Below, in pieces: positions 1 through 64,000 of a DNA stretch of 64,000 bases. Each line of letters opens with the position of its first letter. Positions within the stretch are counted from its first letter, which is position 1. The DNA is from Chitinivorax sp. PXF-14 (GTDB lineage: Bacteria > Pseudomonadota > Gammaproteobacteria > Burkholderiales > SCOH01). Location of the stretch: the NCBI RefSeq assembly GCF_040812015.1, contig NZ_JBFNXJ010000019.1, positions 1 through 64,000 of the forward strand, given 5' to 3'. The notes beneath the pieces are model-generated. The model ran no database searches. It was not told where the DNA came from and saw only the letters and a program-made list of their open reading frames with translations. The position numbers were made by a program, and so were the translations under genes.

Positions 1-203
1 TACTCCGCAAGATACGGGCGTAGAGATCCGGCTTCTCCGACGAGCCCGGTGATAGCAAGCCGGGAGCTCTGCTTGCCATTGAGACCCACACCTCCCCGCG
101 CGATGACCACGCCACACCCGGCACAAACCCCAGCAAGAGTTAGCGCGCACAACCTCTTCCCACCTATGATGAAAGGGATCAACCACTTTCGACGGGAAGC
201 ACC

Positions 204-1727
204 ATGAAAACCATGAGCGGGCTGGATGCCGCGTTTTTGCATATCGAGACCCCCGAGACGCCGATGCACATCGGCGCGCTGATCCTGCTGGAGAAGCCGG
301 CGGGCCATCAGGGCAGCTTTCTGCCCGAAATCAAGCGCCTGCTGGCGCCGAGGCTCGCGCTGGAGCCCTTCTTCCGCGCGCGGCTGGCAACGATGCCGCT
401 GGGCTTCGCCAACCCGGTGTGGGTCGACGATGGCCTGCCGGACCTGGGCTACCACATCCGCCATTTCTATCTGTCCAAACCGGGTACCCGCGCCCAGCTC
501 GAAGAACGCGTTGCGGCGCTGCATGGCACCCTGCTCGACCGCAGCCGGCCCCTGTGGGAGCTGACGGTGATCGAGGGGTTGCAGGATGGCAGCGTGGCGC
601 TCTATTTCAAGGTGCATCACGCAACGCTCGATGGCGCGGCGGGTATCGCGCTGGCGGCCTCGCTGTTCGACCGCAGCGCCACGCCGGCCGCTGTGCCGGC
701 TAACTGGCGCGAGCTGGCCGAGCGCGGGGAGCAGACCGGGCTGGTGCCGCGCGTGCAGTCGGCGCTGAGCCAGACGGCTGGGCAGTATCTGAAGCTGGTG
801 CGCCACCTGCCCGATGCGCTCGGTGTACTCGGTGGCGTGTTCGGCTCGCTGACCTCGAAGGGCGAGGATGGCATGCGCCAGAACCTCGGTTTCGGCCCGC
901 GCACCGTGTTCAACGTGCCGATCAGCGGCACCCGCCACTGCGCGACAGCGTCGCTGCCGCTGAAATCGGTGGTGCAGCTGGCACAGTATTTCGAGGTGAG
1001 CTTCAACGATATCGTGCTTGCCATCTGCAGCGGTGCCTTGCGCCAGTATCTGCGCGACAACGACGGCATTCCGCGCAAGCCGCTGATCGCCACCGTACCG
1101 GTGTCCCTGCGTGGAGCCGGCGACACCAAGGCGACGATACAGGCGACCTTGACGCTGGTGAACCTCGCCACCCATATTGCCGACCCGCGCAAGCGCCTGC
1201 AGGCCATACATGGCGCGGCCTCGGCGGCGGTGTCGCTGACGCGCCGCGCCAAGTCGGTGATGCCGACCGATTTCCCGTCGCTCGGCATGCCGTGGTGGCT
1301 GGGCACGCTCGCCAAGCTCTATGGCGCCAGCAAGCTGGCATCCAAGATTCCGCCGATTGCGAATGTGGCTATTTCCAATGTCCCCGGCCCGCAGCAGCCG
1401 ATGTATGTGGCGGGCGCCAAAATTACCGGCTACTGGCCACTGAGCCTCGTCGAGCATGGGCTCGGGCTCAACATCACGGTGATCAGCTATGCCGACGCGC
1501 TGCACGTCGGCCTGGTTGCCGCCGATGAAGCCGTGCCCGAGATCGCGCCGCTGGCCGATGCGATCGTCGCCGCATTCGACGAGCTGGTGCAACTCGTCCC
1601 CGTTTTGGCGCCGCCCGTCGCGCCGCGCAAGCGCCGCAGCAAGCCGACGGTCAAAGTCTCACCGACACCGCCTACACTGCAATTGAGCGCGGACACCCCG
1701 CCACCGCCGAGTGATCTGATGCATTGA
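204..1727 (+). CDS. Wax ester synthase / diacylglycerol O-acyltransferase (WS/DGAT family)
   Basis: The 507-residue protein belongs to the bacterial WS/DGAT family, which joins an acyl-CoA to a long-chain alcohol or diacylglycerol to make wax esters or triacylglycerol storage lipid. The N-terminus (MSGLDAAFLHIETPETPMHIG) is characteristic of the family, and the catalytic HHxxxDG motif is present as HHATLDG at residues 138-144. The C-terminal half carries the family's NVPGP-type segment (SNVPGPQQP). A GGGAAG ribosome site precedes the ATG. The last 35 or so residues are proline/serine/threonine rich and look like a disordered tail. Two alpha/beta hydrolases follow on the same strand, which fits a small lipid-metabolism operon. 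Substrate preference cannot be read from the sequence. Confidence 0.9.
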   Translation: MKTMSGLDAAFLHIETPETPMHIGALILLEKPAGHQGSFLPEIKRLLAPRLALEPFFRARLATMPLGFANPVWVDDGLPDLGYHIRHFYLSKPGTRAQLEERVAALHGTLLDRSRPLWELTVIEGLQDGSVALYFKVHHATLDGAAGIALAASLFDRSATPAAVPANWRELAERGEQTGLVPRVQSALSQTAGQYLKLVRHLPDALGVLGGVFGSLTSKGEDGMRQNLGFGPRTVFNVPISGTRHCATASLPLKSVVQLAQYFEVSFNDIVLAICSGALRQYLRDNDGIPRKPLIATVPVSLRGAGDTKATIQATLTLVNLATHIADPRKRLQAIHGAASAAVSLTRRAKSVMPTDFPSLGMPWWLGTLAKLYGASKLASKIPPIANVAISNVPGPQQPMYVAGAKITGYWPLSLVEHGLGLNITVISYADALHVGLVAADEAVPEIAPLADAIVAAFDELVQLVPVLAPPVAPRKRRSKPTVKVSPTPPTLQLSADTPPPPSDLMH

Positions 1728-1827
1728 ACCCCCATGCTTGGCGCCCGCTGCGCCGGCCCGGCCGCTCAAGCATCACCGCGGCGGGCCGATAAACCGCTCA
1801 TCGAGCGAGGCAGAACAAGGAGCCGCC

Positions 1828-2616
1828 ATGCACGAACACTACTGGTACCACCTCGGCCTGCTGCGCCCACCGGGCATGCTGCGGCTGGCGCTGGAGCTGC
1901 GCGCCGGCTGGGAATACGGCGCGAGCCTGATGTCGATGCCGCTGCTGAGCCTCGCCCCCAAGGGGGACGGCCACCCGGTGCTGGTGTTCCCGGGCATGCT
2001 GGCGGGCGACTTCACCACGCGGCCGCTACGCCGCTACCTCAGGGATCGCGGCTACACGCCCTATAGCTGGGGGCTGGGCCCCAACCTCGGTCCGCGTGAC
2101 GGCGTCATCGATGCCAGCCTGGCGCGGCTGCGCGAGGTCTACAACGAACACGGCCGCCCGGTCAGCCTGATCGGCTGGAGCCTGGGCGGCATCTACGCAC
2201 GCGAGCTGGCCAAGGCGATGCCGGATGCGGTGCGTCAGGTCATCACCCTGGGTACGCCGTTCACCGGCCACCCCAAGGCCACCAACGCGTGGCGCATCTA
2301 TGAGCTGATCACCGGCCATGAAGTCGGCTCGCCCGAACTGCACGAGCCACTGCGCACCGCCCCGCCGGTGCCGACGACCTCGATCTACAGCCGCAGCGAC
2401 GGTGTGGTGGCATGGCAATGCAGCTTCGAGCAGGAAGGTGAGATGGTCGAAAACATCGAGGTCACCGCGAGCCACTTAGGCATCGGCCACAACCCGCTCA
2501 CGCTGTACGCCGTGGCCGATCGCCTGGCCCAGCCGGAAGGCCAGTGGCGGCCGTTCGAGCGTTCGGGCATGCTGCGTTACCTCTACCCCGATCCAAACCG
2601 GCCGGCCAGCTATTGA
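1828..2616 (+). CDS. Alpha/beta hydrolase (lipase-like)
   Basis: A 262-residue alpha/beta hydrolase. The start at 1828 is chosen because an AAGGAG ribosome site lies just upstream; an in-frame start at 1738 has none. The fold signature is the nucleophile elbow GWSLGG with Ser118, following an oxyanion-type stretch (VLVFPGMLAG). A late GHNPLTLYAVADRL segment probably supplies the catalytic His. No signal peptide is evident, so it is probably cytoplasmic. It lies about 100 bases after the WS/DGAT gene and directly before a second hydrolase, suggesting turnover or remodelling of the storage lipid. The substrate is not determinable. Confidence 0.8.
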   Translation: MHEHYWYHLGLLRPPGMLRLALELRAGWEYGASLMSMPLLSLAPKGDGHPVLVFPGMLAGDFTTRPLRRYLRDRGYTPYSWGLGPNLGPRDGVIDASLARLREVYNEHGRPVSLIGWSLGGIYARELAKAMPDAVRQVITLGTPFTGHPKATNAWRIYELITGHEVGSPELHEPLRTAPPVPTTSIYSRSDGVVAWQCSFEQEGEMVENIEVTASHLGIGHNPLTLYAVADRLAQPEGQWRPFERSGMLRYLYPDPNRPASY

Positions 2617-2621
2617 AACGG

Positions 2622-3536
2622 ATGACCCCACCTCACACACAACTGATACGCGCCAACGGCATCGAGCTGTGCTACGAGTCGTTCGGCCGCGCGGGCGACC
2701 CGGCCATCGTACTGATCATGGGCCTCGGCATGCAGCTGATTGCCTGGCCCGATGCCTTCTGCTACGCACTGGCCGCGCAGGGTTTCCGCGTGATCCGCTT
2801 CGACAACCGCGATGTCGGCCATTCGAGCAAGATCCACTGGGCGCGCCGCCCCAACATGGTGATGTCGATGATCGCGGCCTGGCTCGGCCTACCGGTGGCG
2901 GCGCCCTACCGGCTCAAGGACATGGCGGAAGACACCGCCGGTCTGCTCGATACGCTCGGCATCGCTGCGGCCCATGTCGTCGGCGCCTCGATGGGCGGCA
3001 TGATCGCGCAGACACTGGCGGCACGCTACCCCGAGCGGGTGCTGAGCCTGACCTCGATCATGTCGTCGACCGGCAACCGCCGCGTCACGCTGGGCAAGCC
3101 GGCAGCACTGCGGGCGCTGCTGAGAAGGCCGAACAACCCCAATGACCCGGAGAGCCTGATCGAGCACCTGATCCATCTGTTCGGCGTGATCGGCAGCCCC
3201 GGCTTCAAGACCGACCAGGACGAGCTGCGGCAACGCATCCGCCTGGGCATTTCGCGCAGCCATCACCCGGCCGGACAATACCAGCAGCTGCTGGCGATAC
3301 TCGCCTCAGGCGACAGGCGGCGCGAGGTGCGCACGATCACTGCCCCTACCCTCGTCATCCATGGCGCGGACGACCCGCTGGTGCCGGTGGCCGCCGGCCG
3401 CGACACGGCACGCTGCATTCGTGGCGCCCAGCTGCAGGTGATCAAGGGCATGGGGCACGATCTCGCACCGGGTGTGCAGGCGATCCTGCTAGCGGCCATC
3501 GGTGCTCATTGCAGGCAGGCCGGGCCACCGGGCTGA
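2622..3536 (+). CDS. Alpha/beta hydrolase
   Basis: A 304-residue alpha/beta hydrolase of the esterase/epoxide-hydrolase-like group. It has a nucleophile elbow GASMGGM with Ser123, an early oxyanion strand (IVLIMGLGMQ), an acid segment near HGADDPLVP, and a catalytic His in KGMGHDLAPG. The ATG at 2622 lies five bases after the upstream stop; a TTG at 2613 overlapping that stop is an alternative start adding three residues. The tight spacing indicates co-transcription with the upstream hydrolase and the WS/DGAT gene. A strong hairpin terminator follows. The product acts in the cytoplasm, as no export signal is visible. The substrate is unknown. Confidence 0.8.
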   Translation: MTPPHTQLIRANGIELCYESFGRAGDPAIVLIMGLGMQLIAWPDAFCYALAAQGFRVIRFDNRDVGHSSKIHWARRPNMVMSMIAAWLGLPVAAPYRLKDMAEDTAGLLDTLGIAAAHVVGASMGGMIAQTLAARYPERVLSLTSIMSSTGNRRVTLGKPAALRALLRRPNNPNDPESLIEHLIHLFGVIGSPGFKTDQDELRQRIRLGISRSHHPAGQYQQLLAILASGDRRREVRTITAPTLVIHGADDPLVPVAAGRDTARCIRGAQLQVIKGMGHDLAPGVQAILLAAIGAHCRQAGPPG

Positions 3537-3550
3537 GCGAGTACATAAAA

Positions 3551-3580
3551 AAACAGGCACCGAGGTGCCTGTTTTCGTTT
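3551..3580. terminator. Bidirectional intrinsic terminator
   Basis: AAACAGGCAC and GTGCCTGTTT form a perfect 10-bp stem with a CGAG tetraloop. A-rich sequence lies on the left and a T tract on the right, so it can stop transcription from both the hydrolase gene (plus strand) and narK2 (minus strand), which converge here. Confidence 0.85.
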
Positions 3581-3596
3581 GGCCTGATACCGAATA

Positions 3597-4982
3597 TCAG
3601 CAAGGCATTTCCGCGCCCTTGCGCGAGTAGAACCACCAGGTGATGACCATGCAGCTCACGTAGAAGGCGACGAAGCAGTACAGCGCCATGTCGGTCGAGC
3701 CGGTCATGTCGATCGAGGTGCCGAAGCTCTTCGGGATGAAGAAGCCACCGTAGGCACCGACAGCACCCGAGAAGCCCAGTACTGCAGCCGATTCCTTGCC
3801 TGCGTCGAGCAGTGCCTGCTTTTGCGCGGCCTCGCCCTTGCCCTTGGCATCGCGTTGACGCTCGGTCAGGAAGATGATCGGGATCATGCGGAAGGTCGAG
3901 CCGTTACCGATGCCAGTCAGCGCGAACAGCACGATGAACATCGCCAGGAAGCCCTGGAAGTCGCCACCCACGCCGCCGTGCGGCAGGTAGTGGAGCACGC
4001 CGAATACGGCAACCACCATGGCAGCGAACACCCACAGGGTAACGCGCGCGCCGCCGAGCTTGTCCGAAATCCAGCCACCGAGCGGACGCATCAGCGCACC
4101 AACCAAGGGGCCGAGGAAGGCATACTGAGTCGGGTTCACGCCCGGGAACTGCGACTTGGTCAGCATCGCGAGGCCAGCGGAGAAGCCGATGAAGGAGCCG
4201 AAGGTGCCGATGTAGAGCCAGCACATCAGCCAGTTGTGCTTGCGCTTGAAGATCACGGCCTGATCTGCGAACGAAGCCTTGGCATCGGCGATGTCATTCA
4301 TGCCGAACCAAGCGGCGAGCGCCGACACGATGATGAACGGAACCCACAGGAAGCCGGCGTTCTGCAGCCAGATGTGCTTCTCGACACCATCCTTGACGAA
4401 GGTGGCGGGATCACCCGACAGCGCGCCGAACATCGCACCCGAGATCACGATCGGGGTCAGAAACTGCACCACCGATACGCCGAGGTTACCGATACCGGCG
4501 TTGAGGCCGGTGGCCAGACCCTTCTTCGCCTTGGGGAAGAAGAAGCTGATGTTGGACATCGACGAGCTGAAGTTGCCGCCGCCCAGGCCGCACAGCAGCG
4601 CCAGCGCCAGCAGTGTCGGGTAGGAAGTGGTCGGATCCTTCAGCGCCATGCCCATGCCGATGGCAGGGATCAGCAGCGTGGCGGTCGAGATGGCGGTCCA
4701 CCTGCGGCCGCCGAAGATCGGCACGAGGAAGGAGTAGAAGATGCGCAGCGTCGCGCCGGACAGCGCCGGCAAGGCGGTGAGCCAGAACAGCTGGTTCTTG
4801 GTGAAGGTAAAGCCGGCCTTGTCGAGGTTGACCACGACCACGCTCCACAACATCCACACGCTGAACGCCAGCATCAGTGCCGGGATCGAAATCCACAGAT
4901 TGCGATAGGCAACCCGCTCGCCTTCGCTTTGCCAGAAGCTGGTATTTTCCGGCTCCCAGCGGGTCAGTACATGGGTACTCAT
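3597..4982 (-). CDS. narK2: Nitrate/nitrite antiporter, NarK2 (E. coli NarK) type
   Basis: A 461-residue major facilitator superfamily transporter of the nitrate/nitrite porter family, the same length class as E. coli NarK. It has about twelve hydrophobic segments, and the two glycine-rich nitrate signature regions are visible (GLGGGNFSSSMSNISFFFP in the first half, GFSGAVGAYGGFFIP in the second). This subtype is known to exchange external nitrate for internal nitrite during nitrate respiration. It is the second gene of a narK1-narK2 pair, with a GGGAG ribosome site. The usual narGHJI genes do not follow; transcription ends at the hairpin at 3551-3580. Confidence 0.92.
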   Translation of the reverse strand: MSTHVLTRWEPENTSFWQSEGERVAYRNLWISIPALMLAFSVWMLWSVVVVNLDKAGFTFTKNQLFWLTALPALSGATLRIFYSFLVPIFGGRRWTAISTATLLIPAIGMGMALKDPTTSYPTLLALALLCGLGGGNFSSSMSNISFFFPKAKKGLATGLNAGIGNLGVSVVQFLTPIVISGAMFGALSGDPATFVKDGVEKHIWLQNAGFLWVPFIIVSALAAWFGMNDIADAKASFADQAVIFKRKHNWLMCWLYIGTFGSFIGFSAGLAMLTKSQFPGVNPTQYAFLGPLVGALMRPLGGWISDKLGGARVTLWVFAAMVVAVFGVLHYLPHGGVGGDFQGFLAMFIVLFALTGIGNGSTFRMIPIIFLTERQRDAKGKGEAAQKQALLDAGKESAAVLGFSGAVGAYGGFFIPKSFGTSIDMTGSTDMALYCFVAFYVSCMVITWWFYSRKGAEMPC

Positions 4983-5046
4983 TTGCAGTGCTCCCGTTTG
5001 ACAACAATGATTAGGTACGGGGCCGGATCTCCGCCCGGCCCGGAAT

Positions 5047-6315
5047 TCAGGCCTTGGCCGTGCCCTGCAGGGCGTGCTTCACTTCCACCTCGCAGCTTTC
5101 CGGCTTGAAACTGTAGTGCATCCACACCAGGCTCACGCACGCCGTGCCGTAGAGCAGCATGAAGCAGCTGGTACGCACGCCGGTCAGGTCGACCAGTGCG
5201 CCGAACATGATCGGCAGGATGAAGCCACCCAGGCCGCCCGCGAGGCCAACGATGCCGGATACGGCGCCGATGTTCTGGCCGAAGTCATCCGAGATAAACT
5301 TGAACACCGATGCCTTGCCCACCGCCATGGCGATGCCGACGACAAACAGCACGCCGGTGAAGACAGTCGGGTTGAGACCAAGATTGAGGCTCATCGGGCC
5401 TTTGACGGTGGTCACCACCATCTGTGTTTGCGGATAGCTCAGGATGAAGAAGGCCACCCAGCACACCCACATCACCCACCACGTGGTCTTGTAGGCTCCA
5501 TAGCGGTCGGAGAACCAGCCACCGAGCGCACGCAGCACGCCACCAGGCAGCGAGAAGCAGGCAGCCAGCAGCGCGGCGAGCTTCATGTCGAAACCGTATT
5601 CACCGACGTAGTACTTGGTCATCCACAGCGCGAGGCCGACGTAGCCGCCGAACACCACCGAGTAGTACTGGCAGTAGCGCCATACCCGTGGGTCCTTCAG
5701 CATCTTGAGCTGCGCACCGAAGCTCGCAGTGGAGCGCACGTTATGCGCCGGATTGGTGGACGAGAACACCCAGAACAGCAAGGCGGTGACCAGCATGATG
5801 ATCGAGTACACCTTGGGCACCACGGTCCAGGTGCCGCCCGCGCCAGCGATCAGCGCCGGAGCCAGGAACTTGGTGACGGCCGAGCCGGAGTTGCCGGCGC
5901 CGAACACGCCCATGGCCAGCCCCTGGCGGTTCTTCGGGAACCAGCGCGCCACATACGGCGTGCCGACCGAGAATGAACCGCCCGCGAGGCCGACGAACAG
6001 GCCAAGCGTGAGGAAGTGCCAGTATGCGGTGGCGTACTGCATCATCCAGATTGGGATCACCGTCGACAGCATCAGCGAGAACAGCACGATGCGGCCGCCG
6101 AAGCGGTCGGTCCAGATGCCGAGCGGCACGCGCACGAGCGAACCGGTGAGCACCGGCATCGCCGTCAGCAGGCCGAACTCGGTTTCGTTCAGGCCCAGCT
6201 GCTTTTTGATCGGAATGCCGATGATGGCGAACATCATCCACACCATGAAACATACGGTAAACGCGGTAGTGCTGGAAATCAGCACTGACATTTGCTTACG
6301 ACTCTCCTGAGCCAT
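5047..6315 (-). CDS. narK1: Nitrate/proton symporter, NarK1 type
   Basis: A 422-residue MFS nitrate porter of the shorter NarK1 subtype, which is thought to import nitrate with protons and to start nitrate respiration before nitrite accumulates. The first nitrate signature (GLAGGSFSVGTPYVARWFP) and the second (GIVGLAGGLGGFILP) are present, and there are about twelve membrane segments. A GGGGGG run eight bases before the ATG serves as ribosome site. It is the first gene of the pair; a G+C-rich inverted repeat (GGGCCGG/CCGGCCC, about 5022-5043) lies in the gap before narK2. No convincing FNR or NarL site could be seen upstream. Confidence 0.92.
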   Translation of the reverse strand: MAQESRKQMSVLISSTTAFTVCFMVWMMFAIIGIPIKKQLGLNETEFGLLTAMPVLTGSLVRVPLGIWTDRFGGRIVLFSLMLSTVIPIWMMQYATAYWHFLTLGLFVGLAGGSFSVGTPYVARWFPKNRQGLAMGVFGAGNSGSAVTKFLAPALIAGAGGTWTVVPKVYSIIMLVTALLFWVFSSTNPAHNVRSTASFGAQLKMLKDPRVWRYCQYYSVVFGGYVGLALWMTKYYVGEYGFDMKLAALLAACFSLPGGVLRALGGWFSDRYGAYKTTWWVMWVCWVAFFILSYPQTQMVVTTVKGPMSLNLGLNPTVFTGVLFVVGIAMAVGKASVFKFISDDFGQNIGAVSGIVGLAGGLGGFILPIMFGALVDLTGVRTSCFMLLYGTACVSLVWMHYSFKPESCEVEVKHALQGTAKA

Positions 6316-6636
6316 GATGGCTACCCCCCGTAAAACGCTTTTATCACGAGGACCATGCTATGCCCTTACTCGATGAGGGGATACTCGCCGGAGGGCGAAG
6401 TCTGGCAAGGCGAAAGGGCTAGGAGGCGGCCAGCCGGGCTAGCGGGGGGCTAGTCCGAAAGGAGTAGTCGCCTTCTCGAGGCCCAGCCCCGGCCAGCCAC
6501 GATGAGCACGGCAGCTTGGCACAGCCAAGGCCCACGGCCGCGCCGGAATGCACACAGGCGGCCGGAAGGCCGCCTGTGCAGGGGGAGTGGAATTCGGCAA
6601 GGTGGCCACCGACGGCAATCGCCGGGCCAGGGGCAG
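6316..6636. other. Intergenic region between the NnrS-like gene and narK1
   Basis: About 320 bases with no convincing gene. It contains the narK1 promoter region on the right and a perfect hairpin at 6553-6578 on the left. ORFs crossing it read into the NnrS-like gene in the wrong frame and are arginine/proline-rich shadows. Confidence 0.6.
6553..6578. terminator. Hairpin, possible terminator of the hemerythrin operon
   Basis: CACAGGCGGCC and GGCCGCCTGTG form an 11-bp perfect stem with a GGAA loop, about 60 bases past the stop of the NnrS-like gene. There is no T tract on either side, so if it is a terminator it is not a classical intrinsic one. Confidence 0.45.
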
Positions 6637-7890
6637 TCAACCCGCTGCCGGCATGGCCTGCATGGCCGCCATGGCCGAGCGGTAGCGCCGCACCGGGTAT
6701 AGCAGGTTCCAGCCCAGCCAGCCCTGCGACACGAGCAGCGCCAACCCGGCAACGTGCGCCAGCGGCGGCCAGGCTACGGCCAGCAGCAACAGGCACAGCG
6801 CCACGCCGTGCGCGATCACCTGGTTGCGCATCCAGCCGGCGGGAATCAGCTGCTTGACGTTGGGCACGGCATAGCGACGGCGGCTCGCCTGGGTCAGGTG
6901 CAGCCAGACCAGGAACGGTACGATCTTGTAGAGCATGCCGGTGATCACGCTGAGCGCAAAGCCGCCGATCAGCAGCACGCCCACCAGCAGCTCCTGCCCG
7001 CACCACCAGGCGGGCAACGCCGCCAGCAGCGACCCCCAGGCCAGCTGCCAGCAGCGCCGGGTGATGTCCGGCGGACGGCGGCTGCGGGCGATCTGCCGTA
7101 GGAACAATCCAGCCATGCCGGCCAGCCCCACGCTCGCCAGCGCCTGCAATAGCCAGACGGCGGGCCAGGCCAGCGCATGGCCGATGCTCAACAGCAGCAG
7201 AAACAGGCCGGCCGCGAGCCCCAGGCGCTGCTCGAACCAGCCGGGGAAACGGTCGGTACCGAGAAACATCGGCACGACCGACAGGCCGACCCCCGCCACC
7301 AGCAACACGCACCAGCCAATCAAGCCCCATGCTGCATGCAGGTTTGCCAAGGTCACCGACGGCAGCGGCACACCCCAGCCGAGCCAGGCCAGCAGGCTGA
7401 GCCCGAGCAGGACGGTGACGGCCAGACCGGTGAGCGCCCAGCGAATGGCGCGGCTGGTGCCGTCCGTGGTATCGGCCTGACGCAGGCCGTACGCGGTCGG
7501 CAACAGGAACAACAGCATCGCCGAGCCGAGCAGGAAGGCGGCCAGCCGCAGCCAGGGGCCGTCCATGACGAGAAAGCCCGTCACCAGCGAGAGGGTGCCG
7601 GCACTGAGCAGCAGGTGTACGATGCGGGCAAGCCGCAGCGGCTGCGGCAGGCTCACCCCCGCCACCACGGGCAACAACTGCCACAGCGCGCCGAACATGG
7701 CCTGTGTCATGAAGCCGAGCGTGAACAGGTGGGTAAGCGCGAGGGTCGCTGGGGTCCAGCGGCTCAACAGTAGGTCGGGGCCGAACCACAGCAGCATGAG
7801 GCCGGCGAGCCAGCCGAAGACCGGTGCAGTCAGCAGAAAGCGCAGCGGCGCAGCGATCGGCGGCGTCGCATCATAGGCAAGGCCATGCAT
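6637..7890 (-). CDS. Multi-pass membrane protein, NnrS / heme-copper oxidase subunit I-like
   Basis: A 417-residue integral membrane protein with about twelve hydrophobic helices. Histidines sit in conserved-looking helix positions (ALTHLFTLGFM, ANLHAAWGLIGW, VWLHL), as in heme-binding membrane proteins of the NnrS and heme-copper oxidase subunit I type. Proteins of this sort recur in denitrification and NO-response clusters. It is the last gene of a hemerythrin-DUF2249-membrane protein operon, starting nine bases after the DUF2249 stop. The family call is by pattern and context; metal binding and function are inferred. The C-terminus is methionine/alanine rich and probably cytoplasmic. Confidence 0.6.
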   Translation of the reverse strand: MHGLAYDATPPIAAPLRFLLTAPVFGWLAGLMLLWFGPDLLLSRWTPATLALTHLFTLGFMTQAMFGALWQLLPVVAGVSLPQPLRLARIVHLLLSAGTLSLVTGFLVMDGPWLRLAAFLLGSAMLLFLLPTAYGLRQADTTDGTSRAIRWALTGLAVTVLLGLSLLAWLGWGVPLPSVTLANLHAAWGLIGWCVLLVAGVGLSVVPMFLGTDRFPGWFEQRLGLAAGLFLLLLSIGHALAWPAVWLLQALASVGLAGMAGLFLRQIARSRRPPDITRRCWQLAWGSLLAALPAWWCGQELLVGVLLIGGFALSVITGMLYKIVPFLVWLHLTQASRRRYAVPNVKQLIPAGWMRNQVIAHGVALCLLLLAVAWPPLAHVAGLALLVSQGWLGWNLLYPVRRYRSAMAAMQAMPAAG

Positions 7891-7899
7891 GGCGCAAGG

Positions 7900-8124
7900 T
7901 CACGCAGGCCGGGAGATGGTAATCCGGAACAGGCCGTCCTCGGTGGGCTCGCACTGGTAGCAATAGCCCTCGTTGCGCAGCATGTCGTACAGCGGATAGG
8001 GCTGGCGGTGAATGCGCAGCACCAGCACATCGCCATCCGGCAAGGATTCCAGCGCGGCGATCGCCTGCTCCATTGGCTCAGGCGGCTCGAGCCAGGCGAC
8101 GTCGAGATGGTGTTGCTGGCTCAT
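7900..8124 (-). CDS. DUF2249 domain protein
   Basis: A 74-residue protein with the DUF2249 pattern: LDVAWLEPPEPMEQAIAAL, then LPDGDVLVLRIHRQPYPLYDML and a closing strand with GLFRITI. DUF2249 has a TusA-like alpha/beta fold and is repeatedly found beside hemerythrin genes and denitrification genes. Its biochemical role is not established. The ATG overlaps the stop of the hemerythrin gene by four bases (ATGA), indicating translational coupling. There is one cysteine pair-like residue (YCYQC), which differs from the usual single TusA cysteine position. Confidence 0.8.
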   Translation of the reverse strand: MSQQHHLDVAWLEPPEPMEQAIAALESLPDGDVLVLRIHRQPYPLYDMLRNEGYCYQCEPTEDGLFRITISRPA

Positions 8125-8564
8125 GCCGCCACCTCGTTGCGCATCCGTTCCACCACATCGGCAGCGGCGGCGCCCAGATGATGTTCTGCCATCGGATAGA
8201 GCACGTTTTCCTCTTTCAGGTTGTGCTGCTGGATCAGGATCAGCAGCGTGTCGACGACACCGGCGACATCGTCGCCCGCCTTGCGCGCCGCCGCATCGAG
8301 CAACTCGTCGGCGAGCCGGCGCATGTCCTGATGTTCGCCGCGCATCACCACGGTCGGCCCCTGGGTGATGCCGGACGCCTGTTCAAACGCCGGGAACAAC
8401 ACGTCCTCTTCCATCTGCAGATGGTGGAACAGTGCCTCGTGGAACGCCGTGGCCTGCGCCTGGCATGTCGCCCAGTCCCCCGAGCTCATGGCCTGTTCGG
8501 CCTGAAACAATAATTCGTCGCAACGGCGATGGTCGTCGCCGAGAAAATTGGTGATGTCACTCAT
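8121..8564 (-). CDS. Hemerythrin HHE-domain protein
   Basis: A 147-residue protein predicted to be a four-helix bundle binding a di-iron centre. The ligand pattern is visible: an H in DDHRRCDEL, H-x3-H and E in FHEALFHHLQMEED, H in RGEHQDM, and H/E in QQHNLKEENVLYP. Such proteins bind O2 or NO, or protect iron-sulfur centres. The gene heads the three-gene operon with DUF2249 and the NnrS-like protein. It has an AGGAG ribosome site, and an FNR/Dnr-type box lies 56 bases upstream of the start codon, so anaerobic or NO-dependent induction is likely. Confidence 0.88.
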   Translation of the reverse strand: MSDITNFLGDDHRRCDELLFQAEQAMSSGDWATCQAQATAFHEALFHHLQMEEDVLFPAFEQASGITQGPTVVMRGEHQDMRRLADELLDAAARKAGDDVAGVVDTLLILIQQHNLKEENVLYPMAEHHLGAAAADVVERMRNEVAA

Positions 8565-8619
8565 GGCCGGCTCCTAGTCTAGATTGAGCGCAGCTTAGCG
8601 TGCAGCACCCGCATGCTCC

Positions 8620-8633
8620 TTGACAGGCATCAA
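8620..8633 (-). promoter_or_regulatory. FNR/Anr/Dnr-type box
   Basis: TTGACAGGCATCAA matches TTGAT-N4-ATCAA at nine of ten positions. Its centre (8626.5) is 62 bases upstream of the hemerythrin start. A class II activation geometry (-41.5) would place transcription start near 8585, leaving a 20-base leader that holds the AGGAG site. A weak -10-like element (TAAGCT, 8592-8597) fits. Confidence 0.75.
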
Positions 8634-8691
8634 GCCTGCCCCATCGGGGCAAAATGGCAACCAGACCAAGCCGGCCAGACGCGTTGGCGAC

Positions 8692-9222
8692 CTAGTTTCG
8701 CCGGCGGGCGGTCATCGCCGCGCCGATGCGATTCAGTGTTTGAGCGTCGAGCAGGCGTACGGCCTCGGGGAATACCTCGCGCTCCTCGCGCGCCGCATGG
8801 GCCTGGTAGGTCGCGGCGAACTGCTCGGCGTCGGCCAGCGCCGCTCCCCTGCCCTCGGCCACCGCAGCGAGCTCCGGCTCGATCCGTGTCCACAGGCCGT
8901 GCAGTTGCTGGTGCTCGGCTTCGAGCGCATCCAGCGTTGCCGTCAAGGCGCTGTCCCCTGCTTGCCGCAGGGCGGGAAACAGATCCTGCTCCTCGTCTTC
9001 ATGGTGCTTGGGCGCGGCAATACGGAAATAGCGCAGGATGTTCTCCGCCGCGCGTTTCGCCTGATCGTCGCAGCCATGATCGGGCAGATAGGCGGCGAGC
9101 TTCCGCAGCGTGTCCGTGAAGGCACGCACGCGGCCATGGCAGGCAATCAGCATCTCGATCGGCTCGTCGAGCGAGGGAATGGCGGGGATCAGTGCATCGG
9201 CACTGCGACTGGTCGGCATCAT
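8692..9222 (-). CDS. Hemerythrin HHE-domain protein (second copy)
   Basis: A 176-residue hemerythrin-like protein, distinct in sequence from the one at 8121-8564. Likely iron ligands are H in IACHGRVR, H/E in APKHHEDEEQDLFP, H in EAEHQQLHGLW, and H/E in YQAHAAREEREVFP. It starts with two adjacent ATGs (9222 and 9219), the first overlapping the narL stop by four bases, so it is translationally coupled to narL and forms the third gene of a narX-narL-hemerythrin operon. This ties it to the nitrate/nitrite response. Role (NO/O2 sensing or iron-sulfur repair) is inferred from family and context. Confidence 0.85.
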   Translation of the reverse strand: MMPTSRSADALIPAIPSLDEPIEMLIACHGRVRAFTDTLRKLAAYLPDHGCDDQAKRAAENILRYFRIAAPKHHEDEEQDLFPALRQAGDSALTATLDALEAEHQQLHGLWTRIEPELAAVAEGRGAALADAEQFAATYQAHAAREEREVFPEAVRLLDAQTLNRIGAAMTARRRN

Positions 9223-9887
9223 GAGTCGCTCATCGGCAGGTTGAGCCCATGCTCGACCGCATACACGGCGGCCTGCACACGACTACTCAGGTTGAGTTTC
9301 TTGAGGATGTTCTGCACGTGAATCTTGACGGTGCTTTCCGCCACGTTGAGTTCGCGTGCAATTTCCTTGTTGCTGTCGCCGCGCGCCAGGCAGAGCAGGA
9401 TTTCTCGCTCGCGCGGGGTGAGCTTCTCCTTCTCCTGCGGCTGTGCCGGCTGGCTCGACAGCGTGCGGAACTGCTGCATCAGCTTGGCGGTCATCGCCTC
9501 GGCCATCACCGCCTCGCCACGCGCGGCGCGCTGAATCGCGGAGATCAGGAAATCGGCATCGATATTCTTGAGCAGATAGCCGCGTGCGCCGGCCTGCAGC
9601 GCACGCGACAGGTCCTCGGCATCTTCCGACACGGTCAGCATGACGACCGCCGTGGACGGGGCATCCTGCAGGATCAGCTGTACTGCATCGAGGCCGGAGA
9701 GGCCGGGCATATTGAGGTCGAGCAGCACCACGTCCGGCTTCAGCGTGACGGCGCGCTTGACGCCCTCGACCCCGTCGGATGCCTCGCCGACGATCACGAA
9801 TTCGGGCTGGCGCGAGAGCAAGGCCTTGATGCCGCTACGGAACAGGGTATGGTCGTCGACCAGCAGGATACGAATCGGTTTACTCAT
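9219..9887 (-). CDS. narL: Nitrate/nitrite response regulator NarL
   Basis: A 222-residue two-component response regulator. The receiver domain (residues about 5-120) has the acidic pocket VDDH, the phospho-acceptor Asp in VVLLDLNMPGLSG and the conserved Lys in YLLKNID. A LuxR-type helix-turn-helix follows (LTPREREILLCLARGDSNKEIA, then ESTVKIHVQNIL). Start at 9887 gives the canonical N-terminus MSKPIRILLVDDH; the longer in-frame extension is rejected as low-complexity. It lies 34 bases after narX, its cognate kinase gene, and overlaps the following hemerythrin gene. It should control nitrate-respiration promoters by binding TACYYMT heptamers. Confidence 0.93.
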   Translation of the reverse strand: MSKPIRILLVDDHTLFRSGIKALLSRQPEFVIVGEASDGVEGVKRAVTLKPDVVLLDLNMPGLSGLDAVQLILQDAPSTAVVMLTVSEDAEDLSRALQAGARGYLLKNIDADFLISAIQRAARGEAVMAEAMTAKLMQQFRTLSSQPAQPQEKEKLTPREREILLCLARGDSNKEIARELNVAESTVKIHVQNILKKLNLSSRVQAAVYAVEHGLNLPMSDS

Positions 9888-9921
9888 TGATGGGTTCTGT
9901 TCTTGTGGAATCGGAAATCGT

Positions 9922-11853
9922 TCAAGCAACCATACGCTGCTCGCGCGCCAGCCACAACCGCCAGCGCACGCCTTCGCCGAGGCTGGTGTCGAGCGACAGC
10001 TGGGCGCCGACACGTTGCGCCCGCTCGCGCATGATGCTGAGGCCGACGTGGGACTCGCCCTTGGCCTTGACCGCCTCCGGGTCGAAACCAATACCGTCGT
10101 CGAGAATCGTCAGCTCCAGGTCCTGCGCGTCGCGCAGCTTGACCATGACATGGCGGGCCTGGGCATGCTTGCGGATGTTCGACAGCGCCTCCTGCACGAT
10201 GAACAAGAGTTGCAGCTGATGCTCGGGCGGCAGGGGCGCGCCCCGGCCGCGCTCCTCGAAGTGGGTGATCACGCCGGTCTGCCGCTGGAACTTGTCGAGC
10301 GTGATGCGGATGGCCTCGGGCAGGCTCTCCTGCCCGAGCTTGGCGCGGAAGTTGTGCAACAGCTCGCGCACGTCCTCGTAGCTTTCCTGAATACCGGCCC
10401 GGATCAGCGGCATGGTATCGCCAGCCAGCTCCCAGTCGTGCCGCTTGATCGAATCGTCGAGCAGCTGCGCCTGCAGGTTGAGGAAGGTCAGCCCTTGGGC
10501 GATGCTGTCATGCAGGCCCTGCGCCATCAGGTTGCGCTCCTGCGAGACGGCCAGCTCACGCTCCTTGGCGGCGAGGCGGCGGTTGTCGAGCGCGGTACCA
10601 AGATGGTGGCCGAGCGTATCGAGCAGTTGCATCTCCTGCCCATCGAAGCGGCGCGGCTCGATGAAATACAGGTTGAACACGCCCGGCGAGCCGTGGCTGC
10701 TGTGGATCTGGAATACCGACACGGTCTTGAAGCCCTCTTCGCGGCAATTGTGCGAGAACGGCAGCTGCACCGCCTTGCGCAGGTCATGCACGACCGACAT
10801 CCCGGTCTTGGCCGCTTCGCCGCACAGGCATTCGCCCTCCTTCAGGCAGTGCTCCTGGTCCGCCATCTGTTTCGATACGCCGCGATGCACCACCATGTGC
10901 AGGCTGTTGTTGCCTGGATCCGTCGCCCTGACGGTGCCGCCCTGCGCACCGAACATCGACACCACGCGGTCGACGAAGCCCTCGCACAGGACCTCCACCG
11001 TCGACGGCTGCGACAGGAAGGTGGTCATGTCGTACAGGCAGGCCAGCTCGCGGTTCTTCTGTTCGACCGACTGGGTCTTCTGTTCGACACGCTTTTCCAG
11101 CGTGTCATAGAGGTCTTCGAGCCGCGCCGCCATCTGGTTGAAGCCGGCGGTCAACAGGCCGAACTCGTCACGGCTCTCGATATCGAGCCGCACGCCGAAG
11201 TCGCCGCCGGCCATCTTGCTGATGCCCTCCTGCAACAGGTTGACCGGGCGGATGATGATCAGGAACAGCAGATAGATCACGCAGACCGTACCGGCCACGC
11301 CGAGCCCGCCGAGCACCAGCTGCGACATACGCAGGAGCGTGGTGCGGCGCGAGTTTTCGATCTCGATCAGCAGCACCTCGTTGTCGATGGTCTGCACGAA
11401 GGCTTCGGCCGCCACGCGCAGGGCCGGGATGTCCGCCGCGTGGCCACTGGACGGCAAGGCCGGGCGCAGGCGCACAATCCAGTCGTCACGGGCTTCGGCC
11501 AGCTTGCGCTGGATGATCTCGGACTTGGGGACGAACAGCGGGCGCGCCGGATCGCCACGCTGCAGCGTACCGAAGATGCGATCCATGTCACGCGTGGTGG
11601 TGGCGATGTCCTGCAGAATATCGGGACGATCGGCGACATTGAGCTCATGCCGCACCGACAGGTTGACGAGACGATAGGCGCGCATGCGCAAGCTGCCGGC
11701 GTCGTTGATCGCCGCCGCGCCGCCCTCGAGCTGCCACGACAGCCACAGCGTGAGGCCGATGGCGGTCAACGCTACGGTCAGGAAGGTCAGCAACAGGCCG
11801 ACGATCTTGAACGTCAGCCGCTGCCGGACCGGTAGAATGTCCGACAAGGTCAT
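9922..11853 (-). CDS. narX: Nitrate/nitrite sensor histidine kinase NarX
   Basis: A 643-residue membrane histidine kinase. The start is set at 11853 because GGAG lies eight bases upstream. Order: first membrane helix near residues 15-37, a periplasmic four-helix sensor opening with the P-box (DAGSLRMRAYRL), second membrane helix, HAMP, a central GAF-like module with the cysteine cluster typical of NarX (CLKEGECLCGEAA, NCREEG), a HisKA_3 dimerisation helix with the phosphorylated His (GLHDSIAQGL), and an HATPase_c domain (NIRKHAQA, DDGIGFD). It senses nitrate/nitrite outside the cytoplasmic membrane and phosphorylates NarL, encoded next. Confidence 0.93.
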   Translation of the reverse strand: MTLSDILPVRQRLTFKIVGLLLTFLTVALTAIGLTLWLSWQLEGGAAAINDAGSLRMRAYRLVNLSVRHELNVADRPDILQDIATTTRDMDRIFGTLQRGDPARPLFVPKSEIIQRKLAEARDDWIVRLRPALPSSGHAADIPALRVAAEAFVQTIDNEVLLIEIENSRRTTLLRMSQLVLGGLGVAGTVCVIYLLFLIIIRPVNLLQEGISKMAGGDFGVRLDIESRDEFGLLTAGFNQMAARLEDLYDTLEKRVEQKTQSVEQKNRELACLYDMTTFLSQPSTVEVLCEGFVDRVVSMFGAQGGTVRATDPGNNSLHMVVHRGVSKQMADQEHCLKEGECLCGEAAKTGMSVVHDLRKAVQLPFSHNCREEGFKTVSVFQIHSSHGSPGVFNLYFIEPRRFDGQEMQLLDTLGHHLGTALDNRRLAAKERELAVSQERNLMAQGLHDSIAQGLTFLNLQAQLLDDSIKRHDWELAGDTMPLIRAGIQESYEDVRELLHNFRAKLGQESLPEAIRITLDKFQRQTGVITHFEERGRGAPLPPEHQLQLLFIVQEALSNIRKHAQARHVMVKLRDAQDLELTILDDGIGFDPEAVKAKGESHVGLSIMRERAQRVGAQLSLDTSLGEGVRWRLWLAREQRMVA

Positions 11854-11923
11854 GTTTATCTCCAGCACGCCTGTCCCGGCGTGTCTTGATGACTTCAAAA
11901 TACCGCCGCCGTGCGGCCTGCGC

Positions 11924-12607
11924 TTATTCGAAGGCGCGCAACCGCTCGACGTCGTGCACGGTCACGTCGCGGCCATCGACCGTGATCAGCCCCTCGTGCG
12001 AGAGCTGGGCGAACACGCGCGACAGGGTCTCGGGCGTAAGATTGAGGCGCGAGGCGATGACGTTCTTGGTCGCCGGCAGTGATACGACGAAGGACGCAGC
12101 GTGCTCGTCATTGCCTTCCTGCAGCAGATAGCCGATCACGCGCTGGGCGGCCGAGCGCAGGCTGTACGATTCCACATCGTGCACCAGCTCGTGCAGGCGT
12201 GTCGAGAGCCCGGCCAGCATGCGCCGCGCGAAGGTGGCATCGGTCTCGATGGCATTGAAGATGGCGTTCTTGTTCACGTGCAGGATCAGGCTGTCGACCA
12301 GCGTCTGCGCGTACACCGGCATCGGCCGTTCGAGAAACATCACGGCCTCGCCGAAGCTCTGGCCGGGGCCGAATATCTGCAGCACCTTCTCGGCGCCCGA
12401 CGGCGACGGGAAGGCCAGTTTGACCTGACCGAACACGATCACCCACAGCCCGGTGGAAGGGTCACCCTTCTGGAACAGCACCTCGCCCCGGTCGGCGCGG
12501 ATTTCGCGCACCGATTGGCCAAGTTCGTCGATCTCGGCGGGAGACAGGGCCTTGAATAGGGGCAGGTTGGCGAGTACGCCATGTAAATCGAGTTTGGCTC
12601 TGGACAT
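11924..12607 (-). CDS. dnr: Crp/Fnr-family regulator, Dnr-type (no cysteines)
   Basis: A 227-residue CRP/FNR superfamily regulator with a cyclic-nucleotide-binding-like N-terminal domain and a C-terminal winged helix. The recognition helix segment TPETLSRVF keeps the E--SR residues that read TTGAT half-sites. The whole protein contains no cysteine, so it cannot hold the FNR 4Fe-4S cluster; this puts it with Dnr/NnrR regulators, which answer to NO through heme. It lies upstream of narXL on the same strand. A TATACT -10-like element is seen at 12639-12644. The start codon at 12607 has a weak ribosome site; an in-frame start at 12652 is possible. The symbol is assigned by type, not by direct orthology. 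Confidence 0.78.
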   Translation of the reverse strand: MSRAKLDLHGVLANLPLFKALSPAEIDELGQSVREIRADRGEVLFQKGDPSTGLWVIVFGQVKLAFPSPSGAEKVLQIFGPGQSFGEAVMFLERPMPVYAQTLVDSLILHVNKNAIFNAIETDATFARRMLAGLSTRLHELVHDVESYSLRSAAQRVIGYLLQEGNDEHAASFVVSLPATKNVIASRLNLTPETLSRVFAQLSHEGLITVDGRDVTVHDVERLRAFE

Positions 12608-12778
12608 GGTCGGGCCGGGCAGTGTTGAGGCAATCGACAGTATAACGCGCACGCGCCCCTCTGCGCAGCCCGCCGCATGCCTGAGGTCAATTCGGTCAAA
12701 CGGAGTATGGACGAGGCCGCACGCCCAGCAGGGGCACCAGCCGGGGCTGCCCCGGCAACGGCGTCGCGCGCGCCCTGG

Positions 12779-13483
12779 CTATTCGCGGAACTCGAACTGC
12801 TCGAAACGCTCCGCCAGTTGCGCGAGCACGGCAGGCGACGGGCGGAACGGCGGCTGCGTGAGCGCCCTGTCCTGCACCGGTCGGTAGGCCTGCAGCGCGT
12901 AACGGCGTGTACCGAACTCGACCAACTTGTCCGCCAGCGCCAACAGCGATGCGTCGTCGAACAGGCCGGGTTCGAGCGTGGTGCGGCATTCGAAGGCGAC
13001 GCCGGACGCCGCCAGATGACGCAGGCTTTCCCAGGCGGGCTGGGCCGACCCGCGAATGCGCGTCACCGCCTCGTAGTCTTCGGGCAAGGCCTTGATGTCG
13101 AGCCCCACCCAGTCGAGATCGGGCAGCACGTCAGCCAGGCGCGCCGGGTAGATGCCGGCCGTGTGCAGGCCGACGGCGAAGCCGGCTTCACGCGCCTCGC
13201 GGATCGCCGCGCCCAGCGCCGGATCGATGGTTGGCTCGCCCCCCGAGAAGACAATGCCGTCGAGCAGGCCGCGCCGCGTTTCGAGCCAGTCGCGCAGCGC
13301 GGGCCAGCCCGGGCCATCGGCCTGATCGCGCGGCTGCAGGTGCGGGTTGTGGCAATAGCCGCAGCGCCAAGGGCAGCCTTGCACGAACACCACGCACGCC
13401 AGCCGGCCCGGCCAGTCTACCGTGGAGAAACGTGCCAGGCCGCCGATGCGCAGCCGCTCAGCCGAGCTGGCAGCGTGATTCAC
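12779..13483 (-). CDS. nrdG: Anaerobic ribonucleotide reductase activating protein NrdG
   Basis: A 234-residue radical SAM enzyme. The 4Fe-4S/SAM motif CxxxCxxC is present as CPWRCGYC near residue 37, followed by NPHLQ and the glycine-rich SGGEPT strand. It makes a 5'-deoxyadenosyl radical from SAM and abstracts hydrogen from the glycyl residue of class III ribonucleotide reductase. The best start is a GTG at 13483, which lies inside the small glycyl-radical ORF (26-base overlap). This is the longer NrdG form (about 230 residues) seen in many non-enteric bacteria. It is the third gene of nrdD-small ORF-nrdG. Confidence 0.88.
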   Translation of the reverse strand: MNHAASSAERLRIGGLARFSTVDWPGRLACVVFVQGCPWRCGYCHNPHLQPRDQADGPGWPALRDWLETRRGLLDGIVFSGGEPTIDPALGAAIREAREAGFAVGLHTAGIYPARLADVLPDLDWVGLDIKALPEDYEAVTRIRGSAQPAWESLRHLAASGVAFECRTTLEPGLFDDASLLALADKLVEFGTRRYALQAYRPVQDRALTQPPFRPSPAVLAQLAERFEQFEFRE

Positions 13484-13637
13484 GGAAATAGGTCCGCTCG
13501 CCGAACTCGCCCTGCTTGCCGATATTGAACGACGATACCGGGCGGTGATAGCCCATCACGCGCGTCCATACCTCGCAACGCTGGCGCTCGTGCGGCTCCA
13601 GTTGCACGGTGGCTTGGTGTTGATCCTGATAGTTCAT
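13458..13637 (-). CDS. Separate glycyl-radical C-terminal segment of class III ribonucleotide reductase
   Basis: A 59-residue ORF with its own ATG and an AGGAG ribosome site. Its centre reads CEVWTRVMGYHRPVSSFNIG, which matches the glycyl-radical loop (RVxGY) that normally ends NrdD proteins. It begins 45 bases after the nrdD stop and is in the same reading frame as nrdD, with one TGA and about 15 other codons between. The large NrdD upstream ends right after its zinc-finger cysteines and lacks this loop, so the two products together make up a full enzyme. Whether the split is native or the TGA is read through cannot be told from sequence alone. Too short for many gene callers. Confidence 0.82.
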   Translation of the reverse strand: MNYQDQHQATVQLEPHERQRCEVWTRVMGYHRPVSSFNIGKQGEFGERTYFRESRCQLG

Positions 13638-13682
13638 GGCAGTCTCCTGTTGTAGGTCGCAGCACCTTGCTGCGGTTGAAAA

Positions 13683-15695
13683 TCAGCCCGCGGCCTGGCG
13701 CTTGCGGGTCAGAGCCTCGGCATCGCAGGCCGGGCAGAACTCGTGCTCGCCGGCGAGGTAACCGTGCTTCGGGCAGATCGAGAAAGTCGGCGTAACCGTG
13801 ATGTAAGGCAGGCGGAAGCGCGACAGCGAGCGCTTGACGAGCTGCTTGCAGGCCTCTGCCGACGAGATGCGCTCGTTCATGTAGAGGTGCAGCACCGTGC
13901 CGCCGGTATACTTGCGCTGCAGCTCGTCCTGGCGTTCGAGCGCCTCGAACGGGTCGTCGGTGAAGCCGACCGGCAGCTGGCTCGAATTGGTGTAATACGG
14001 CTTGTCGCGCGTGCCGGCCTGCAGGATGCCGGCGTAGCGCTTGCGGTCTTCCTTGGCAAAGCGGTAGGTGGTGCCTTCCGCCGGCGTCGCTTCGAGGTTG
14101 TAGAGATGCCCCGTCTCCTCTTGGAATACGACGATGCGGCTGCGGATATGGTCGAGCAGGCGGCAGGCAAAGGCGTGACCCCACTCGGTGCTGATGTCGT
14201 GCTCGTCGTCGGTGAAGTTACGGATCATCTCATTGATGCCGTTCACGCCCAGCGTGCTGAAGTGGTTGCGCAGCGTGCCGAGGTAGCGCTTGGTGTACGG
14301 AAACAGGCCGTTGTCGATGTGGCGCTGGATCACCTTGCGCTTGAGCTCGAGCGACTGCTTGCCGAGTTCGAGCAACTCGTCGATGCGCCGCAGTGCGCCC
14401 TCTTCATCGCCCTTGTGGACATGGCCGATGCGCGCGCAGTTGATCGTCACCACGCCCAGGCTGCCAGTCTGTTCGGCCGAGCCGAACAGGCCGTTGCCGC
14501 GCTTCAGCAGCTCGCGCAGATCGAGCTGCAGGCGGCAGCACATCGAGCGGATCATGTTCGGCTTGAGCTCGGAGTTGAGGAAGTTCTGGAAATACGGCAG
14601 GCCGTACTTGGCGGTCATGTCGAACAGCAGCTCGGCGTTCTCGCTTTCCCAGGCAAAATCCTCGGTGATGTTGTAGGTCGGGATCGGGAAGGTGAACGCG
14701 CGGCCCTTGGCGTCGCCCGCCATCATCACCTCGATGTAGGCGCGGTTGATCATGTCCATCTCGGCCTGCAGCTCGCCATAGGTGAACGGCATCTCCACGC
14801 CGCCGACATAGGGCACCTGCTCGCGCAGATCTTCCGGGCACACCCAGTCGAAGGTCAGGTTGGTGAACGGCGTTTGCGTGCCCCAGCGGCTTGGCACGTT
14901 GAGGTTGTAAATCAGTTCCTGGATGCCCTGCTTGACGTCGGCGTAGCTCAGATTGTCCTTGCGGATGAACGGCGCCATATAGGTATCGAAGGAGCTGAAC
15001 GCCTGCGCGCCGGCCCACTCGTTCTGCAGCGTGCCGAGGAAGTTGACGATCTGCCCCACGGCGCTCGACAGGTGCTTCGGCGGCGATGCCTCGACCTTGC
15101 CCGGCACGCCGTTGAGGCCCTCGTGCAGCAGGGTGCGCAGGCTCCAGCCGGCACAATAGCCCGACAGCATGTCGAGATCGTGGATATGGATATCGGCCTC
15201 GCGATGGGCCTCGCCCACGGCCGGCGGGTAGACGTGCGACAGCCAGTAGTTGGCGACGACCTTGCCCGATACATTGAGGATCAGCCCGCCCAGGCTGTAG
15301 CCCTGGTTTGCATTGGCGTTGACGCGCCAGTCCTGCTGCTCGAGGTATTCGTTGATCGAGCTGGCGACGTCGACAACCGTCTTCTTGTCGGCGCGCAGCT
15401 TGGCATGCTGTTCGCGGTAGACGATGTAGGCACGCGCGGTGCGGATATGGCCGGCGGCGAACAAGGTCTGCTCGACCGCGTCCTGAATATTCTCGATGGT
15501 CGGCACATTCCGGCCATAGCGATCGATCAGCGTCTTCACCACCTGGTTGGTCAGCCGCTCGGCTTCCGCCACACCGAATTCGGCGCTCGCGTTGCTCGCC
15601 TGGACCAGTGCATTGCGAATCTTGCCGGCATCGAAAGTTACCTGCTGCCCATCCCGCTTGATCACTGCGCGCGGTAAAGTCAGTACCTCGTTCAT
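13683..15695 (-). CDS. nrdD: Anaerobic ribonucleoside-triphosphate reductase, large part
   Basis: A 670-residue class III ribonucleotide reductase chain that makes dNTPs without oxygen. The start at 15695 follows GGAGGG. An N-terminal ATP-cone (residues about 5-100) gives allosteric control. Cysteines of the active site are seen in LSGYCAGWSLRT and RSMCCRLQLD. The C-terminal zinc-binding cysteines are present (CPKHGYLAGEHEFCPACD). The chain then stops; the glycyl-radical loop RVMGY lies on the next ORF. Two NrdR boxes and an FNR-like pair of half-sites lie upstream, consistent with repression by NrdR and induction without oxygen. Confidence 0.92.
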   Translation of the reverse strand: MNEVLTLPRAVIKRDGQQVTFDAGKIRNALVQASNASAEFGVAEAERLTNQVVKTLIDRYGRNVPTIENIQDAVEQTLFAAGHIRTARAYIVYREQHAKLRADKKTVVDVASSINEYLEQQDWRVNANANQGYSLGGLILNVSGKVVANYWLSHVYPPAVGEAHREADIHIHDLDMLSGYCAGWSLRTLLHEGLNGVPGKVEASPPKHLSSAVGQIVNFLGTLQNEWAGAQAFSSFDTYMAPFIRKDNLSYADVKQGIQELIYNLNVPSRWGTQTPFTNLTFDWVCPEDLREQVPYVGGVEMPFTYGELQAEMDMINRAYIEVMMAGDAKGRAFTFPIPTYNITEDFAWESENAELLFDMTAKYGLPYFQNFLNSELKPNMIRSMCCRLQLDLRELLKRGNGLFGSAEQTGSLGVVTINCARIGHVHKGDEEGALRRIDELLELGKQSLELKRKVIQRHIDNGLFPYTKRYLGTLRNHFSTLGVNGINEMIRNFTDDEHDISTEWGHAFACRLLDHIRSRIVVFQEETGHLYNLEATPAEGTTYRFAKEDRKRYAGILQAGTRDKPYYTNSSQLPVGFTDDPFEALERQDELQRKYTGGTVLHLYMNERISSAEACKQLVKRSLSRFRLPYITVTPTFSICPKHGYLAGEHEFCPACDAEALTRKRQAAG

Positions 15696-15707
15696 CCCAC
15701 CCTCCAA

Positions 15708-15723
15708 TCACTATATATAGTTG
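15708..15723 (-). promoter_or_regulatory. NrdR box (start-codon proximal)
   Basis: The core CTATATATAG (15711-15720) matches the NrdR consensus core CWATATATWG at all ten positions. It lies just upstream of the nrdD ribosome site, where NrdR binding would block expression when nucleotide pools are high. Confidence 0.82.
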
Positions 15724-15739
15724 GTGAGCGGAGATTAGA

Positions 15740-15755
15740 CATCGATATGTAGCAA
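15740..15755 (-). promoter_or_regulatory. NrdR box (start-codon distal)
   Basis: The core CGATATGTAG (15743-15752) matches CWATATATWG at eight of ten positions. It begins 32 bases from the first box, i.e. three helical turns, which is the usual spacing of paired NrdR boxes. Confidence 0.72.
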
Positions 15756-15788
15756 TTCAACCCCCCTGACATATCGCTTTTCGATTGC

Positions 15789-15802
15789 TTGAGGCAGGTC
15801 AA
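15789..15802 (-). promoter_or_regulatory. FNR/Dnr-like half-sites upstream of nrdD
   Basis: TTGAGGCAGGTCAA contains TTGA and TCAA separated by six bases, the correct FNR geometry, but the inner positions are G rather than T and A (eight of ten matches). Its centre lies 100 bases upstream of the nrdD ATG, on the far side of both NrdR boxes. Confidence 0.45.
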
Positions 15803-16028
15803 GAAAACCAGTGGAATCGGTTGGAGCGGTCAACTATGGCTTGTCTTTTGCGATGCCAAAATCTGCCCTAGATCAAGGATCGACCCGCGCGCGACAGCTA
15901 CCATCGGCCGCAAAGCGAGGCATAGCCTCTTGACTGGGCGCTTCCGCAAGCCGCCGCTGGCGGCCAAGCTGGAGCCACGCTGATATTGCCAACGCTGGGC
16001 ACCACGCCCCGCCCCTCCCGGGAACCCT

Positions 16029-17057
16029 ATGCAAAAGACACACACTCCTGCGGCCCGCCGCCTGCAGCTGGTCGCACCGGCCGGCAGCCTGGCCGCGCTG
16101 CGCGTCGCGCTCAAGAATGGCGCCGACGCGGTCTATCTCGGCCTCAAGAACGCCACCAACGCACGCAATTTTGCCGGGCTCAATTTCACCGAACGCGATA
16201 TCCAGGAAGGCGTCGAGACGGCCCACTCGATGGGACGCAAGGTGCTGTTCGCGATCAACACCTACCCGCAGGCAGGCAAGACCTCGGAATGGCGCCAGGC
16301 CATCGATGCCGCCGTGCGGCTGAAGGCCGATGCGGTGATCCTGGCCGACCCGGGGCTACTCGCGTACGCGCGCGACCGCCACCCGACGCTGGGCCTGCAC
16401 CTGTCGGTGCAAAGCTCGGCGACCAATGTCGAGGCAATCGAGCTGATGCGCGAGCAGTTCGGCATCCGCCGCGTAGTGCTGCCGCGCGTGCTGACGCTCA
16501 AGGAAATCGAGCGGCTGATCCGCCAGACCACGGTCGAAATCGAGGTATTCGGCTTCGGCAGCTTGTGCGTGATGGCCGAAGGCCGCTGCCTGCTGTCGTC
16601 CTACGCCACCGGCGATTCGCCCAACAACCGCGGCGTGTGCTCGCCGGCCCATGCCGTGCGCTGGCAGGAACACGGCGACACGCTCGAAGCGCGGCTCAAC
16701 GGCGTGCTCATCGACGCCTATGGCAAGGGTGAGCCGGCCGGCTACCCCACCCTGTGCAAGGGCCGCTTCAGCGTCGAGAACGAGATCGACTATGTGCTCG
16801 AAGAGCCGACCAGCCTCAACGCCGTGAGCCTGCTGCCGCAGCTGCAGCAGATGGGCGTGTCGGCGATCAAGGTGGAAGGCCGCCAGCGCAGCCCGACCTA
16901 TGTCGGCCAGGTAGTAGCCGCATTGCGCGCCGCCATCGACTCGGCACATGCCGACCCGGCGCGCTTCTCGCCCAAGCCCGACTGGATGGCGGCACTCGCA
17001 CGCCATGCCGAGGGTGCCCAAGTCACGCAAGGCGCTTACGAAAGGCCCTGGAAATGA
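16029..17057 (+). CDS. ubiU: O2-independent ubiquinone biosynthesis protein UbiU
   Basis: A 342-residue U32 'peptidase' family protein, the UbiU half of the UbiU-UbiV iron-sulfur complex that hydroxylates the ubiquinone ring without oxygen. Four cysteines at residues 180, 187, 204 and 243 show spacings of 7, 17 and 39, identical to the 4Fe-4S ligands of E. coli UbiU (169, 176, 193, 232). The family's start ([20 protein letters not shown]) is also clear. It overlaps ubiV by four bases (ATGA), and ubiT follows, giving the full O2-independent set. No clear FNR box is seen in the 330-base gap to nrdD. Confidence 0.93.
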
Positions 17058-17974
17058 AAAACGAACCATTGCCACCCATGGCCTACCGCATCTCGCTCGG
17101 GCCGCTGCTGTATTACTGGCAGAAAACCGAGATGCTGAATTTCTACGCCAGCGTCGCCACCTCCAGCGTCGACATCGTCTACCTCGGTGAGACCGTGTGC
17201 AGCCGCCGCCACGAGATGCGCCCGGCGGACTGGCTGGGCCTGGCGCAGGATCTGGCCGCTGCTGGCAAGGAAGTGGTGCTGTCCACCCAGACGCTGATCG
17301 AATCCGAATCCGACGTGATCGCGCTGCGCCGCCTGTGCGCCCAGAACGATTTCAAGATCGAGGCCAACGAGCTCGGCGCGGTGCGCCTGCTGGCCAACCG
17401 TGTGCCGTTTGTAGCCGGCCCCTTCCTCAACACCTATCATGCCGATTCCGCGCGCTGGCTCGCCGGCCTCGGCGCCACGCGCATCGTGCCGCCGCTGGAG
17501 ATGTCGCGCGACAACCTTGCCGCCCTGCTTGCCGAGAAACCCGCCGGGCTGGAGACCGAGGTGCTGGTGTGGGGGCGCATGCCGCTCGCCTTCTCGGCGC
17601 GCTGCTTCACCGCCCGCCATCTACGCCTCAACAAGGATGACTGCGGCTTCCGCTGCATCGACTACCCGGACGGACTGGTGATGAACACGCGCGAGAACGA
17701 GCCCTTTCTCGTGCTCAACGGCATCCAGACGCAATCGGCCACCTGTCTCGACCTCACCGACCAGGTGGCCGAGCTGCATCGCCTGGGCGTCGACGTATTG
17801 CGCGTCAACCCGCACTCGCAGGGCACGCTCGATGTCGTCGAGGCACTCGCCACCGCACGCGACGGCCACACCCAGCCCGAAGCCGGCCGCTACGCGCCGC
17901 CTGGCGCGGCCCCCAGCAACGGCTACTGGCGTGGCGAAGCGGGCATGGCCTGGCAGGAGGAGCAGCACGCATGA
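17054..17974 (+). CDS. ubiV: O2-independent ubiquinone biosynthesis protein UbiV
   Basis: A 306-residue U32 family protein, partner of UbiU. Cysteines at residues 49, 184, 197 and 201 match the E. coli UbiV cluster ligands (39, 180, 193, 197) with the diagnostic 13 and 4 spacings ([18 protein letters not shown]). The start is the ATG that overlaps the ubiU stop; longer in-frame starts would lie inside ubiU. It overlaps ubiT by four bases at its end. Together the three genes allow ubiquinone synthesis during nitrate respiration, fitting the neighbouring narXL and narK genes. Confidence 0.93.
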
Positions 17975-18423
17975 AGCTACCTGATTTCCGCCTGCCCTCG
18001 CCGATCGCGAGCCTTGGCCGCAAGCTGCCGGCCGCCGCCCACACCCTGCCGCTGCTCGGCATGCTCGATATCGCGCGCCGCCGTGGCTGGCTCACCGCAC
18101 CGCCGGCGCTCGAAGGCCGGCAGTTCCGCCTGGTGATCGACGATCTCGGCGTCACCGCCCGTTTTCGCTGCGTCAACGGCCGCTTCAAGTCCACCCCACG
18201 CGCCAGCGCGGACCAGGATGACCTGACGCTGTCGGCCGATGCCGTCGACTACCTGCGCCTGACGCTGGGGCTCGAAGATGCCGACACGCTGTTCTTCCGT
18301 CGTCGCCTCAAGATTGAAGGCGACACCGAGCTCGGGCTCGAGGTGAAATACTGGCTGGACGCCGCCGAGCGGCCCGCTTGGCTGGCAAAGATGGCACGCC
18401 ATTTCGAGGAGCAGGCGACGTGA
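17971..18423 (+). CDS. ubiT: Ubiquinone accessory lipid-binding protein UbiT (SCP2 domain)
   Basis: A 150-residue protein with an SCP2 sterol-carrier-like domain in the central and C-terminal part ([14 protein letters not shown] through [18 protein letters not shown]). UbiT is the O2-independent counterpart of UbiJ and is thought to hold hydrophobic ubiquinone intermediates. The N-terminal 40 residues are proline/leucine rich, as in YhbT homologues. ATGA overlap with ubiV and GTGA overlap with the next gene place it inside a tight operon. Confidence 0.9.
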
Positions 18424-18809
18424 AAGACAGCGACCGGCCATTGGTTTACTCCTGCTCGGGCTGCTCGAGCGTGGCCCAGCTTGCCAACCAGTGTGCCGTT
18501 CGGCTCGATCGCGAAAATCTTGCCGAAATGTCGTGCATCAGCGGGGTGGGCGGCGGCGTGCCGGCCCTCACCCGGCTCGCGCGCTCCGGGCGCCCCATCC
18601 TGGCCCTCGACGGCTGTGCGCTGGCCTGCGTCAAGGCCTGCCTCGCCCAGGCTGGCGTCGCCCCCGACACGCATCTAGTATTGAATCAGCTCGGCGCGCG
18701 CAAGCGCTACCACGCCGACTGTGGCGACGACGAAGCCGCCACGGTATGGCTGACGGTGCGCGAGGCAGTGCAGGAGCTGAGCGACGAACCACTCCTGCGC
18801 GACGACTGA
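18420..18809 (+). CDS. DGC-domain putative zinc-binding protein
   Basis: A 129-residue cysteine-rich protein of the DGC family, named for its Asp-Gly-Cys motif. The N-terminal CSGCS, the middle MSCISGVGGG, and LALDGCALACVKACL are all present, eight cysteines in total including one in HADCG. The family is predicted to bind zinc or another metal, but its function is unknown. The GTG start at 18420 overlaps the ubiT stop (GTGA) with GAGGAG just upstream, so it is the fourth gene of the ubiU-ubiV-ubiT operon. That coupling suggests a role tied to anaerobic quinone synthesis or its iron-sulfur clusters, an inference only. Confidence 0.8.
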   Translation: MKDSDRPLVYSCSGCSSVAQLANQCAVRLDRENLAEMSCISGVGGGVPALTRLARSGRPILALDGCALACVKACLAQAGVAPDTHLVLNQLGARKRYHADCGDDEAATVWLTVREAVQELSDEPLLRDD

Positions 18810-18974
18810 ACGGCCGCGCAACCCGGCCAGCAGGCGCTGCCAACAAGCGTCGCGGGCACATGCGCAGGAAGGCCGGCATCTCCGCCAGGCCGCGCCCGTG
18901 CGGAAAAGCGGCCCAGGGTGTCGCCCGCGCAGCAGGCCTGTCGAGCCACCCACGCTGACAACAGGGGGATCACA

Positions 18975-20552
18975 ATGACTGCGGAGCTGCCACACCAGCA
19001 CGCCACGCCCAGCACTTTCACCTACGTGGTCAACGACCACATGCTGGTCGCCAAGCGTATCGGCATCGACACCTACACCCAGCCCGTGGTGTATCTGCGT
19101 GCCGATTCGCATATCTGCCGCTCGGAGGGCTTCGCCTCGCAATCCGGGGTGCTGGTCGAATGCCGGGGGCGCACCGCGATCGCGACGCTCAATGTGATCA
19201 CCGGCACCGATCTGGTCGAGACCGACGAGGCCGGATTGTCCGAGGCGGCCTGGCGCCTGCTGCAGCCCAACGACGGCGAATGCGTGCGGCTCGCACATGC
19301 GCCGATGGTGGAATCGCTGAGCTATGTCAGGGCCAAGGTCTACGGCCAGCATCTCAGCGGCGAGCAGATGCGTACCATCATCCACGACGTGGTATCCGGG
19401 CGTTACTCCGATCTGCAGCTATCGGCCTTCGTCACCGCTTGTGCCGGCAATCGCATGTCGTTCTCCGAAACCGTCGACCTGACCCGCGCCATGGTCGAAG
19501 TCGGTGACCGCCTGAGCTGGGGCCAGCCCTTCGTCGCGGACAAGCACTGCGTCGGCGGGTTGCCGGGCAACCGCACCACGCCGATCGTGGTCGCCGTCGT
19601 CACCGCCAACGGTATCCTGATGCCCAAGACCTCGTCGCGGGCGATTACCTCGCCGGCAGGCACCGCCGACGTGATCGAGACCCTGGCTCCGGTCGACCTC
19701 GACGTACGGGCCATGCGCCGCGTGGTCGAGCGCGAGGGCGGCTGCATGATCTGGGGTGGCGCGGTGCGGCTGAGCCCGGCCGATGACATCCTGATCCGGG
19801 TGGAGCGGCCGCTCGATCTCGATAGCGAAGGCCAGGTGGTCGCCTCCATCCTGTCGAAAAAGGTATCCGCCGGCTCGACCCATGTGCTGATCGACATCCC
19901 GGTCGGCCCCACGGCCAAGGTGCGCAGCAACGATGCCGCCACCCAGCTGGCCAAGCGCCTGATACGCGTCGGCAACGAGGTCGGCCTGCATGTCCACATC
20001 AAATACACCGACGGCGGCCAGCCGGTCGGGCGCGGCATCGGCCCGGCGCTCGAAGCACGCGACGTGCTGGCGGTGTTGCAAGGCAGCGCCAACGCGCCGG
20101 CCGACCTGCGCGAACGCGCACTGTTGCTGGCCGGCGAGCTGCTCGAACTGGCCGGCCGCGCGCCGCATGGCCAAGGGCTGGAGCTCGCCCGCAGCACGCT
20201 CGACAGCGGCCAGGCCTGGCGCAAATTCCAGGCGATCTGCGAGGCTCAGGGCGGCCTGCGCACCCCTGGGGTAGCGCGTTACGTGTACATGGTCACGTCG
20301 CTGCACAGCGGCCGTGTCGTGCGCATCGACAACCGCCAGCTGGCCCGCGTCGCCAAGCTGGCCGGAGCACCGAATGCACCGGCCGCCGGCATCGAGTTTC
20401 TCGCCCCGCTCGGCAGCTGGATCGAGCGCGGCCAGCCGCTGTTCGCCATCCATGCCGAGGCGCCGGGCGAGCTCACCTACGCACGCGCCTATCTCGAGGC
20501 TCACCCGGACATCGTCACCTTCGAAGACACGCCGAGCGGAGAAGCCCCGTGA
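18975..20552 (+). CDS. Thymidine phosphorylase family protein, AMP phosphorylase-like
   Basis: A 525-residue nucleoside phosphorylase-family enzyme. The phosphate-binding region reads DKHCVGGLPGNRTTPIVV, the AMP-phosphorylase form (DKHxxGGxPGNxTT) and not the DKHSTGGVGDKTS of true thymidine phosphorylases; SSRAITSPAGTADVIE also follows the archaeal AMP-phosphorylase pattern. It also has the extra N-terminal domain of about 80 residues typical of that group. Likely reaction: nucleoside monophosphate plus phosphate to base plus ribose 1,5-bisphosphate. An AGGGGG site precedes the ATG at 18975; longer starts lack one. The next gene overlaps by four bases and is PRPP-synthase-like, pointing to nucleotide salvage. 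Confidence 0.82.
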   Translation: MTAELPHQHATPSTFTYVVNDHMLVAKRIGIDTYTQPVVYLRADSHICRSEGFASQSGVLVECRGRTAIATLNVITGTDLVETDEAGLSEAAWRLLQPNDGECVRLAHAPMVESLSYVRAKVYGQHLSGEQMRTIIHDVVSGRYSDLQLSAFVTACAGNRMSFSETVDLTRAMVEVGDRLSWGQPFVADKHCVGGLPGNRTTPIVVAVVTANGILMPKTSSRAITSPAGTADVIETLAPVDLDVRAMRRVVEREGGCMIWGGAVRLSPADDILIRVERPLDLDSEGQVVASILSKKVSAGSTHVLIDIPVGPTAKVRSNDAATQLAKRLIRVGNEVGLHVHIKYTDGGQPVGRGIGPALEARDVLAVLQGSANAPADLRERALLLAGELLELAGRAPHGQGLELARSTLDSGQAWRKFQAICEAQGGLRTPGVARYVYMVTSLHSGRVVRIDNRQLARVAKLAGAPNAPAAGIEFLAPLGSWIERGQPLFAIHAEAPGELTYARAYLEAHPDIVTFEDTPSGEAP

Positions 20553-21436
20553 AGCCGCTGATCCTGCCGCTATTCGGCCATGACGCGCTGGCAGCCAGTA
20601 TCGCCAGCGGCCTCGATGCGGAAATGGGGAGCGTGTCGCTGCGGCACTTTCCCGATGGCGAGAGCCATGTGCGCCTCGACAGCAATGTCGTGCAGCGCGA
20701 GGTGATCGCCGTCGCCAACCTGCACGATCCCGACGCCAAGCTGGCACCGCTGCTGTTCGCGGCAGATGCGGCGAGAGAGCTCGGCGCCAACCGCGTCGGG
20801 CTGATCGCCCCTTACCTGCCCTATATGCGCCAGGACACGCGCTTCGCGCCGGGTGAAGCAATCAGCTCGCGCAGCTTTGCCAGGGTGTTGTCCGGCACGG
20901 TCGACTGGCTGTTGACTATCGACCCCCACCTGCACCGCTTCAACGCCCTCGACGAGCTCTACACCCGGCCCAATCGCGTGGTGCACGCCGCACCGCTGCT
21001 GTCGGCGTGGATCGCCGCCAACGTGGCGTCCCCGCTGCTGATCGGCCCCGATGCCGAGAGCCGCCAATGGGTCGCGGAAGTCGCGGCGGGTGCGGGCGCC
21101 CCCTTCCTCGTCCTCGACAAGGTGCGGCACGGCGACCGCGATGTCGCCGTCAGCGTGCCCGAGGTGGCGCAATGGCGCGGCCATACCCCGGTACTGGTCG
21201 ACGACATCATCTCGACCGGCCGCACGATGATCGAGACCATCGACCACCTGCGCGCCGCCGGCATGAAGGCGCCGGTGTGTCTCGGGGTGCACGCGGTATT
21301 TGCCGGCGATGCCCATGCCGCGCTGATGGCCGCAGGTGCCGCGGCGGTGCTGAGTTGCAACAGCATTCCGCATGCGTCGAACCGGCTGGACGTGAGTGCG
21401 AGCCTGGTCCAGGCAGCCCGGGCCATGCTTGCGTGA
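20549..21436 (+). CDS. PRPP synthase-like phosphoribosyl protein
   Basis: A 295-residue ribose-phosphate pyrophosphokinase family protein. The PRPP-binding loop VLVDDIISTGRTM and the ATP/metal segments HFPDGESHVRL, APYLPYMRQDTRF and TIDPHLHR are visible. It is shorter than housekeeping Prs (about 315 residues) and has DPHLHR where housekeeping enzymes carry DLHAxQ, so it is a paralogue rather than the main PRPP synthase. The GTG start overlaps the phosphorylase stop (GTGA), with a GGAG site. Its pairing with an AMP-phosphorylase-like enzyme suggests joint ribose-phosphate recycling; whether it makes PRPP from ribose 5-phosphate is untested. Confidence 0.8.
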   Translation: MKPLILPLFGHDALAASIASGLDAEMGSVSLRHFPDGESHVRLDSNVVQREVIAVANLHDPDAKLAPLLFAADAARELGANRVGLIAPYLPYMRQDTRFAPGEAISSRSFARVLSGTVDWLLTIDPHLHRFNALDELYTRPNRVVHAAPLLSAWIAANVASPLLIGPDAESRQWVAEVAAGAGAPFLVLDKVRHGDRDVAVSVPEVAQWRGHTPVLVDDIISTGRTMIETIDHLRAAGMKAPVCLGVHAVFAGDAHAALMAAGAAAVLSCNSIPHASNRLDVSASLVQAARAMLA

Positions 21437-21508
21437 TGGTTCCCGCATAGCCCGCCGCGGCGAGCCTGCAGGTCTAGCAGGAAAACGCCGCCGTGCACCA
21501 CAGCAGGC

Positions 21509-22069
21509 TCACTTGAGGGCCGGCCGCAGCGACTCGCCAAGCCCCTGCAGCGGCCCGAGCGGGTTGAGCTGGTCCTCGCGCCGGTGGATCAACGGCGTGC
21601 CGCCGCTGTCCTTGTATACCACCGTGCCGTCGACGAGCACGACGAGGCCGACGAAATGCCAGCCGCTGACGTCGACATAGCGCTTGAAGCCAAGGAAATC
21701 AGCCCAGAAATTGCCGACACGCTGCCGATCCTCGTGCAGGATGTCGATGCGATAGGCCACGCAGCGCAGCTTGGCCGCCAGGCAATCGCGGATGCCATCG
21801 TCCAGCTGGCCGCTGCCCTCACCGCCCGGGGCATAGCGGGCCAGCACGTCGGCGTAGCCGAGTACGGCGATATTGGGGGCGGCCTCGGGGTGCAGGCCGA
21901 GCGTGCGTAGGTCGCCGTCGCGCGTCTCGTAGGGCTTGATCGTGGCGAACTGGGCCGTCAACTGCTCGAACGAATGCGAGCGGCTTTCCGGCAGCGTTTC
22001 TGCCGAGGGCAGCAGGCTGCCGCAAGCGCACAGTTGCGCAGTGGCCAGCATGGCGAAGATCCGTCGCAT
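21509..22069 (-). CDS. Putative lipoprotein of unknown function
   Basis: A 186-residue protein with an N-terminal export signal and a lipobox-like end (LCAC, acylated Cys near residue 16), so probably anchored in the outer or inner membrane facing the periplasm. The mature part has two further cysteines (IRDCLAAKLRCVAYR), possibly a disulfide. The family is not recognised. It is a single gene on the minus strand between the PRPP-synthase-like gene and the beta-CASP nuclease, with an AAGGGC ribosome site. Real coding is supported by the signal peptide and codon use, not by homology. Confidence 0.6.
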   Translation of the reverse strand: MRRIFAMLATAQLCACGSLLPSAETLPESRSHSFEQLTAQFATIKPYETRDGDLRTLGLHPEAAPNIAVLGYADVLARYAPGGEGSGQLDDGIRDCLAAKLRCVAYRIDILHEDRQRVGNFWADFLGFKRYVDVSGWHFVGLVVLVDGTVVYKDSGGTPLIHRREDQLNPLGPLQGLGESLRPALK

Positions 22070-22250
22070 CGGGGCAGCCCTTGTTCGATCCGTCCACTTT
22101 CAGCTTAGTGCTTATCCCGGTCGCCCCCAAGCTCGCCGGCGTGCTACCTTGCCGGGCCGCAATCGGTATAGCGTCAGCGCCAGGGCGCTACCCGGCGCCC
22201 TGCGGCGCGGCGGTGCATCTCCCCTGCCGGGCAGTCCCCCTGCAGCGTTG

Positions 22251-23609
22251 TCAGCTCAGCTCCACCGTCTGCAGATAGTCAGGCACCAGCACGCGCCAGT
22301 GCTTGCGCTCCTCGATATGGTGGCGTAGCGTATCGGCGGCGACCGGCTCGCCGTGGGTGATGAACACGGTCTTGGGCGGCGTGGTGAAATGGTCAAGCCA
22401 GTCGAGGATTTCGGCGTAGTCGGCGTGCGCCGACAGATTCGAGATCAATGCGACCTCGGCGCGCACCGCCACGTATTCGCCGTGGATCTTCACGCTCTCG
22501 GCCCCGGCCAGCATGCTGGCGCCGCGCGTGCCGGCAGCCTGGAAGCCGCAGAACAGGATGGTGTTGCGCGCATCCGGGGCGAAATTCTTGATGTGATGCA
22601 CCACCCGCCCGCCGGTCGCCATGCCGCTGCCGGCGAGGATGATCATCGGGCCGTGCTGTTGCATCAGCAGCTTGGATTCTTCGCTGCTGCTGACCACGCG
22701 CACGCCCTGACACATGGCCTCGCAGGCGGCCCGGTCGAGGCGATGTTCGCCGTGGTGCTGGCTGAACACCCGCGTCGCCTCCACCGCCATCGGGCTGTCG
22801 AGATACACCGGCAGGCTGGGGATGCGGCCCGCCGCGCGCAGCCGCTGCAGCGAGTACATGATGCTCTGCGCCCGCCCCACGGCGAACACCGGGATCACCA
22901 GCACGCCGTTGCGCGCCGCCGTGCGCGCGACCACCCTGGCGAGCTCGGCCTCGGGGTCGGTGTTTTCGTGGCGGCGGTCGCCGTAGGTCGATTCGAGCAC
23001 CAGGTAGTCGGCCTCGGCCACATGGCGCGGCGCCAGCATGACCGGGTCGTGCGGGCGGCCCAGATCGCCCGAGAACAGCACACGCTTGCCGCCATGCTCG
23101 ATGCACACGAGCGAGGCGCCGAGGATGTGGCCGGCCGGCAGGAAACGGAGCGTCACGCCGTCGCCGAGGTCGATGTCCTGATCGTAGCCATGCGGCACCA
23201 GAAGGCTCAGTGCGTGCTCCGCATCCTTTGCGGTGTAAAGCGGCAAGGCTGGCGAATGCTTGGAGAAGCCATGGCGGTTCGCATACTCGGCTTCCGACTC
23301 CTGCAGATGCGCCGCGTCGCGCAGCAGGATGTCGCACAGGTCGCGCGTGGCGTGGCTGCAGTGGACGGCACCACGGAACCCTTCGCGCGCCAGCAGCGGC
23401 AGGTAGCCGCTGTGGTCGATGTGGGCGTGAGTCAGCACCACGGCATCGATCTGTTTCGGGTCGATCGGCAGCGGCGCCCAGTTGCGCAGGCGCAGGTACT
23501 TGAGCCCCTGAAACAGGCCGCAATCGACCAGGATGCGCTTGCTGCCGGTATCGACGAGGTATTTGGAGCCGGTGACGGTGCCGGTGGCACCGAGAAAAGT
23601 CAGATGCAT
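22251..23609 (-). CDS. Metallo-beta-lactamase fold RNA nuclease-like protein (beta-CASP)
   Basis: A 452-residue MBL-fold protein with beta-CASP and C-terminal RNA-metabolising motifs. The HxHxDH zinc motif is HAHIDH, further ligands lie in VLFSGDLGRPHDP and LVLESTYGDR, and the C-terminal half has GSGMATGGRVVHH and SAHADYAEIL followed by FITHGE. Relatives are CPSF-like RNA exonucleases/endonucleases. Start at 23609 has an AGGAA site and begins MHLTFLGATGTVTGS. It follows focA by seven bases, so it is probably the last gene of the formate operon, an unusual setting for an RNase-like enzyme. RNA substrate is inferred from family only. Confidence 0.85.
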   Translation of the reverse strand: MHLTFLGATGTVTGSKYLVDTGSKRILVDCGLFQGLKYLRLRNWAPLPIDPKQIDAVVLTHAHIDHSGYLPLLAREGFRGAVHCSHATRDLCDILLRDAAHLQESEAEYANRHGFSKHSPALPLYTAKDAEHALSLLVPHGYDQDIDLGDGVTLRFLPAGHILGASLVCIEHGGKRVLFSGDLGRPHDPVMLAPRHVAEADYLVLESTYGDRRHENTDPEAELARVVARTAARNGVLVIPVFAVGRAQSIMYSLQRLRAAGRIPSLPVYLDSPMAVEATRVFSQHHGEHRLDRAACEAMCQGVRVVSSSEESKLLMQQHGPMIILAGSGMATGGRVVHHIKNFAPDARNTILFCGFQAAGTRGASMLAGAESVKIHGEYVAVRAEVALISNLSAHADYAEILDWLDHFTTPPKTVFITHGEPVAADTLRHHIEERKHWRVLVPDYLQTVELS

Positions 23610-23616
23610 GGTGTTC

Positions 23617-24444
23617 CTAGTTGGGTGGGGCGGCATGCCGCCGGTAGATCAGGTGATAGACGAGCGCAACCAGCACGCTGCCGCCCAGCAGGTTGCCGGC
23701 GATCACCGGCACGAGGTTGGCGACGAGCCCGCTTAAGCTCAGGGCATCGAGATGGGCGAGATCGGCGGGCATGTCGGGTTTGAGCAACAGCCCGAGTGGA
23801 ATCAGGTACATATTGGCGATGCTGTGCTCGAAACCGGCCGCGACGAAGGCCGAGACCGGCAGCACGATGGCCGCCAGCTTGTCGACCACGCTGCGCCCCG
23901 CCATCGCCATCCACACCGCCATGCACACCAGGATGTTGCACAGCACGCCCTTCCAGAACAGCGTCGCGGCCGGTGCCGCGCATTTGGCCGCGGCCAGCAG
24001 CACCACCTGCGTCGCCACCTTGCCGCCATTCATCGCCGGGTGGCCGGACAGCCACACGATGACGGCCAGGCCCGCGGCACCGATGAAATTGGCGCAGCAC
24101 ACGATCACCCAGTTGCGCAGCAGCTCGGCCGTCGAAATGCGCCGGTCGGCCCAGGCCATCGCCAGCAGATTGTTGCCGGTGAACAGTTCGGCGCCGGCCA
24201 CCACCACGAGCAGGAGCCCAAGCGAGAACACCACGCCGCCGAGCACACGGCTCGCGGCGAAACCGAGGCTCGCGTCGCTCGTCACCAGCACGAAGTAGAG
24301 CGAGCCCAGGCCGATGAAGGCACCGGCCAGCATGCCGAGCAGCACAGTCTGCAGCAGCGGCAGGCGCGCCTTGGCGACGCCGACATTCTCGACCCGCTCG
24401 GCGATCTCGGCCGGCGCGAAGGCATCGAAGCCATATACGGCCAT
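23617..24444 (-). CDS. focA: Formate/nitrite transporter family protein (FocA-like)
   Basis: A 275-residue membrane protein of the FNT family, which forms pentameric channels for formate, nitrite or related anions. The signature AGFEHSIANMYLIP contains the channel histidine, and the early strand FTGNNLLA is conserved. About six membrane helices are predicted. The ATG at 24444 follows the formate dehydrogenase stop by four bases; an upstream GTG at 24468 is less likely. Its place directly after fdsA argues for formate as substrate. The FocA/NirC distinction rests on that context. Confidence 0.85.
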   Translation of the reverse strand: MAVYGFDAFAPAEIAERVENVGVAKARLPLLQTVLLGMLAGAFIGLGSLYFVLVTSDASLGFAASRVLGGVVFSLGLLLVVVAGAELFTGNNLLAMAWADRRISTAELLRNWVIVCCANFIGAAGLAVIVWLSGHPAMNGGKVATQVVLLAAAKCAAPAATLFWKGVLCNILVCMAVWMAMAGRSVVDKLAAIVLPVSAFVAAGFEHSIANMYLIPLGLLLKPDMPADLAHLDALSLSGLVANLVPVIAGNLLGGSVLVALVYHLIYRRHAAPPN

Positions 24445-24448
24445 GCCG

Positions 24449-27106
24449 CTACCCTGCCCGCTCGACACGCACCGCCGTCACCTTGTATTCGGGCGTGTTG
24501 ACGAGCCGGTCGCGCACGCTGGAGGTCAGCCGGTTGACGAACAGCTCGGGACGGTGGAAGGTGCAATACAGCTCGCCCGGCTTGACCTTGTCCGTCACGC
24601 ACAACGGCAGCTCGATGCTGCCGTGGCGGCTCGTCACGCGCACCGTCATGCCGTCGGCGAGATCGAGCTCGCCGGCATTCTGCGGCGACATGTCGAGCGT
24701 GTCGGATGGCCTGAGCTCGCGGTCCGCCGTGCGGTAGCTCATGGTACCGGCGTTGAAGTGGTAGAGCGTGCGGCCGGTGGTCAGCAGCAGGGGGTAGCCG
24801 GCATCGCAGCGCTCGCTGGTCGGCACGAAGGGGATGCTGGCCAGCACCGCCCGCTCGCCGCTGGCGAAGCGACCCTGGTGCAGCACCGGCGTGCCCGGAT
24901 GCGCCTCGTGCGGGCATGGCCAGTGCAGGCTTTCGTGCTCGATGCGCGCATAGCTCAGGCCGGCACCGGCCGGCCACACCGCACGCACCTCGTCCCAGAT
25001 CGCCTCGGGGCCGGCAAACGCGAAGCCCTGGGCGTGGCCCATGTGGCGTGCAAGCTGCTGGATGATCCACCAGTCCGGCCGTGCCAGACCAGGCGCCGGG
25101 ATGGCCTCGCGCACGCGCTGCACGCGCCGGTCGGAATTCATGAAGGTGCCGTCGCGTTCGAATACGCTGGCAGCGGGCAGGAACACCGTACCGAAAGCGC
25201 GCGCCGTCTCGTTCAGGAACAGGTCCTGCACGATCACCAGTTCGAGCGCCTGCATCGCCTGCGCGGTGCGCTTGGCATCGGCCAGCGTCAGGTAGACGTC
25301 GTAGCCGAAGGCCCACAGCGCCTTGAATCGCCCTGCCAGCGCCGCATCCATCATCGCCAGCAGGTCGAGCCCCTTGCCCTGCGGAATGGCCTCGCCCCAT
25401 GCCGCCTCGAAGCGGCCACGCGCCTCGGCGAGGCTCTGCGCGCCGGTCAGCGAGGCCGGCTCGCAGCCCATCTGCGCCGAGCCCTGCACATTGTTCTGCC
25501 CGCGCAAGGGGTTGATGCCGCAGCCGGGCTTGCCCAGGTTGCCGGTCAGCAGCGCCAGGTTGACCAGCGTCATCACGCCTTCGGTGCCTTGCAGGTGCTC
25601 GGTCATGCCGAGCCCGTGGAAGCACATGGCCGGGCCGTTGCCGGCATACAACCGCGCCGCGGCGCGGATGTCGCGTGCGGGCACGCCGCAGCTGTCGGCC
25701 ACGCGTTCGGGCGCATAGGCGCGCACAAAGACGGCATAGTCTTCGAAATCATCCACCCGTTCGGCGACGAATACGGCATCCTGCAGCCCGGCCTCGATGA
25801 TGGCCGCCGCCATGGCGTTGAACAGCTCGACATTGTGGCCGGGCCGCACCGCCAGGTGCAGGTCGGCATAGTCGGCAAGCTCGGTGCGGCGCGGATCGAC
25901 CACGATCAGCTGCGCGCCGCGCCGCACCGCCTGCTTGATGCGCGCACCGACCACCGGGTGATTCTCGGTCGGGTTGCAACCGCAGATCAGGAAGGTGCGG
26001 GCCTGCTCGATGTCGTCGAAGGCGTTGGTCGCCGCGCCGGTGCCGAGCATGGTCTTGAGCGCCTTGGCCGATGGCTGGTGGCAGACCCGTGCGCAGCAGT
26101 CGACATTGTTGGTGCCGAGCACAAGCCGCGCGAATTTCTGCGCGAGATAGTTCTCTTCGTTAGTTGCGCGTGCCGAGCCGAGCACGCCGATGGCGTCGGC
26201 GCCGTGCCGCTCGCGTATTGCCTTGAGCCGGCCGGCCGTGAAAGCCAGCGCCTCGTCCCAGCCCACCTCGCACCAGTGTTCGCCGTCGCGGATCATCGGT
26301 GTCGTCACGCGGTCAGTTGCGTGTGCAAACTCGAAGGCATAACGGCCCTTTACGCACAGGTGGCCCCGGTTGACCGGGCTCGCCGCCGGGCGCACCTGCA
26401 CCACGCGTCCCTGGTGGCTGCCGACCTCAATCTGGCAGCCGACGCCGCAATAGACACAGGTGCTGCGCGTCCAGGCAGTCGGCGTGACTGTCGTGCGCTT
26501 GTCGAACAGCGCGCCGGTCGGGCAGCTGTCGACACAGGCGCCGCACGCTACGCAGCCGCCTGCCGCCAGGCTCGTGCCGCGCGCCGGCGCAACATGGGTG
26601 TGTTCGCCGCGCTGCCAGGCAGCCCAGACGGACTGGCCCTGCACCTCCTCGCAGATGCGCACGCAACGGTCGCAATGGATGCAGCGGTCGAGCGCCACGC
26701 CGAGGTAGGGATGGCTGTCATCGCGAAAGAGCGGCTCCCTCGCCTCGCCTCCAGCGTCGATGCCATGCGCGGCCAGCAGGCGGTGAAAGGGATGATCCGG
26801 CTCGGTCTGCTGCGCCTCGCGCGGGTAGTGCGTGGCCAGCAGCGACAGCTGGGTGCGGCGCAGCGCCGCCAGCGCCGGTGTGTCGGTGCGCACCACCATG
26901 CCGTCCCTGACCGTCTCGCAGCAGCTCGCCACCGGCCGGGGCGCGCCATCGACCTCGACCAGGCACAGGCGGCATCCGCCGGATGGCTTCAGCCTGTCGT
27001 CGTGGCACAGGTGCGGCACCTCGCACCCCGCCGCCTGCATGGCGTGCAGCAGCAGTGTGCCTTGCGCGTAGTCCCCTGCTTCGCCGTCGATGACTACGCG
27101 AAGCAT
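24449..27106 (-). CDS. fdsA: NAD-linked formate dehydrogenase alpha subunit (FdsA-like)
   Basis: An 885-residue molybdenum- or tungsten-bis-MGD formate dehydrogenase. Order: N-terminal 2Fe-2S domain (CRLCLVEVDG), histidine-ligated 4Fe-4S region, two 4Fe-4S motifs (CIHCDRCVRIC; CVACGACVDSCPTGAL), the catalytic domain's own 4Fe-4S motif (CVYCGVGC), then the molybdopterin domains. The active-site residue is a cysteine in DCCARVCHQPS, not selenocysteine. It oxidises formate to CO2 and passes electrons to FdsB and NAD. The start at 27106 lies within the end of fdsB (13-base overlap). No fdsG, fdsC or fdsD is seen nearby. Confidence 0.88.
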   Translation of the reverse strand: MLRVVIDGEAGDYAQGTLLLHAMQAAGCEVPHLCHDDRLKPSGGCRLCLVEVDGAPRPVASCCETVRDGMVVRTDTPALAALRRTQLSLLATHYPREAQQTEPDHPFHRLLAAHGIDAGGEAREPLFRDDSHPYLGVALDRCIHCDRCVRICEEVQGQSVWAAWQRGEHTHVAPARGTSLAAGGCVACGACVDSCPTGALFDKRTTVTPTAWTRSTCVYCGVGCQIEVGSHQGRVVQVRPAASPVNRGHLCVKGRYAFEFAHATDRVTTPMIRDGEHWCEVGWDEALAFTAGRLKAIRERHGADAIGVLGSARATNEENYLAQKFARLVLGTNNVDCCARVCHQPSAKALKTMLGTGAATNAFDDIEQARTFLICGCNPTENHPVVGARIKQAVRRGAQLIVVDPRRTELADYADLHLAVRPGHNVELFNAMAAAIIEAGLQDAVFVAERVDDFEDYAVFVRAYAPERVADSCGVPARDIRAAARLYAGNGPAMCFHGLGMTEHLQGTEGVMTLVNLALLTGNLGKPGCGINPLRGQNNVQGSAQMGCEPASLTGAQSLAEARGRFEAAWGEAIPQGKGLDLLAMMDAALAGRFKALWAFGYDVYLTLADAKRTAQAMQALELVIVQDLFLNETARAFGTVFLPAASVFERDGTFMNSDRRVQRVREAIPAPGLARPDWWIIQQLARHMGHAQGFAFAGPEAIWDEVRAVWPAGAGLSYARIEHESLHWPCPHEAHPGTPVLHQGRFASGERAVLASIPFVPTSERCDAGYPLLLTTGRTLYHFNAGTMSYRTADRELRPSDTLDMSPQNAGELDLADGMTVRVTSRHGSIELPLCVTDKVKPGELYCTFHRPELFVNRLTSSVRDRLVNTPEYKVTAVRVERAG

Positions 27107-28554
27107 GATGCGAGTTCCTCGCCGTAGTGGCGCTCGATGGCGCGGGCAAACTCGGCCAACCCGCGGCCGTGCCCGCACAGGCTGGCCGACTCGAGTGCGG
27201 CAATCAGCGCCTGCCAGCGCGGCTCGGGGATGCGCTCGCCCTGCAGCAGCGCTTCCAAGCGGCGCGCGAGCTCGGGCGCGCCCAGATGGCAGGGCGTGCA
27301 CTTGCCGCAGGATTCGCGCGCGCCGAAGCGGAACACCTCGGCCAGCAGTTCGGCAATACTGGTGTCCTCGGCAAACGCGATCACCCCGCCGTGCCCGACC
27401 GCGCAGCCGATCGCGTGCAGCGCCTCGTAATCGAGCGGCGTATCGAGCAAGGCTGGCGGCACCAGCCCGGCCAGCGGCCCGCCCACCATCACGCCCTTCA
27501 GCACACCGCGGCGCAGGCCACCGCCGAGCCCGTCGACGACCTCGCGCAGGCTGATGCCGAACTCCACCTCGTACAGCCCCGGCCGGTGGAACAGCGAATT
27601 GAGCGACAGCAGTTTGGTGCCGCGGCTCTTGCCGACGCCCATCTCACGATAGGCCTCGGCGCCATGGCTGACGATCCACGGCACGGCGCACAGCGTCTCG
27701 ACGTTGTTGACCAGCGTGGGCCGGTCGAACAGGCCGCGCTCCGTGATCTGCGGCGGTCGCGGCCGCACCTCGGGGCGCCGCCCCTCGATGGCGTTGAGCA
27801 TCGAGGTCTCCTCGCCGCACACATAACTGCCCTGGCCGACCACCAGCTCGATGTCGAAGCCACGGCCGCAGCCGAGCACGCTGGCGCCGAGCCAGCCTGC
27901 CTCGTGCGCCTGCGCCAGGGCGGCGTGCAGGATGCCCTGGGCGTCGAGGTATTCCTTGCGCAGGTAGATGTAGCCCAGCTGCGCGCCGACCGCGAGGCCG
28001 GCGATGATCATCGCCTCGATCAGGCGGAAAGGGTCGTCCTCGATCAGCAGTCGGTCGCTGAAGCTGCCCGGGTCGCCCTCGTCGGCATTGGCGACGACAT
28101 ATTTGCGCCCGGCGGGCTCACGCGCCACCGCCAGCCATTTCTTCGCCGTCGGGTAGCCCGCCCCGCCCCGCCCGCGCAGGCCCGAGGCCGCGATCAGGTC
28201 GAGCAGCACGGCGGGCGGCGTCACCACGGCCTGCTGCAGCGCGTGGCCGCCGCCGGCCTGCTGGTAGGCGGCGACATCGCGCAGCGGGCCGCTGATGACG
28301 TTGCCGAGCAGCACCGCATGCCGCGCGCGGGCCTCGATGTGCACCGGTGCGTCGTCGCCCTGCGCGGCCGGGCCGCGGTAGCACTGCCCGAGGCAATACA
28401 GCGGCGGCGTCATGCCGTGCGCGTGCTGCCAGCGCTGGGGCGCGTCATGCCGCGCGGCGAAGCAGGCCAGCCCGCAACAGGCGCGGCCGCTCAGCGACAC
28501 ATGCGAGAGATGATAGAAACTGCCGTGTGGCGATTGCACAGTATGAGCATCCAC
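27094..28554 (-). CDS. fdsB: Formate dehydrogenase beta subunit (FdsB / NuoF-like diaphorase)
   Basis: A 486-residue NAD-reducing subunit. The first 100 residues resemble the thioredoxin-like 2Fe-2S domain of NuoE (CCGLAC and YCLGQCYRG), followed by a NuoF domain with the FMN/NADH region (GLRGRGGAGYPTAKKW, GQGSYVCGEETSMLNAIEG) and the 4Fe-4S motif ESCGKCTPC near the C-terminus. The GTG start at 28554 has a GGAGG site six bases upstream. It is co-transcribed with fdsA (overlap) and a small unknown gene in front. It makes the complex NAD-dependent. Confidence 0.87.
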   Translation of the reverse strand: MDAHTVQSPHGSFYHLSHVSLSGRACCGLACFAARHDAPQRWQHAHGMTPPLYCLGQCYRGPAAQGDDAPVHIEARARHAVLLGNVISGPLRDVAAYQQAGGGHALQQAVVTPPAVLLDLIAASGLRGRGGAGYPTAKKWLAVAREPAGRKYVVANADEGDPGSFSDRLLIEDDPFRLIEAMIIAGLAVGAQLGYIYLRKEYLDAQGILHAALAQAHEAGWLGASVLGCGRGFDIELVVGQGSYVCGEETSMLNAIEGRRPEVRPRPPQITERGLFDRPTLVNNVETLCAVPWIVSHGAEAYREMGVGKSRGTKLLSLNSLFHRPGLYEVEFGISLREVVDGLGGGLRRGVLKGVMVGGPLAGLVPPALLDTPLDYEALHAIGCAVGHGGVIAFAEDTSIAELLAEVFRFGARESCGKCTPCHLGAPELARRLEALLQGERIPEPRWQALIAALESASLCGHGRGLAEFARAIERHYGEELASCFA

Positions 28555-28629
28555 GTTGGCCTCCGTAACCGGAACTGGATGGTGCTTGCCTGGCCCGGCG
28601 TCCGGCGCGTGGCCAGCCGCCGGCACGCG

Positions 28630-28869
28630 TCAGGGCGCGGTGCCTTCGACCGCCGCGTCGCGGCAGGCCTCGTCGGTACGGAACCACGCCTCGCCCAGCT
28701 CGGCGTCACCGGCACGGCGATACAGCACGCCGCCGATACAGGCCTGGGTGCCGATCTCGGCTTGCGCGGACAGCCCCAGGTGGCCGGCATCGTCCCGGCT
28801 CAGGCGCACGGCCGTGTAGACGTCGTCACGCCGGGTGTAGGTGAAATTGACCAGCTTGATCTTGCTCAT
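28630..28869 (-). CDS. Small protein of unknown function at the head of the formate operon
   Basis: A 79-residue protein with an AAGGAG ribosome site before the ATG at 28869. The sequence starts MSKIKLVNFTYTRRDDVYTAV and has two cysteines (TQACIGG, DEACRDA). The family is not recognised. It is the first gene after an FNR/Dnr box and a -10-like element, and lies 75 bases upstream of fdsB on the same strand, so it is very probably part of the formate operon. Possible roles are assembly factor or regulator, without direct support. Confidence 0.65.
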   Translation of the reverse strand: MSKIKLVNFTYTRRDDVYTAVRLSRDDAGHLGLSAQAEIGTQACIGGVLYRRAGDAELGEAWFRTDEACRDAAVEGTAP

Positions 28870-28921
28870 CGCATACTCCTTGTCTTGTTCTTGTCGATGA
28901 GCCACCTGCGGCGCGGCTCAC

Positions 28922-28947
28922 CGGTCTGCTATCACCATAGCAGGCCG
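28922..28947. repeat. Inverted repeat at the formate operon promoter
   Basis: CCGG, one unpaired base and CTGCTAT are mirrored across a CACC loop by ATAGCAG, one base and CCGG (28922-28947 approximately). It overlaps the predicted -10/start region of the formate operon, so it may be an operator, or mark the end of the upstream remnant gene. No T tract is present. Confidence 0.5.
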
Positions 28948-28960
28948 GTGGCGCAAGGTG

Positions 28961-28974
28961 ATGATCTGGATCAA
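28961..28974 (-). promoter_or_regulatory. FNR/Dnr-type box for the formate operon
   Basis: Read on the minus strand it is TTGATCCAGATCAT, nine of ten matches to TTGAT-N4-ATCAA. A -10-like TATGGT lies at 28934-28939, which puts the transcription start near 28928 and the box at about -40, the standard class II activator position. The box overlaps the last bases of the alcohol dehydrogenase remnant. Confidence 0.75.
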
Positions 28975-29276
28975 GCCCGGCGATCCGCGTGAACATCGAG
29001 CACCGCGGCGCCGGTGATGTGGCCGACGCGCAGGCGGTCAAGCACATCGTTGACCTGCGCCAGCGGCAGGCCGACGCGCCGCCCCACCCGAAAACCGGCC
29101 GCGCCGGCACCGACAGCGGCCACCGTGCCGACGACCTTGTGCTCCGGCACGATACCGGGCCTGACATCCGGCAGCTCGCGGCCCACCATGAACAGATCGG
29201 TGCGGCATGCCCCGCAGGCATGCACGCGGATCAGCAACGGCCCGGGGCCGGCGTCAGACAGACGCAAGGCTCGCAT
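28971..29276 (-). pseudogene. Alcohol dehydrogenase remnant lacking the NAD-binding domain
   Basis: An open 101-codon frame with a GAGGG ribosome site. Residues about 12-66 match the N-terminal GroES-like domain of zinc alcohol dehydrogenases (IRVHACGACRTDLF, then PEHKVVGTVAAVGAG). It then jumps directly to the far C-terminal strand-helix of the same family (QVNDVLDRLRVGHITGAAVL). The whole Rossmann fold and the structural zinc region, roughly 220 residues, are missing, and about 15 residues appear lost near the N-terminus. Both deletions kept the frame. It cannot bind NAD or act as a dehydrogenase; it is either a decaying gene or a retained mini-protein. Confidence 0.75.
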
Positions 29277-29330
29277 GGCGTTTCCCTCATGACGGTGTTT
29301 CGACCATGGCGCGGCTGCGAGGCTGGGTGC

Positions 29331-29966
29331 TCAACGCCTGGCCGACAGCCCCACCCAGGCCTGCACCGAGGGCCGCCCCCACTGGCGCTCGACATAGCGG
29401 CGCAGCTTGGCCGGCACCTCGTCGCCGTTGGCCACCAGCCGGTTCAGCATCAGGCCGAGGTCGGTATCGGCGATGCACCAGTCGCCGAACAGGTGGTTGC
29501 CGTCGGTATCGATCAGGCCGTCGGCGACAGCGAACAGCTTGGCCGCCGCCGCTTGGGCATCCGCCGACAGCAGCATGTCGCTGCGCTGCTGGAAGATCAC
29601 CGTCGTCGGCCGCTCGACGCGGATGGCCATCAGGTCGCTGCGCAGCCAGGCCTGGATCTGCCGTGCGCGCGCCCGCTCATTGATGTCCGCAGGATAGACC
29701 GCCGGATATTGCGGCGACGGGTAGGCCTCTTCGAGGTATTCGCTGATCGCCGACGACTCGGACAGCGCAAAGCCGCCCACTTCGAGCATCGGCACGCGCG
29801 CCGTCAGCGAGCGGCCGCGGAACGCGTCGCCGCGCTGCTCGCCGGCATCGAGATCGACGGTGCGCAGGTCGAAGGCGATACCCTTCTCCTGCAAGGTCAC
29901 GAACACCGACATCGCGTAGGGGCTGGTGAACTGCGAATCAACATACAGCACGGGCTTGTGGCTCAT
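29331..29966 (-). CDS. yfcF: Glutathione S-transferase, YfcF type
   Basis: A 211-residue glutathione transferase closely matching E. coli YfcF in layout: SPYAMSVFVTLQEKG, then the SNAIL-like SESSAISEYLEE turn, RARARQIQAWLRSDLM, and LFGDWCIADTDLGLMLNRLV. The N-terminal thioredoxin-like domain binds glutathione and the C-terminal helical domain the substrate. YfcF has glutathione-dependent peroxidase activity and helps against oxidative stress. Its ATG overlaps the exporter gene stop by four bases, suggesting co-transcription with the two exporter genes upstream. Confidence 0.88.
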   Translation of the reverse strand: MSHKPVLYVDSQFTSPYAMSVFVTLQEKGIAFDLRTVDLDAGEQRGDAFRGRSLTARVPMLEVGGFALSESSAISEYLEEAYPSPQYPAVYPADINERARARQIQAWLRSDLMAIRVERPTTVIFQQRSDMLLSADAQAAAAKLFAVADGLIDTDGNHLFGDWCIADTDLGLMLNRLVANGDEVPAKLRRYVERQWGRPSVQAWVGLSARR

Positions 29967-31780
29967 TTCACACTCTCCTGGTCATTTTCGTTAGTGGATT
30001 CGGTCGTTTCCTCGAGCTGCTGCAGCAGGTACAGCCGCCGGTAGATGCCCTGCTCGATCGCCATCAACGCCTCGTGGCGGCCCTGCTCGGCGATATTGCC
30101 GTGGCTCAGCACCACGATGCGGTCGGCGTCGCGGATGGTCGACAGCCGGTGCGCAATGGCGATCAGCGTGACGCGGCCGCGCAGGGCATCGAGCGCGCGC
30201 TGCACGATCTGCTCGGTCTCGCTGTCGATGTGCGCGGTCGCCTCGTCGAGCAGCAGGATGCGGGGATTCCCGGCCAGCGCGCGGGCAATGGCCAGCAGCT
30301 GCTTCTGCCCGGTCGAGAGCCGCGTGCCGCCCTCGCCGAGGAAGGTGTCGTAACCGTTTTCGAGCGACACGATCAGCTCGTGCACATGCGCGGCCTGCGC
30401 CGCCGCCTCGATCTGCGCCTGGCTCAGCCCGCGCCCCATGTCGATGTTCTCGCGCGCGCTCGCCGCGAGCAGGAACGGCTCCTGCGGCACGAGGCCGACG
30501 CCGGCGCGGAACGCCGCGTCACCGATGCGGCCCAGGGCGATGCCGTCGATGTCGATCTCGCCGGCCTGCGGCACGTAGAAGCGCAGCAATAGGGCCAGCA
30601 GCGTCGACTTGCCGCTGCCGGTATGGCCGACAATGCCGAAGAAGCTGCCGGCGGGGATCGCCAGATCGAGGCCGTGCAGCACCGGCCGCGCCGGGTCGTA
30701 ACCGAAACAGAGGCCGCGCATGTGCACCGCGCCGTGCGTGATGGTGGCGCTGCCGCTCGCCGGCTCCGCCTCGCCCTCGCTCAGCAGCGTGTTGACGCGG
30801 GCCGCCGCCACCACCGACTGCTGCAGCTGGCTGAACTGCATGGTGATCTGGATCAGCGGCTCGACCACGCGCGCGATATAGCCGACGAAGGCATACAGCA
30901 CGCCGATCTCCAGCCCGCTGAACTGGCGCAGCCCGAAGCTGTAGATCACCACCGCGAGCAGGATGATGTTGAGCAGGTCGAGCGCCGGACGCAGCAGCCA
31001 GGCATTGGCGCGCAGCTCGGACATGCGGGCGTGGTAGTGGCCCTCGTTGATGGTCGCGAAGCGACCGGCGAAACGGCGTTCGGCATTGGCCGCCTGCAGC
31101 ACGCTCATGCCGGCGATCGACTCCGACATCTGCGCGTTGATGTCCGAGCGCAACTGCCGCGCGCGCGTCACGGCCGGCGCGCTGAGGCGCTGGTAGCCCC
31201 ACACGATGAGCAGCACCGCCGGCACCAGCAGCGACACGATCAGCATCAGCCGCCAGTCGAGCCAGGCCATCGCCAGCAGAGCGCCGGCCAGCACGATGCA
31301 GCTGTCGAGCATGACGAACAGCACCTGCACGTAAAGCGTCTTCACCGCCTCGGTGTCGTTGGTGACGCGGCTCACCAGCTGGCCGGTGATGGCCTTGTCG
31401 AAGAAGGCCATGGGCAGCCGCAGCACATGCTCGAACACCGTCTCGCGCAGCCGCCGCACCGAGCGCATCGCCACGCCGGCCAGGCGGATCAGCTGCAGGT
31501 AGCGCATGCCGGTCGCCACGAGCCCGGCCAGCAGGCTGCCGGCCAGCAGCAGCGCGATCCATGGCAGGTCGAGATGGCGTGGAATCAGGTAATCGTCGAT
31601 GAACTGCTTGCCCAGGATGGGCGCCAGCGCCTCGAGCCCCGCGGCCAGCACGAGCCAGCCGAGGCCAGCCCACAGGTGGCGCTGCTCCGGGCTGGCGGCA
31701 CGGCGCAACAGGGCCACGGCGCGCGCGCGCTCGGACGGCTGCCGCTGGCCGGCCGGGCGAATGTCAGCATTAGCTTGCAT
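29963..31780 (-). CDS. mdlB: ABC exporter half-transporter, MdlB type
   Basis: A 605-residue exporter subunit: six-helix membrane domain (residues about 35-320) fused to an ATPase domain with Walker A GHTGSGKSTL, signature LSTGQKQ, Walker B ILLLDEATAHID and switch AHRLST. The consensus catalytic glutamate is present. The start at 31780 lies inside the end of the mdlA-like gene (11-base overlap), typical of heterodimeric exporters. The pair probably moves a hydrophobic or peptide-like substrate out of the cytoplasm; substrate unknown. Confidence 0.85.
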   Translation of the reverse strand: MQANADIRPAGQRQPSERARAVALLRRAASPEQRHLWAGLGWLVLAAGLEALAPILGKQFIDDYLIPRHLDLPWIALLLAGSLLAGLVATGMRYLQLIRLAGVAMRSVRRLRETVFEHVLRLPMAFFDKAITGQLVSRVTNDTEAVKTLYVQVLFVMLDSCIVLAGALLAMAWLDWRLMLIVSLLVPAVLLIVWGYQRLSAPAVTRARQLRSDINAQMSESIAGMSVLQAANAERRFAGRFATINEGHYHARMSELRANAWLLRPALDLLNIILLAVVIYSFGLRQFSGLEIGVLYAFVGYIARVVEPLIQITMQFSQLQQSVVAAARVNTLLSEGEAEPASGSATITHGAVHMRGLCFGYDPARPVLHGLDLAIPAGSFFGIVGHTGSGKSTLLALLLRFYVPQAGEIDIDGIALGRIGDAAFRAGVGLVPQEPFLLAASARENIDMGRGLSQAQIEAAAQAAHVHELIVSLENGYDTFLGEGGTRLSTGQKQLLAIARALAGNPRILLLDEATAHIDSETEQIVQRALDALRGRVTLIAIAHRLSTIRDADRIVVLSHGNIAEQGRHEALMAIEQGIYRRLYLLQQLEETTESTNENDQESVK

Positions 31781-33512
31781 CGAGGCTCGCCTCCAGTTGT
31801 TGATAGCGCCATTGGCTCGCATACCAGCCGTCGCGCGCCAGCAGCGCATCGTGGTCGCCAGCCTCGGCGATATGGCCGCGCTTGAGCACGACGATATGGT
31901 CGGCATCGGCGACCGCGCTCAGGCGGTGGCTGACGATGATCACCGTGCGATTGCGGCGTGTCTCGCGCAGATGGCTCAGGATGCGCGTCTCGGTTTCGGT
32001 GTCGACCGCCGACAGCGCGTCGTCGAGCAGCAGCAAGGGGCTGTCAGACAGCAAGGCGCGTGCGATCGCCACGCGCTGGCGCTGGCCGCCCGACAGCGTC
32101 ACGCCGCGCTCGCCTACCGGCGTGTCGTAGCCGCCAGGGAACCGCAGGATGTCGTCGTGGATCGCCGCCAGCCGGGCCACCCGCTCGATCTCGGCACGGC
32201 TCGCCTCGGGTTTGCCGAGCGCGATGTTGTCGGCGATCGAGGCCGAGAACAGGAAAGGTTCCTGCGGCACCCAGCCGATCGCGCGGCGCAGTGTTTCAAG
32301 GCGATACGCATCGAGCAGCTGGCCGCCCCAGCTCAGGCTGCCCGCGCTTGGCTCATGCTGGCGCAAGAGCAGCCGGATCAATGTCGACTTGCCGGCCCCG
32401 GTCGGCCCGACCAGCCCCAGCGTGCGCCCCGGTGCGAGCGACAGCGACACATTGTCGAGCGCGGCCTGCGGTTGGCCCTCGTAATGAAAGCACAGCCGCT
32501 CGGCGGCCAGCACACCGGCAGCGAGGCTCGCCTGCTGACCATGGTCGACGATGCTGAGCGGCGCATCGAGCACTGGCGCCAGGCGCGCCCAGGCGGCCCG
32601 GCCGCGCTCGATCAGCGACAGCACCCAGCCGGCGGCGAACATCGGCCAGATCAGCTGGCCCAAGTACATGCTGAAGCTGGTCATGGCGCCGAGGGTGAGC
32701 TCCCGCTGCCACACCAGATAGCCGCCCAGCGCCAGCGTGAGCACGGCGGCCACGCCCAGCGCGATGCCCACGGCCGGCTCGTAGGCGGCCTCCCAGCGCT
32801 GTGCGCTGAGGCTCGCCCCGGCGGCCTGTTCGGCCAGCTCGGCAAATTGCTGCGCGCTGCGCCGTTCGAGCCCGAGTGCGCGCACCGTGCGCACGCCCGA
32901 GAGCGTCTCGTGCACGAAGTCGTTGAGGTCGCCGAAGCGGTCCAGCGCGTCGCGCGAAGCGTGGTGCACATGCGTCGAGATACGCCAGAAGGCGAGCGCC
33001 ATGAACGGGAACGGCAGCAAGGCCACCAGCGTCAGACGCCAATCGACGCCGAGCGTCATGGTGGCAATCACCAGCAGGAAGGTCGAGGTGCCGTCGAAAC
33101 CGGCCAGGAATGCCTCCCCCGCGGCCATCTCGACCGCGTCGATGTCATTGGTGGCACCGGCCATCAGGTCGCCCGTGCGCTGCCGGTAGAAGAAGCTCGG
33201 CCCCTGCAGCGTCAACCGCTCGTAGAGCCGCTCGCGCAGCTGCACGCCGAGCCGGTAGGAGGCGGCGAACAGCGTCTGCCGCCAGCCCACGCGCAGGCCG
33301 TAGATCGCCAGCCCCATCAGCACCAGCCAGCCGAGCTCGGGCAGCAGCGCCGCGCCCTTGAGCTGGCCCGCGATCATGCCGTCGACGATCGAGCCGACAC
33401 GGCGCGGGATCAGCACGGTCAGCACCGCGATGCCGAGCAGCATCAGCGCGGAGAAGAAATAGGCGCGCCAGTGCTGGCGCACGAAGCTGAAGATCAGCCT
33501 GGAGAAAGTCAT
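31770..33512 (-). CDS. mdlA: ABC exporter half-transporter, MdlA type
   Basis: A 580-residue exporter subunit with a six-helix membrane domain and an ATPase domain. Walker A is GPTGAGKSTL and the signature is LSGGQRQR. The Walker B ends LLLDDALSAVD, with Asp in place of the catalytic Glu, so this subunit contributes the degenerate ATP site, as in E. coli MdlA. The start at 33512 (MTFSRLIFSFV) is preferred over longer frames because GGAA lies upstream and the membrane domain begins at once. It is followed by mdlB and the yfcF-like gene. Substrate unknown. Confidence 0.85.
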   Translation of the reverse strand: MTFSRLIFSFVRQHWRAYFFSALMLLGIAVLTVLIPRRVGSIVDGMIAGQLKGAALLPELGWLVLMGLAIYGLRVGWRQTLFAASYRLGVQLRERLYERLTLQGPSFFYRQRTGDLMAGATNDIDAVEMAAGEAFLAGFDGTSTFLLVIATMTLGVDWRLTLVALLPFPFMALAFWRISTHVHHASRDALDRFGDLNDFVHETLSGVRTVRALGLERRSAQQFAELAEQAAGASLSAQRWEAAYEPAVGIALGVAAVLTLALGGYLVWQRELTLGAMTSFSMYLGQLIWPMFAAGWVLSLIERGRAAWARLAPVLDAPLSIVDHGQQASLAAGVLAAERLCFHYEGQPQAALDNVSLSLAPGRTLGLVGPTGAGKSTLIRLLLRQHEPSAGSLSWGGQLLDAYRLETLRRAIGWVPQEPFLFSASIADNIALGKPEASRAEIERVARLAAIHDDILRFPGGYDTPVGERGVTLSGGQRQRVAIARALLSDSPLLLLDDALSAVDTETETRILSHLRETRRNRTVIIVSHRLSAVADADHIVVLKRGHIAEAGDHDALLARDGWYASQWRYQQLEASLDAS

Positions 33513-33745
33513 TGATGGTTCCGAGAGCCAAGTGTTGGTAAGACTGGCGAATACAGCCCCAGGGCACGGTCTGCCCCGGTCGTTGCCGGCCCAGGCCATG
33601 TGGCGGCCGGCCCGGCGGTGATGCAGGAAAAGGATGTCGATTCTACAGGCGGCCCGGCGCACGCTTCAATCGCATGCGCCGGCCCACATGCTGGCCGCGG
33701 CCAGGCGGGGCCGGTCTGGCTCCCACGCCAGGCCGGCCGGCGCAC

Positions 33746-33982
33746 TCAAGCCATGGTCTTGCCGATCTGCAGCGCCCTCACCTCAGGCAGCTTGGCCCAC
33801 TGGCTGACCAGCAGCATCGCCGGGCGTTCGCCCTCGACTTCGACCGAGACATCGAGCAGCCCGCGCTCGCCCTGCCGCGCACTGAACTCGCGCAGGCTGA
33901 ACCCACGATGGCGCGCCACGCGCAATACCCGCTCGACCGAGCCGGCGCGGTCCAGCAACAGCAACTTCAAACGGCTTCGCAT
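33746..33982 (-). CDS. ilvM: Acetolactate synthase II small subunit (ACT domain)
   Basis: A 78-residue ACT-domain protein ([24 protein letters not shown]) matching IlvM, the small subunit of acetolactate synthase II. Small subunits raise activity and stabilise the catalytic chain. Its ATG lies 16 bases inside the end of ilvG, so the two are co-translated. IlvM is slightly shorter than the 87-residue E. coli protein. No ilvE, ilvD or ilvA follows; the next gene downstream is the exporter, 233 bases away. Confidence 0.85.
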
Positions 33983-35628
33983 TGTGCTTCTCCTTCCAAC
34001 ATGAACAGATTCGATTTGCCCGGCGGCACCAGCGGCCAGACATTGGCGTTACGGTCGACCCTGACGTGCAGCAGCATCGGCCCCGGCGTGGTCAAGAGCT
34101 CGGCAATCGCGCCGCGCTGCTCGTCGGCAAACTGCACCGAGCGCGCGGGGATGCCGAAGGCCTCGGCCACACGGCAGAAATCAGGGTTGTCCGACAGATC
34201 GGTCTCGCTGTAGCGCTCGTCGAAGAACAGCGCCTGCCACTGCCTGACCATGCCGAGCACCTGGTTGTCGAGCAGCACGATCTTCACCGGCAGCCGGTAG
34301 CGGCCGATGGTGGCCAGCTCCTGCACATTCATCATGAACGAGCCGTCACCCGCGACATTGATCACGAGGCGATCCGGGTAGGCGAGCTGTGCGCCGATCG
34401 CCGCCGGCAGGCCGAAACCCATGGTGCCGAGGCCGCCGCTGGTCAGGTGCTGGCGCGGGTGGTGGAAACCGTAGTGCTGGGCCACCCACATCTGGTGCTG
34501 GCCCACGTCACAACACACGATCGCATCGCGCGGCGCACGCTGCGACAACTCCCGCAGCAGTGCCGGCGCAAACAGGGCCGGGCCCGGCGCCTCGTAATCG
34601 AACGCGTGCACCGCCTTGTTGGCCTGGCAGCGCAGGCGCCAGCTATCGATGCGCAGGTGCATCGCCAGCTGCGGCAGCACCACACGCAGGTCGTCGGTCA
34701 GGCCGACGTCGGCGGCGCGCAGCTTGCCGATCTCCGCCGCGTCGGTATCGAGGTGGATCACCTTCGCAGCGGGCGCGAATTCCGCGAGCTTGCCGGTCGC
34801 GCGGTCATCGAAGCGCGCGCCCACCGCGATCAGCAGGTCACAGGCCTGCACCGCCATATTGGCGGCCCTGGTGCCGTGCATGCCAAGCATGCCCAGTTGC
34901 AGCGGATGGTCGTGCGGCAGCGTGCCGAGCCCCTTGAGCGTGGAGACGACCGGCATCTTGGTCTCGGCGACGAACTCGCGCAGCACCTCGACTGCGTCCG
35001 CCAGCACCACCCCGCCACCGACATAGAGCAGCGGCCGCTCGGCTGCCTGCAGCAAGGCCCGCGCCCGGCTCAGCGCGCGCGAGTTGGGCGCGCACACCGA
35101 CATCGCGCGGCGCGGCTCGTAACGGGCCGGCGCCGGCGCCAGCTGGATGTCCTTGGGCACATCGACCAGCACCGGCCCGGGCCGGCCGCTGCGCGCCAGC
35201 TGAAACGCCTCGGCCAGCACCTCCGCCAACTCATCGGCCGACTCGACGAGGTAGGAATGTTTGACCACCGGCATGGTGAGACCGAGCACATCGACCTCCT
35301 GGAACGCATCGGTGCCGATCAGCTCGCGCGCCACCTGGCCGGTGATCACCACCAGCGGCACCGAGTCGAGATAAGCATCGGCCAGCGCGGTGACCACATT
35401 GGTCGCCCCCGGCCCCGAGGTGGCGATGCACACACCGACCCGCCCCGAGGCCCGCGCAAAGCCGCAGGCCGCCAGCGCCGCACCCTGCTCGTGGCGGCAC
35501 AGCACATGGCGGATGCCGCTGCCGTACAGCGCATCGTAGAACGGCATGATCGCGCCGCCCGGATAGCCGAAGATCAAATCCGCACCCTCCTGCCGGAGCG
35601 CGTCCACCATCAAGTCTGCACCACGCAT
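33967..35628 (-). CDS. ilvG: Acetolactate synthase II large subunit
   Basis: A 553-residue thiamine-diphosphate enzyme that makes acetolactate or acetohydroxybutyrate, the first common step of valine, leucine and isoleucine synthesis. The catalytic Glu lies in [12 protein letters not shown]-binding residues in the central domain, and the ThDP/Mg motif is GDGSFMMN. Close agreement with E. coli IlvG throughout ([29 protein letters not shown]). The start at 35628 has a GGGA site; an ATG at 35649 is also possible. A terminator hairpin and a small ORF lie directly upstream, suggesting attenuation. Confidence 0.92.
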
Positions 35629-35671
35629 CTGTCGATCCCTTGTTGTCATCGTTGTTCGGGCCCATAAAGCA

Positions 35672-35705
35672 CAAAGCCCCCGGACCTTTCGGCTCGGGGG
35701 CTTTG
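35672..35705 (-). terminator. Attenuator-like terminator upstream of ilvG
   Basis: CAAAGCCCCCG and CGGGGGCTTTG form a perfect 11-bp stem with a 12-base loop, 44 bases before the ilvG ATG. On the minus strand it is followed by a weak T-containing stretch (TGCTTTAT). Sitting between a short ORF and ilvG, it fits a transcription attenuator. Confidence 0.7.
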
Positions 35706-35736
35706 TCGCATTCTGGCTCGGTTGTCTCTTACCGCT

Positions 35737-35829
35737 CTAACCTACGCTCCACGCATGCAGCAACGCACCCCGTGATCGTTTAATCACTGGGGCGGTGGTA
35801 ATCATGGCCATGGCTGCGAAGCGTTGCAT
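35737..35829 (-). CDS. Candidate ilv leader peptide
   Basis: A 30-codon ORF ending 31 bases before the attenuator hairpin. Residues 7-24 read MAMITTAPVIKRSRGALL, with Ile, Val, Leu and Thr codons clustered, as expected for a leader whose translation senses branched-chain aminoacyl-tRNAs. The enrichment is weaker than in E. coli ilvL. No clear ribosome site is seen; ATGs at codons 1, 7 and 9 are all possible. A small inverted repeat (GTGAT/ATCAC, 35772-35787) could serve as an alternative stem. Confidence 0.4.
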   Translation of the reverse strand: MQRFAAMAMITTAPVIKRSRGALLHAWSVG

Positions 35830-36105
35830 CTGTGTCTGCTGTGTATTCGTTAAAGCCCGCGAAGGGCGGGCGAGGCAACAATGTAACCTGCGGGCTCGGG
35901 ATTGGGCAAGCGCTTTGCTCGATGCGCACCGTGCGCCACGAGTGGCGTCTGTGCACCACGCCAAGCCCATACTGTAGCCTGGATGCAGCCGAAGGCGGAA
36001 TCCGGGCCCACCCCGATGGCGCCAGTCGTGATCTGCCGCAAAGGCGTCTCCCCGGCTTTTGCTACGCACCAGCCGCTGCGACAACTGCCACCGGCCTATG
36101 CCGGC
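35830..36105. other. Non-coding region with a REP-like element
   Basis: No gene is supported here. It probably carries the ilvGM promoter on the left and the end of the tyrA transcript on the right. Contents are a small GCCCGC/GCGGGC hairpin (35855-35871) and the REP-like element listed separately. Confidence 0.55.
35974..36007. repeat. REP-like palindromic element
   Basis: The sequence opens GTAGCCTGGATGCAGCCGAA and closes GGCGGAATCCGGGC. The outer arms GCCTGGAT and ATCCGGGC pair (one G-T), and an inner GCC-GAA-GGC hairpin is nested between. This GTAGCCxGGATGCAG...AATCCGGG form is a widespread extragenic repeat of proteobacterial genomes. Confidence 0.65.
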
Positions 36106-36978
36106 TCACTTCAAGGTGTCGAGCCAGGCATTGCGCGCCGTGCGCGCGATGTCGAACATCTGCTGCAGTCCTTCTGCGTCGCGGTGCTCCAGCATCGCCT
36201 GCACGCGCTGGAGCTGGGCCTGGTATTCGGCCAGCTCGGTGATCAGCGCGTCGCGGTTGGCGAGGCTGATGTCGCGCCACATCTCGGGGTGGCTTGAGGC
36301 GATGCGTGTGAAATCGCGGAACCCGGAGGCCGCGAAGTGAAAGCATTGCTTCGAGTTGGGCTTGTGCGCGATCTCGTCGACCAGCGCGAAGGCGAGCAGG
36401 TGCGGCAGATGGCTCACTGCGGCGAACACGGCATCGTGCGCTGCCGGGCTCATGGTGTTGATGCGGGCGCCACAGGCGAGCCACAGGTCGTTGAGGGTTT
36501 CGATTGCGAACGGGTCGGTCTCGGGCAGCGGCGTCAACACCACGTTCTTGCCCTCGTACAGGCCAAACCGCGCCGCCTGCGCACCGCTCTGCTCGGCGCC
36601 GGCGATCGGGTGGGCCGGCACGAAACGCGGCAGGTGGCGGCCGAGATGTTCACGCGCCATGGCCACCACGTCCTGCTTGGTGCTGCCGACATCGGAAATC
36701 AACGCGGTATCGGACAGGTGCGGTGCAATCGCCTGCATCTGTGCCGGCATCTGTCCCACCGGGCAAGCGAGGATCACCAGATCCGCGCCGTCTACCGCCT
36801 GGGCCGCATCGGTGCAGGCCTCGTCGATGATGCCCAAGCCCAGCGCGCGCTCCAGGTTGGCCATGCCACGGCCGACGCCGACCACGCGGCCGACCAGGCC
36901 CTCGCGCCGAAGCGACAGCGCAAAGCTGCCGCCGATCAGGCCGACGCCGATCACTACCAGTTTGTTGATCTTGTTCAT
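36106..36978 (-). CDS. tyrA: Prephenate dehydrogenase
   Basis: A 290-residue NAD(P)-dependent dehydrogenase converting prephenate to 4-hydroxyphenylpyruvate for tyrosine synthesis. The Rossmann motif is at the very N-terminus (VVIGVGLIGGSFALSL), followed by VGSTKQDV and the catalytic His region FVPAHPIAGAEQSG. It lacks a chorismate mutase domain, so is the monofunctional type. The start at 36978 comes four bases after the OsmC-like gene stop, in an aroF-osmC-tyrA run. Confidence 0.9.
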   Translation of the reverse strand: MNKINKLVVIGVGLIGGSFALSLRREGLVGRVVGVGRGMANLERALGLGIIDEACTDAAQAVDGADLVILACPVGQMPAQMQAIAPHLSDTALISDVGSTKQDVVAMAREHLGRHLPRFVPAHPIAGAEQSGAQAARFGLYEGKNVVLTPLPETDPFAIETLNDLWLACGARINTMSPAAHDAVFAAVSHLPHLLAFALVDEIAHKPNSKQCFHFAASGFRDFTRIASSHPEMWRDISLANRDALITELAEYQAQLQRVQAMLEHRDAEGLQQMFDIARTARNAWLDTLK

Positions 36979-36982
36979 TGCT

Positions 36983-37483
36983 TCAGCCCTCGATCGGGGC
37001 TTCCATTCCACCTTGTTTGACGATTGTCCCGCTGCCGTCGCGCACGGTGACGGCAACCGGGAAGCCGTGGCGCACGCTCTCGGTCACCACGCAGAAATCC
37101 TCGAACTGTTCGAGCACGCGATCGAGGTGCTGCAGCTGATCGGCCGCCGCCCCCATCTGCAGCTCGACCTCGACGTGGCCAATGCGCAGCCGGTTGTGCT
37201 CGTTGCGCACGAGCTCGCCGGTGATGCTGGCACGGATCGGCTCGGACTGGTTCTTGAACTTGCGCAACGAGAACAGCAGGCTGGCCGCCAGGCAGTTGCC
37301 GACGGCCAGCACCAGCATGCGGGAAGGGCTGGGCCCCGTGTCGTGCCCGAGCGGGGCGGGCTCGTCGACCAGCAGTTCGGGCACATCGGGGCTGTCCCAG
37401 CTGACCAGGAACTGGAAGCCCTGCTGCTGTTCGAGGCGCAGGGTGAAACGGTTGTCTTGATCTGCCATCTGCTTGTCAGCCAT
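36983..37483 (-). CDS. OsmC family protein
   Basis: A 166-residue OsmC/Ohr-fold protein. The two conserved redox cysteines are in GNCLAASLL and EDFCVVTESVRHG, as in thiol peroxidases that reduce organic hydroperoxides. The ATG at 37483 overlaps the aroF stop; a second ATG at 37468 is possible and neither has a strong ribosome site. It is sandwiched between aroF and tyrA with almost no spacing, so it is transcribed with tyrosine-pathway genes. The reason for that linkage is not apparent. Confidence 0.8.
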   Translation of the reverse strand: MADKQMADQDNRFTLRLEQQQGFQFLVSWDSPDVPELLVDEPAPLGHDTGPSPSRMLVLAVGNCLAASLLFSLRKFKNQSEPIRASITGELVRNEHNRLRIGHVEVELQMGAAADQLQHLDRVLEQFEDFCVVTESVRHGFPVAVTVRDGSGTIVKQGGMEAPIEG

Positions 37484-38498
37484 TGAGTTGACGGCCGATT
37501 GCCTGCGCGATCAGCGCCAGCGTGCCGTTGAGGTCCTTGAGTTCCTGCGGTGTGAGCGCCTGATCGGCGTCGCACCAGGCTTCGCACGGGTTCGGGTGCA
37601 TCTCGATCAGCAGGCCATCGGCCCCGGCTGCCACGGCAGCGCGCGACAGCGCCGGCACCATCCAGGCCTTGCCGCCGGCATGCGAGGGGTCGACGATCAC
37701 CGGCAGATGCGTCTCTTTCTTCAGCACCGGGATCGCGGTGACATCGAGCACGTTGCGGTAGGCCGTCTCGAAGGTGCGGATGCCGCGCTCGCAGAAGATG
37801 ATGTTGTGGTTGCCGCCCGCCGCGATGTATTCGGCCGACATCAGCCACTCGGAAATCGTCGCCGACATGCCGCGCTTGAGGATCACCGGCTTGTTGACCT
37901 TGCCGACTTCCTTCAGCAGGTCGAAGTTCTGCATATTGCGCGTGCCGATCTGGATCACGTCGACATCCCACTCCATGAAGGTATCGAGCATGCGCACGTC
38001 CATCAGCTCGGTGACGATCGGCAGCTTGTGGCGCTTGGCCGCATCGCGGAAATACTGCAGGCCGGTGACGCCGAGGCCCTGGAAGGTATAGGGGCTGGTG
38101 CGCGGCTTGAAGGCACCGCCGCGCATCAGCTTGCAGCCGGCCGCGGCGACATGGTCGGCGGCCAGGTTCATCTGTTCCTGCGTTTCGACCGAACACGGCC
38201 CGCCGATCACCTGCACCGCGTTGCCGCCGAGCTTGACGCCGGCGATGTCGATCACCGTGTCTTCCTTGTGCCACTCGCGCGCGACGATCTTGTACTGCTT
38301 GACGATATGCATGGCCTGCTCGACGCCGGGCAGCAGCTCGAAGGTCTCCGGCTCGAGTCTGCGCTCGTCGCCGATGGCGCCGATGATGGTGCGCTCGACG
38401 CCGCGCGAGACATGCTCGCTCAGGCCGGCTTCACGGATGCGGTGAATGACCGCGTCGATTTGGGCGTCGCTTGCGCCCCGGTTCATCACGATTAGCAT
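37476..38498 (-). CDS. aroF: 3-deoxy-7-phosphoheptulonate synthase (type I beta, with regulatory domain)
   Basis: A 340-residue DAHP synthase, first step of the shikimate pathway (erythrose 4-phosphate plus PEP). The catalytic barrel shows GGPCSVETQEQ, KPRTSPYTFQG and the metal-binding end regions PSHAGGKAWM and EMHPNP. The first 75 or so residues form the ferredoxin-like regulatory domain of the Thermotoga-type enzyme, which gives feedback control by an aromatic amino acid. AGGAG precedes the ATG. It is first in an aroF-osmC-tyrA run, so tyrosine is the likely effector. Confidence 0.9.
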   Translation of the reverse strand: MLIVMNRGASDAQIDAVIHRIREAGLSEHVSRGVERTIIGAIGDERRLEPETFELLPGVEQAMHIVKQYKIVAREWHKEDTVIDIAGVKLGGNAVQVIGGPCSVETQEQMNLAADHVAAAGCKLMRGGAFKPRTSPYTFQGLGVTGLQYFRDAAKRHKLPIVTELMDVRMLDTFMEWDVDVIQIGTRNMQNFDLLKEVGKVNKPVILKRGMSATISEWLMSAEYIAAGGNHNIIFCERGIRTFETAYRNVLDVTAIPVLKKETHLPVIVDPSHAGGKAWMVPALSRAAVAAGADGLLIEMHPNPCEAWCDADQALTPQELKDLNGTLALIAQAIGRQLNG

Positions 38499-38591
38499 GG
38501 ATCTTCTCCTGCGCGATTGTGTCGCGCGTTACTTGGCGATAGCCAACCATTGTTTCACAGACGAATAGCCTGCGCAGTTGATAAAAGCAAT

Positions 38592-38607
38592 GGGCCCGAT
38601 CGGGCCC
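38592..38607 (-). terminator. Terminator after hisC
   Basis: GGGCCC-GATC-GGGCCC is a perfect palindrome, 25 bases past the hisC stop. On the minus strand it is followed by ATTGCTTTTATC, a modest T tract. It separates hisC from aroF. Confidence 0.7.
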
Positions 38608-38631
38608 TTGCATGTCGTCGCGGCAACCGCC

Positions 38632-39732
38632 TCAGTCGCCCATGGCTTCAGCCAGCGCCTCGATGAAACGCGCATTCTCGGCTTCGGTGCCGATGCTCAC
38701 GCGCAGGCTGTCGGTCATGCCGTAACTGGCCAGCGGCCGCACGATCACGCCGCGCTCGAGCAGGAACTCATTGAGCGCGCGGGCATCGCCGCAATGGAAG
38801 GTGACGAAATTGGCGTAGCTTTGAATATACGGCAGGCTCAGGCGCCCGAGGGCCTCGAACAGCTGCCGCTGCCCGGCGAAGTTGTTCTGCACCGTTGCCC
38901 GCAGATGCTCGATGTCGTCGAGCGCCGCGATGGCCGCCGCCTGCGCCAGCGCATTGACGTTGAACGGCTGGCGCACGCGATTCATCAGCTCGGCGAGCTC
39001 CGGCGCGCACAACGCATAGCCCATGCGCAGGCCGGCCATGCCGTGCGCCTTGGAGAAGGTCCGCGTGACGACCAGGTTGGGAAAGCGGCTTAGCAGCGCC
39101 AGGCTGTCCACGCGCTTCTCGGCCGGCAGGAATTCGATATAGGCCTCGTCGAGCACCACCAGCACATTGCCCGGACAATCCTCCATGAACTCGACGATGT
39201 CGCCCGCGCGCGCCAGCGTGCCGGTCGGGTTGTTGGGGTTGGCAATGAACACGATCTTGGTCGCGGGCTCGATCGCCTTCAGCATCGCCGGCAGGTCGTT
39301 GCCGTATTCCTGCGCCCTCACCTCGATGCCGCGCGCGCCGGCAAGCCGCGTGATCAGCGGGTAGAGCGCGAAGCAATACTGCGAATACACCACCGAGTCG
39401 GCCGGCGTCAGCACCGTGCGCCCGAGCACCGACAATACATCGTTGGAACCGTTGCCGAGCACGATCTGCGCGGTTGTCACGCGGTGCACGGCAGCCAGTT
39501 TGGCCTTGAGCTCGAAGGCGTGATCGTCGGCGTAGCGCGCCAGTCCGCCCACCTGGGCCAGCACGGCGGCACGCGCCCTGGCGCCCATGCCGAGCGGGTT
39601 CTCGTTGGAGGCGAGCTTGACGATGGCGGCGGGGTCGAGCCCGCGCTCGCGCGCCAGTTCGGCAATCGGTTTGCCGCCGACATAGGGGTCGATGGCGCGG
39701 ATGTAGTCGGGAGCGAGATCGGTCAGGGACAT
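38632..39732 (-). CDS. hisC: Histidinol-phosphate / aromatic aminotransferase (HisC family)
   Basis: A 366-residue fold-type I aminotransferase. The PLP lysine is in TFSKAHGMAGLRMG, with the partner Asp in VVLDEAYIEF and the phosphate-binding SNENPLG / NPNNPTG segments. HisC makes histidinol phosphate, but homologues placed among aroF, tyrA and pheA often serve as phenylalanine/tyrosine aminotransferases. With no other his gene here, the aromatic role is the better inference. It lies 40 bases after a LOG-family gene, probably in the same transcript. Confidence 0.87.
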   Translation of the reverse strand: MSLTDLAPDYIRAIDPYVGGKPIAELARERGLDPAAIVKLASNENPLGMGARARAAVLAQVGGLARYADDHAFELKAKLAAVHRVTTAQIVLGNGSNDVLSVLGRTVLTPADSVVYSQYCFALYPLITRLAGARGIEVRAQEYGNDLPAMLKAIEPATKIVFIANPNNPTGTLARAGDIVEFMEDCPGNVLVVLDEAYIEFLPAEKRVDSLALLSRFPNLVVTRTFSKAHGMAGLRMGYALCAPELAELMNRVRQPFNVNALAQAAAIAALDDIEHLRATVQNNFAGQRQLFEALGRLSLPYIQSYANFVTFHCGDARALNEFLLERGVIVRPLASYGMTDSLRVSIGTEAENARFIEALAEAMGD

Positions 39733-39772
39733 GGGGTGCAGTCAAATGGATGGGCAGTTCGAAACGCCCGGA

Positions 39773-40354
39773 TCAGGGAACGACAGGCAGGCTCCACTTG
39801 GGGCCGGGTACGGCCTGATGCGTCTGCATGCGGTCGAGCAGCAGGCTGGCATCGGTCTCGTGGAGCAGCAGTTCGCGGTTGTCGGCACGCACGAAATCCT
39901 CGGTAATCGCGTGTTCGACCATCTGCAGCAGCGGCGCAAAATAGCCGCCGGCGTCGAGCAGCCCGACCGGCTTAGCGTGCACGCCGAGCTGCGCCCAGGT
40001 GAGTATCTCGAACAGCTCGTCGAAGGTGCCGAAGCCGCCGGGCAGCGCCACGAAGCCATCGGCCAGCTCGGCCATGCGCGCCTTGCGTGCGTGCATCGAA
40101 TCGACCACGTGCAGCTCGGTGCAGGCGGTGAGCGTGACCTCCTTGCGGTCGAGAAACCCCGGGATCACGCCGATGACCTTGCCGCCGGCATCGAGGCAGG
40201 CATTGGCCACCTCGCCCATCAGGCCGACATTGCCGCCGCCATACACCAGCGTCAGCCCGCGCAGGGCCAGGAGGCGCCCGAGCGTACGGGCGGTGTCGCG
40301 GTAGACCGGCGATTTGCCGAAGCGGGAGCCGCAAAATACGCAGATCGTTTTCAT
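39773..40354 (-). CDS. LOG family protein (cytokinin riboside 5'-monophosphate phosphoribohydrolase-like)
   Basis: A 193-residue LOG-fold protein. The family motif PGGxGTxxE is LPGGFGTFDELFE, the second signature is SMHARKARM, and the N-terminal nucleotide-binding strand is VYGGGNVGLMG. LOG enzymes split nucleoside monophosphates (AMP, cytokinin nucleotides) into base and ribose 5-phosphate. In bacteria the true substrate is often unknown. It precedes hisC by 40 bases on the same strand. Confidence 0.88.
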   Translation of the reverse strand: MKTICVFCGSRFGKSPVYRDTARTLGRLLALRGLTLVYGGGNVGLMGEVANACLDAGGKVIGVIPGFLDRKEVTLTACTELHVVDSMHARKARMAELADGFVALPGGFGTFDELFEILTWAQLGVHAKPVGLLDAGGYFAPLLQMVEHAITEDFVRADNRELLLHETDASLLLDRMQTHQAVPGPKWSLPVVP

Positions 40355-40574
40355 CGGGTCTCGAAAAACAGTTCAGGGGTCGGCAGCACACCACACCAAA
40401 ATGACAGGCGGTGGTGCCTGCCGGCTGATTTTATAGCGCACCTCGAAAAGCCGTTGCGAGCGCAAGTCAGGAAAGGCTCACAACGAAGGCGGGGCCGACC
40501 TGACGGACAGGCCATGCCCAAACGAGAAACCGACGCCGGGTTGCGCCCGCGCAGCCGGTTTTTCGCGGTGCGCG

Positions 40575-41645
40575 CTAGATCACGGCCACCGGGTACGAGC
40601 CCAGCACGCGCAGGATCACGGCCCGCTCGGCCAGTTGCGCCAGGGCCGTACTGACCGCGGCATCGGCATGATGGCCTTCGATGTCGACGAAGAACACGTA
40701 CTCCCACAACCCATCGCGCGATGGCCGCGACTCGAACTTGGTCATGCTCACCCCGTTCGCGGCGAGCGGCGCCAGCAGCTCGACCATGGCACCGGGGCGG
40801 TTCTTGGCGCTCATCACCAGGGTGGTCTTGTCGTGGCCGGACTGCGTCGCATCGGCCTGGCCAAAGGAGAGGAAGCGTGTCGTGTTGTTGGGTTCGTCCT
40901 CGATGTTCGAGGCCAGCTTGAACAGCTCGTAGCGCTCCGCCGCCGCCTCGCCGCCAATGGCCGCCGCCTCGGGGTCGAGCGAGGCAAGCCGGGCCGCCTC
41001 GGCATTGCTGGCCACGGCCACGCGCTCGGCATGCGGCAGGTTCTTGTTCAGCCACTCGTGGCACTGGGCCAGCGACTGGGCGTGCGAATACACGACCTTC
41101 ACGCCGTCGAGCGACTCGGACTTGCGCATCAGGTGCTGATGGATGCGCAGCACCACTTCGCCGCACACCTTGAGCGGCGATTTGACCATCAGGTCGAGGG
41201 TGCGGCCGATCGCGCCCTCGGTGGAGTTCTCGACCGGCACCACGGCGTAGTCCGCCTGCCCCGCTTCGGTCGCGCGGAACACCTCATCGATCGAATCACA
41301 TGGCAGCAGGTTCGCCGCGTGGCCGAAATGCTTGACCGCGGCCGATTCGCTGAAAGTGCCACGCGGGCCGAGGAAGGCGATGGTCAGCGGCTTCTCGAGG
41401 CTCAGGCAGGCCGACATGATCTCGCGGAACAGGCGCGCCACCGATTCGCCCGGCAGCGGCCCCTGGTTGAGCAGCTTGATCCGCCGCAACACCTGCGCCT
41501 CGCGCTCGGGCCGATACACCACGCCGCTGCCTTTGAGCACGCCAATGGCGTGGGCATGGTGGGCGCGCTGGTTGAGAAGGTCGAGAATTTGCGCATCGAG
41601 GGCGTCGATGGCATCACGATGCTGGCGGATAAGCTCGTCGGACAT
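40575..41645 (-). CDS. pheA: Bifunctional chorismate mutase / prephenate dehydratase (P-protein)
   Basis: A 356-residue P-protein of phenylalanine synthesis. Residues about 5-85 are the AroQ chorismate mutase (IDALDAQILDLLNQRAHHA), about 92-270 the prephenate dehydratase (TIAFLGPRGTFSE; EPNNTTRFL) and the rest an ACT domain with the phenylalanine-binding ESRPSRDGLWEY. Start at 41645 gives the usual MSDELI beginning; longer frames add only hydrophobic residues. It heads the aromatic gene run (pheA, LOG, hisC) on the minus strand. Confidence 0.92.
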   Translation of the reverse strand: MSDELIRQHRDAIDALDAQILDLLNQRAHHAHAIGVLKGSGVVYRPEREAQVLRRIKLLNQGPLPGESVARLFREIMSACLSLEKPLTIAFLGPRGTFSESAAVKHFGHAANLLPCDSIDEVFRATEAGQADYAVVPVENSTEGAIGRTLDLMVKSPLKVCGEVVLRIHQHLMRKSESLDGVKVVYSHAQSLAQCHEWLNKNLPHAERVAVASNAEAARLASLDPEAAAIGGEAAAERYELFKLASNIEDEPNNTTRFLSFGQADATQSGHDKTTLVMSAKNRPGAMVELLAPLAANGVSMTKFESRPSRDGLWEYVFFVDIEGHHADAAVSTALAQLAERAVILRVLGSYPVAVI

Positions 41646-41870
41646 GTCGCGCTGCAATAAAATGATGAAAATCAGCCGCAGCATAGCATAGACGTGCGTA
41701 CGGCCGGAACGCCGCCGGCCCCGACAGCACCATTGTCCACATGCGCGGCAGGCCCGGCAGCGGTCGCTGCAACAGGCTTGTCATCACTTGCTGGTAAACC
41801 CTGCTTTCGATTACCGCCGGTTTGCCTCACAATGCGCGGTTGCCGAAAATACAGATGACAAGGAGTGCCC

Positions 41871-42512
41871 ATGGATGACCTGAGCAAGTTCCTGGAAGGC
41901 TTCGGCCGTTTCAAGCAAAAATACTTCTCCGACGACAAGGCCCTGTTCCAGCGCCTCAACCTCGAAGGCCAGAAACCCAGCTCGCTGGTGATCGCCTGCT
42001 GCGATTCGCGCGTCGACCCGGCCATCATCACCGACTGCGCACCCGGCGACATGTTCGTCATTCGCAACGTCGCCAACCTGGTGCCGCCGCGCGAAGTCGG
42101 CCCGACCAACCAGGGGGTCTCGGCCGCGCTCGAATTCGGCGTGTCGGTACTCAACGTCGAGCGCATCATCGTGCTCGGCCACGCCTGCTGCGGCGGCATC
42201 AGCGCCTTGATGAAGGACGACATGGGCACCGCCTCCGCCGGCTACCTCGCCCGCTGGATGGGCATTGCCGAACCGGCGCGCCAGCGCGTGTGGGAGCAGT
42301 ACGCCGGCAAGCCGCTCGACGAGCAGATCCGCGCCTGCGAGCTGGCGTCCATCCTCGTCTCGCTCAACAATCTGCTGACCTTCCCGTGGATACGCGAGCG
42401 CGTCGAGGCCGGCACGCTCAATCTGCATGGCTGGTATTTCGACATCGAGCACGGCGAGCTGCTTGGCTACGACGGCAGGTCGGGCGAATTCAAGTCGCTG
42501 GGCCAGAACTGA
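41871..42512 (+). CDS. can: Beta-class carbonic anhydrase
   Basis: A 213-residue zinc enzyme interconverting CO2 and bicarbonate. Zinc ligands and the catalytic dyad are visible: CxDxR as Cys43-Cys-Asp45-Ser-Arg47, and HxxC as His104...Cys107. The length and layout match E. coli Can. AAGGAG lies five bases before the ATG at 41871; a GTG six bases earlier is less likely. It is a single gene, followed by a clear terminator. Confidence 0.9.
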   Translation: MDDLSKFLEGFGRFKQKYFSDDKALFQRLNLEGQKPSSLVIACCDSRVDPAIITDCAPGDMFVIRNVANLVPPREVGPTNQGVSAALEFGVSVLNVERIIVLGHACCGGISALMKDDMGTASAGYLARWMGIAEPARQRVWEQYAGKPLDEQIRACELASILVSLNNLLTFPWIRERVEAGTLNLHGWYFDIEHGELLGYDGRSGEFKSLGQN

Positions 42513-42544
42513 GGCAAGCGGCCCCGGCCGCCAGCAAAACCCGA

Positions 42545-42577
42545 CGGCTCCGCAATCTGCGGGGCCGTTTCATTTTC
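42545..42577 (+). terminator. Terminator after the carbonic anhydrase gene
   Basis: CGGCTCCGC and GCGGGGCCG pair (one T-G) around an AATCT loop, followed by TTTCATTTT. Confidence 0.8.
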
Positions 42578-42702
42578 CGGCACCGGCCCAGCTTTTTTGC
42601 TGCACCGCACCGCGCAACCCCGCGATTCTGGTACAATTTCCGGTTTTAGTTCACCCGCTGGGGCCTGCGCGTCACGCCCCTTCGCATCAAGGATTACCGG
42701 CA

Positions 42703-43807
42703 ATGGAAGCTGAACGCCTCAACCAGATCGCCAACACCATGCAAGACCTCGCTGCCCGCAACGACGAGCTGCGGAGGTATCTTTGACTACGATCAGAAGC
42801 AGGATCGTCTCGAAGAAGTCACCCGCCTGACCGAAGACCCCGAGGTCTGGAACGACCCGAAGAAAGCCCAGGAGCTCGGCAAGGAGCGCAAGCTGCTCGA
42901 GGGCGTGGTGCTCAACATCGACAGCATCGCCAGCGGCATCTCCGATAGCCGTGAGCTGTTCGAGATGGGCCGGGCCGAAGAGGACTGGGACACGGTCGCC
43001 GCCGTCGAGGCCGACGTCGCCGAGATCGAGAAGCGTGTGGCCGACCTCGAATTCCGCCGCATGTTCAATGACCCGATGGACCCGAACAACTGCTTCATCG
43101 ACATCAAGGCCGGCGCGGGCGGCACCGAGGCGCAGGACTGGGCCGGCATGCTCGAACGCATGTACCTCAAGTACTGCGAGCGCAAGGATTTCAAGGTCGA
43201 GGTGCTCGAAGAATCCGAAGGTGAAGTGGCCGGTATTTCCAGCGCCACGCTGAAGATTTCCGGCGAATACGCCTATGGCCTGCTGCGCACCGAAGTCGGC
43301 GTGCACCGTCTGGTGCGCGTGTCGCCGTTCGATTCGAACGCGCGCCGCCACACCTCATTCTCGAGTGTGTTCGTCTACCCCGAAATCGACGACAGCTTCG
43401 AGATCGAGATCAACCCGGCCGACCTGCGCACCGATACCTTCCGCGCATCCGGCGCCGGCGGCCAGCACATCAACAAGACCGACTCGGCCGTGCGCATCAC
43501 CCACATGCCGACCGGCATCGTCGTGCAGTGCCAGAACGACCGCTCGCAGCACCGCAACCGCGACGAGGCGATGAGCATGCTGCGCGCGCGCCTGTACGAG
43601 CTCGAACTGCGCAAGCGCAACGAGGCCAAGCAGGCGCTCGAGGACAGCAAGTCGGATATCGGCTGGGGCCACCAGATCCGCTCCTACGTATTCGACCAGT
43701 CGCGCGTCAAGGACCTGCGCACCAACGTCGAAGTGGGCAACGTCAAGGGCGTGATGGATGGCGACCTCGACATCTTCATCCAGGCGAGCCTGAAGCAAGG
43801 CGTGTAA
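42703..43807 (+). CDS. prfB: Peptide chain release factor 2, expressed by programmed +1 frameshift
   Basis: RF2 terminates translation at UGA and UAA. The gene starts at ATG 42703; the zero frame ends after 27 codons at an in-frame TGA (42784-42786). Reading resumes one base later (GAC at 42785) and runs to 43807, giving 367 residues. The SPF tripeptide that reads the stop codon ([12 protein letters not shown]) and the GGQ catalytic loop ([13 protein letters not shown]) are present. Usually lysS follows RF2, and it does so here after one intervening gene. Confidence 0.95.
42772..42787 (+). promoter_or_regulatory. prfB +1 frameshift site
   Basis: CGGAGG-TAT-CTT-TGA-C: an internal Shine-Dalgarno-like GGAGG three bases before the CTT slippery codon and a TGA stop followed by C, the classic arrangement. 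When RF2 is scarce the ribosome slips +1 and completes RF2, giving autoregulation. Confidence 0.93.
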
Positions 43808-43832
43808 ATCGGCCGATATCAAGGAGGGAAGC

Positions 43833-44336
43833 ATGCAACGCACCATCGCATCGATCTTGCTGGCAGCCGGCATGGCTGCCCTCCCCGTGTCGGCGATGGC
43901 CGCCACCAAGACGTCCGCCACGCAGTCCGGGCAGAACATCGGCGGCGGCTTCCAGGGCGACTATCTGTTCAACCTGGTGGCCAAGCCCGGCTACCGCGAG
44001 GCCTGGGCCGCACTGGCCGCGCGCACCGATCTGCCGAGCTGGGTGAGCACCGCCACCGGGCCGAGCAGCCCGAGCAGGCTGGTGTTTCAGGACAAGCGGC
44101 AATACGAGCTGGCATCGAGCTGCAAGCAGCACGACTGCGCCAACAACCGCCTGCTCGTGCTGTTCGACAAGGCGCGCAAGCAGGCCTGGGGCGTCTGGAT
44201 CAGCATTCCCGACAATGTCGGCGCCAGCGATCCGATGAGCCGTCATGCCAACGCAAGATATATCTGGCTCGGTGAACCAAGTGGCGCAATCAAGTCGCTG
44301 CTGCTCGCCGAACTGCAAAGCGATCCGAACTGGTAA
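43833..44336 (+). CDS. Ivy family lysozyme inhibitor-like periplasmic protein
   Basis: A 167-residue exported protein with a clear signal peptide (cleavage near AMAA, residues 21-24). The mature part matches the Ivy family: the CKQHDC disulfide loop corresponds to the CKPHDC loop that blocks the lysozyme active site, preceded by YELASS and followed by NRLLVLFDKARKQAWGVWI. Ivy proteins protect the cell wall from C-type lysozyme or from the cell's own lytic enzymes. AAGGAGGG lies before the ATG. It sits between prfB and lysS, an unusual insertion in that conserved pair. Confidence 0.8.
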   Translation: MQRTIASILLAAGMAALPVSAMAATKTSATQSGQNIGGGFQGDYLFNLVAKPGYREAWAALAARTDLPSWVSTATGPSSPSRLVFQDKRQYELASSCKQHDCANNRLLVLFDKARKQAWGVWISIPDNVGASDPMSRHANARYIWLGEPSGAIKSLLLAELQSDPNW

Positions 44337-44380
44337 GTTTTCATGCCCGACTTGATTGGGCGGCAATAAGGTAAATCCAC

Positions 44381-45889
44381 ATGAACGAGAACATCGAAGC
44401 AGGCACCGCACACCAGGATGACAACCAGCTGATGGCCGAACGCCGCGCCAAGCTGGCAGAGATCCGCAAGGAAGGCATCGCCTTCCCCAACGACTTCAAG
44501 CGCGAACACCTGTCCGCCGATCTGCACGCCAAGTATGGCGAAGCCGAGAAGGAAACGCTCGAAGCCGACAAGATCGAAGTCTCGGTTGCGGGCCGCATGA
44601 TGCTCAAACGCGTGATGGGCAAGGCCAGTTTCGCCACGCTGCAGGACGGCAAGGGCCGTATCCAGCTCTACATCTCGAACGACAGCGTGGGCGCCGATGC
44701 GCACGCCGCGTTCAAGCACTGGGACCTGGGCGACATCGTTGCCGCCCGCGGCACGCTGATGAAGACCAAGACCGGAGAGCTGACCGTGCAGGCCACCGAA
44801 ATCCGCCTGCTGGCCAAGGCGCTGCGCCCGCTGCCCGAGAAGTTCCACGGCATGACCGATCAGGAGCAGAAATACCGCCAGCGCTACCTCGACCTGATCT
44901 CCAACGAGCAGAGCCGCGACACCTTCATCAATCGCTCGAAGATCATGCAGCGCGTGCGCGAAGTCATGGTGAACGAGGGCTACCTCGAAGTCGAAACGCC
45001 GATGATGCACCCGATCCCCGGCGGCGCGGCGGCCAAACCTTTCGTCACCCACCACAACGCGCTCGACATGCAGCTGTACCTGCGCATCGCCCCCGAGCTG
45101 TACCTCAAGCGCCTGGTGGTGGGCGGCATGGAGCGGGTGTTCGAGATCAACCGCAACTTCCGCAACGAGGGGATGAGCACGCGCCACAACCCCGAGTTCA
45201 CCATGATGGAGTTCTACGAGGCCTACGCCGACTACAAGCGCATGATGGAGCTGACTGAGACCGTCATCCGCGAATGCGCGCGCGCCGTGCACGGCCATGC
45301 CGTGGTCGAGGTGCAGGGCAAGCCGGTGGACCTGTCCAAGCCGTTCGAGCGCCTCACCGTGACCCAGGCCATCGTCAAGTACAACCCGCAATACAGCGAG
45401 GAACAGCTCAACGACCGCGCCTGGCTCAAGCAGGAAATCGAACGCCTGGGCGGCAAGCTCGTCGCGACCGACGGCGTAGCCGGCCTGCAGTTCTCGCTGT
45501 TCGAGGAAACCACCGAAGAAAAGCTGTGGGACCCGACCTACATCATCGACTACCCGATCGAAATCTCGCCCCTGGCGCGTGAATCGGACGACCGCAAGGG
45601 CATCACCGAGCGCTTCGAACTGTTCATTCTCGGCCGCGAGCTGGCCAACGGATTCTCCGAGCTGAACGACCCGGAAGACCAGGCCGAGCGCTTCCTCGAC
45701 CAGGTACGCCAGAAGGACGCCGGCGACGACGAGGCCATGCACTACGACGCCGACTACATCCGCGCGCTCGAACACGGCATGCCGCCGGCCGGCGGCTGCG
45801 GCATCGGCATCGACCGCCTGGTGATGCTGCTGACCGACGCGCCGTCGATTCGCGACGTGATTTTATTTCCGCAAATGCGCCCGGAATAA
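44381..45889 (+). CDS. lysS: Lysyl-tRNA synthetase, class II
   Basis: A 502-residue class II synthetase that charges tRNA-Lys. The N-terminal OB fold (residues about 60-170, [21 protein letters not shown]) binds the anticodon. Motif 2 is [22 protein letters not shown] and motif 3 is [21 protein letters not shown] serves as ribosome site. Ends with a strong terminator. Confidence 0.95.
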
Positions 45890-45909
45890 GTCTCGGCACG
45901 AGGCAAATC

Positions 45910-45940
45910 AACGGACGGCACGCCCGTCCGTTTTTCTTTT
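45910..45940 (+). terminator. Terminator after lysS
   Basis: AACGGACGG and CCGTCCGTT form a nine-bp stem with a CACGC loop, followed by TTTTCTTTT. Confidence 0.9.
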
Positions 45941-45955
45941 GCGAGCCCGACCAGC

Positions 45956-47878
45956 ATGGCCCTGATCCCCGCCACCCTCGCCCATTCGACCGACGGCATC
46001 CCCTACTCCGCCGCGTTCGACGACATCTATCACTCCAACGATGGCGGCATCGGCCAGATCCACCACGTGTTCATGGGCGGCAACGCGCTGCCCGGGCGCT
46101 GGCAGGGCCGGCCCAACTTCGTCGTACTGGAGACCGGTTTCGGCCTCGGGCTGAGCTTCCTCGCCACCTGGCAGGCTTGGCGCGACGACCCGCAGCGCAG
46201 CGAACGCCTGCACTTCATCTCGGTCGAGAAGCACCCATTCTCGCGCGACGACCTCGCCACCCTGCACCGCCAGTGGCCAGACCTCGCACCGCTGGCCGCA
46301 CAGCTGCTGGCGCAGTGGCCGGTGCTGGTGCCGGGCTTTCACCGCCTCCATCTCGACGACGGCCGGGTGACGCTGACGCTGCTGCTCGGCGATGCGCTCG
46401 ATCTCTTGCCCAAGCTGGTGGCCGAGGTCGATGCGTTCTACCTCGACGGCTTCGCGCCGAGCAAGAATCCCGAACTGTGGTCGCCACCGCTGTTCAAGCA
46501 GATCGCGCGACTCGCCGCGCCCAGCGCGACCGCCGCCACCTACACGGTGGCCGCGCTGGTGCGGGACGGCCTGCAGGCGGCCGGTTTCAAACGGGAGAAG
46601 CGCCCCGGCTTCGGCAAGAAACGTGACATGCTGGCCGCGCGCTTCATGAACCCGCGCCCGAGCCACCTCAGGCCGCCGGCAGACCGGCATGCGATCGTGC
46701 TCGGCGCCGGGCTCGCCGGCACAGCCACGGCGGCACGCCTCGCTGCACGCGGGTTTCGTGTCGAACTGATCGAGCGCCGCAGCGGGCCGGCGCAGGAATG
46801 CTCGGGTAACCCGGTCGGCGTGCTGCTGCCGGTGATGTCGCTCGACGACAACCGCCAGTCACGGCTGTCACGCGCCGCGCTGCTGTATGGCTTGCGGCAC
46901 TTGGCGGCCATCTCGCCCAGCGCACCGGCCACCGGCTGGTGGAAGACCAGTGGCGTACTGCACCTGGCAAGTGACGCCGACGATGCGGCCCACCAGCAGC
47001 GCGTGATCGATGCACTCGGCTTGGCGCCAGAATTTGCCCGTTTTGTCGATGCCGACGCCGCCAGCCGCCTCGCAGGCAGGGCGGTGAAGCATGGAGGCTG
47101 GTGGTTCGGCCACGGTGCATGGGCCAACCCGGCGTCGATCTGCACCGCCAATCTGGCGGCGTTCGCCGCTGCCATCCGGCCACACTACAACGTCGAGATC
47201 GCCAGCATCGTGCGCGACGGCGAGCACTGGCAGGTGTTCGACGGCACGGGGCGGCTCGTTGCCAGCGCACCCATCCTCGTCATCGCCTCGGCCGCTGGTG
47301 GCGCACACTTCGCCCAGACCGCCCACCTGCCGCTGACGCAGGCCTGGCGCCAGCTCAGCTGCGTCCCGGCGCATGCCACGCCGCCGCTCGACATCGTGGT
47401 GTGCGGCGATGGCTATGTGACGCCCACCTGGAACGGCGTACGCGCCGTCGGCGCCAGCGAGGCCGGCGGGCCTGGGCTGGCCCAGGCAGCCGGGCACCGC
47501 AGCAACCTGGCGCTGGCCGAAGGCCTGCTTCCCGGCTTCACCGCCGGCATCGATGCCGCGCAGCTGCCGGGCCGCATCAGCTATCGCCCGGCCTCGCCCG
47601 ATCGCATGCCGCTGATCGGCCCCATTGCCGACGCCGCGGCCTTCGATCCGCAAAAGCACCACCGCCCGCTGCTCGTGCCACGCCACGCAGGGCTCTACTG
47701 CGCGCTGGGCTTTGGCGCGCGCGGGCTGACCTGGTCCGCGCTGGCGGGCGAGCTGCTGGCCAGCCAGATCGCCGGCGAGCCCTGGCCCGTCGAACGCGAC
47801 CTGGCCGATGCAGTCGACCCGGCACGCTTCCTGCTGCGGCTTGGCAAGGCGCAGCGCAGCGACGACACGGTGGAATAG
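45956..47878 (+). CDS. mnmC: Bifunctional tRNA wobble uridine modification enzyme MnmC
   Basis: A 640-residue fusion of two enzymes that finish 5-methylaminomethyl-2-thiouridine at tRNA position 34. Residues about 1-235 form the SAM methyltransferase (ETGFGLGLSFLATW; YLDGFAPSKNPELW). From about residue 244 the FAD-dependent oxidase begins with the dinucleotide fold AIVLGAGLAGTATAARLA and ends with GFGARGLTWSALAGELLA. Order of reaction is oxidase first, then methylation. It lies 66 bases after lysS, separated by a terminator, so it needs its own promoter. Confidence 0.92.
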   Translation: MALIPATLAHSTDGIPYSAAFDDIYHSNDGGIGQIHHVFMGGNALPGRWQGRPNFVVLETGFGLGLSFLATWQAWRDDPQRSERLHFISVEKHPFSRDDLATLHRQWPDLAPLAAQLLAQWPVLVPGFHRLHLDDGRVTLTLLLGDALDLLPKLVAEVDAFYLDGFAPSKNPELWSPPLFKQIARLAAPSATAATYTVAALVRDGLQAAGFKREKRPGFGKKRDMLAARFMNPRPSHLRPPADRHAIVLGAGLAGTATAARLAARGFRVELIERRSGPAQECSGNPVGVLLPVMSLDDNRQSRLSRAALLYGLRHLAAISPSAPATGWWKTSGVLHLASDADDAAHQQRVIDALGLAPEFARFVDADAASRLAGRAVKHGGWWFGHGAWANPASICTANLAAFAAAIRPHYNVEIASIVRDGEHWQVFDGTGRLVASAPILVIASAAGGAHFAQTAHLPLTQAWRQLSCVPAHATPPLDIVVCGDGYVTPTWNGVRAVGASEAGGPGLAQAAGHRSNLALAEGLLPGFTAGIDAAQLPGRISYRPASPDRMPLIGPIADAAAFDPQKHHRPLLVPRHAGLYCALGFGARGLTWSALAGELLASQIAGEPWPVERDLADAVDPARFLLRLGKAQRSDDTVE

Positions 47879-48031
47879 GCCCCGCCCGGCCGGCACGCCG
47901 AACTGGCCGCCGGCCAATCCCCGATGGAAGTCGCGCCCGCACTCTGCTACATATGAAATGGCTGGCGCGGCCTCGTGGCGGGCCGCATCCATGCCCGGCC
48001 GGGCTTGCGTCAACAGGGGTGAGTGAACGTC

Positions 48032-48961
48032 ATGAGATGTCGGGTATCGAGCCTTGCCACGGTGTCACGCTCATTGCCGGCCATCGCCGGATGGCTCGCG
48101 ACCTCCCTGTTCAACATGGCGGCCGCAGCGGATCAGCGGCCAACCATCCGCTGGCTGGTATCCCACGAGCCGCCAGCCACCATCGTGCATGGCGAGGGAC
48201 GAGGCGGTGGGTTTGGCGACAATTACCGCAAGGCGCTGATCGAACGCCTCCCCGAATTTGCCCACCGCGTCGAGATCACCACCAGCAGGCGACGTGAAGC
48301 ATTGATGCGACGCGGCGAGCCGGTGTGTTCGATCCTGATGATACGCACCCCGGCGCGTGAGCAATTTGCGCTGTTCGCCAGCAAACCGTATCTGCTGGCC
48401 TTGCCGGTACGCCTCGTCATGCAGGAAGAAACCGCCGAGTCGCTGCGCCCGCTGGCTCACGACGACACACTGCGGCTCGAAGACGTGCTCGGCGATGGCA
48501 CCCACCATCTGGGAATATTCAAGTCGGTCAGCTTCGACTCACTGATCGACCGGCAACTGGCGGACATCGGCAAGGGCTACCCCGACGCCATCCGCTATTT
48601 CGACGAAGCACCGGGCTCGACCTTGCGGAACCTGGTGCGCCTGATGTCGAAAGGCCGCTTCGACGTGACCCTGGGCCACAGCGTGGTAGTCCACCACTGG
48701 ACGCGCAACGATCCGTCGATCGGCAGGCTGGTCTACATCCCGGTGGCCAGCGTGGTGGCACCCATCCCGCTCCACGTTTCCTGCACCAAGTCTCTGTTCG
48801 GCCAGGAGGTGATCCGGCAGGTCGAGCAGCTCCCCGGCCTCGACAGCCTCGCCGACACTGCCGCCCGGGACTATGCCAGCCGCTTGCCGGAAGAAGAGCA
48901 GGTGCGCTACCGGGCGATCCTGCAGGCCGCGCGCAGGAGCACCAAGGCCGGCAGCGAATAG
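48032..48961 (+). CDS. Periplasmic solute-binding-like protein (TIGR02285-type)
   Basis: A 309-residue exported protein with a signal peptide ending near AAAADQ (residue about 32). The body resembles family 3 extracellular solute-binding proteins of the kind found as stand-alone conserved hypotheticals (IRWLVSHEPPATIVHGEG; GFGDNYRKALIERLP; LGHSVVVHHW). No transporter genes are adjacent. Start at ATG 48032 is preferred for spacing to AGGGGTGAG; a GTG at 48023 is an alternative. Ligand unknown. Confidence 0.65.
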   Translation: MRCRVSSLATVSRSLPAIAGWLATSLFNMAAAADQRPTIRWLVSHEPPATIVHGEGRGGGFGDNYRKALIERLPEFAHRVEITTSRRREALMRRGEPVCSILMIRTPAREQFALFASKPYLLALPVRLVMQEETAESLRPLAHDDTLRLEDVLGDGTHHLGIFKSVSFDSLIDRQLADIGKGYPDAIRYFDEAPGSTLRNLVRLMSKGRFDVTLGHSVVVHHWTRNDPSIGRLVYIPVASVVAPIPLHVSCTKSLFGQEVIRQVEQLPGLDSLADTAARDYASRLPEEEQVRYRAILQAARRSTKAGSE

Positions 48962-49248
48962 CAGCCGCCTCGCCGCTGGCGTGCCTCGGCTGGCATGCCG
49001 ATCAGACCCACGAAGCAAGCAGCCTCGGCTACCGTCCCGACGAGCACGCCTCGAGCCAGCCCGGGCCTTCCTCTCTCGGCCCAGCGACGACCATGTCGGC
49101 CAAGCATGTTGAATGGGCCGGGCCCGCCCCACCGCCAGGGGCAACACGCACCATTGTCACCCGGCCGTCATCCTGTTTGCATATTCCCGGCTTCCAAGGG
49201 TAGGCTACGCCTTCCAACAAGAATACGAGCGCTACTCAGGAGACCTTC
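48962..49248. other. Intergenic region before the aminotransferase gene
   Basis: About 290 bases with no supported gene, RNA or hairpin terminator. It should carry the promoter of the serine-glyoxylate-type aminotransferase. Nothing else was recognised. Confidence 0.5.
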
Positions 49249-50451
49249 ATGCCCGACAACTATCTGCCACACCAGACCATCCAGTCCTTCGCGCCGCCGG
49301 TGCGCACGCTGCTCGGCCCCGGCCCGTCCGACGTGCCGCAACGCGTGCTGGCCGCGCTGGCGCGCCCGACCATCGGTTATCTCGACCCGGCCTTCGTGGC
49401 GATGATGGAGGAGCTGAAGTCGCTGATGCGTTATGCCTTCCAGACCCGCAATGCGCTGACCTTCCCCGTCTCCGGCCCCGGCTCGGCGGGCATGGAGATG
49501 TGCTTCGTCAACCTGGTGAACCCGGGCGACAAGGTGATCGTGTGCCGCAACGGAGTGTTCGGCGGGCGCATGATCGAGAACGTCGAGCGTTGTGGCGGCG
49601 TGGCCGTGGTGGTCGACGACGAATGGGGCAAGCCGGTCGATCCGGCCAAGCTGGCCGCCGCGCTGGCCGCCAACCCCGACGCCAAGGTCGTGGCCTTCGT
49701 GCACGCCGAGACCTCGACCGGCGCGCTCTCCGACGCCGCCACGCTGTGCCGCCTGGCGCACGAGGCAGGCTGCCTGAGCATCGTCGATTGCGTGACCTCG
49801 CTCGCCGGCGTGCCGGTGCTCGTCGATGAATGGGGCGCCGATGCAGTGTACTCGGGTAGCCAGAAATGTCTGTCGTGCGCACCGGGCCTGTCGCCGATCA
49901 CCTTCAGCGAGCGCGTGGTCGAAAAGATCAAGTCGCGCGGCCGCAAGGCGCAGAGCTGGTTCCTCGATCTCGACCTGCTGCTGGGCTACTGGGGCGAGAC
50001 CACGCGCACCTACCACCACACGGCGCCGAACAACAGCCTGTATGCGCTGCACGAGTCGCTGCTGATGGTGGCGGAAGAGACGCTGCCGGCAGCCTGGGCG
50101 CGCCACCGGCGCAACCACCTGGCGCTGCGCGCGGGCCTCGAACAGCTGGGGCTGGGCTTCGTCGTCGACGAGGCGCATCGCCTGCCGCAGCTCAACGCGG
50201 TCAGCATTCCCGAGGGCGTCGATGACAAGGCGGTGCGCGCCTCGCTGCTGCAGGATCACGGTATCGAGATCGGCGCGGGCCTGGGCCCGCTGGCCGGCAA
50301 GATCTGGCGCATCGGCCTGATGGGCTATTCGAGCCGCGAAGAGAATGTGCTGCACCTGCTGGCCGCGCTGGAGTCGGTGCTGGCAGCACAAGGCCGCTCC
50401 GTTACGCCGGGTGCGGCGGTGGCAGCGGCACAGCGTAGCTACCAGGGCTGA
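49249..50451 (+). CDS. Serine/alanine-glyoxylate aminotransferase
   Basis: A 400-residue fold-type I class V aminotransferase. The PLP lysine is Lys206 in YSGSQKCLSCAPG, with VSGPGSAGMEMCF binding the phosphate and the Asp in SIVDCVTSLAG. It matches serine-glyoxylate aminotransferases of methylotrophs and alanine-glyoxylate enzymes. Reaction: transfers an amino group to glyoxylate to make glycine. AGGAG precedes the ATG. No serine-cycle partners are near, so the role is probably glyoxylate detoxification (phosphoglycolate phosphatase gph lies 11 kb away). Confidence 0.87.
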   Translation: MPDNYLPHQTIQSFAPPVRTLLGPGPSDVPQRVLAALARPTIGYLDPAFVAMMEELKSLMRYAFQTRNALTFPVSGPGSAGMEMCFVNLVNPGDKVIVCRNGVFGGRMIENVERCGGVAVVVDDEWGKPVDPAKLAAALAANPDAKVVAFVHAETSTGALSDAATLCRLAHEAGCLSIVDCVTSLAGVPVLVDEWGADAVYSGSQKCLSCAPGLSPITFSERVVEKIKSRGRKAQSWFLDLDLLLGYWGETTRTYHHTAPNNSLYALHESLLMVAEETLPAAWARHRRNHLALRAGLEQLGLGFVVDEAHRLPQLNAVSIPEGVDDKAVRASLLQDHGIEIGAGLGPLAGKIWRIGLMGYSSREENVLHLLAALESVLAAQGRSVTPGAAVAAAQRSYQG

Positions 50452-50494
50452 TCGCCCGCCTGCAACGGGTGGCGGGTTAGCGCCGCCCGATTCC

Positions 50495-53206
50495 TCAACG
50501 CCGGGCCCGCCCGCGTATCACCCGTTTTTCCACCTCGATCACCAGCAAGGTCAGCAGCCCGAAGCCGATGATCGGCCACCAGTGCGCCAGCGACAGCGGC
50601 GCGGTGCCGAACAGCGTGTTCATCACCGGCAGATAGGTGAAGGCCAGTTGCTGCAGCACCAGCACACCCACGGCCAGCAGCACCATGCGGTTGCCGGTGA
50701 GGCCGCGCCACGACAGCACCGGGTCGACCAGGTAGCGGCAGTTGAACAGATAGAAGGCCTCGGCCACGACCAGGGTGTTGACGGCCGCCGTGCGGGCGAC
50801 GAGCTCGGATTCGCCCTGCCCGTCGAGCCACTGGTGCACGGCCAGGCTGCCGGCCGTCAACAGCGCCGAGACGAAGGCCGTGCGCCACACCAGGAGCGGC
50901 GACAGCAACGGCTCGCGCGGCGAACGTGGCGGGCGCCGCATCACCCCGGCCTCGGCCGGCTCGAAGGCGAGCGACAGCGACAGCGTGACGGCGCAGATCA
51001 TGTTGACCCACAAAATCTGCACCGGCGTGATTGGCAGGGCAATGCCGAACAGCACCGGGAACAGGATCAGGCAGGCCTCGGCGATATTGGTCGGCAGTAT
51101 CTGTATGAAGGCCTTCTTGAGGTTGTCGTAGACGGCCCGCCCCTCCTCCACCGCATGCGTGATCGAGGCGAAATTGTCGTCGGCCAGCACCATCTGCGCC
51201 GCCTCCTTGGCGGCCTCGGTGCCCTTCATGCCCATCGCCACGCCGACATTGGCGCGCTTGAGCGCCGGCGCGTCGTTGACGCCATCGCCGGTCATCGCCA
51301 CCACCCGGCCCTGTGCCTGCAGCGCCTCGACCAGCCTGAGCTTGTGCTCGGGGCTGACGCGCGCGAACACGCCGGTACGCGCCACGGCCGCCGGCCAGTC
51401 GGCCGCTGGCAGCGCATCGAGCGCCTGGCCGGTGAGCGCACCACTGCTGACGTAGAGCCCCAGCTCGGCGCCGATGGCGAGCGCAGTGGCCGCGTGGTCG
51501 CCGGTGATCATCTTCACGTCGATGCCGGCCTCGTGGCACTGCCGCACCGAGGCAATCGCCTCGGCTCGCGGCGGGTCGCTCATGCCCACGATGGCCAGCA
51601 GGCTGAGCCCCTGCTCGACGTCGCCGAAGCCAAGCTGGCGCCGGCCATCCGCCACCGGCTTGGCAGCGAGCGCCAGCAGCCGCTCGCCGCGCGCCGCCAG
51701 GCGGTCGCAACAGGCCTGCCAGTAGGCAAGGTCGAGCGGCACATCCACCTCGCCCTGCCGCGCCAGCCGGCACAGCGCCAGCAGCTTCTCCGGCGCGCCC
51801 TTGACGAACAGCAGCCCGTCGCCGTCGTGGCCGTGGTGCAGCGTGGCCATGAAGCGGTATTCGGATTCGAACGGAATGACGTCGATGCGCGGCCGCGCCT
51901 CGCGCTCGATCGCGGGATCGAGGCCGAGCTTCATCGCCAGCGTCAGCAGCGCGCCCTCGGTCGGGTCGCCCTCGAGCAGCCAGCGGCCTGCTTCGTTGCG
52001 TAGCCGCGCATCGTTGCACAGCACGGCGGCACGGCCGATCAGCGCCAGCTCCGGCAGGCTTTCCGGCGCCAGCACGGTGCCGTTCTCGCGCAGGCCGCCG
52101 TCGGGTGCGTAGCCCGAGCCCGACACGGCCCACTCACGGGCCGCCGTCGCCAGGTGGCACACCATCATCTCGTTGCGCGTCAGCGTGCCGGTCTTGTCGG
52201 TGCAGATCACACTAACCGAGCCCAGCGCCTCGACCGCCGGCAGGTGGCGGATGATGGCCTGGCGCTGCGCCATGCGCCGCACGCCGATGGCCAGCGTGAT
52301 GGTCATGATGGCCGGCAGGCCTTCCGGGATCGCCGCCACCGCGAGCCCCACCACGGCGACAAACATGTCGCCCCAGCCATAGCCGCGCCACAGCACGCCA
52401 ACGCCGAACACCAGCACCGACACGGCGAGGATGGCCCAGGTCAGGCTCGCCGAGAAGCGCGCCATCTGCCGCAACAGCGGCGTCGTCAGGGGCTTGACCG
52501 CGTGCAGCAGCGAGCTGATGCGGCCGATCTCGGTCGCGGCACCGCTGCCCACCACCACGCCTCGGCCGAGGCCGTAGGTGACCAGCGTGCCGGAATAGGC
52601 CATCGAGCTGCGGTCGGCCAGTGCGCAGGCGGCATCGACCACCCCGGTCTGCTTGTCGACGGGTGCCGATTCGCCGGTGATCGCCGCCTCATCGATGCGC
52701 AGGCTGCGGCAGGCGATGAGGCGCAGGTCGGCCGGCACCTTGTCGCCCGACTGCAGGACCACGACATCGCCGGGCACCAGCTGCTCGGCATCGAGCTCGA
52801 CGCGCTGGCCGTCGCGCAGCACGATGGCCTTGAGCGACAGCAGCTGGCGGATCGCATCGAGCGCCGCCTCGGCGCGGCCTTCCTGGATATGGCCGATGAC
52901 GGCATTGATCACCACCACGCCGAAGATCACCCCGGCATCGACCCAGTGGCCCATCGTCGCGGTCACCGCGCCGGCGGCCAGCAGCACGTACAGCAGCACG
53001 TTGTTGAACTGCGACAGGAAGCGCCGCCAGGCGCTGCGGCCCGCCACGGCCGGCAGCCGGTTGGGGCCGAAGCGGGCGAGCCGCGCCGCAGCCTCGTCCG
53101 CTGCCAGCCCGCGCTCCGCCTCGACATCCAGCTGCCGGGACACGGCATCGGCCGGCAGGGCGTGCCAGGCGGGCACTTGATCTTCGGGAATGGGCTGGCT
53201 GGGCAT
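50495..53206 (-). CDS. P-type ATPase, type II cation pump (Ca2+-ATPase-like)
   Basis: A 903-residue P-type ATPase. Motifs: TGES in the actuator domain, DKTGTLT phosphorylation site, KGAPE nucleotide-binding segment and TGDGVNDAPAL hinge. The fourth membrane helix carries AAIPEGLPA, the cation-binding PEGLP motif of type II pumps. Ten membrane segments are expected. Closest to bacterial Ca2+/cation pumps annotated as HAD-IC P-type ATPases; ion specificity is not certain. It follows the TonB receptor-binding protein-kinase run on the same strand, 17 bases after the histidine kinase gene, so co-transcription is possible. Confidence 0.87.
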   Translation of the reverse strand: MPSQPIPEDQVPAWHALPADAVSRQLDVEAERGLAADEAAARLARFGPNRLPAVAGRSAWRRFLSQFNNVLLYVLLAAGAVTATMGHWVDAGVIFGVVVINAVIGHIQEGRAEAALDAIRQLLSLKAIVLRDGQRVELDAEQLVPGDVVVLQSGDKVPADLRLIACRSLRIDEAAITGESAPVDKQTGVVDAACALADRSSMAYSGTLVTYGLGRGVVVGSGAATEIGRISSLLHAVKPLTTPLLRQMARFSASLTWAILAVSVLVFGVGVLWRGYGWGDMFVAVVGLAVAAIPEGLPAIMTITLAIGVRRMAQRQAIIRHLPAVEALGSVSVICTDKTGTLTRNEMMVCHLATAAREWAVSGSGYAPDGGLRENGTVLAPESLPELALIGRAAVLCNDARLRNEAGRWLLEGDPTEGALLTLAMKLGLDPAIEREARPRIDVIPFESEYRFMATLHHGHDGDGLLFVKGAPEKLLALCRLARQGEVDVPLDLAYWQACCDRLAARGERLLALAAKPVADGRRQLGFGDVEQGLSLLAIVGMSDPPRAEAIASVRQCHEAGIDVKMITGDHAATALAIGAELGLYVSSGALTGQALDALPAADWPAAVARTGVFARVSPEHKLRLVEALQAQGRVVAMTGDGVNDAPALKRANVGVAMGMKGTEAAKEAAQMVLADDNFASITHAVEEGRAVYDNLKKAFIQILPTNIAEACLILFPVLFGIALPITPVQILWVNMICAVTLSLSLAFEPAEAGVMRRPPRSPREPLLSPLLVWRTAFVSALLTAGSLAVHQWLDGQGESELVARTAAVNTLVVAEAFYLFNCRYLVDPVLSWRGLTGNRMVLLAVGVLVLQQLAFTYLPVMNTLFGTAPLSLAHWWPIIGFGLLTLLVIEVEKRVIRGRARR

Positions 53207-53223
53207 GGTGGCGCGGCGGCGGC

Positions 53224-55101
53224 TCAGCTGGCGGCGACTACGTCCGGCAGTGTGAAATAGAAGGTTGCGCCCTGGCCTGGCGCCGCTTCGGCCCAGATCT
53301 CGCCGCCGTGGCGCTGGATGATGCGGTAGACCGTCGCCAGGCCGATGCCGGTGCCTTCGAACTCACGCGCCAGGTGCAGCCGCTGGAAGGCGCCGAACAG
53401 CTTGCTGGCATAGTTCATGTCGAAGCCGGCGCCGTTGTCGCGCACGTAGAAAGCCGACTTGCCGCGCGAACTCGTTTCGCCGACCTCGATGCGGGCCTGA
53501 CCGCATTTGCTCGAAAACTTCCAGGCATTGCCCAGCAGGTTGTCGAGCACCGCGCGGATCAGCGCCGGGTCGCCGTCGGCCGTCAGGTCCGGTTGCAGCA
53601 CGATCTCCACCTGGCGCTCGGGGTCGCCCTGCTGCAAATCCTGCAGCGCGCAGCGCGCCATCTCGCTCAAGCTCAGGTGCTGGCGCCGGAGCTCGCCGCG
53701 GCTGACGCGCGACAGCACCAGCATGCCTTCGATCAACAGCCCCATGCGCCCCGTTGCCTGCACGATGCGTTGCAGCAGGTCGCGCCCGTTGTCGTCGAGC
53801 CGATCGCCGTAGTCCTCGCGCACCAGCCGGCTGAAGCCATCGATCGCCCGTAGCGGCGCGCGCAGATCGTGCGAGACGGAATAGCTGAATGCCTCGAGCT
53901 CGCCGTTCGCCGCCTGCAGCGCCGCCGTGCGTTCCGCCACCAGCTCTTCGAGCCGCAGGCGGTAGGCCTCCAGCTCCTCTTCGCTGCGCTTGCGCTCGGT
54001 GATGTCGTCCAGCGTGCCGGCGGTGCCGACATACTCGCCATGCTTGCCATAGCGCACCCGCTGCGTCGCCTCAACCCAGCGGATGCTGCCGTCGCGCCGT
54101 TCGAGCCGCGCCGCATAGCGACAGCTGCCGTTCTCGCCGCTCTTGAGGCGGCGCTGCCACTCGTCGACCACGGGCTGATCGAGCGGATAGAACACGCTGA
54201 CCAGGTCGCGCCACATCATTTGCTCTACCTGCAGGCCGGTGATTTCCTGCCACGCCGGGTTGAGGAAAGCCAGGCGGCCGCTCTCATCGGTCTGGAAGAT
54301 CACCTCGCGCACATTGTCGACCACGTCGCGGTAGCGCAGCCGGCTCTCGCGCAGCGCCTGCTCGCGTTCCAGCAGCACCTTGATCATGCTGTTGAACACC
54401 TGCGCCATCTCGGCGACATCACGCGGGCCGCCCTGCTCCGCCTGCACGTCCGACTCGCCGCGCTCGGCGCGCCGCATGGCGAGCGAAAGGCTGGCCAGCG
54501 GCCGCGTGAGGCGCCCGACCAGCACGCTGATGCCGAGCAGCAGCAGGATCGAGCACACCAGCGCGATCACCACGTTGGCCAGCACGATCTGCCAGCGCTG
54601 CCTTACCAGCGTGGATTTGCTCTGCACCACGCTGACATAGCCGAACACCTGCGGCCCGGTGGTTTCGACCTGATAGGGGGATTCTTCGGCATGGCTCGAT
54701 ACGGGTGCGAGAAAACGCCAGGCGTCGTCGGTTTCGCCGACCAGGGTGGCAACGCTCACCGCCACCGAGGGCAGGCCGAGCGGCGGCACGGCCTTGCCCG
54801 CCCTGTCCTGCGCCAGCAGCGCATCGCCATTCGGGTAATAAAGCTCGACGCGGGTGACATCGGGGAAATTCAGCGTGGCGGTGATCGCCTTGGCGACGTT
54901 GTCCGGCGAGCCGTACAGCAGGGCCAGCGCGCTCTGGCTGGCCAGGCTCTGCGCGGCACTCTCGCCCTGCTCGATGAGCGAGCGGCGGATCACCCGGTCG
55001 CCCTGCCAGGTGCTGATCAGCGACGACAGCAGCACGATCAGCACCACACCCGCCGTAATGGCGAGGCTGAGCTGGCGGCGGAAGGTCAGGTTCCGGAACA
55101 A
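53224..55101 (-). CDS. Membrane sensor histidine kinase (CHASE8-like, HAMP, PAS)
   Basis: A 625-residue kinase. Order: membrane helix (residues about 15-35), periplasmic CHASE8-like domain (about 40-165, with [23 protein letters not shown]), second helix, HAMP, PAS/PAC (about 265-385, ending TLDDITERK), coiled coil, HisKA with the phospho-His in [16 protein letters not shown], and HATPase_c ([27 protein letters not shown]). No response regulator gene is adjacent, so it is an orphan. It starts 16 bases after a periplasmic ABC-type binding protein, which may supply its input signal. Confidence 0.85.
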
Positions 55102-55117
55102 GGCCGAGCCCCGGTGC

Positions 55118-56326
55118 TCAAGGCTCGGGGAAGACCATGTCGAACCCTTGCTGCTGCTTGTAGCTCAGGTTCAAGCCAAGATGGGTGGCGGTACGCACGT
55201 TGACGGCGATCAGCACATCCATCAGCGGCGCAACATGGCTGCTGGTGCTCACCGTGGTCAGCGACATGGCCGATTGGGCCAGGTTGCGGCCCAGCTCGAC
55301 GTTGTTCGGGTAGAGCGAGAACAGCGCACCGCGCCGCACATGGGCGACGCTGCTGGAAAACAACGGGATATTGCGGTTCCACGACTCCTGCAGCACCATC
55401 GGCAGGATCACGCTGTCGTCCACTGTGGTGGTGTCCTGCGGCAGCCACACGGCGTCGCGGCGCGCGTCGGCCTGCGCCAGGATCTCCTGGTAGCTGCGCA
55501 GCGCGGATTTGATGTCCTGCGCCTCGTAGGCCTGCAGCTCGATGCCATTGGCCTTGGCGGCGTCGCGCGCGATGCGCACCAGCCAGTCGTTCTGGCGCGG
55601 GTCGTAGACGATGAAGACGCGGCTGGTGGTGGGCGACAATGCCTTCAGTCGCTGGAACAGGATGGCCGGATCGGGCGCCAGGCTGTGCACGGCCATGCTG
55701 CTGGCCGGCGCGTCGGGAATCGACACCACGCCGCCCACCACTACGCCCATGCCATTGCCCAGCGAGGCAGCCGCCTTCAGGCCCTGCCGGCCCAGCGCGA
55801 TGACGACGCGGATATCCTGCTTGCGCAGCTCGGCCGCGATGGGCTGCACGTTGGCGTCGTTGCCGACGGGAAACTTGCTCACCCGGCCCGGGGCCTTGGC
55901 CTCGATGCCCTCGACGATCTTCGCGAACACGCTACGATAAGGCTCGCCGACATCGGGGTACAGCACCGCAATCTGGCCCGACATGAGCGTGCTGACCTTG
56001 CTCATGCGCGGGCGATGGTCGCCGACGATGCCGACTGCGTCCGCCAGTTCCAGATCGCTGCGGGCAAGGTAGATCGCGATGGGAGCTTCGGTGTCGAAGT
56101 CGATCAGCACGATGTCTTCCGCACGGAACAAAGCGGTCTCGCCGCCGTCCATCGCGGGGGTGCCATCGTCAAGAATGACGGAATCCTGCCAGGGCGGGTA
56201 ATAGTTCACGCTGGCGGCGCTGGCATAGAGCTCGCCGGCCTGCAATGAGGCCGGCAGCGCGATGGCGGCCAACACTCCCCAGGCCAGCAGCTGGCGTGCT
56301 AGTACTATCTTGACGGATGGAGACAC
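55118..56326 (-). CDS. Periplasmic ABC-type substrate-binding protein
   Basis: A 402-residue exported protein with a signal peptide ending near LQAGEL (residue about 30). The region from about 115 onward follows the ABC_sub_bind pattern ([56 protein letters not shown]). The first 85 residues of the mature protein are extra. No ABC permease or ATPase lies nearby. It sits between a TonB-dependent receptor and a sensor kinase, arguing that it presents a ligand to the kinase rather than to a transporter. Confidence 0.75.
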
Positions 56327-56402
56327 TCTATCCTCGTTACGACATTCGTCAATGCAAAGGCGGTAATGCTACCCGATGTCGGCACCGGCGTCCCCTTTCT
56401 CG

Positions 56403-58499
56403 CTACAGGCGGTAGTCCAGCTCGACGAGCCAGTTGCGGCCGGGCAGCGGCAAATCGTTGGGGATATTGCCCGGTGCCGGCGATGGCTCGCGCGCATTGG
56501 CGTCGAACAGGTTGCGCACGCTCAGCGCGGCGCTCCAGCGCTGCTTGTCGTCACCGCGGCGCACCGTCAGGTCAAGCGTGCGGTAGTCGGCCACGGTCGG
56601 GCGCGTGTCGCCTGCCGCCCGCTGGCGGTCGGCCACCCACTGCGCCAGGGCGTTGACGGCCCAACCGTCGGCCAGCCGGTAGTCGGCCCGCAGCAAGGCT
56701 GTGCGGCCCGGTGCGTCGGGTGCGTCCTGCTCGCTACTGCTGCGGTCCTTGGCGCGCTGCCATGACAGATTGCCGCCGAGACGCAGCGACGGCGCCGCCT
56801 GCCAGCCGATTTCGAGCTCCGCGCCGTAGCCGGTCTGCTCGCCGCTGTTCTGCGCGGTCGAGCCGGTGCTCGGGTCGGCATTCGGCACGAAACGCAGCAT
56901 GTCGGACATGCGGTAATGGAACAGGTTGGCCGTTGCCTGCCAGCTGCGGCTCGCCTGCCACACGAGCTGCGCCTCGCTGGTGCGCATGCGTTCTGGTTTC
57001 AGGTTCGGGTTGCCTTGCGCCACCGGGTTGTTGATCGCGTAAAGCTCGACGAACGAGGGCGCGCGGAACGCCTGGCCATACATCAGCTTGGCGGTCAGGT
57101 TGTAGGCAGCCTCCCACACCAGCGCCATGCGCGGGTTGGTGGTGCCGCCGAAGTCGGAATAGCGGTCGTGGCGCAGGCCCAGCGTGGCCTGCCAATCCTT
57201 GGCCAGCTGCCATTCGTCCTGCAGGTAGGCGTAGCGCACCGTCCGCTCGCCCGCCCGCAAGAAAGGCGCACTGTCGCTGACGTCGACGATCTGCCCGAGC
57301 GGTGTCGGCAGGTAACCCACCCCCGGCAAATAACGCAGGTAGAAGTTCTTAGTTTCCTCTACCCGGTATACCTCGTCCCGCTTCACGCCGACGCCGATGT
57401 GCAGCCGATGGGCGTTCCAGCCGGTATAGAAACCGCTGGCGGCAATCCCCTGCCCCTGCTCGGAGCGGCCGGGCGTGCCGATCATGCCGTCGGGAAAGCT
57501 GCCGCCGAAGGCGCCGGGCGGGTAGACAACAACATAGGATGCCGTCCGGCTATTGCTGAAATGGCCTTCCAGCTTCACGTCCCAATCTTTGAACCATTCC
57601 GTGTCGTGATAGCTGAGATTGGCCATGGTCTTGCGCCGGCTCGTCACGCCCCGGTCGTCGAGCGCCTCGGCGACGCCGGAGGCGGTGCCCGCCCGGTATT
57701 TCTGCAGATACTCCGCCCGCAGCTTGAACTTGTTCCAACCGATGTCGATCGCGCCATTGAGATTATGCCCCCCCAACTGCATCGCTGCTGGCGCGAGGGA
57801 CGCCTGGGTATGAAAGAGCCGGTCGAGCGTGGACTGCGAATCGGCATCGATATTGGTATCCAGCCCGGCAGTCCGCTCCGCGCGCAGATAGGCGGCGACG
57901 TCGAGCGCGCCCCACTGGCCGCCGTGTTGCAGCCAGCCTTCGCGCGTATTGAACGAGGCCACCCGCGCGCCGACCTGGGTGCCGTCGATCTCGGCGGCGG
58001 TCTTGGTGATGATGTTGATCACCCCGCTGAACGCATCGGCGCCATAGAGGGCCGACCCCGGCCCCCGTATCACCTCGATGCGCGAGACATGCTCCAGCGG
58101 GTAGCCGGACCAGCCATCGCCCTTGCCGCCCAGATAAGGGCTGGTGATCGGAATGCCGTTGATCATCAACAGCACTTGTGGGTTGAACTTGGAATGGACG
58201 CCGCGAATGACGTACACCGGGTCGTACAGATAGCCGCGCGAGACATGCAGGCCCGGCACCAAGCGCAACGCATCGTCGAGATCGCGGGCGCCGGTGGCGG
58301 CAAAGTCTTCCGCCGTGATCACCGAGGCCACGGCTGGCGCGCGCGTGAGCTTGATCTGGCTGCCGGTCGCAATCGATACGGTCGAGCTGTCGCCAAACGC
58401 CTGCAGCAGCTCGTCGTCCTCGTCTCCCGCCCAGGCCAAGGCCGTGCAGACCATGGCTGCACACAGCACGGCGCCCCGTCGAGCCGCTTTGAACTCCAT
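56403..58499 (-). CDS. TonB-dependent outer membrane receptor
   Basis: A 698-residue outer membrane receptor. After a signal peptide (cleavage after LAWA) comes the plug domain (residues about 45-160: APAVASVITAEDFAATGARD; YVIRGVHSKFNPQVLLMINGIP; RIEVIRGPGSALYGADAFSGVINIIT), then a 22-strand barrel ending in an aromatic-type strand, NWLVELDYRL. It lacks a clear N-terminal signalling extension. GGGGAG precedes the ATG. Substrate unknown; vitamin B12/heme-type plugs look like this. First gene of a run with a periplasmic binding protein and a sensor kinase. Confidence 0.88.
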   Translation of the reverse strand: MEFKAARRGAVLCAAMVCTALAWAGDEDDELLQAFGDSSTVSIATGSQIKLTRAPAVASVITAEDFAATGARDLDDALRLVPGLHVSRGYLYDPVYVIRGVHSKFNPQVLLMINGIPITSPYLGGKGDGWSGYPLEHVSRIEVIRGPGSALYGADAFSGVINIITKTAAEIDGTQVGARVASFNTREGWLQHGGQWGALDVAAYLRAERTAGLDTNIDADSQSTLDRLFHTQASLAPAAMQLGGHNLNGAIDIGWNKFKLRAEYLQKYRAGTASGVAEALDDRGVTSRRKTMANLSYHDTEWFKDWDVKLEGHFSNSRTASYVVVYPPGAFGGSFPDGMIGTPGRSEQGQGIAASGFYTGWNAHRLHIGVGVKRDEVYRVEETKNFYLRYLPGVGYLPTPLGQIVDVSDSAPFLRAGERTVRYAYLQDEWQLAKDWQATLGLRHDRYSDFGGTTNPRMALVWEAAYNLTAKLMYGQAFRAPSFVELYAINNPVAQGNPNLKPERMRTSEAQLVWQASRSWQATANLFHYRMSDMLRFVPNADPSTGSTAQNSGEQTGYGAELEIGWQAAPSLRLGGNLSWQRAKDRSSSEQDAPDAPGRTALLRADYRLADGWAVNALAQWVADRQRAAGDTRPTVADYRTLDLTVRRGDDKQRWSAALSVRNLFDANAREPSPAPGNIPNDLPLPGRNWLVELDYRL

Positions 58500-58677
58500 T
58501 TGTCACTCCCCATGACCCGCGGTAGCCGACATACCCGCCGCGATATATTTTTCCGTTATCTGCGTAGCATAGCCTATCCGGGACCAAGCAGAGAAGCCGG
58601 ATGGGCGTTGGTTTTAGCTTGCGGGCACAAGGGGTGGCCCCTACAATCCGGGGCAACAAACGTCCGTGCTACCTGAT

Positions 58678-59997
58678 ATGTCACACATCGTCGATACACT
58701 GATCAGCGCGAGCTGGATTGTTCCTGTCGAGCCCGAGCTCACGGTGCTGCGCCAGCACAGTATCGCAGTCAGGCAAGGACGCATCGTCGCCATCCTGCCC
58801 ACGGCCGAGGTGCCGGCCCGCTTCACGGCGCGCGAGTATGTCGATCTCTCCAGCCATGTGCTGATCCCCGGCTTCGTCAATCTGCACGGCCATTCGGCCA
58901 TGACCCTGCTGCGCGGCATGGCGGACGATCTGCCGCTGATGACCTGGCTCAGCGGCCATATCTGGCCCGCGGAAAGCAAGCATGTGCGCGACGATTTCGT
59001 GTTCGACGGCACGCAGCTCGCCATCGCGGAAATGCTGCGCGGCGGCACCACCTGCATCAACGACAACTATTTCCACCCCTCCGCCGTGGCGCGCGCGCTG
59101 CTGTCGGCGCAGATGCGCGGCGTGGTCGGCGCCTGCATCCTCGACTTCCCCACGGGCTATGCCTCCGATGCCGACGAGTACATCACGCGCGGGCTCGCGG
59201 CGCGCGACGAGTACCTGGGCGAGCCGCTGATTGGCTTCAGCCTGGCCCCGCATGCGCCCTATACCGTGTCCGACCGCACCTTCAGCCGGGTGCTGACGCT
59301 CGCCGAAAAGCTGGAGCTGAACATCCACCTGCATCTGCACGAGACGCAGGATGAAATCGCCGGCAGCCTCAACGACCATCACGTGCGCCCGCTGGCGCGG
59401 CTGAAGGCGCTCGGCCTGCTGACGCCCGACCTGATCGGCGTGCACGCCGTGCATCTGACCCCGGAAGAAATCGGCTGGCTGGCCGAACACGGCTGCCACG
59501 TCGCGCACAACCCGAGCTCGAATATGAAACTCGCCAGCGGCATCGCGCCGGTGGCGGACTTGCTGACCGCCGGCGTCAACGTCGGCCTGGGCACCGATGG
59601 CGCCGCCAGCAACAACCGCCTCGACATGTTCACCGAAATGCGCACGGCGGCGCTGCTGGCCAAGGTCGCCAGCGGCCGCGCCGATGTCGTCCCGGCCTTC
59701 CAGGCACTGCAGATGGCGACCATCAACGGCGCCCGCGCACTCGGACTGGAGCAGGAAATCGGCTCGCTGGCCGCCGGCAAGTCCGCCGACTTCGCGGCCG
59801 TCGCACTTGATGACATCGAAACCGCACCCTGTTTCGATCCGATTTCCCATCTTGTCTACTCAGCAGGCCGTGAGTGCGTTACGGATGTGTGGGTGGCCGG
59901 CAAACGGCTGCTCAAACACCGTGAACTCACCACGCTGAATCGTGCGCAGCTGATCGCCCGGGCACGGGCCTGGCGCGACCGCGTTCGGCAAGCCTGA
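58678..59997 (+). CDS. mtaD: 5-methylthioadenosine / S-adenosylhomocysteine deaminase family amidohydrolase
   Basis: A 439-residue metal-dependent amidohydrolase of the TRZ/ATZ/MtaD group. Metal ligands: HxH in NLHGHS, His in HLHLHE and GVHAVHL, and Asp in GLGTDGAASNN. It deaminates methylthioadenosine or S-adenosylhomocysteine, or a related purine. The ATG at 58678 is chosen; a GTG at 58666 adds four residues and neither has a clear ribosome site. It begins a four-gene plus-strand run ending in ubiG and gph; removing SAM by-products next to a SAM methyltransferase (UbiG) is a plausible link. Confidence 0.82.
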   Translation: MSHIVDTLISASWIVPVEPELTVLRQHSIAVRQGRIVAILPTAEVPARFTAREYVDLSSHVLIPGFVNLHGHSAMTLLRGMADDLPLMTWLSGHIWPAESKHVRDDFVFDGTQLAIAEMLRGGTTCINDNYFHPSAVARALLSAQMRGVVGACILDFPTGYASDADEYITRGLAARDEYLGEPLIGFSLAPHAPYTVSDRTFSRVLTLAEKLELNIHLHLHETQDEIAGSLNDHHVRPLARLKALGLLTPDLIGVHAVHLTPEEIGWLAEHGCHVAHNPSSNMKLASGIAPVADLLTAGVNVGLGTDGAASNNRLDMFTEMRTAALLAKVASGRADVVPAFQALQMATINGARALGLEQEIGSLAAGKSADFAAVALDDIETAPCFDPISHLVYSAGRECVTDVWVAGKRLLKHRELTTLNRAQLIARARAWRDRVRQA

Positions 59998-60012
59998 AGC
60001 TGACGAGAGAAA

Positions 60013-60600
<588 letters not shown>

Positions 60601-60601
60601 T

Positions 60602-61321
60602 ATGCAACTACACGACCACAAGCCCAACGTCGACGACGTCGAAATCGCCAAATTCAGCGAGCTTGCCCACAAATGGTGGGACAAGGAAAGCGAGTTCAAG
60701 CCGCTGCACGAGATCAATCCGCTGCGCTTAGGCTACATCGAGGAATACGCCCCGCTGGCCGGGCTCAACGTCATCGACGTCGGCTGCGGCGGCGGTATCC
60801 TGGCCGAAAGCATGGCCGAGCGCGGCGCCACGGTGACCGGCATCGATCTCGCCGAGAAATCGCTGAAGGTCGCCAAGCTGCATCTGCTCGAATCGGGCAA
60901 CAAGGTCGGCTACCGCTGCGTCGCCGTCGAACAGATGGCCGAGGAAGCCCCCGCCACCTTCGATGTCGTCACCTGCATGGAAATGCTGGAGCACGTGCCC
61001 AGCCCCGACAGCGTGGTCGCCGCCTGCGCCCGGCTGGTCAAGCCTGGCGGCTGGGTGTTCTTCTCCACCATCAGCCGCAATCCGAAGGCCTATGTCCACG
61101 CCATCCTCGGCGCCGAGTACATCCTGGGCCTGCTGCCGCGCGGCACGCATGAATACGCGCGTTTCCTCAAGCCTTCCGAGCTGTCGCGCATGACACGCCA
61201 CGCTGGGCTGGAGCTGGCCAACGTGCGGGGCATGGGCTACAACCTGGTGACCAAGGCCTACAGCCTGACCGACACCACCGACGTCAACTACCTGATCGCA
61301 TGCCAAAGGCCGCTCGCATGA
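60602..61321 (+). CDS. ubiG: Ubiquinone biosynthesis O-methyltransferase UbiG
   Basis: A 239-residue SAM methyltransferase performing both O-methylations of ubiquinone. The start EIAKFSELAHKWWDKESEFKPLHEINPLRL is diagnostic, followed by the SAM motif VIDVGCGGGILAESMA and CMEMLEHVPSP. It works with either the aerobic hydroxylases or the UbiUVT route in this window. The ATG follows the upstream stop by one base, and the gph start overlaps its stop (ATGA). Confidence 0.94.
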   Translation: MQLHDHKPNVDDVEIAKFSELAHKWWDKESEFKPLHEINPLRLGYIEEYAPLAGLNVIDVGCGGGILAESMAERGATVTGIDLAEKSLKVAKLHLLESGNKVGYRCVAVEQMAEEAPATFDVVTCMEMLEHVPSPDSVVAACARLVKPGGWVFFSTISRNPKAYVHAILGAEYILGLLPRGTHEYARFLKPSELSRMTRHAGLELANVRGMGYNLVTKAYSLTDTTDVNYLIACQRPLA

Positions 61322-61965
61322 TCCGAGCGGTCCTGTTCGACCTGGACGGCACGCTGGCCGACACTGCCGCCGACCTGGGCGCCGCGCTCAACCGCCTGCT
61401 GGCGGAAGAAGGCCGGCCACCGGTCGGCTACGAGCGCATCCGCCCGGTCGCATCGCACGGCGCACGCGGGCTGATCCACCTCGGGTTCGGCATCGACAAG
61501 CAGGACCCCGAATTCGAAGACTACCGGCGCCGCTTTCTCGACCACTACGAAGCAAGCTTCGCCGACCTCACCACCCTGTTCGACGGCATCAATTCGCTGC
61601 TGCAGGCGCTGGAACAACGCGGCCTGAAATGGGGCATCGTCACCAACAAGCCGATGCGTTTCACCGACCGCCTCGTCCCCGCCCTGCCTTGGGCGGTCGC
61701 CCCTGCGGCGGTCGTCAGCGGCGACACCACCGGCGTCCCCAAGCCCGACCCCAAGCCCATGCTGCATGCCGCCGAGCTGCTCGGCGTGCCCGCTTCCGCC
61801 TGCCTCTACCTGGGCGACGCCGAACGTGACGTCGAAGCCGCACGCGCCGCCGGCATGAAAGCGATCATCGCAAGCTACGGTTACATCTCGGACACGGATA
61901 CACCCGAGACCTGGGGCGCCGACGGCTTCATCGACCGCCCGGAAGAACTGCTCGACCACCTCTAG
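61318..61965 (+). CDS. gph: Phosphoglycolate phosphatase
   Basis: A 215-residue HAD phosphatase hydrolysing 2-phosphoglycolate. Motif I FDLDGTLADT, motif II ITNKP region, and motif IV GDAERDVEAARAAGM are present, with a helical cap (PVGYERIRPVASHGARGLI). The start at 61318 overlaps the ubiG stop by four bases; an upstream in-frame ATG at 61300 lies inside ubiG. ubiG-gph is a conserved proteobacterial pair. The gene's end overlaps the tmRNA promoter. Confidence 0.93.
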   Translation: MIRAVLFDLDGTLADTAADLGAALNRLLAEEGRPPVGYERIRPVASHGARGLIHLGFGIDKQDPEFEDYRRRFLDHYEASFADLTTLFDGINSLLQALEQRGLKWGIVTNKPMRFTDRLVPALPWAVAPAAVVSGDTTGVPKPDPKPMLHAAELLGVPASACLYLGDAERDVEAARAAGMKAIIASYGYISDTDTPETWGADGFIDRPEELLDHL

Positions 61966-61980
61966 GGCCACGCGTATAAT
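61952..61980 (+). promoter_or_regulatory. ssrA promoter
   Basis: TATAAT (-10) at 61975-61980 and TCGACC (-35, four of six matches) at 61952-61957, 17 bases apart. Transcription would start near 61987, leaving about 48 bases to be trimmed from the 5' end by RNase P. The -35 lies inside the gph coding end. Confidence 0.8.
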
Positions 61981-62034
61981 TCCCCCTTGGTCATTGAACT
62001 TTACGGCAATGGCCATATCTCAGTAGTACCGCAT

Positions 62035-62395
62035 GGGGCCGACCTGGTTTCGACGGGGGTTGCAAAGCGGATGAGGGCATACCGGGATCTCAGATCTCCC
62101 GTAAAACACTGAATATATTTAGTCGCAAACGACGAAACTTACGCACTGGCTGCTTAATCCCAGCCGGTCTCTGCACTGATTTGCCGATGGGTCAGGCGGG
62201 CAACCGCAGCAGAGTCATTTACATCTGATCGCGTTTGGCCGGGTTACTTGGCCAGGCGTTAAATCCAAGGTAACTCGCTTGTGGCAAGCCTGTCGGTCGG
62301 CGTGACACGGGTTAAATCCAGTTGGCCAGACTAAGTATGTAGAACTCACCGTAGAGGATTTCCGGACGCGGGTTCGATTCCCGCCGGCTCCACCA
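62035..62395 (+). ncRNA. ssrA: Transfer-messenger RNA (tmRNA)
   Basis: A 361-base tmRNA. The 5' end GGGGCCG pairs with CGGCTCC before the 3' ACCA to form the tRNA-like acceptor stem; GGTTCGATTCC is the T-arm. The resume codon GCA is at 62125, and the reading frame 62125-62154 encodes ANDETYALAA followed by TAA. It frees stalled ribosomes and tags the partial protein for proteolysis. The tag sequence is of the common beta/gammaproteobacterial type. Confidence 0.97.
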
Positions 62396-62420
62396 TTTAC
62401 CAAACGTCGAAAGACAAGCT

Positions 62421-62446
62421 AAAGCGCCGCAAGGCGCTTTATTTTT
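62421..62446 (+). terminator. Terminator after ssrA
   Basis: AAAGCGCC and GGCGCTTT form a perfect stem with a GCAA tetraloop followed by ATTTTT. Confidence 0.92.
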
Positions 62447-62857
62447 GCGGGTTTCCGGCGTTTCGTCGGTTATCGGTAGTCACCTTTCGCTGCATTGAAT
62501 TGCCGTTGCAATTCGCACGCAATTCGCACGCATCCACGCAGCCGAGTCCGGGTAGTCGACGGATGCGCTGGTATACCGCGCGCTACGGGGCATGCGGCCT
62601 GCTGAGGTGAGGATGGCATGCCTGGCACCCAGGCAAGCAATGGCCGTTCTGCGCGAACGATATCCGTAGCCGTATTCTGCCGTCCCACACGGCAGTCAAA
62701 ACAGGCCGCGGCTTCTCTCCAGTATGGCGTCGGATGGTTTTACATCGGATAGACCAAGAGCGCTATGCATCGTCTCAGCATATTGATTTATCAGAGAATC
62801 TACAAAGTGGCCCGAGATTTGCTAGAAATGCGTGGTTATGTATAGCGGGAGATTCGG
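62447..62857. other. Non-coding segment downstream of tmRNA
   Basis: About 410 bases without a supported gene. It contains an 11-bp tandem duplication (GCAATTCGCAC twice, 62508-62529). From about 62700 it becomes visibly richer in A and T than the rest of the window, suggesting transferred DNA. No integrase or second copy of the tmRNA end is seen within the window. Confidence 0.55.
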
Positions 62858-64000
62858 ATGCCTTGTTTATCTTGGGTATCAATAGTTCGACGGACGCTAA
62901 CAGTGATCGCCTTGGCGGGGCCATCTATCGCAAGCGCTGTGCCGCTGACTTTCACCAAGCTGGCCGATACCAGCACCAATGCGCTACGGCCAGACATGCA
63001 ATATGCCAGTTTTGGCGATCCGTCGATTAGTGGCGGTCAGGAGGCTTTCAATGCTCGCTCGACAGGTGGAGACCCCTTCAGGCCCACGACGCTGGATGGC
63101 ATCTACGCCTATGGCGGCGGTTCATTACGCCGGGTAGTCGACCAAGCGGATCAGCCATCGAGCAACCCGTTTAGTCGCTTCAGCAGTTTTGGCAAACCGT
63201 CAATCAGTGGCAGCGACATCGCCTTTACCGCGAATTTCAGGGATGGCGGCGCCTCCTATCGCGATGGCGTGTTTGTCCAGAACAGTGCTGGCTTGCATGT
63301 CGTCACCGACACTAACGCTGATACGACCAGGCGGGGCATGGCATTCACCAGCTTCGGCGATCCGTCAATCAGTGGCGGCCAGCTGGCGTTCAAAGCGCAT
63401 TCAAGCGATGGAGATCCCTTCAGGCCCGCATCATTGGATGGCATCTATGCCTACAGTGGCGGTTCATTACGCCGAGTGGTGGGCCAATTGGATCAACCGT
63501 CGAGCAACCCCTTCAGTCTCTTCAGCCGTTTCGGCAAACCGTCGATTAGTAGCGGCAACATTGCCTTTACCGCAAATTTTCGGGATGGCGGCTCACCCTA
63601 TCACGATGGCGTGTTTGTCCAGAACGGTGCTGGCTTGCGCATGGTCGCTGACACCAACGCCGATACGACCAGGCGGGGCATGGCATTCACCAGCTTTGGT
63701 GATCCTTCCATCAGTGGTGACGAGGTAGCATTCAATGCTCATTCAAGCGATGGCGATCCCTTCAGGCCAATTACGTTGGATGGCATCTACCTCTACGATG
63801 GTGTCGCCTTGGATCGGGTCGTCGACGAAATGGATCAGCCGACGAGCGACCCCTTCAGCCGTTTCTTCAGCTTTGGCGATCCTTCAATTAGTGGCTCCAG
63901 CGTTGCTTTTCTCGCGGACTATCGTTCTGGTTCTGCGTCTCTCCGTAAAGGCCTATTCCTCCGCCTGAACGGTGTTCTGGACGAAATCATTTCAGCCGGA
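62858..64000 (+). CDS. Exported tandem-repeat protein (NxxGxxxAF repeat-like), partial at the window edge
   Basis: An ORF of 381 codons that is still open at position 64000, so the C-terminus is missing. It starts with an ATG preceded by GGGAG and a signal peptide (hydrophobic core TLTVIALAGP, cleavage near IASA, residue 28). The body is built of alternating repeats of about 57 residues: one with SFGDPSISG...AF and DGDPFRP..LDGIYAY, the other with SFGKPSISG...IAFTANFRDGG and DTNADTTRRGMAF. Two make a 114-residue unit, repeated at 63008, 63350 and 63692. It resembles choice-of-anchor tandem-repeat proteins whose C-terminus carries a surface or sorting signal; that end cannot be seen. Confidence 0.75.
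   Translation, partial: MPCLSWVSIVRRTLTVIALAGPSIASAVPLTFTKLADTSTNALRPDMQYASFGDPSISGGQEAFNARSTGGDPFRPTTLDGIYAYGGGSLRRVVDQADQPSSNPFSRFSSFGKPSISGSDIAFTANFRDGGASYRDGVFVQNSAGLHVVTDTNADTTRRGMAFTSFGDPSISGGQLAFKAHSSDGDPFRPASLDGIYAYSGGSLRRVVGQLDQPSSNPFSLFSRFGKPSISSGNIAFTANFRDGGSPYHDGVFVQNGAGLRMVADTNADTTRRGMAFTSFGDPSISGDEVAFNAHSSDGDPFRPITLDGIYLYDGVALDRVVDEMDQPTSDPFSRFFSFGDPSISGSSVAFLADYRSGSASLRKGLFLRLNGVLDEIISAG
63008..64000 (+). repeat. 342-bp tandem repeat array within the exported protein gene
   Basis: Three units begin at 63008, 63350 and 63692 with exact 342-base periods (the third cut by the window). Similarity is strong at DNA level, for example the shared stretch around GATACGACCAGGCGGGGCAT. 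This points to recent duplication and possible copy-number change by recombination. Confidence 0.85.

Follow-up and report, generated by a model that had tools for sequence, protein, structure and literature searches.

The closest described systems are the one-chain NrdD proteins of Prevotella copri (8p2s), Thermotoga maritima (4coi/4u3e) and phage T4 (1h7a), with which the split family reported here shares the fold, the finger-loop cysteines, a zinc motif, the glycyl-radical motif and an NrdG partner. Unlike the one-chain enzymes, the split family carries its radical glycine on a second polypeptide, and its zinc motif is of the Cys3His type. Oxygen destroys class III enzymes by cutting at the radical glycine (PMC3019208). 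Small glycyl-radical proteins that complete a large enzyme are known from Escherichia coli (YfiD/GrcA) and phage T4 (Y06I); as in the family reported here, they are encoded by both a bacterium and a phage (PMC8683613). YfiD and Y06I serve PFL, where they mend an otherwise complete enzyme that oxygen has damaged, whereas the small proteins described below are of the NrdD type and, within the split clade, are expected to be indispensable. Only YfiD and Y06I have been validated as spare parts, although others are possible, and Andorfer et al. (2021) left open whether glycyl-radical enzymes besides PFL have them (PMC8683613). A catalytic reductase protein distributed over two genes is also known from the class II NrdJa/NrdJb of Pseudomonas aeruginosa (Crona 2015, cited in PMC9669993), but that system is B12-dependent and its split piece has IscU-like and zinc domains and no radical residue. 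Divided ribonucleotide reductase genes likewise occur in phages, where nrdD and nrdA are split by introns, inteins and homing endonucleases; in contrast to the present family, those splits are mostly ascribed to mobile inserts, and a lone glycyl-radical peptide is not described in the relevant sections (PMC3653736). In the open-access literature searched, we found no description of a two-gene NrdD or of an NrdD-type lone glycyl-radical peptide. Wei 2014 (Neisseria bacilliformis) and Siedow 1999 (pHG1), both likely relevant, lay outside that search, and absence from print is not shown.

The window analyzed here is a stretch of 64,000 nucleotides from Chitinivorax sp. PXF-14. Its nrdD locus very likely (probability of about 0.93) encodes a class III (anaerobic) ribonucleotide reductase, an enzyme that supplies DNA precursors in the absence of oxygen, that is made of two polypeptides and permanently split; there are no protein-level data, and the reductase activity is inferred. 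The features are compiled in Table 1. The initial annotation had described a 670-residue NrdD ending after its zinc-finger cysteines, an RVMGY motif on a separate 59-residue ORF with its own AGGAG and ATG in the same frame past a TGA, and an nrdG starting inside this small gene. These claims held on direct reading of the sequence, and the zinc-finger cysteines were refined to three Cys and one His. The small gene runs from an ATG at 13637 to a stop at 13460-13458, and NrdG starts within it at a GTG (13483). The large and small ORFs share one frame; counted from the first TGA base, the ATG follows after 48 nt, and no other stop intervenes. A possible FNR/Anr-type box, TTGACCTGCCTCAA, is inferred upstream of nrdD from the sequence alone. 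A whole-genome search located a single NRDD place in the 4.42-Mb genome, in two parts, with one copy of the small ORF; a second nrdD was looked for in this genome and not found.

Table 1. Features of the split nrdD locus, given as positions in the window
Feature	Position	Strand	Remarks
nrdD large chain, 670 aa	13683..15695	-	ATP-cone, barrel domain with MCCR finger loop, C-terminal Cys3His zinc motif; terminates at TGA 13685-13683
Small nrdD gene, 59-aa glycyl-radical subunit RCEVWTRVMGYHRP	13458..13637	-	Gly29 is the radical glycine by homology
Shine-Dalgarno AGGAG of small gene	13644..13648	-	6 nt ahead of ATG; SD-like sites also in relatives
nrdG, radical-SAM activase of NrdG2 type	12779..13483	-	GTG start; 26-nt overlap with small gene
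Possible FNR/Anr-type box TTGACCTGCCTCAA	15789..15802	-	Upstream of nrdD; spotted in sequence only

In profile searches, the large chain matched the ATP-cone (PF03477) at aa 10-98 and the NRDD profile PF13597 at positions 2-530 of 562 (E = 1.4e-174). The small protein matched PF13597 at positions 530-562 of 562, over the gathering score (E = 8.7e-8); no other profile matched it at an E value of 0.1, and the criterion of a PFL-type glycyl-radical domain was not met. NrdG matched the NCBIfam family NrdG2 (E = 2.3e-56). The MCCR finger-loop motif was present in 32/32 alignment rows covering the region, as was the zinc motif, Cys-x2-His...Cys-x2-Cys, in 32/32 rows of alignment A3 containing its region. 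The RVxGY glycyl-radical motif, located on the small chain in the window, was invariant in all 18 small proteins aligned. The locus satisfied three criteria for NrdD, namely an NRDD barrel with finger-loop cysteines, the RVxGY motif and a partner activase NrdG. The usual class III layout, with radical glycine and barrel on one polypeptide, was not met, as the two lie on separate genes in variable frames. The 59-aa ORF also fulfilled the GrcA/YfiD criterion of a stand-alone glycyl-radical domain. A profile built from the 18 small proteins (A1) matched no PDB sequence at an E value of 0.1.

The split proved to be a clade-wide architecture of two separate genes, in which the small gene has a start codon and ribosome-binding site to itself. 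Frames, stops and gaps were counted in 109 split loci, a set that was not dereplicated. Relative to the large ORF, the small ORF was in frame 0 in 23 loci, +1 in 42 and +2 in 44, and the large gene stopped with TGA in 72, TAA in 25 and TAG in 12. The chosen start of the small ORF was ATG in 107 loci, with a median gap of 33 nt. An ATG with a strong Shine-Dalgarno sequence preceded the small ORF in 93 of the 109, compared with 31 of 2,140 control picks inside the large gene (1.4%). The extrapolated nrdG start lay no more than 150 nt from the small-gene stop in 102 of the 109, and the order and overlap of nrdG were the same in annotated relatives as in the window. In one relative (G012), the small gene adjoins nrdG and the large gene is about 9 kb away. 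Both genes were under purifying selection in the close pairs of relatives tested (14/14), and in each pair the GRD core had a dN much lower than its dS. The 109 loci include one from Candidatus Thiothrix singaporensis (L141) that lacks a good start and has a single in-frame TGA; an ambiguous base N follows an ATG that has AGGAGG ahead of it. Given this base, L141 was set aside as uninformative as a readthrough case.

Within Burkholderiales, the order to which the window organism belongs, the small-protein profile matched 114 of 399 genomes, with E values below 1e-20 in 105. Eighty named loci were kept from 571, of which 78 were split and 2 had a lone small gene. Because these loci were picked by similarity to split-type small proteins, fused relatives are under-sampled among them. 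In a tree of 133 rows, the 99 split rows formed one cluster enclosing 3 fused rows; the split is the mark of an old clade with a few fused members inside. Twelve loci, 10 of them split, had been dropped before tree building, either as cut, frameshifted or duplicate (L048, L093, L096, L103, L128, L131, L135, L147, L149, L159 and L165) or as too short (L182). The locus pipeline scored 30 of 148 loci as "large only." Except for L048 (G004, truncated by a contig end), L178 (G346) and L182, these matched PF13597 over positions 1-562 or nearly so; their radical domain is beyond the reach of the narrow GRD profile, and the full-length rows were counted as fused in the tree. G346, whose two NRDD parts share a frame across an intervening gap and in which the pipeline detected no GRD of the split type, remains unclassified. 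Fused close relatives were found on Acidiphilium, Acidithiobacillus and Actinomyces plasmids and in one further genome (G470). As fused forms exist among close relatives, function does not depend on the split.

An AlphaFold2 model was built from both pieces joined artificially into one chain, with the TGA read through (mean pLDDT, 84.6; pTM, 0.79). It superposed on solved NrdD structures, on that of P. copri (8p2s) with a Z score of 34.8 and 2.5 Å over 544 residues, and the superposed range, 108-737, takes in Gly714 of the glycyl-radical loop. The two pieces together are thereby predicted to adopt the NrdD fold, including this loop; there are no binding data, and because the chain was artificially joined, the model speaks for compatibility, not binding. 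Residues 386-405 of the finger loop, beside and partly in MCCR, had a pLDDT below 50, which leaves the glycine-to-cysteine contact unresolved.

For the function of the split enzyme, we propose that the large NrdD chain carries the nucleotide sites along with its finger-loop cysteines and zinc motif, while the glycine made radical by NrdG sits on a peptide of some 60 residues that is translated on its own. The peptide may dock in the groove that the C-terminal domain occupies in one-chain NrdD, which would put the glycyl radical close to the finger-loop cysteine. Separate translation and docking in the cell are inferred, as is replacement of the small peptide after cleavage by oxygen. If this reading is true, a normally two-protein enzyme can have its glycyl radical on a detachable subunit some 60 residues long, and NrdD annotations of about 670 aa in these bacteria represent an incomplete enzyme. 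Since oxygen cuts at the glycine, exchanging the radical piece would let facultative anaerobes such as denitrifiers survive oxygen at low cost.

The initial annotation had offered two options, two polypeptides or bypass of the TGA; comparative evidence supported the former, and the latter was rejected. Readthrough or recoding of the TGA would give one full-length NrdD, and in the window the frame is indeed open from the TGA through the end of the small ORF. However, 86 of the 109 split loci have the small ORF in another frame, the large gene ends in TAA or TAG in 37, the genes of G012 are far apart, and an ATG with a Shine-Dalgarno sequence precedes the small ORF far more often than in the control. 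A conserved in-frame TGA with a conserved frame across the stop, as recoding demands, was not met in these loci. Stop codon, frame and spacing thus vary among relatives while the small ORF, its start and its Shine-Dalgarno sequence persist, which refutes readthrough as a general mechanism and makes it very unlikely here.

Decay of nrdD, or a sequencing or assembly error in the window, could be suspected from the lone in-frame stop that parts the two pieces. This is also very unlikely, as the identical break between zinc motif and radical loop recurs in independent genomes and plasmids with differing stops and frames, and both genes are under purifying selection in all 14 pairs. The annotation would have been refuted by a second full-length nrdD with the present one decaying in relatives, but the split nrdD is the only one in the genome and is kept under selection in close pairs. 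It might also be argued that the small protein is a mere repair part for a complete NrdD, like YfiD for PFL, given that it is a stand-alone glycyl-radical domain and that lone extra copies exist. Against this, which we likewise consider very unlikely, the large chain in split genomes ends before the glycine, and the small chain should therefore be obligatory rather than spare. A permanently two-polypeptide enzyme remains the preferred reading, and treating the locus as a local oddity was too narrow, as the architecture is clade-wide, with phage-borne lone copies.

The identical three-gene arrangement, split nrdD and nrdG, was found on plasmid pHG1 of Cupriavidus necator. NrdDG has been reported as essential for complete denitrification in this species (PMC2864759). 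The C. necator genetics, known to us via this citing paper, bears on the operon level only. The computed mass of the pHG1 large chain is 76.2 kDa, and the Siedow 1999 abstract on pHG1 reportedly gives NrdD as 76.2 kDa; this agreement would be in keeping with a chain that lacks the radical domain.

Unexpectedly, the small gene also occurs on its own, both in viruses and in some bacterial genomes, where four of the lone copies adjoin phage genes. In each of the 80 IMG/VR virus loci examined, the peptide is present and the flanks examined lack both NrdD core and NrdG, and all 30 virus records searched whole contain only the glycyl-radical end of NrdD. By analogy, the lone copies may be to NrdD what the spare parts YfiD and T4 Y06I are to PFL; both the supply of host NrdD by phage and genomic copies and the repair of oxygen-cleaved enzyme are inferred. 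A bolder reading, which may as well prove wrong as right, is that the split made the radical peptide exchangeable, so that lone copies would plug into host NrdD, receive their radical from host NrdG, and sustain or resume the anaerobic production of DNA precursors during infection or following damage by oxygen. The absence of an NrdD core from the 80 loci and 30 whole records leaves this reading not excluded. With many lone copies in virus contigs, the spare-part question becomes directly testable for ribonucleotide reductase, and the lone peptides suggest what phrog_4132, a PHROG family whose function is listed as unknown, may do.

The virus contigs with the lone peptide are from uncultivated phages. 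No match to the window small protein was obtained at 1e-3 among 50,697 deposited phage records, and two phage small proteins searched against deposited phage records to an E value of 1 gave weak matches only. These were a faecal phage with a complete NrdD (best E, 4e-3), archaeal virus ANMV-1 with a lone 144-aa protein (best E, 7e-3), bajarodcaudo virus 1 (98.6-kb record; E, 0.3), whose NrdD is known by annotation only, and six Vibrio phages (E, 0.4), of which five carry an NrdD annotation and one is an unannotated record. In the family of M. fulvum, the small gene was found in 6 of 55 genomes, with two copies in M. fulvum only. The lone copy of M. fulvum, not found elsewhere in these 55 genomes, lies upstream of nrdAB.

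The split class III ribonucleotide reductase of Chitinivorax sp. PXF-14 is encoded, together with nrdG, by three consecutive genes on the minus strand. A profile search of the genome placed NRDD at this single site, in two parts, and found one copy of the small ORF of the NrdD glycyl-radical type. Two further ribonucleotide reductase catalytic genes in the genome matched PF02867. Inspection by eye of positions 9219-17974 of the window suggested an anaerobic-lifestyle cluster around nrdD, with adjoining NarX/NarL-like and Fnr-like regulator genes and, nearby, a U32-peptidase gene (PF01136; UbiU/UbiV-like by eye).

Genes of the split nrdD locus in the window and extra copies of the small gene in other bacterial genomes
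Feature	Position	Strand	Description
nrdD-large	13683-15695	minus	670 aa; ATP-cone aa 10-98; NRDD profile positions 2-530 of 562
Small ORF	13458-13637	minus	59 aa; NRDD profile positions 530-562, the end absent from the large chain
Start signals of small ORF	AGGAG 13648-13644; ATG 13637	minus	
nrdG	12779-13483	minus	GTG start; 26-nt overlap with small ORF
Extra copy L241			Prophage-like; neighbors holin, endolysin, Rz
Extra copy L245			Prophage-like; neighbor endolysin; integrase 2 kb on
Extra copy L250			Prophage-like; neighbors endolysin, Rz
Extra copy L247			Neighbor is neck gene
Extra copy L239			Nearby gene matches phage helicase family
Extra copy L248			Nearby gene matches phage family of unknown function
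Extra copy L243			Chromosomal-looking neighbors; NrdG-like or other radical-SAM fragment ~2 kb away

The split in the window is no local accident. A search of relatives covering 60 genomes, including the window's own, returned 19 with NRDD: 16 split, two fused only, and one cut by a contig end. Among 299 genomes drawn from the whole phylum, 34 contained NRDD, of which 10 were classified as split. The profile derived from an alignment of 18 small proteins was run on 399 genomes from the order to which the window belongs, probably Burkholderiales to judge from named neighbors in the tree. It matched 114, of which 105 were at E<1e-20; most of these were counted by profile match and not inspected singly. 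Six of the 105, all from one genus, carried the domain inside a long frame (617-729 aa), and the one that was opened (genome G470, locus L255) was fused; four other long-frame cases (583-778 aa; L253, L254, L256, and L257) were split on checking. Large and small chains were on separate ORFs in 78 of 80 named loci, kept from at least 571 encoding a relative, and the remaining two had the small gene only. This set was picked by small-protein similarity, so fused relatives are under-sampled; near-duplicates are included, and the large gene of some of the 78 split loci is frameshifted or cut by a contig end. The named loci belong mainly to Betaproteobacteria; the others come from further Proteobacteria, one Geobacteraceae MAG, and two Verrucomicrobiota MAGs, whose binning was unverified. 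Plasmid matches extend the split to Alphaproteobacteria and a Campylobacterota plasmid.

In a FastTree phylogeny of 133 large chains, built after exclusion of twelve loci, 99 split rows formed one cluster that also held three fused rows, namely, two near-identical Acidiphilium/Acidithiobacillus plasmid copies and Actinomyces oris. Fused rows from a Geoalkalibacter plasmid and genomes G085 and G170 were placed just outside. With rows added and the distant fused ones left out (110 split, 7 fused), the minimum number of changes was four, and the fused L255 sat among split rows. The best reading is one old split followed by a few re-fusions; the number and direction of events remain unsure because the tree has several weak branches and places where long branches meet.

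The same arrangement is found on the Cupriavidus necator megaplasmid pHG1 (676 aa, 66 aa, and NrdG). NrdDG of pHG1 is reported to be essential if denitrification is to run to completion, and vitamin B12 to offset the defect of a mutant without pHG1 (PMC2864759, citing Siedow 1999). It is therefore very likely that the split enzyme is active in a cell. On pHG1 and several further plasmids the small ORF is already annotated as nrdD; in other records it is called hypothetical or is not listed. Although it is often annotated, no description of a two-chain class III enzyme was found in the open-access literature searched. The protein families are already known; what appears to be new is the two-chain class III enzyme.

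All 18 cellular small proteins share Cys21, Glu22, and Trp24-Thr-Arg-Val-Met-Gly29-Tyr-His-Arg-Pro33. In an alignment with more distant rows, two of the 27 rows covering Cys21 had Thr there, and the Cys, Met, and His of the large-chain finger loop (SMCCR) and zinc motif (CPxHGY...C..C) were kept in all 32 rows covering them. The finger-loop methionine has been linked to formate-dependent reduction (PMC9669993). The two chains were modeled with AlphaFold2 from 44 rows as a pseudo-joined chain of 744 residues, with the TGA read as W (mean pLDDT, 84.6; pTM, 0.79). Blocks covering residues 701-740 averaged pLDDT values of 82-95. The finger loop region (386-405) scored under 50, and the glycine-cysteine contact is therefore unresolved. 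VIA-align 2 superposed the model on Prevotella copri NrdD 8p2s (Z 34.8, 2.5 A, 544 residues, model range 108-737) and Thermotoga maritima 4u3e (Z 32.2, range 100-741), with Gly714 inside both ranges. As predicted by this model, the two pieces are compatible with the one-chain NrdD fold; the superposition is no evidence of binding.

More than one copy of the small gene was present in 7 of 105 genomes, giving eight extra copies. No NrdD core was found beside any of them within the stretch examined, L251 being near a contig start, and four (L241, L245, L250, and L247) adjoin phage lysis or neck genes. In Magnetospirillum fulvum, a normal pair is accompanied by a lone copy (L092:3468-3665) directly upstream of class I nrdA-nrdB, a placement absent from the 54 other genomes searched in its family. 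The genome of Sutterella sp. UBA1442 holds both a one-chain NrdD and a split pair, in addition to a lone copy; Allochromatium vinosum carries a lone copy on a plasmid, its chromosome being outside the search.

IMG/VR yielded 135 relatives when scanned, of which 80 were kept. The small ORF was alone in all 80 loci: neither an NrdD core nor NrdG occurred in the flanks examined, some of which were short; several loci are near-identical. Whole-record searches of 30 of these gave only this end of NRDD in every case, the records possibly being fragments. Neighboring proteins were listed at 24 loci (120 in all). Scans of 76 of them, drawn from 22 loci, support a phage context, with matches that include helicases, integrases, terminases, DNA polymerases, tape-measure proteins, and a portal protein. 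The viral sequences inspected keep TRVMGY (most of it required by the search pattern, and the motif required by the counting script). Outside the required positions, and counting from the glycine, Arg -11, Arg +3, Pro +4, and Arg +19 occurred in 78/78 viral cores and Cys -8 in 74/78. All five viral proteins scanned matched PF13597 at about 530-562 and, like the window's small protein, phrog_4132 ("unknown function"). Deposited phages searched with the window's small protein gave no match at 1e-3.

The initial annotation left two options, an enzyme made as two polypeptides or a bypassed TGA. In a set of 109 split loci that was not dereplicated, the small ORF is in frame 0 relative to the large ORF in 23, +1 in 42, and +2 in 44; the large gene ends in TGA in 72, TAA in 25, and TAG in 12, with a median gap of 33 nt. 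The chosen start was ATG in 107, with an SD-like word upstream in 106. Because this choice is biased to SD sites, it was repeated at random places within the large gene: ATG with a strong SD occurred in 93/109 loci versus 31/2140 controls. In one genome (G012, locus L036), the small gene adjoins nrdG and the large nrdD lies ~9 kb away. Bypass was rejected on these varying frames and stops, the separate ATG and SD, and the G012 distance, and the two-polypeptide option held. The conservation check that the annotation proposed across related genomes showed the small ORF with its start and SD kept, and the TGA not. An nrdG homologue lies on the same strand in 107/109 loci; its start, extrapolated from alignment, is within 150 nt of the small-gene stop in 102 (median, -12 nt, i.e., overlapping). 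Annotated records overlap by 17 nt (pHG1), 35 nt (Sulfuricurvum), 44 nt (Bradyrhizobium), 8 nt (Paracoccus), and 50 nt (Aquabacterium). dN was well below dS for the glycyl-radical core in 14/14 close pairs, with few changes in so short a core, and likewise for the large gene.

Under the two-polypeptide reading, one operon would yield both chains, the small chain and NrdG being, to judge from the overlap, translationally coupled. The small chain would fill the glycyl-radical groove, NrdG would install the radical, and it would pass from the glycine to the finger-loop cysteine, a step established for class III enzymes. Since oxygen cuts these enzymes at the radical glycine (PMC3019208), the loss to a split enzyme may be limited to a 7-kDa part. 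By analogy with T4 Y06I and pyruvate formate-lyase (PFL), lone phage copies could supply the small chain to host NrdD. That they are decoys is not excluded, but the kept radical motif argues for function. YfiD of Escherichia coli and Y06I, the only validated cases (PMC8683613), are PFL spare parts, whereas the lone phage peptides are NrdD-type and would extend the spare-part idea beyond PFL.

In G012, a U32-peptidase gene lies between the large and small nrdD genes. In archaeal virus ANMV-1 (L342:2180-2614), a lone protein of 144 aa combines an NrdD-type glycyl-radical motif with two CxxC pairs, zinc-finger-like by eye. One frame of a faecal phage record (L343; MT835493.1 46000-50000) holds a complete NrdD, followed by a domain that is glutaredoxin-like by eye.
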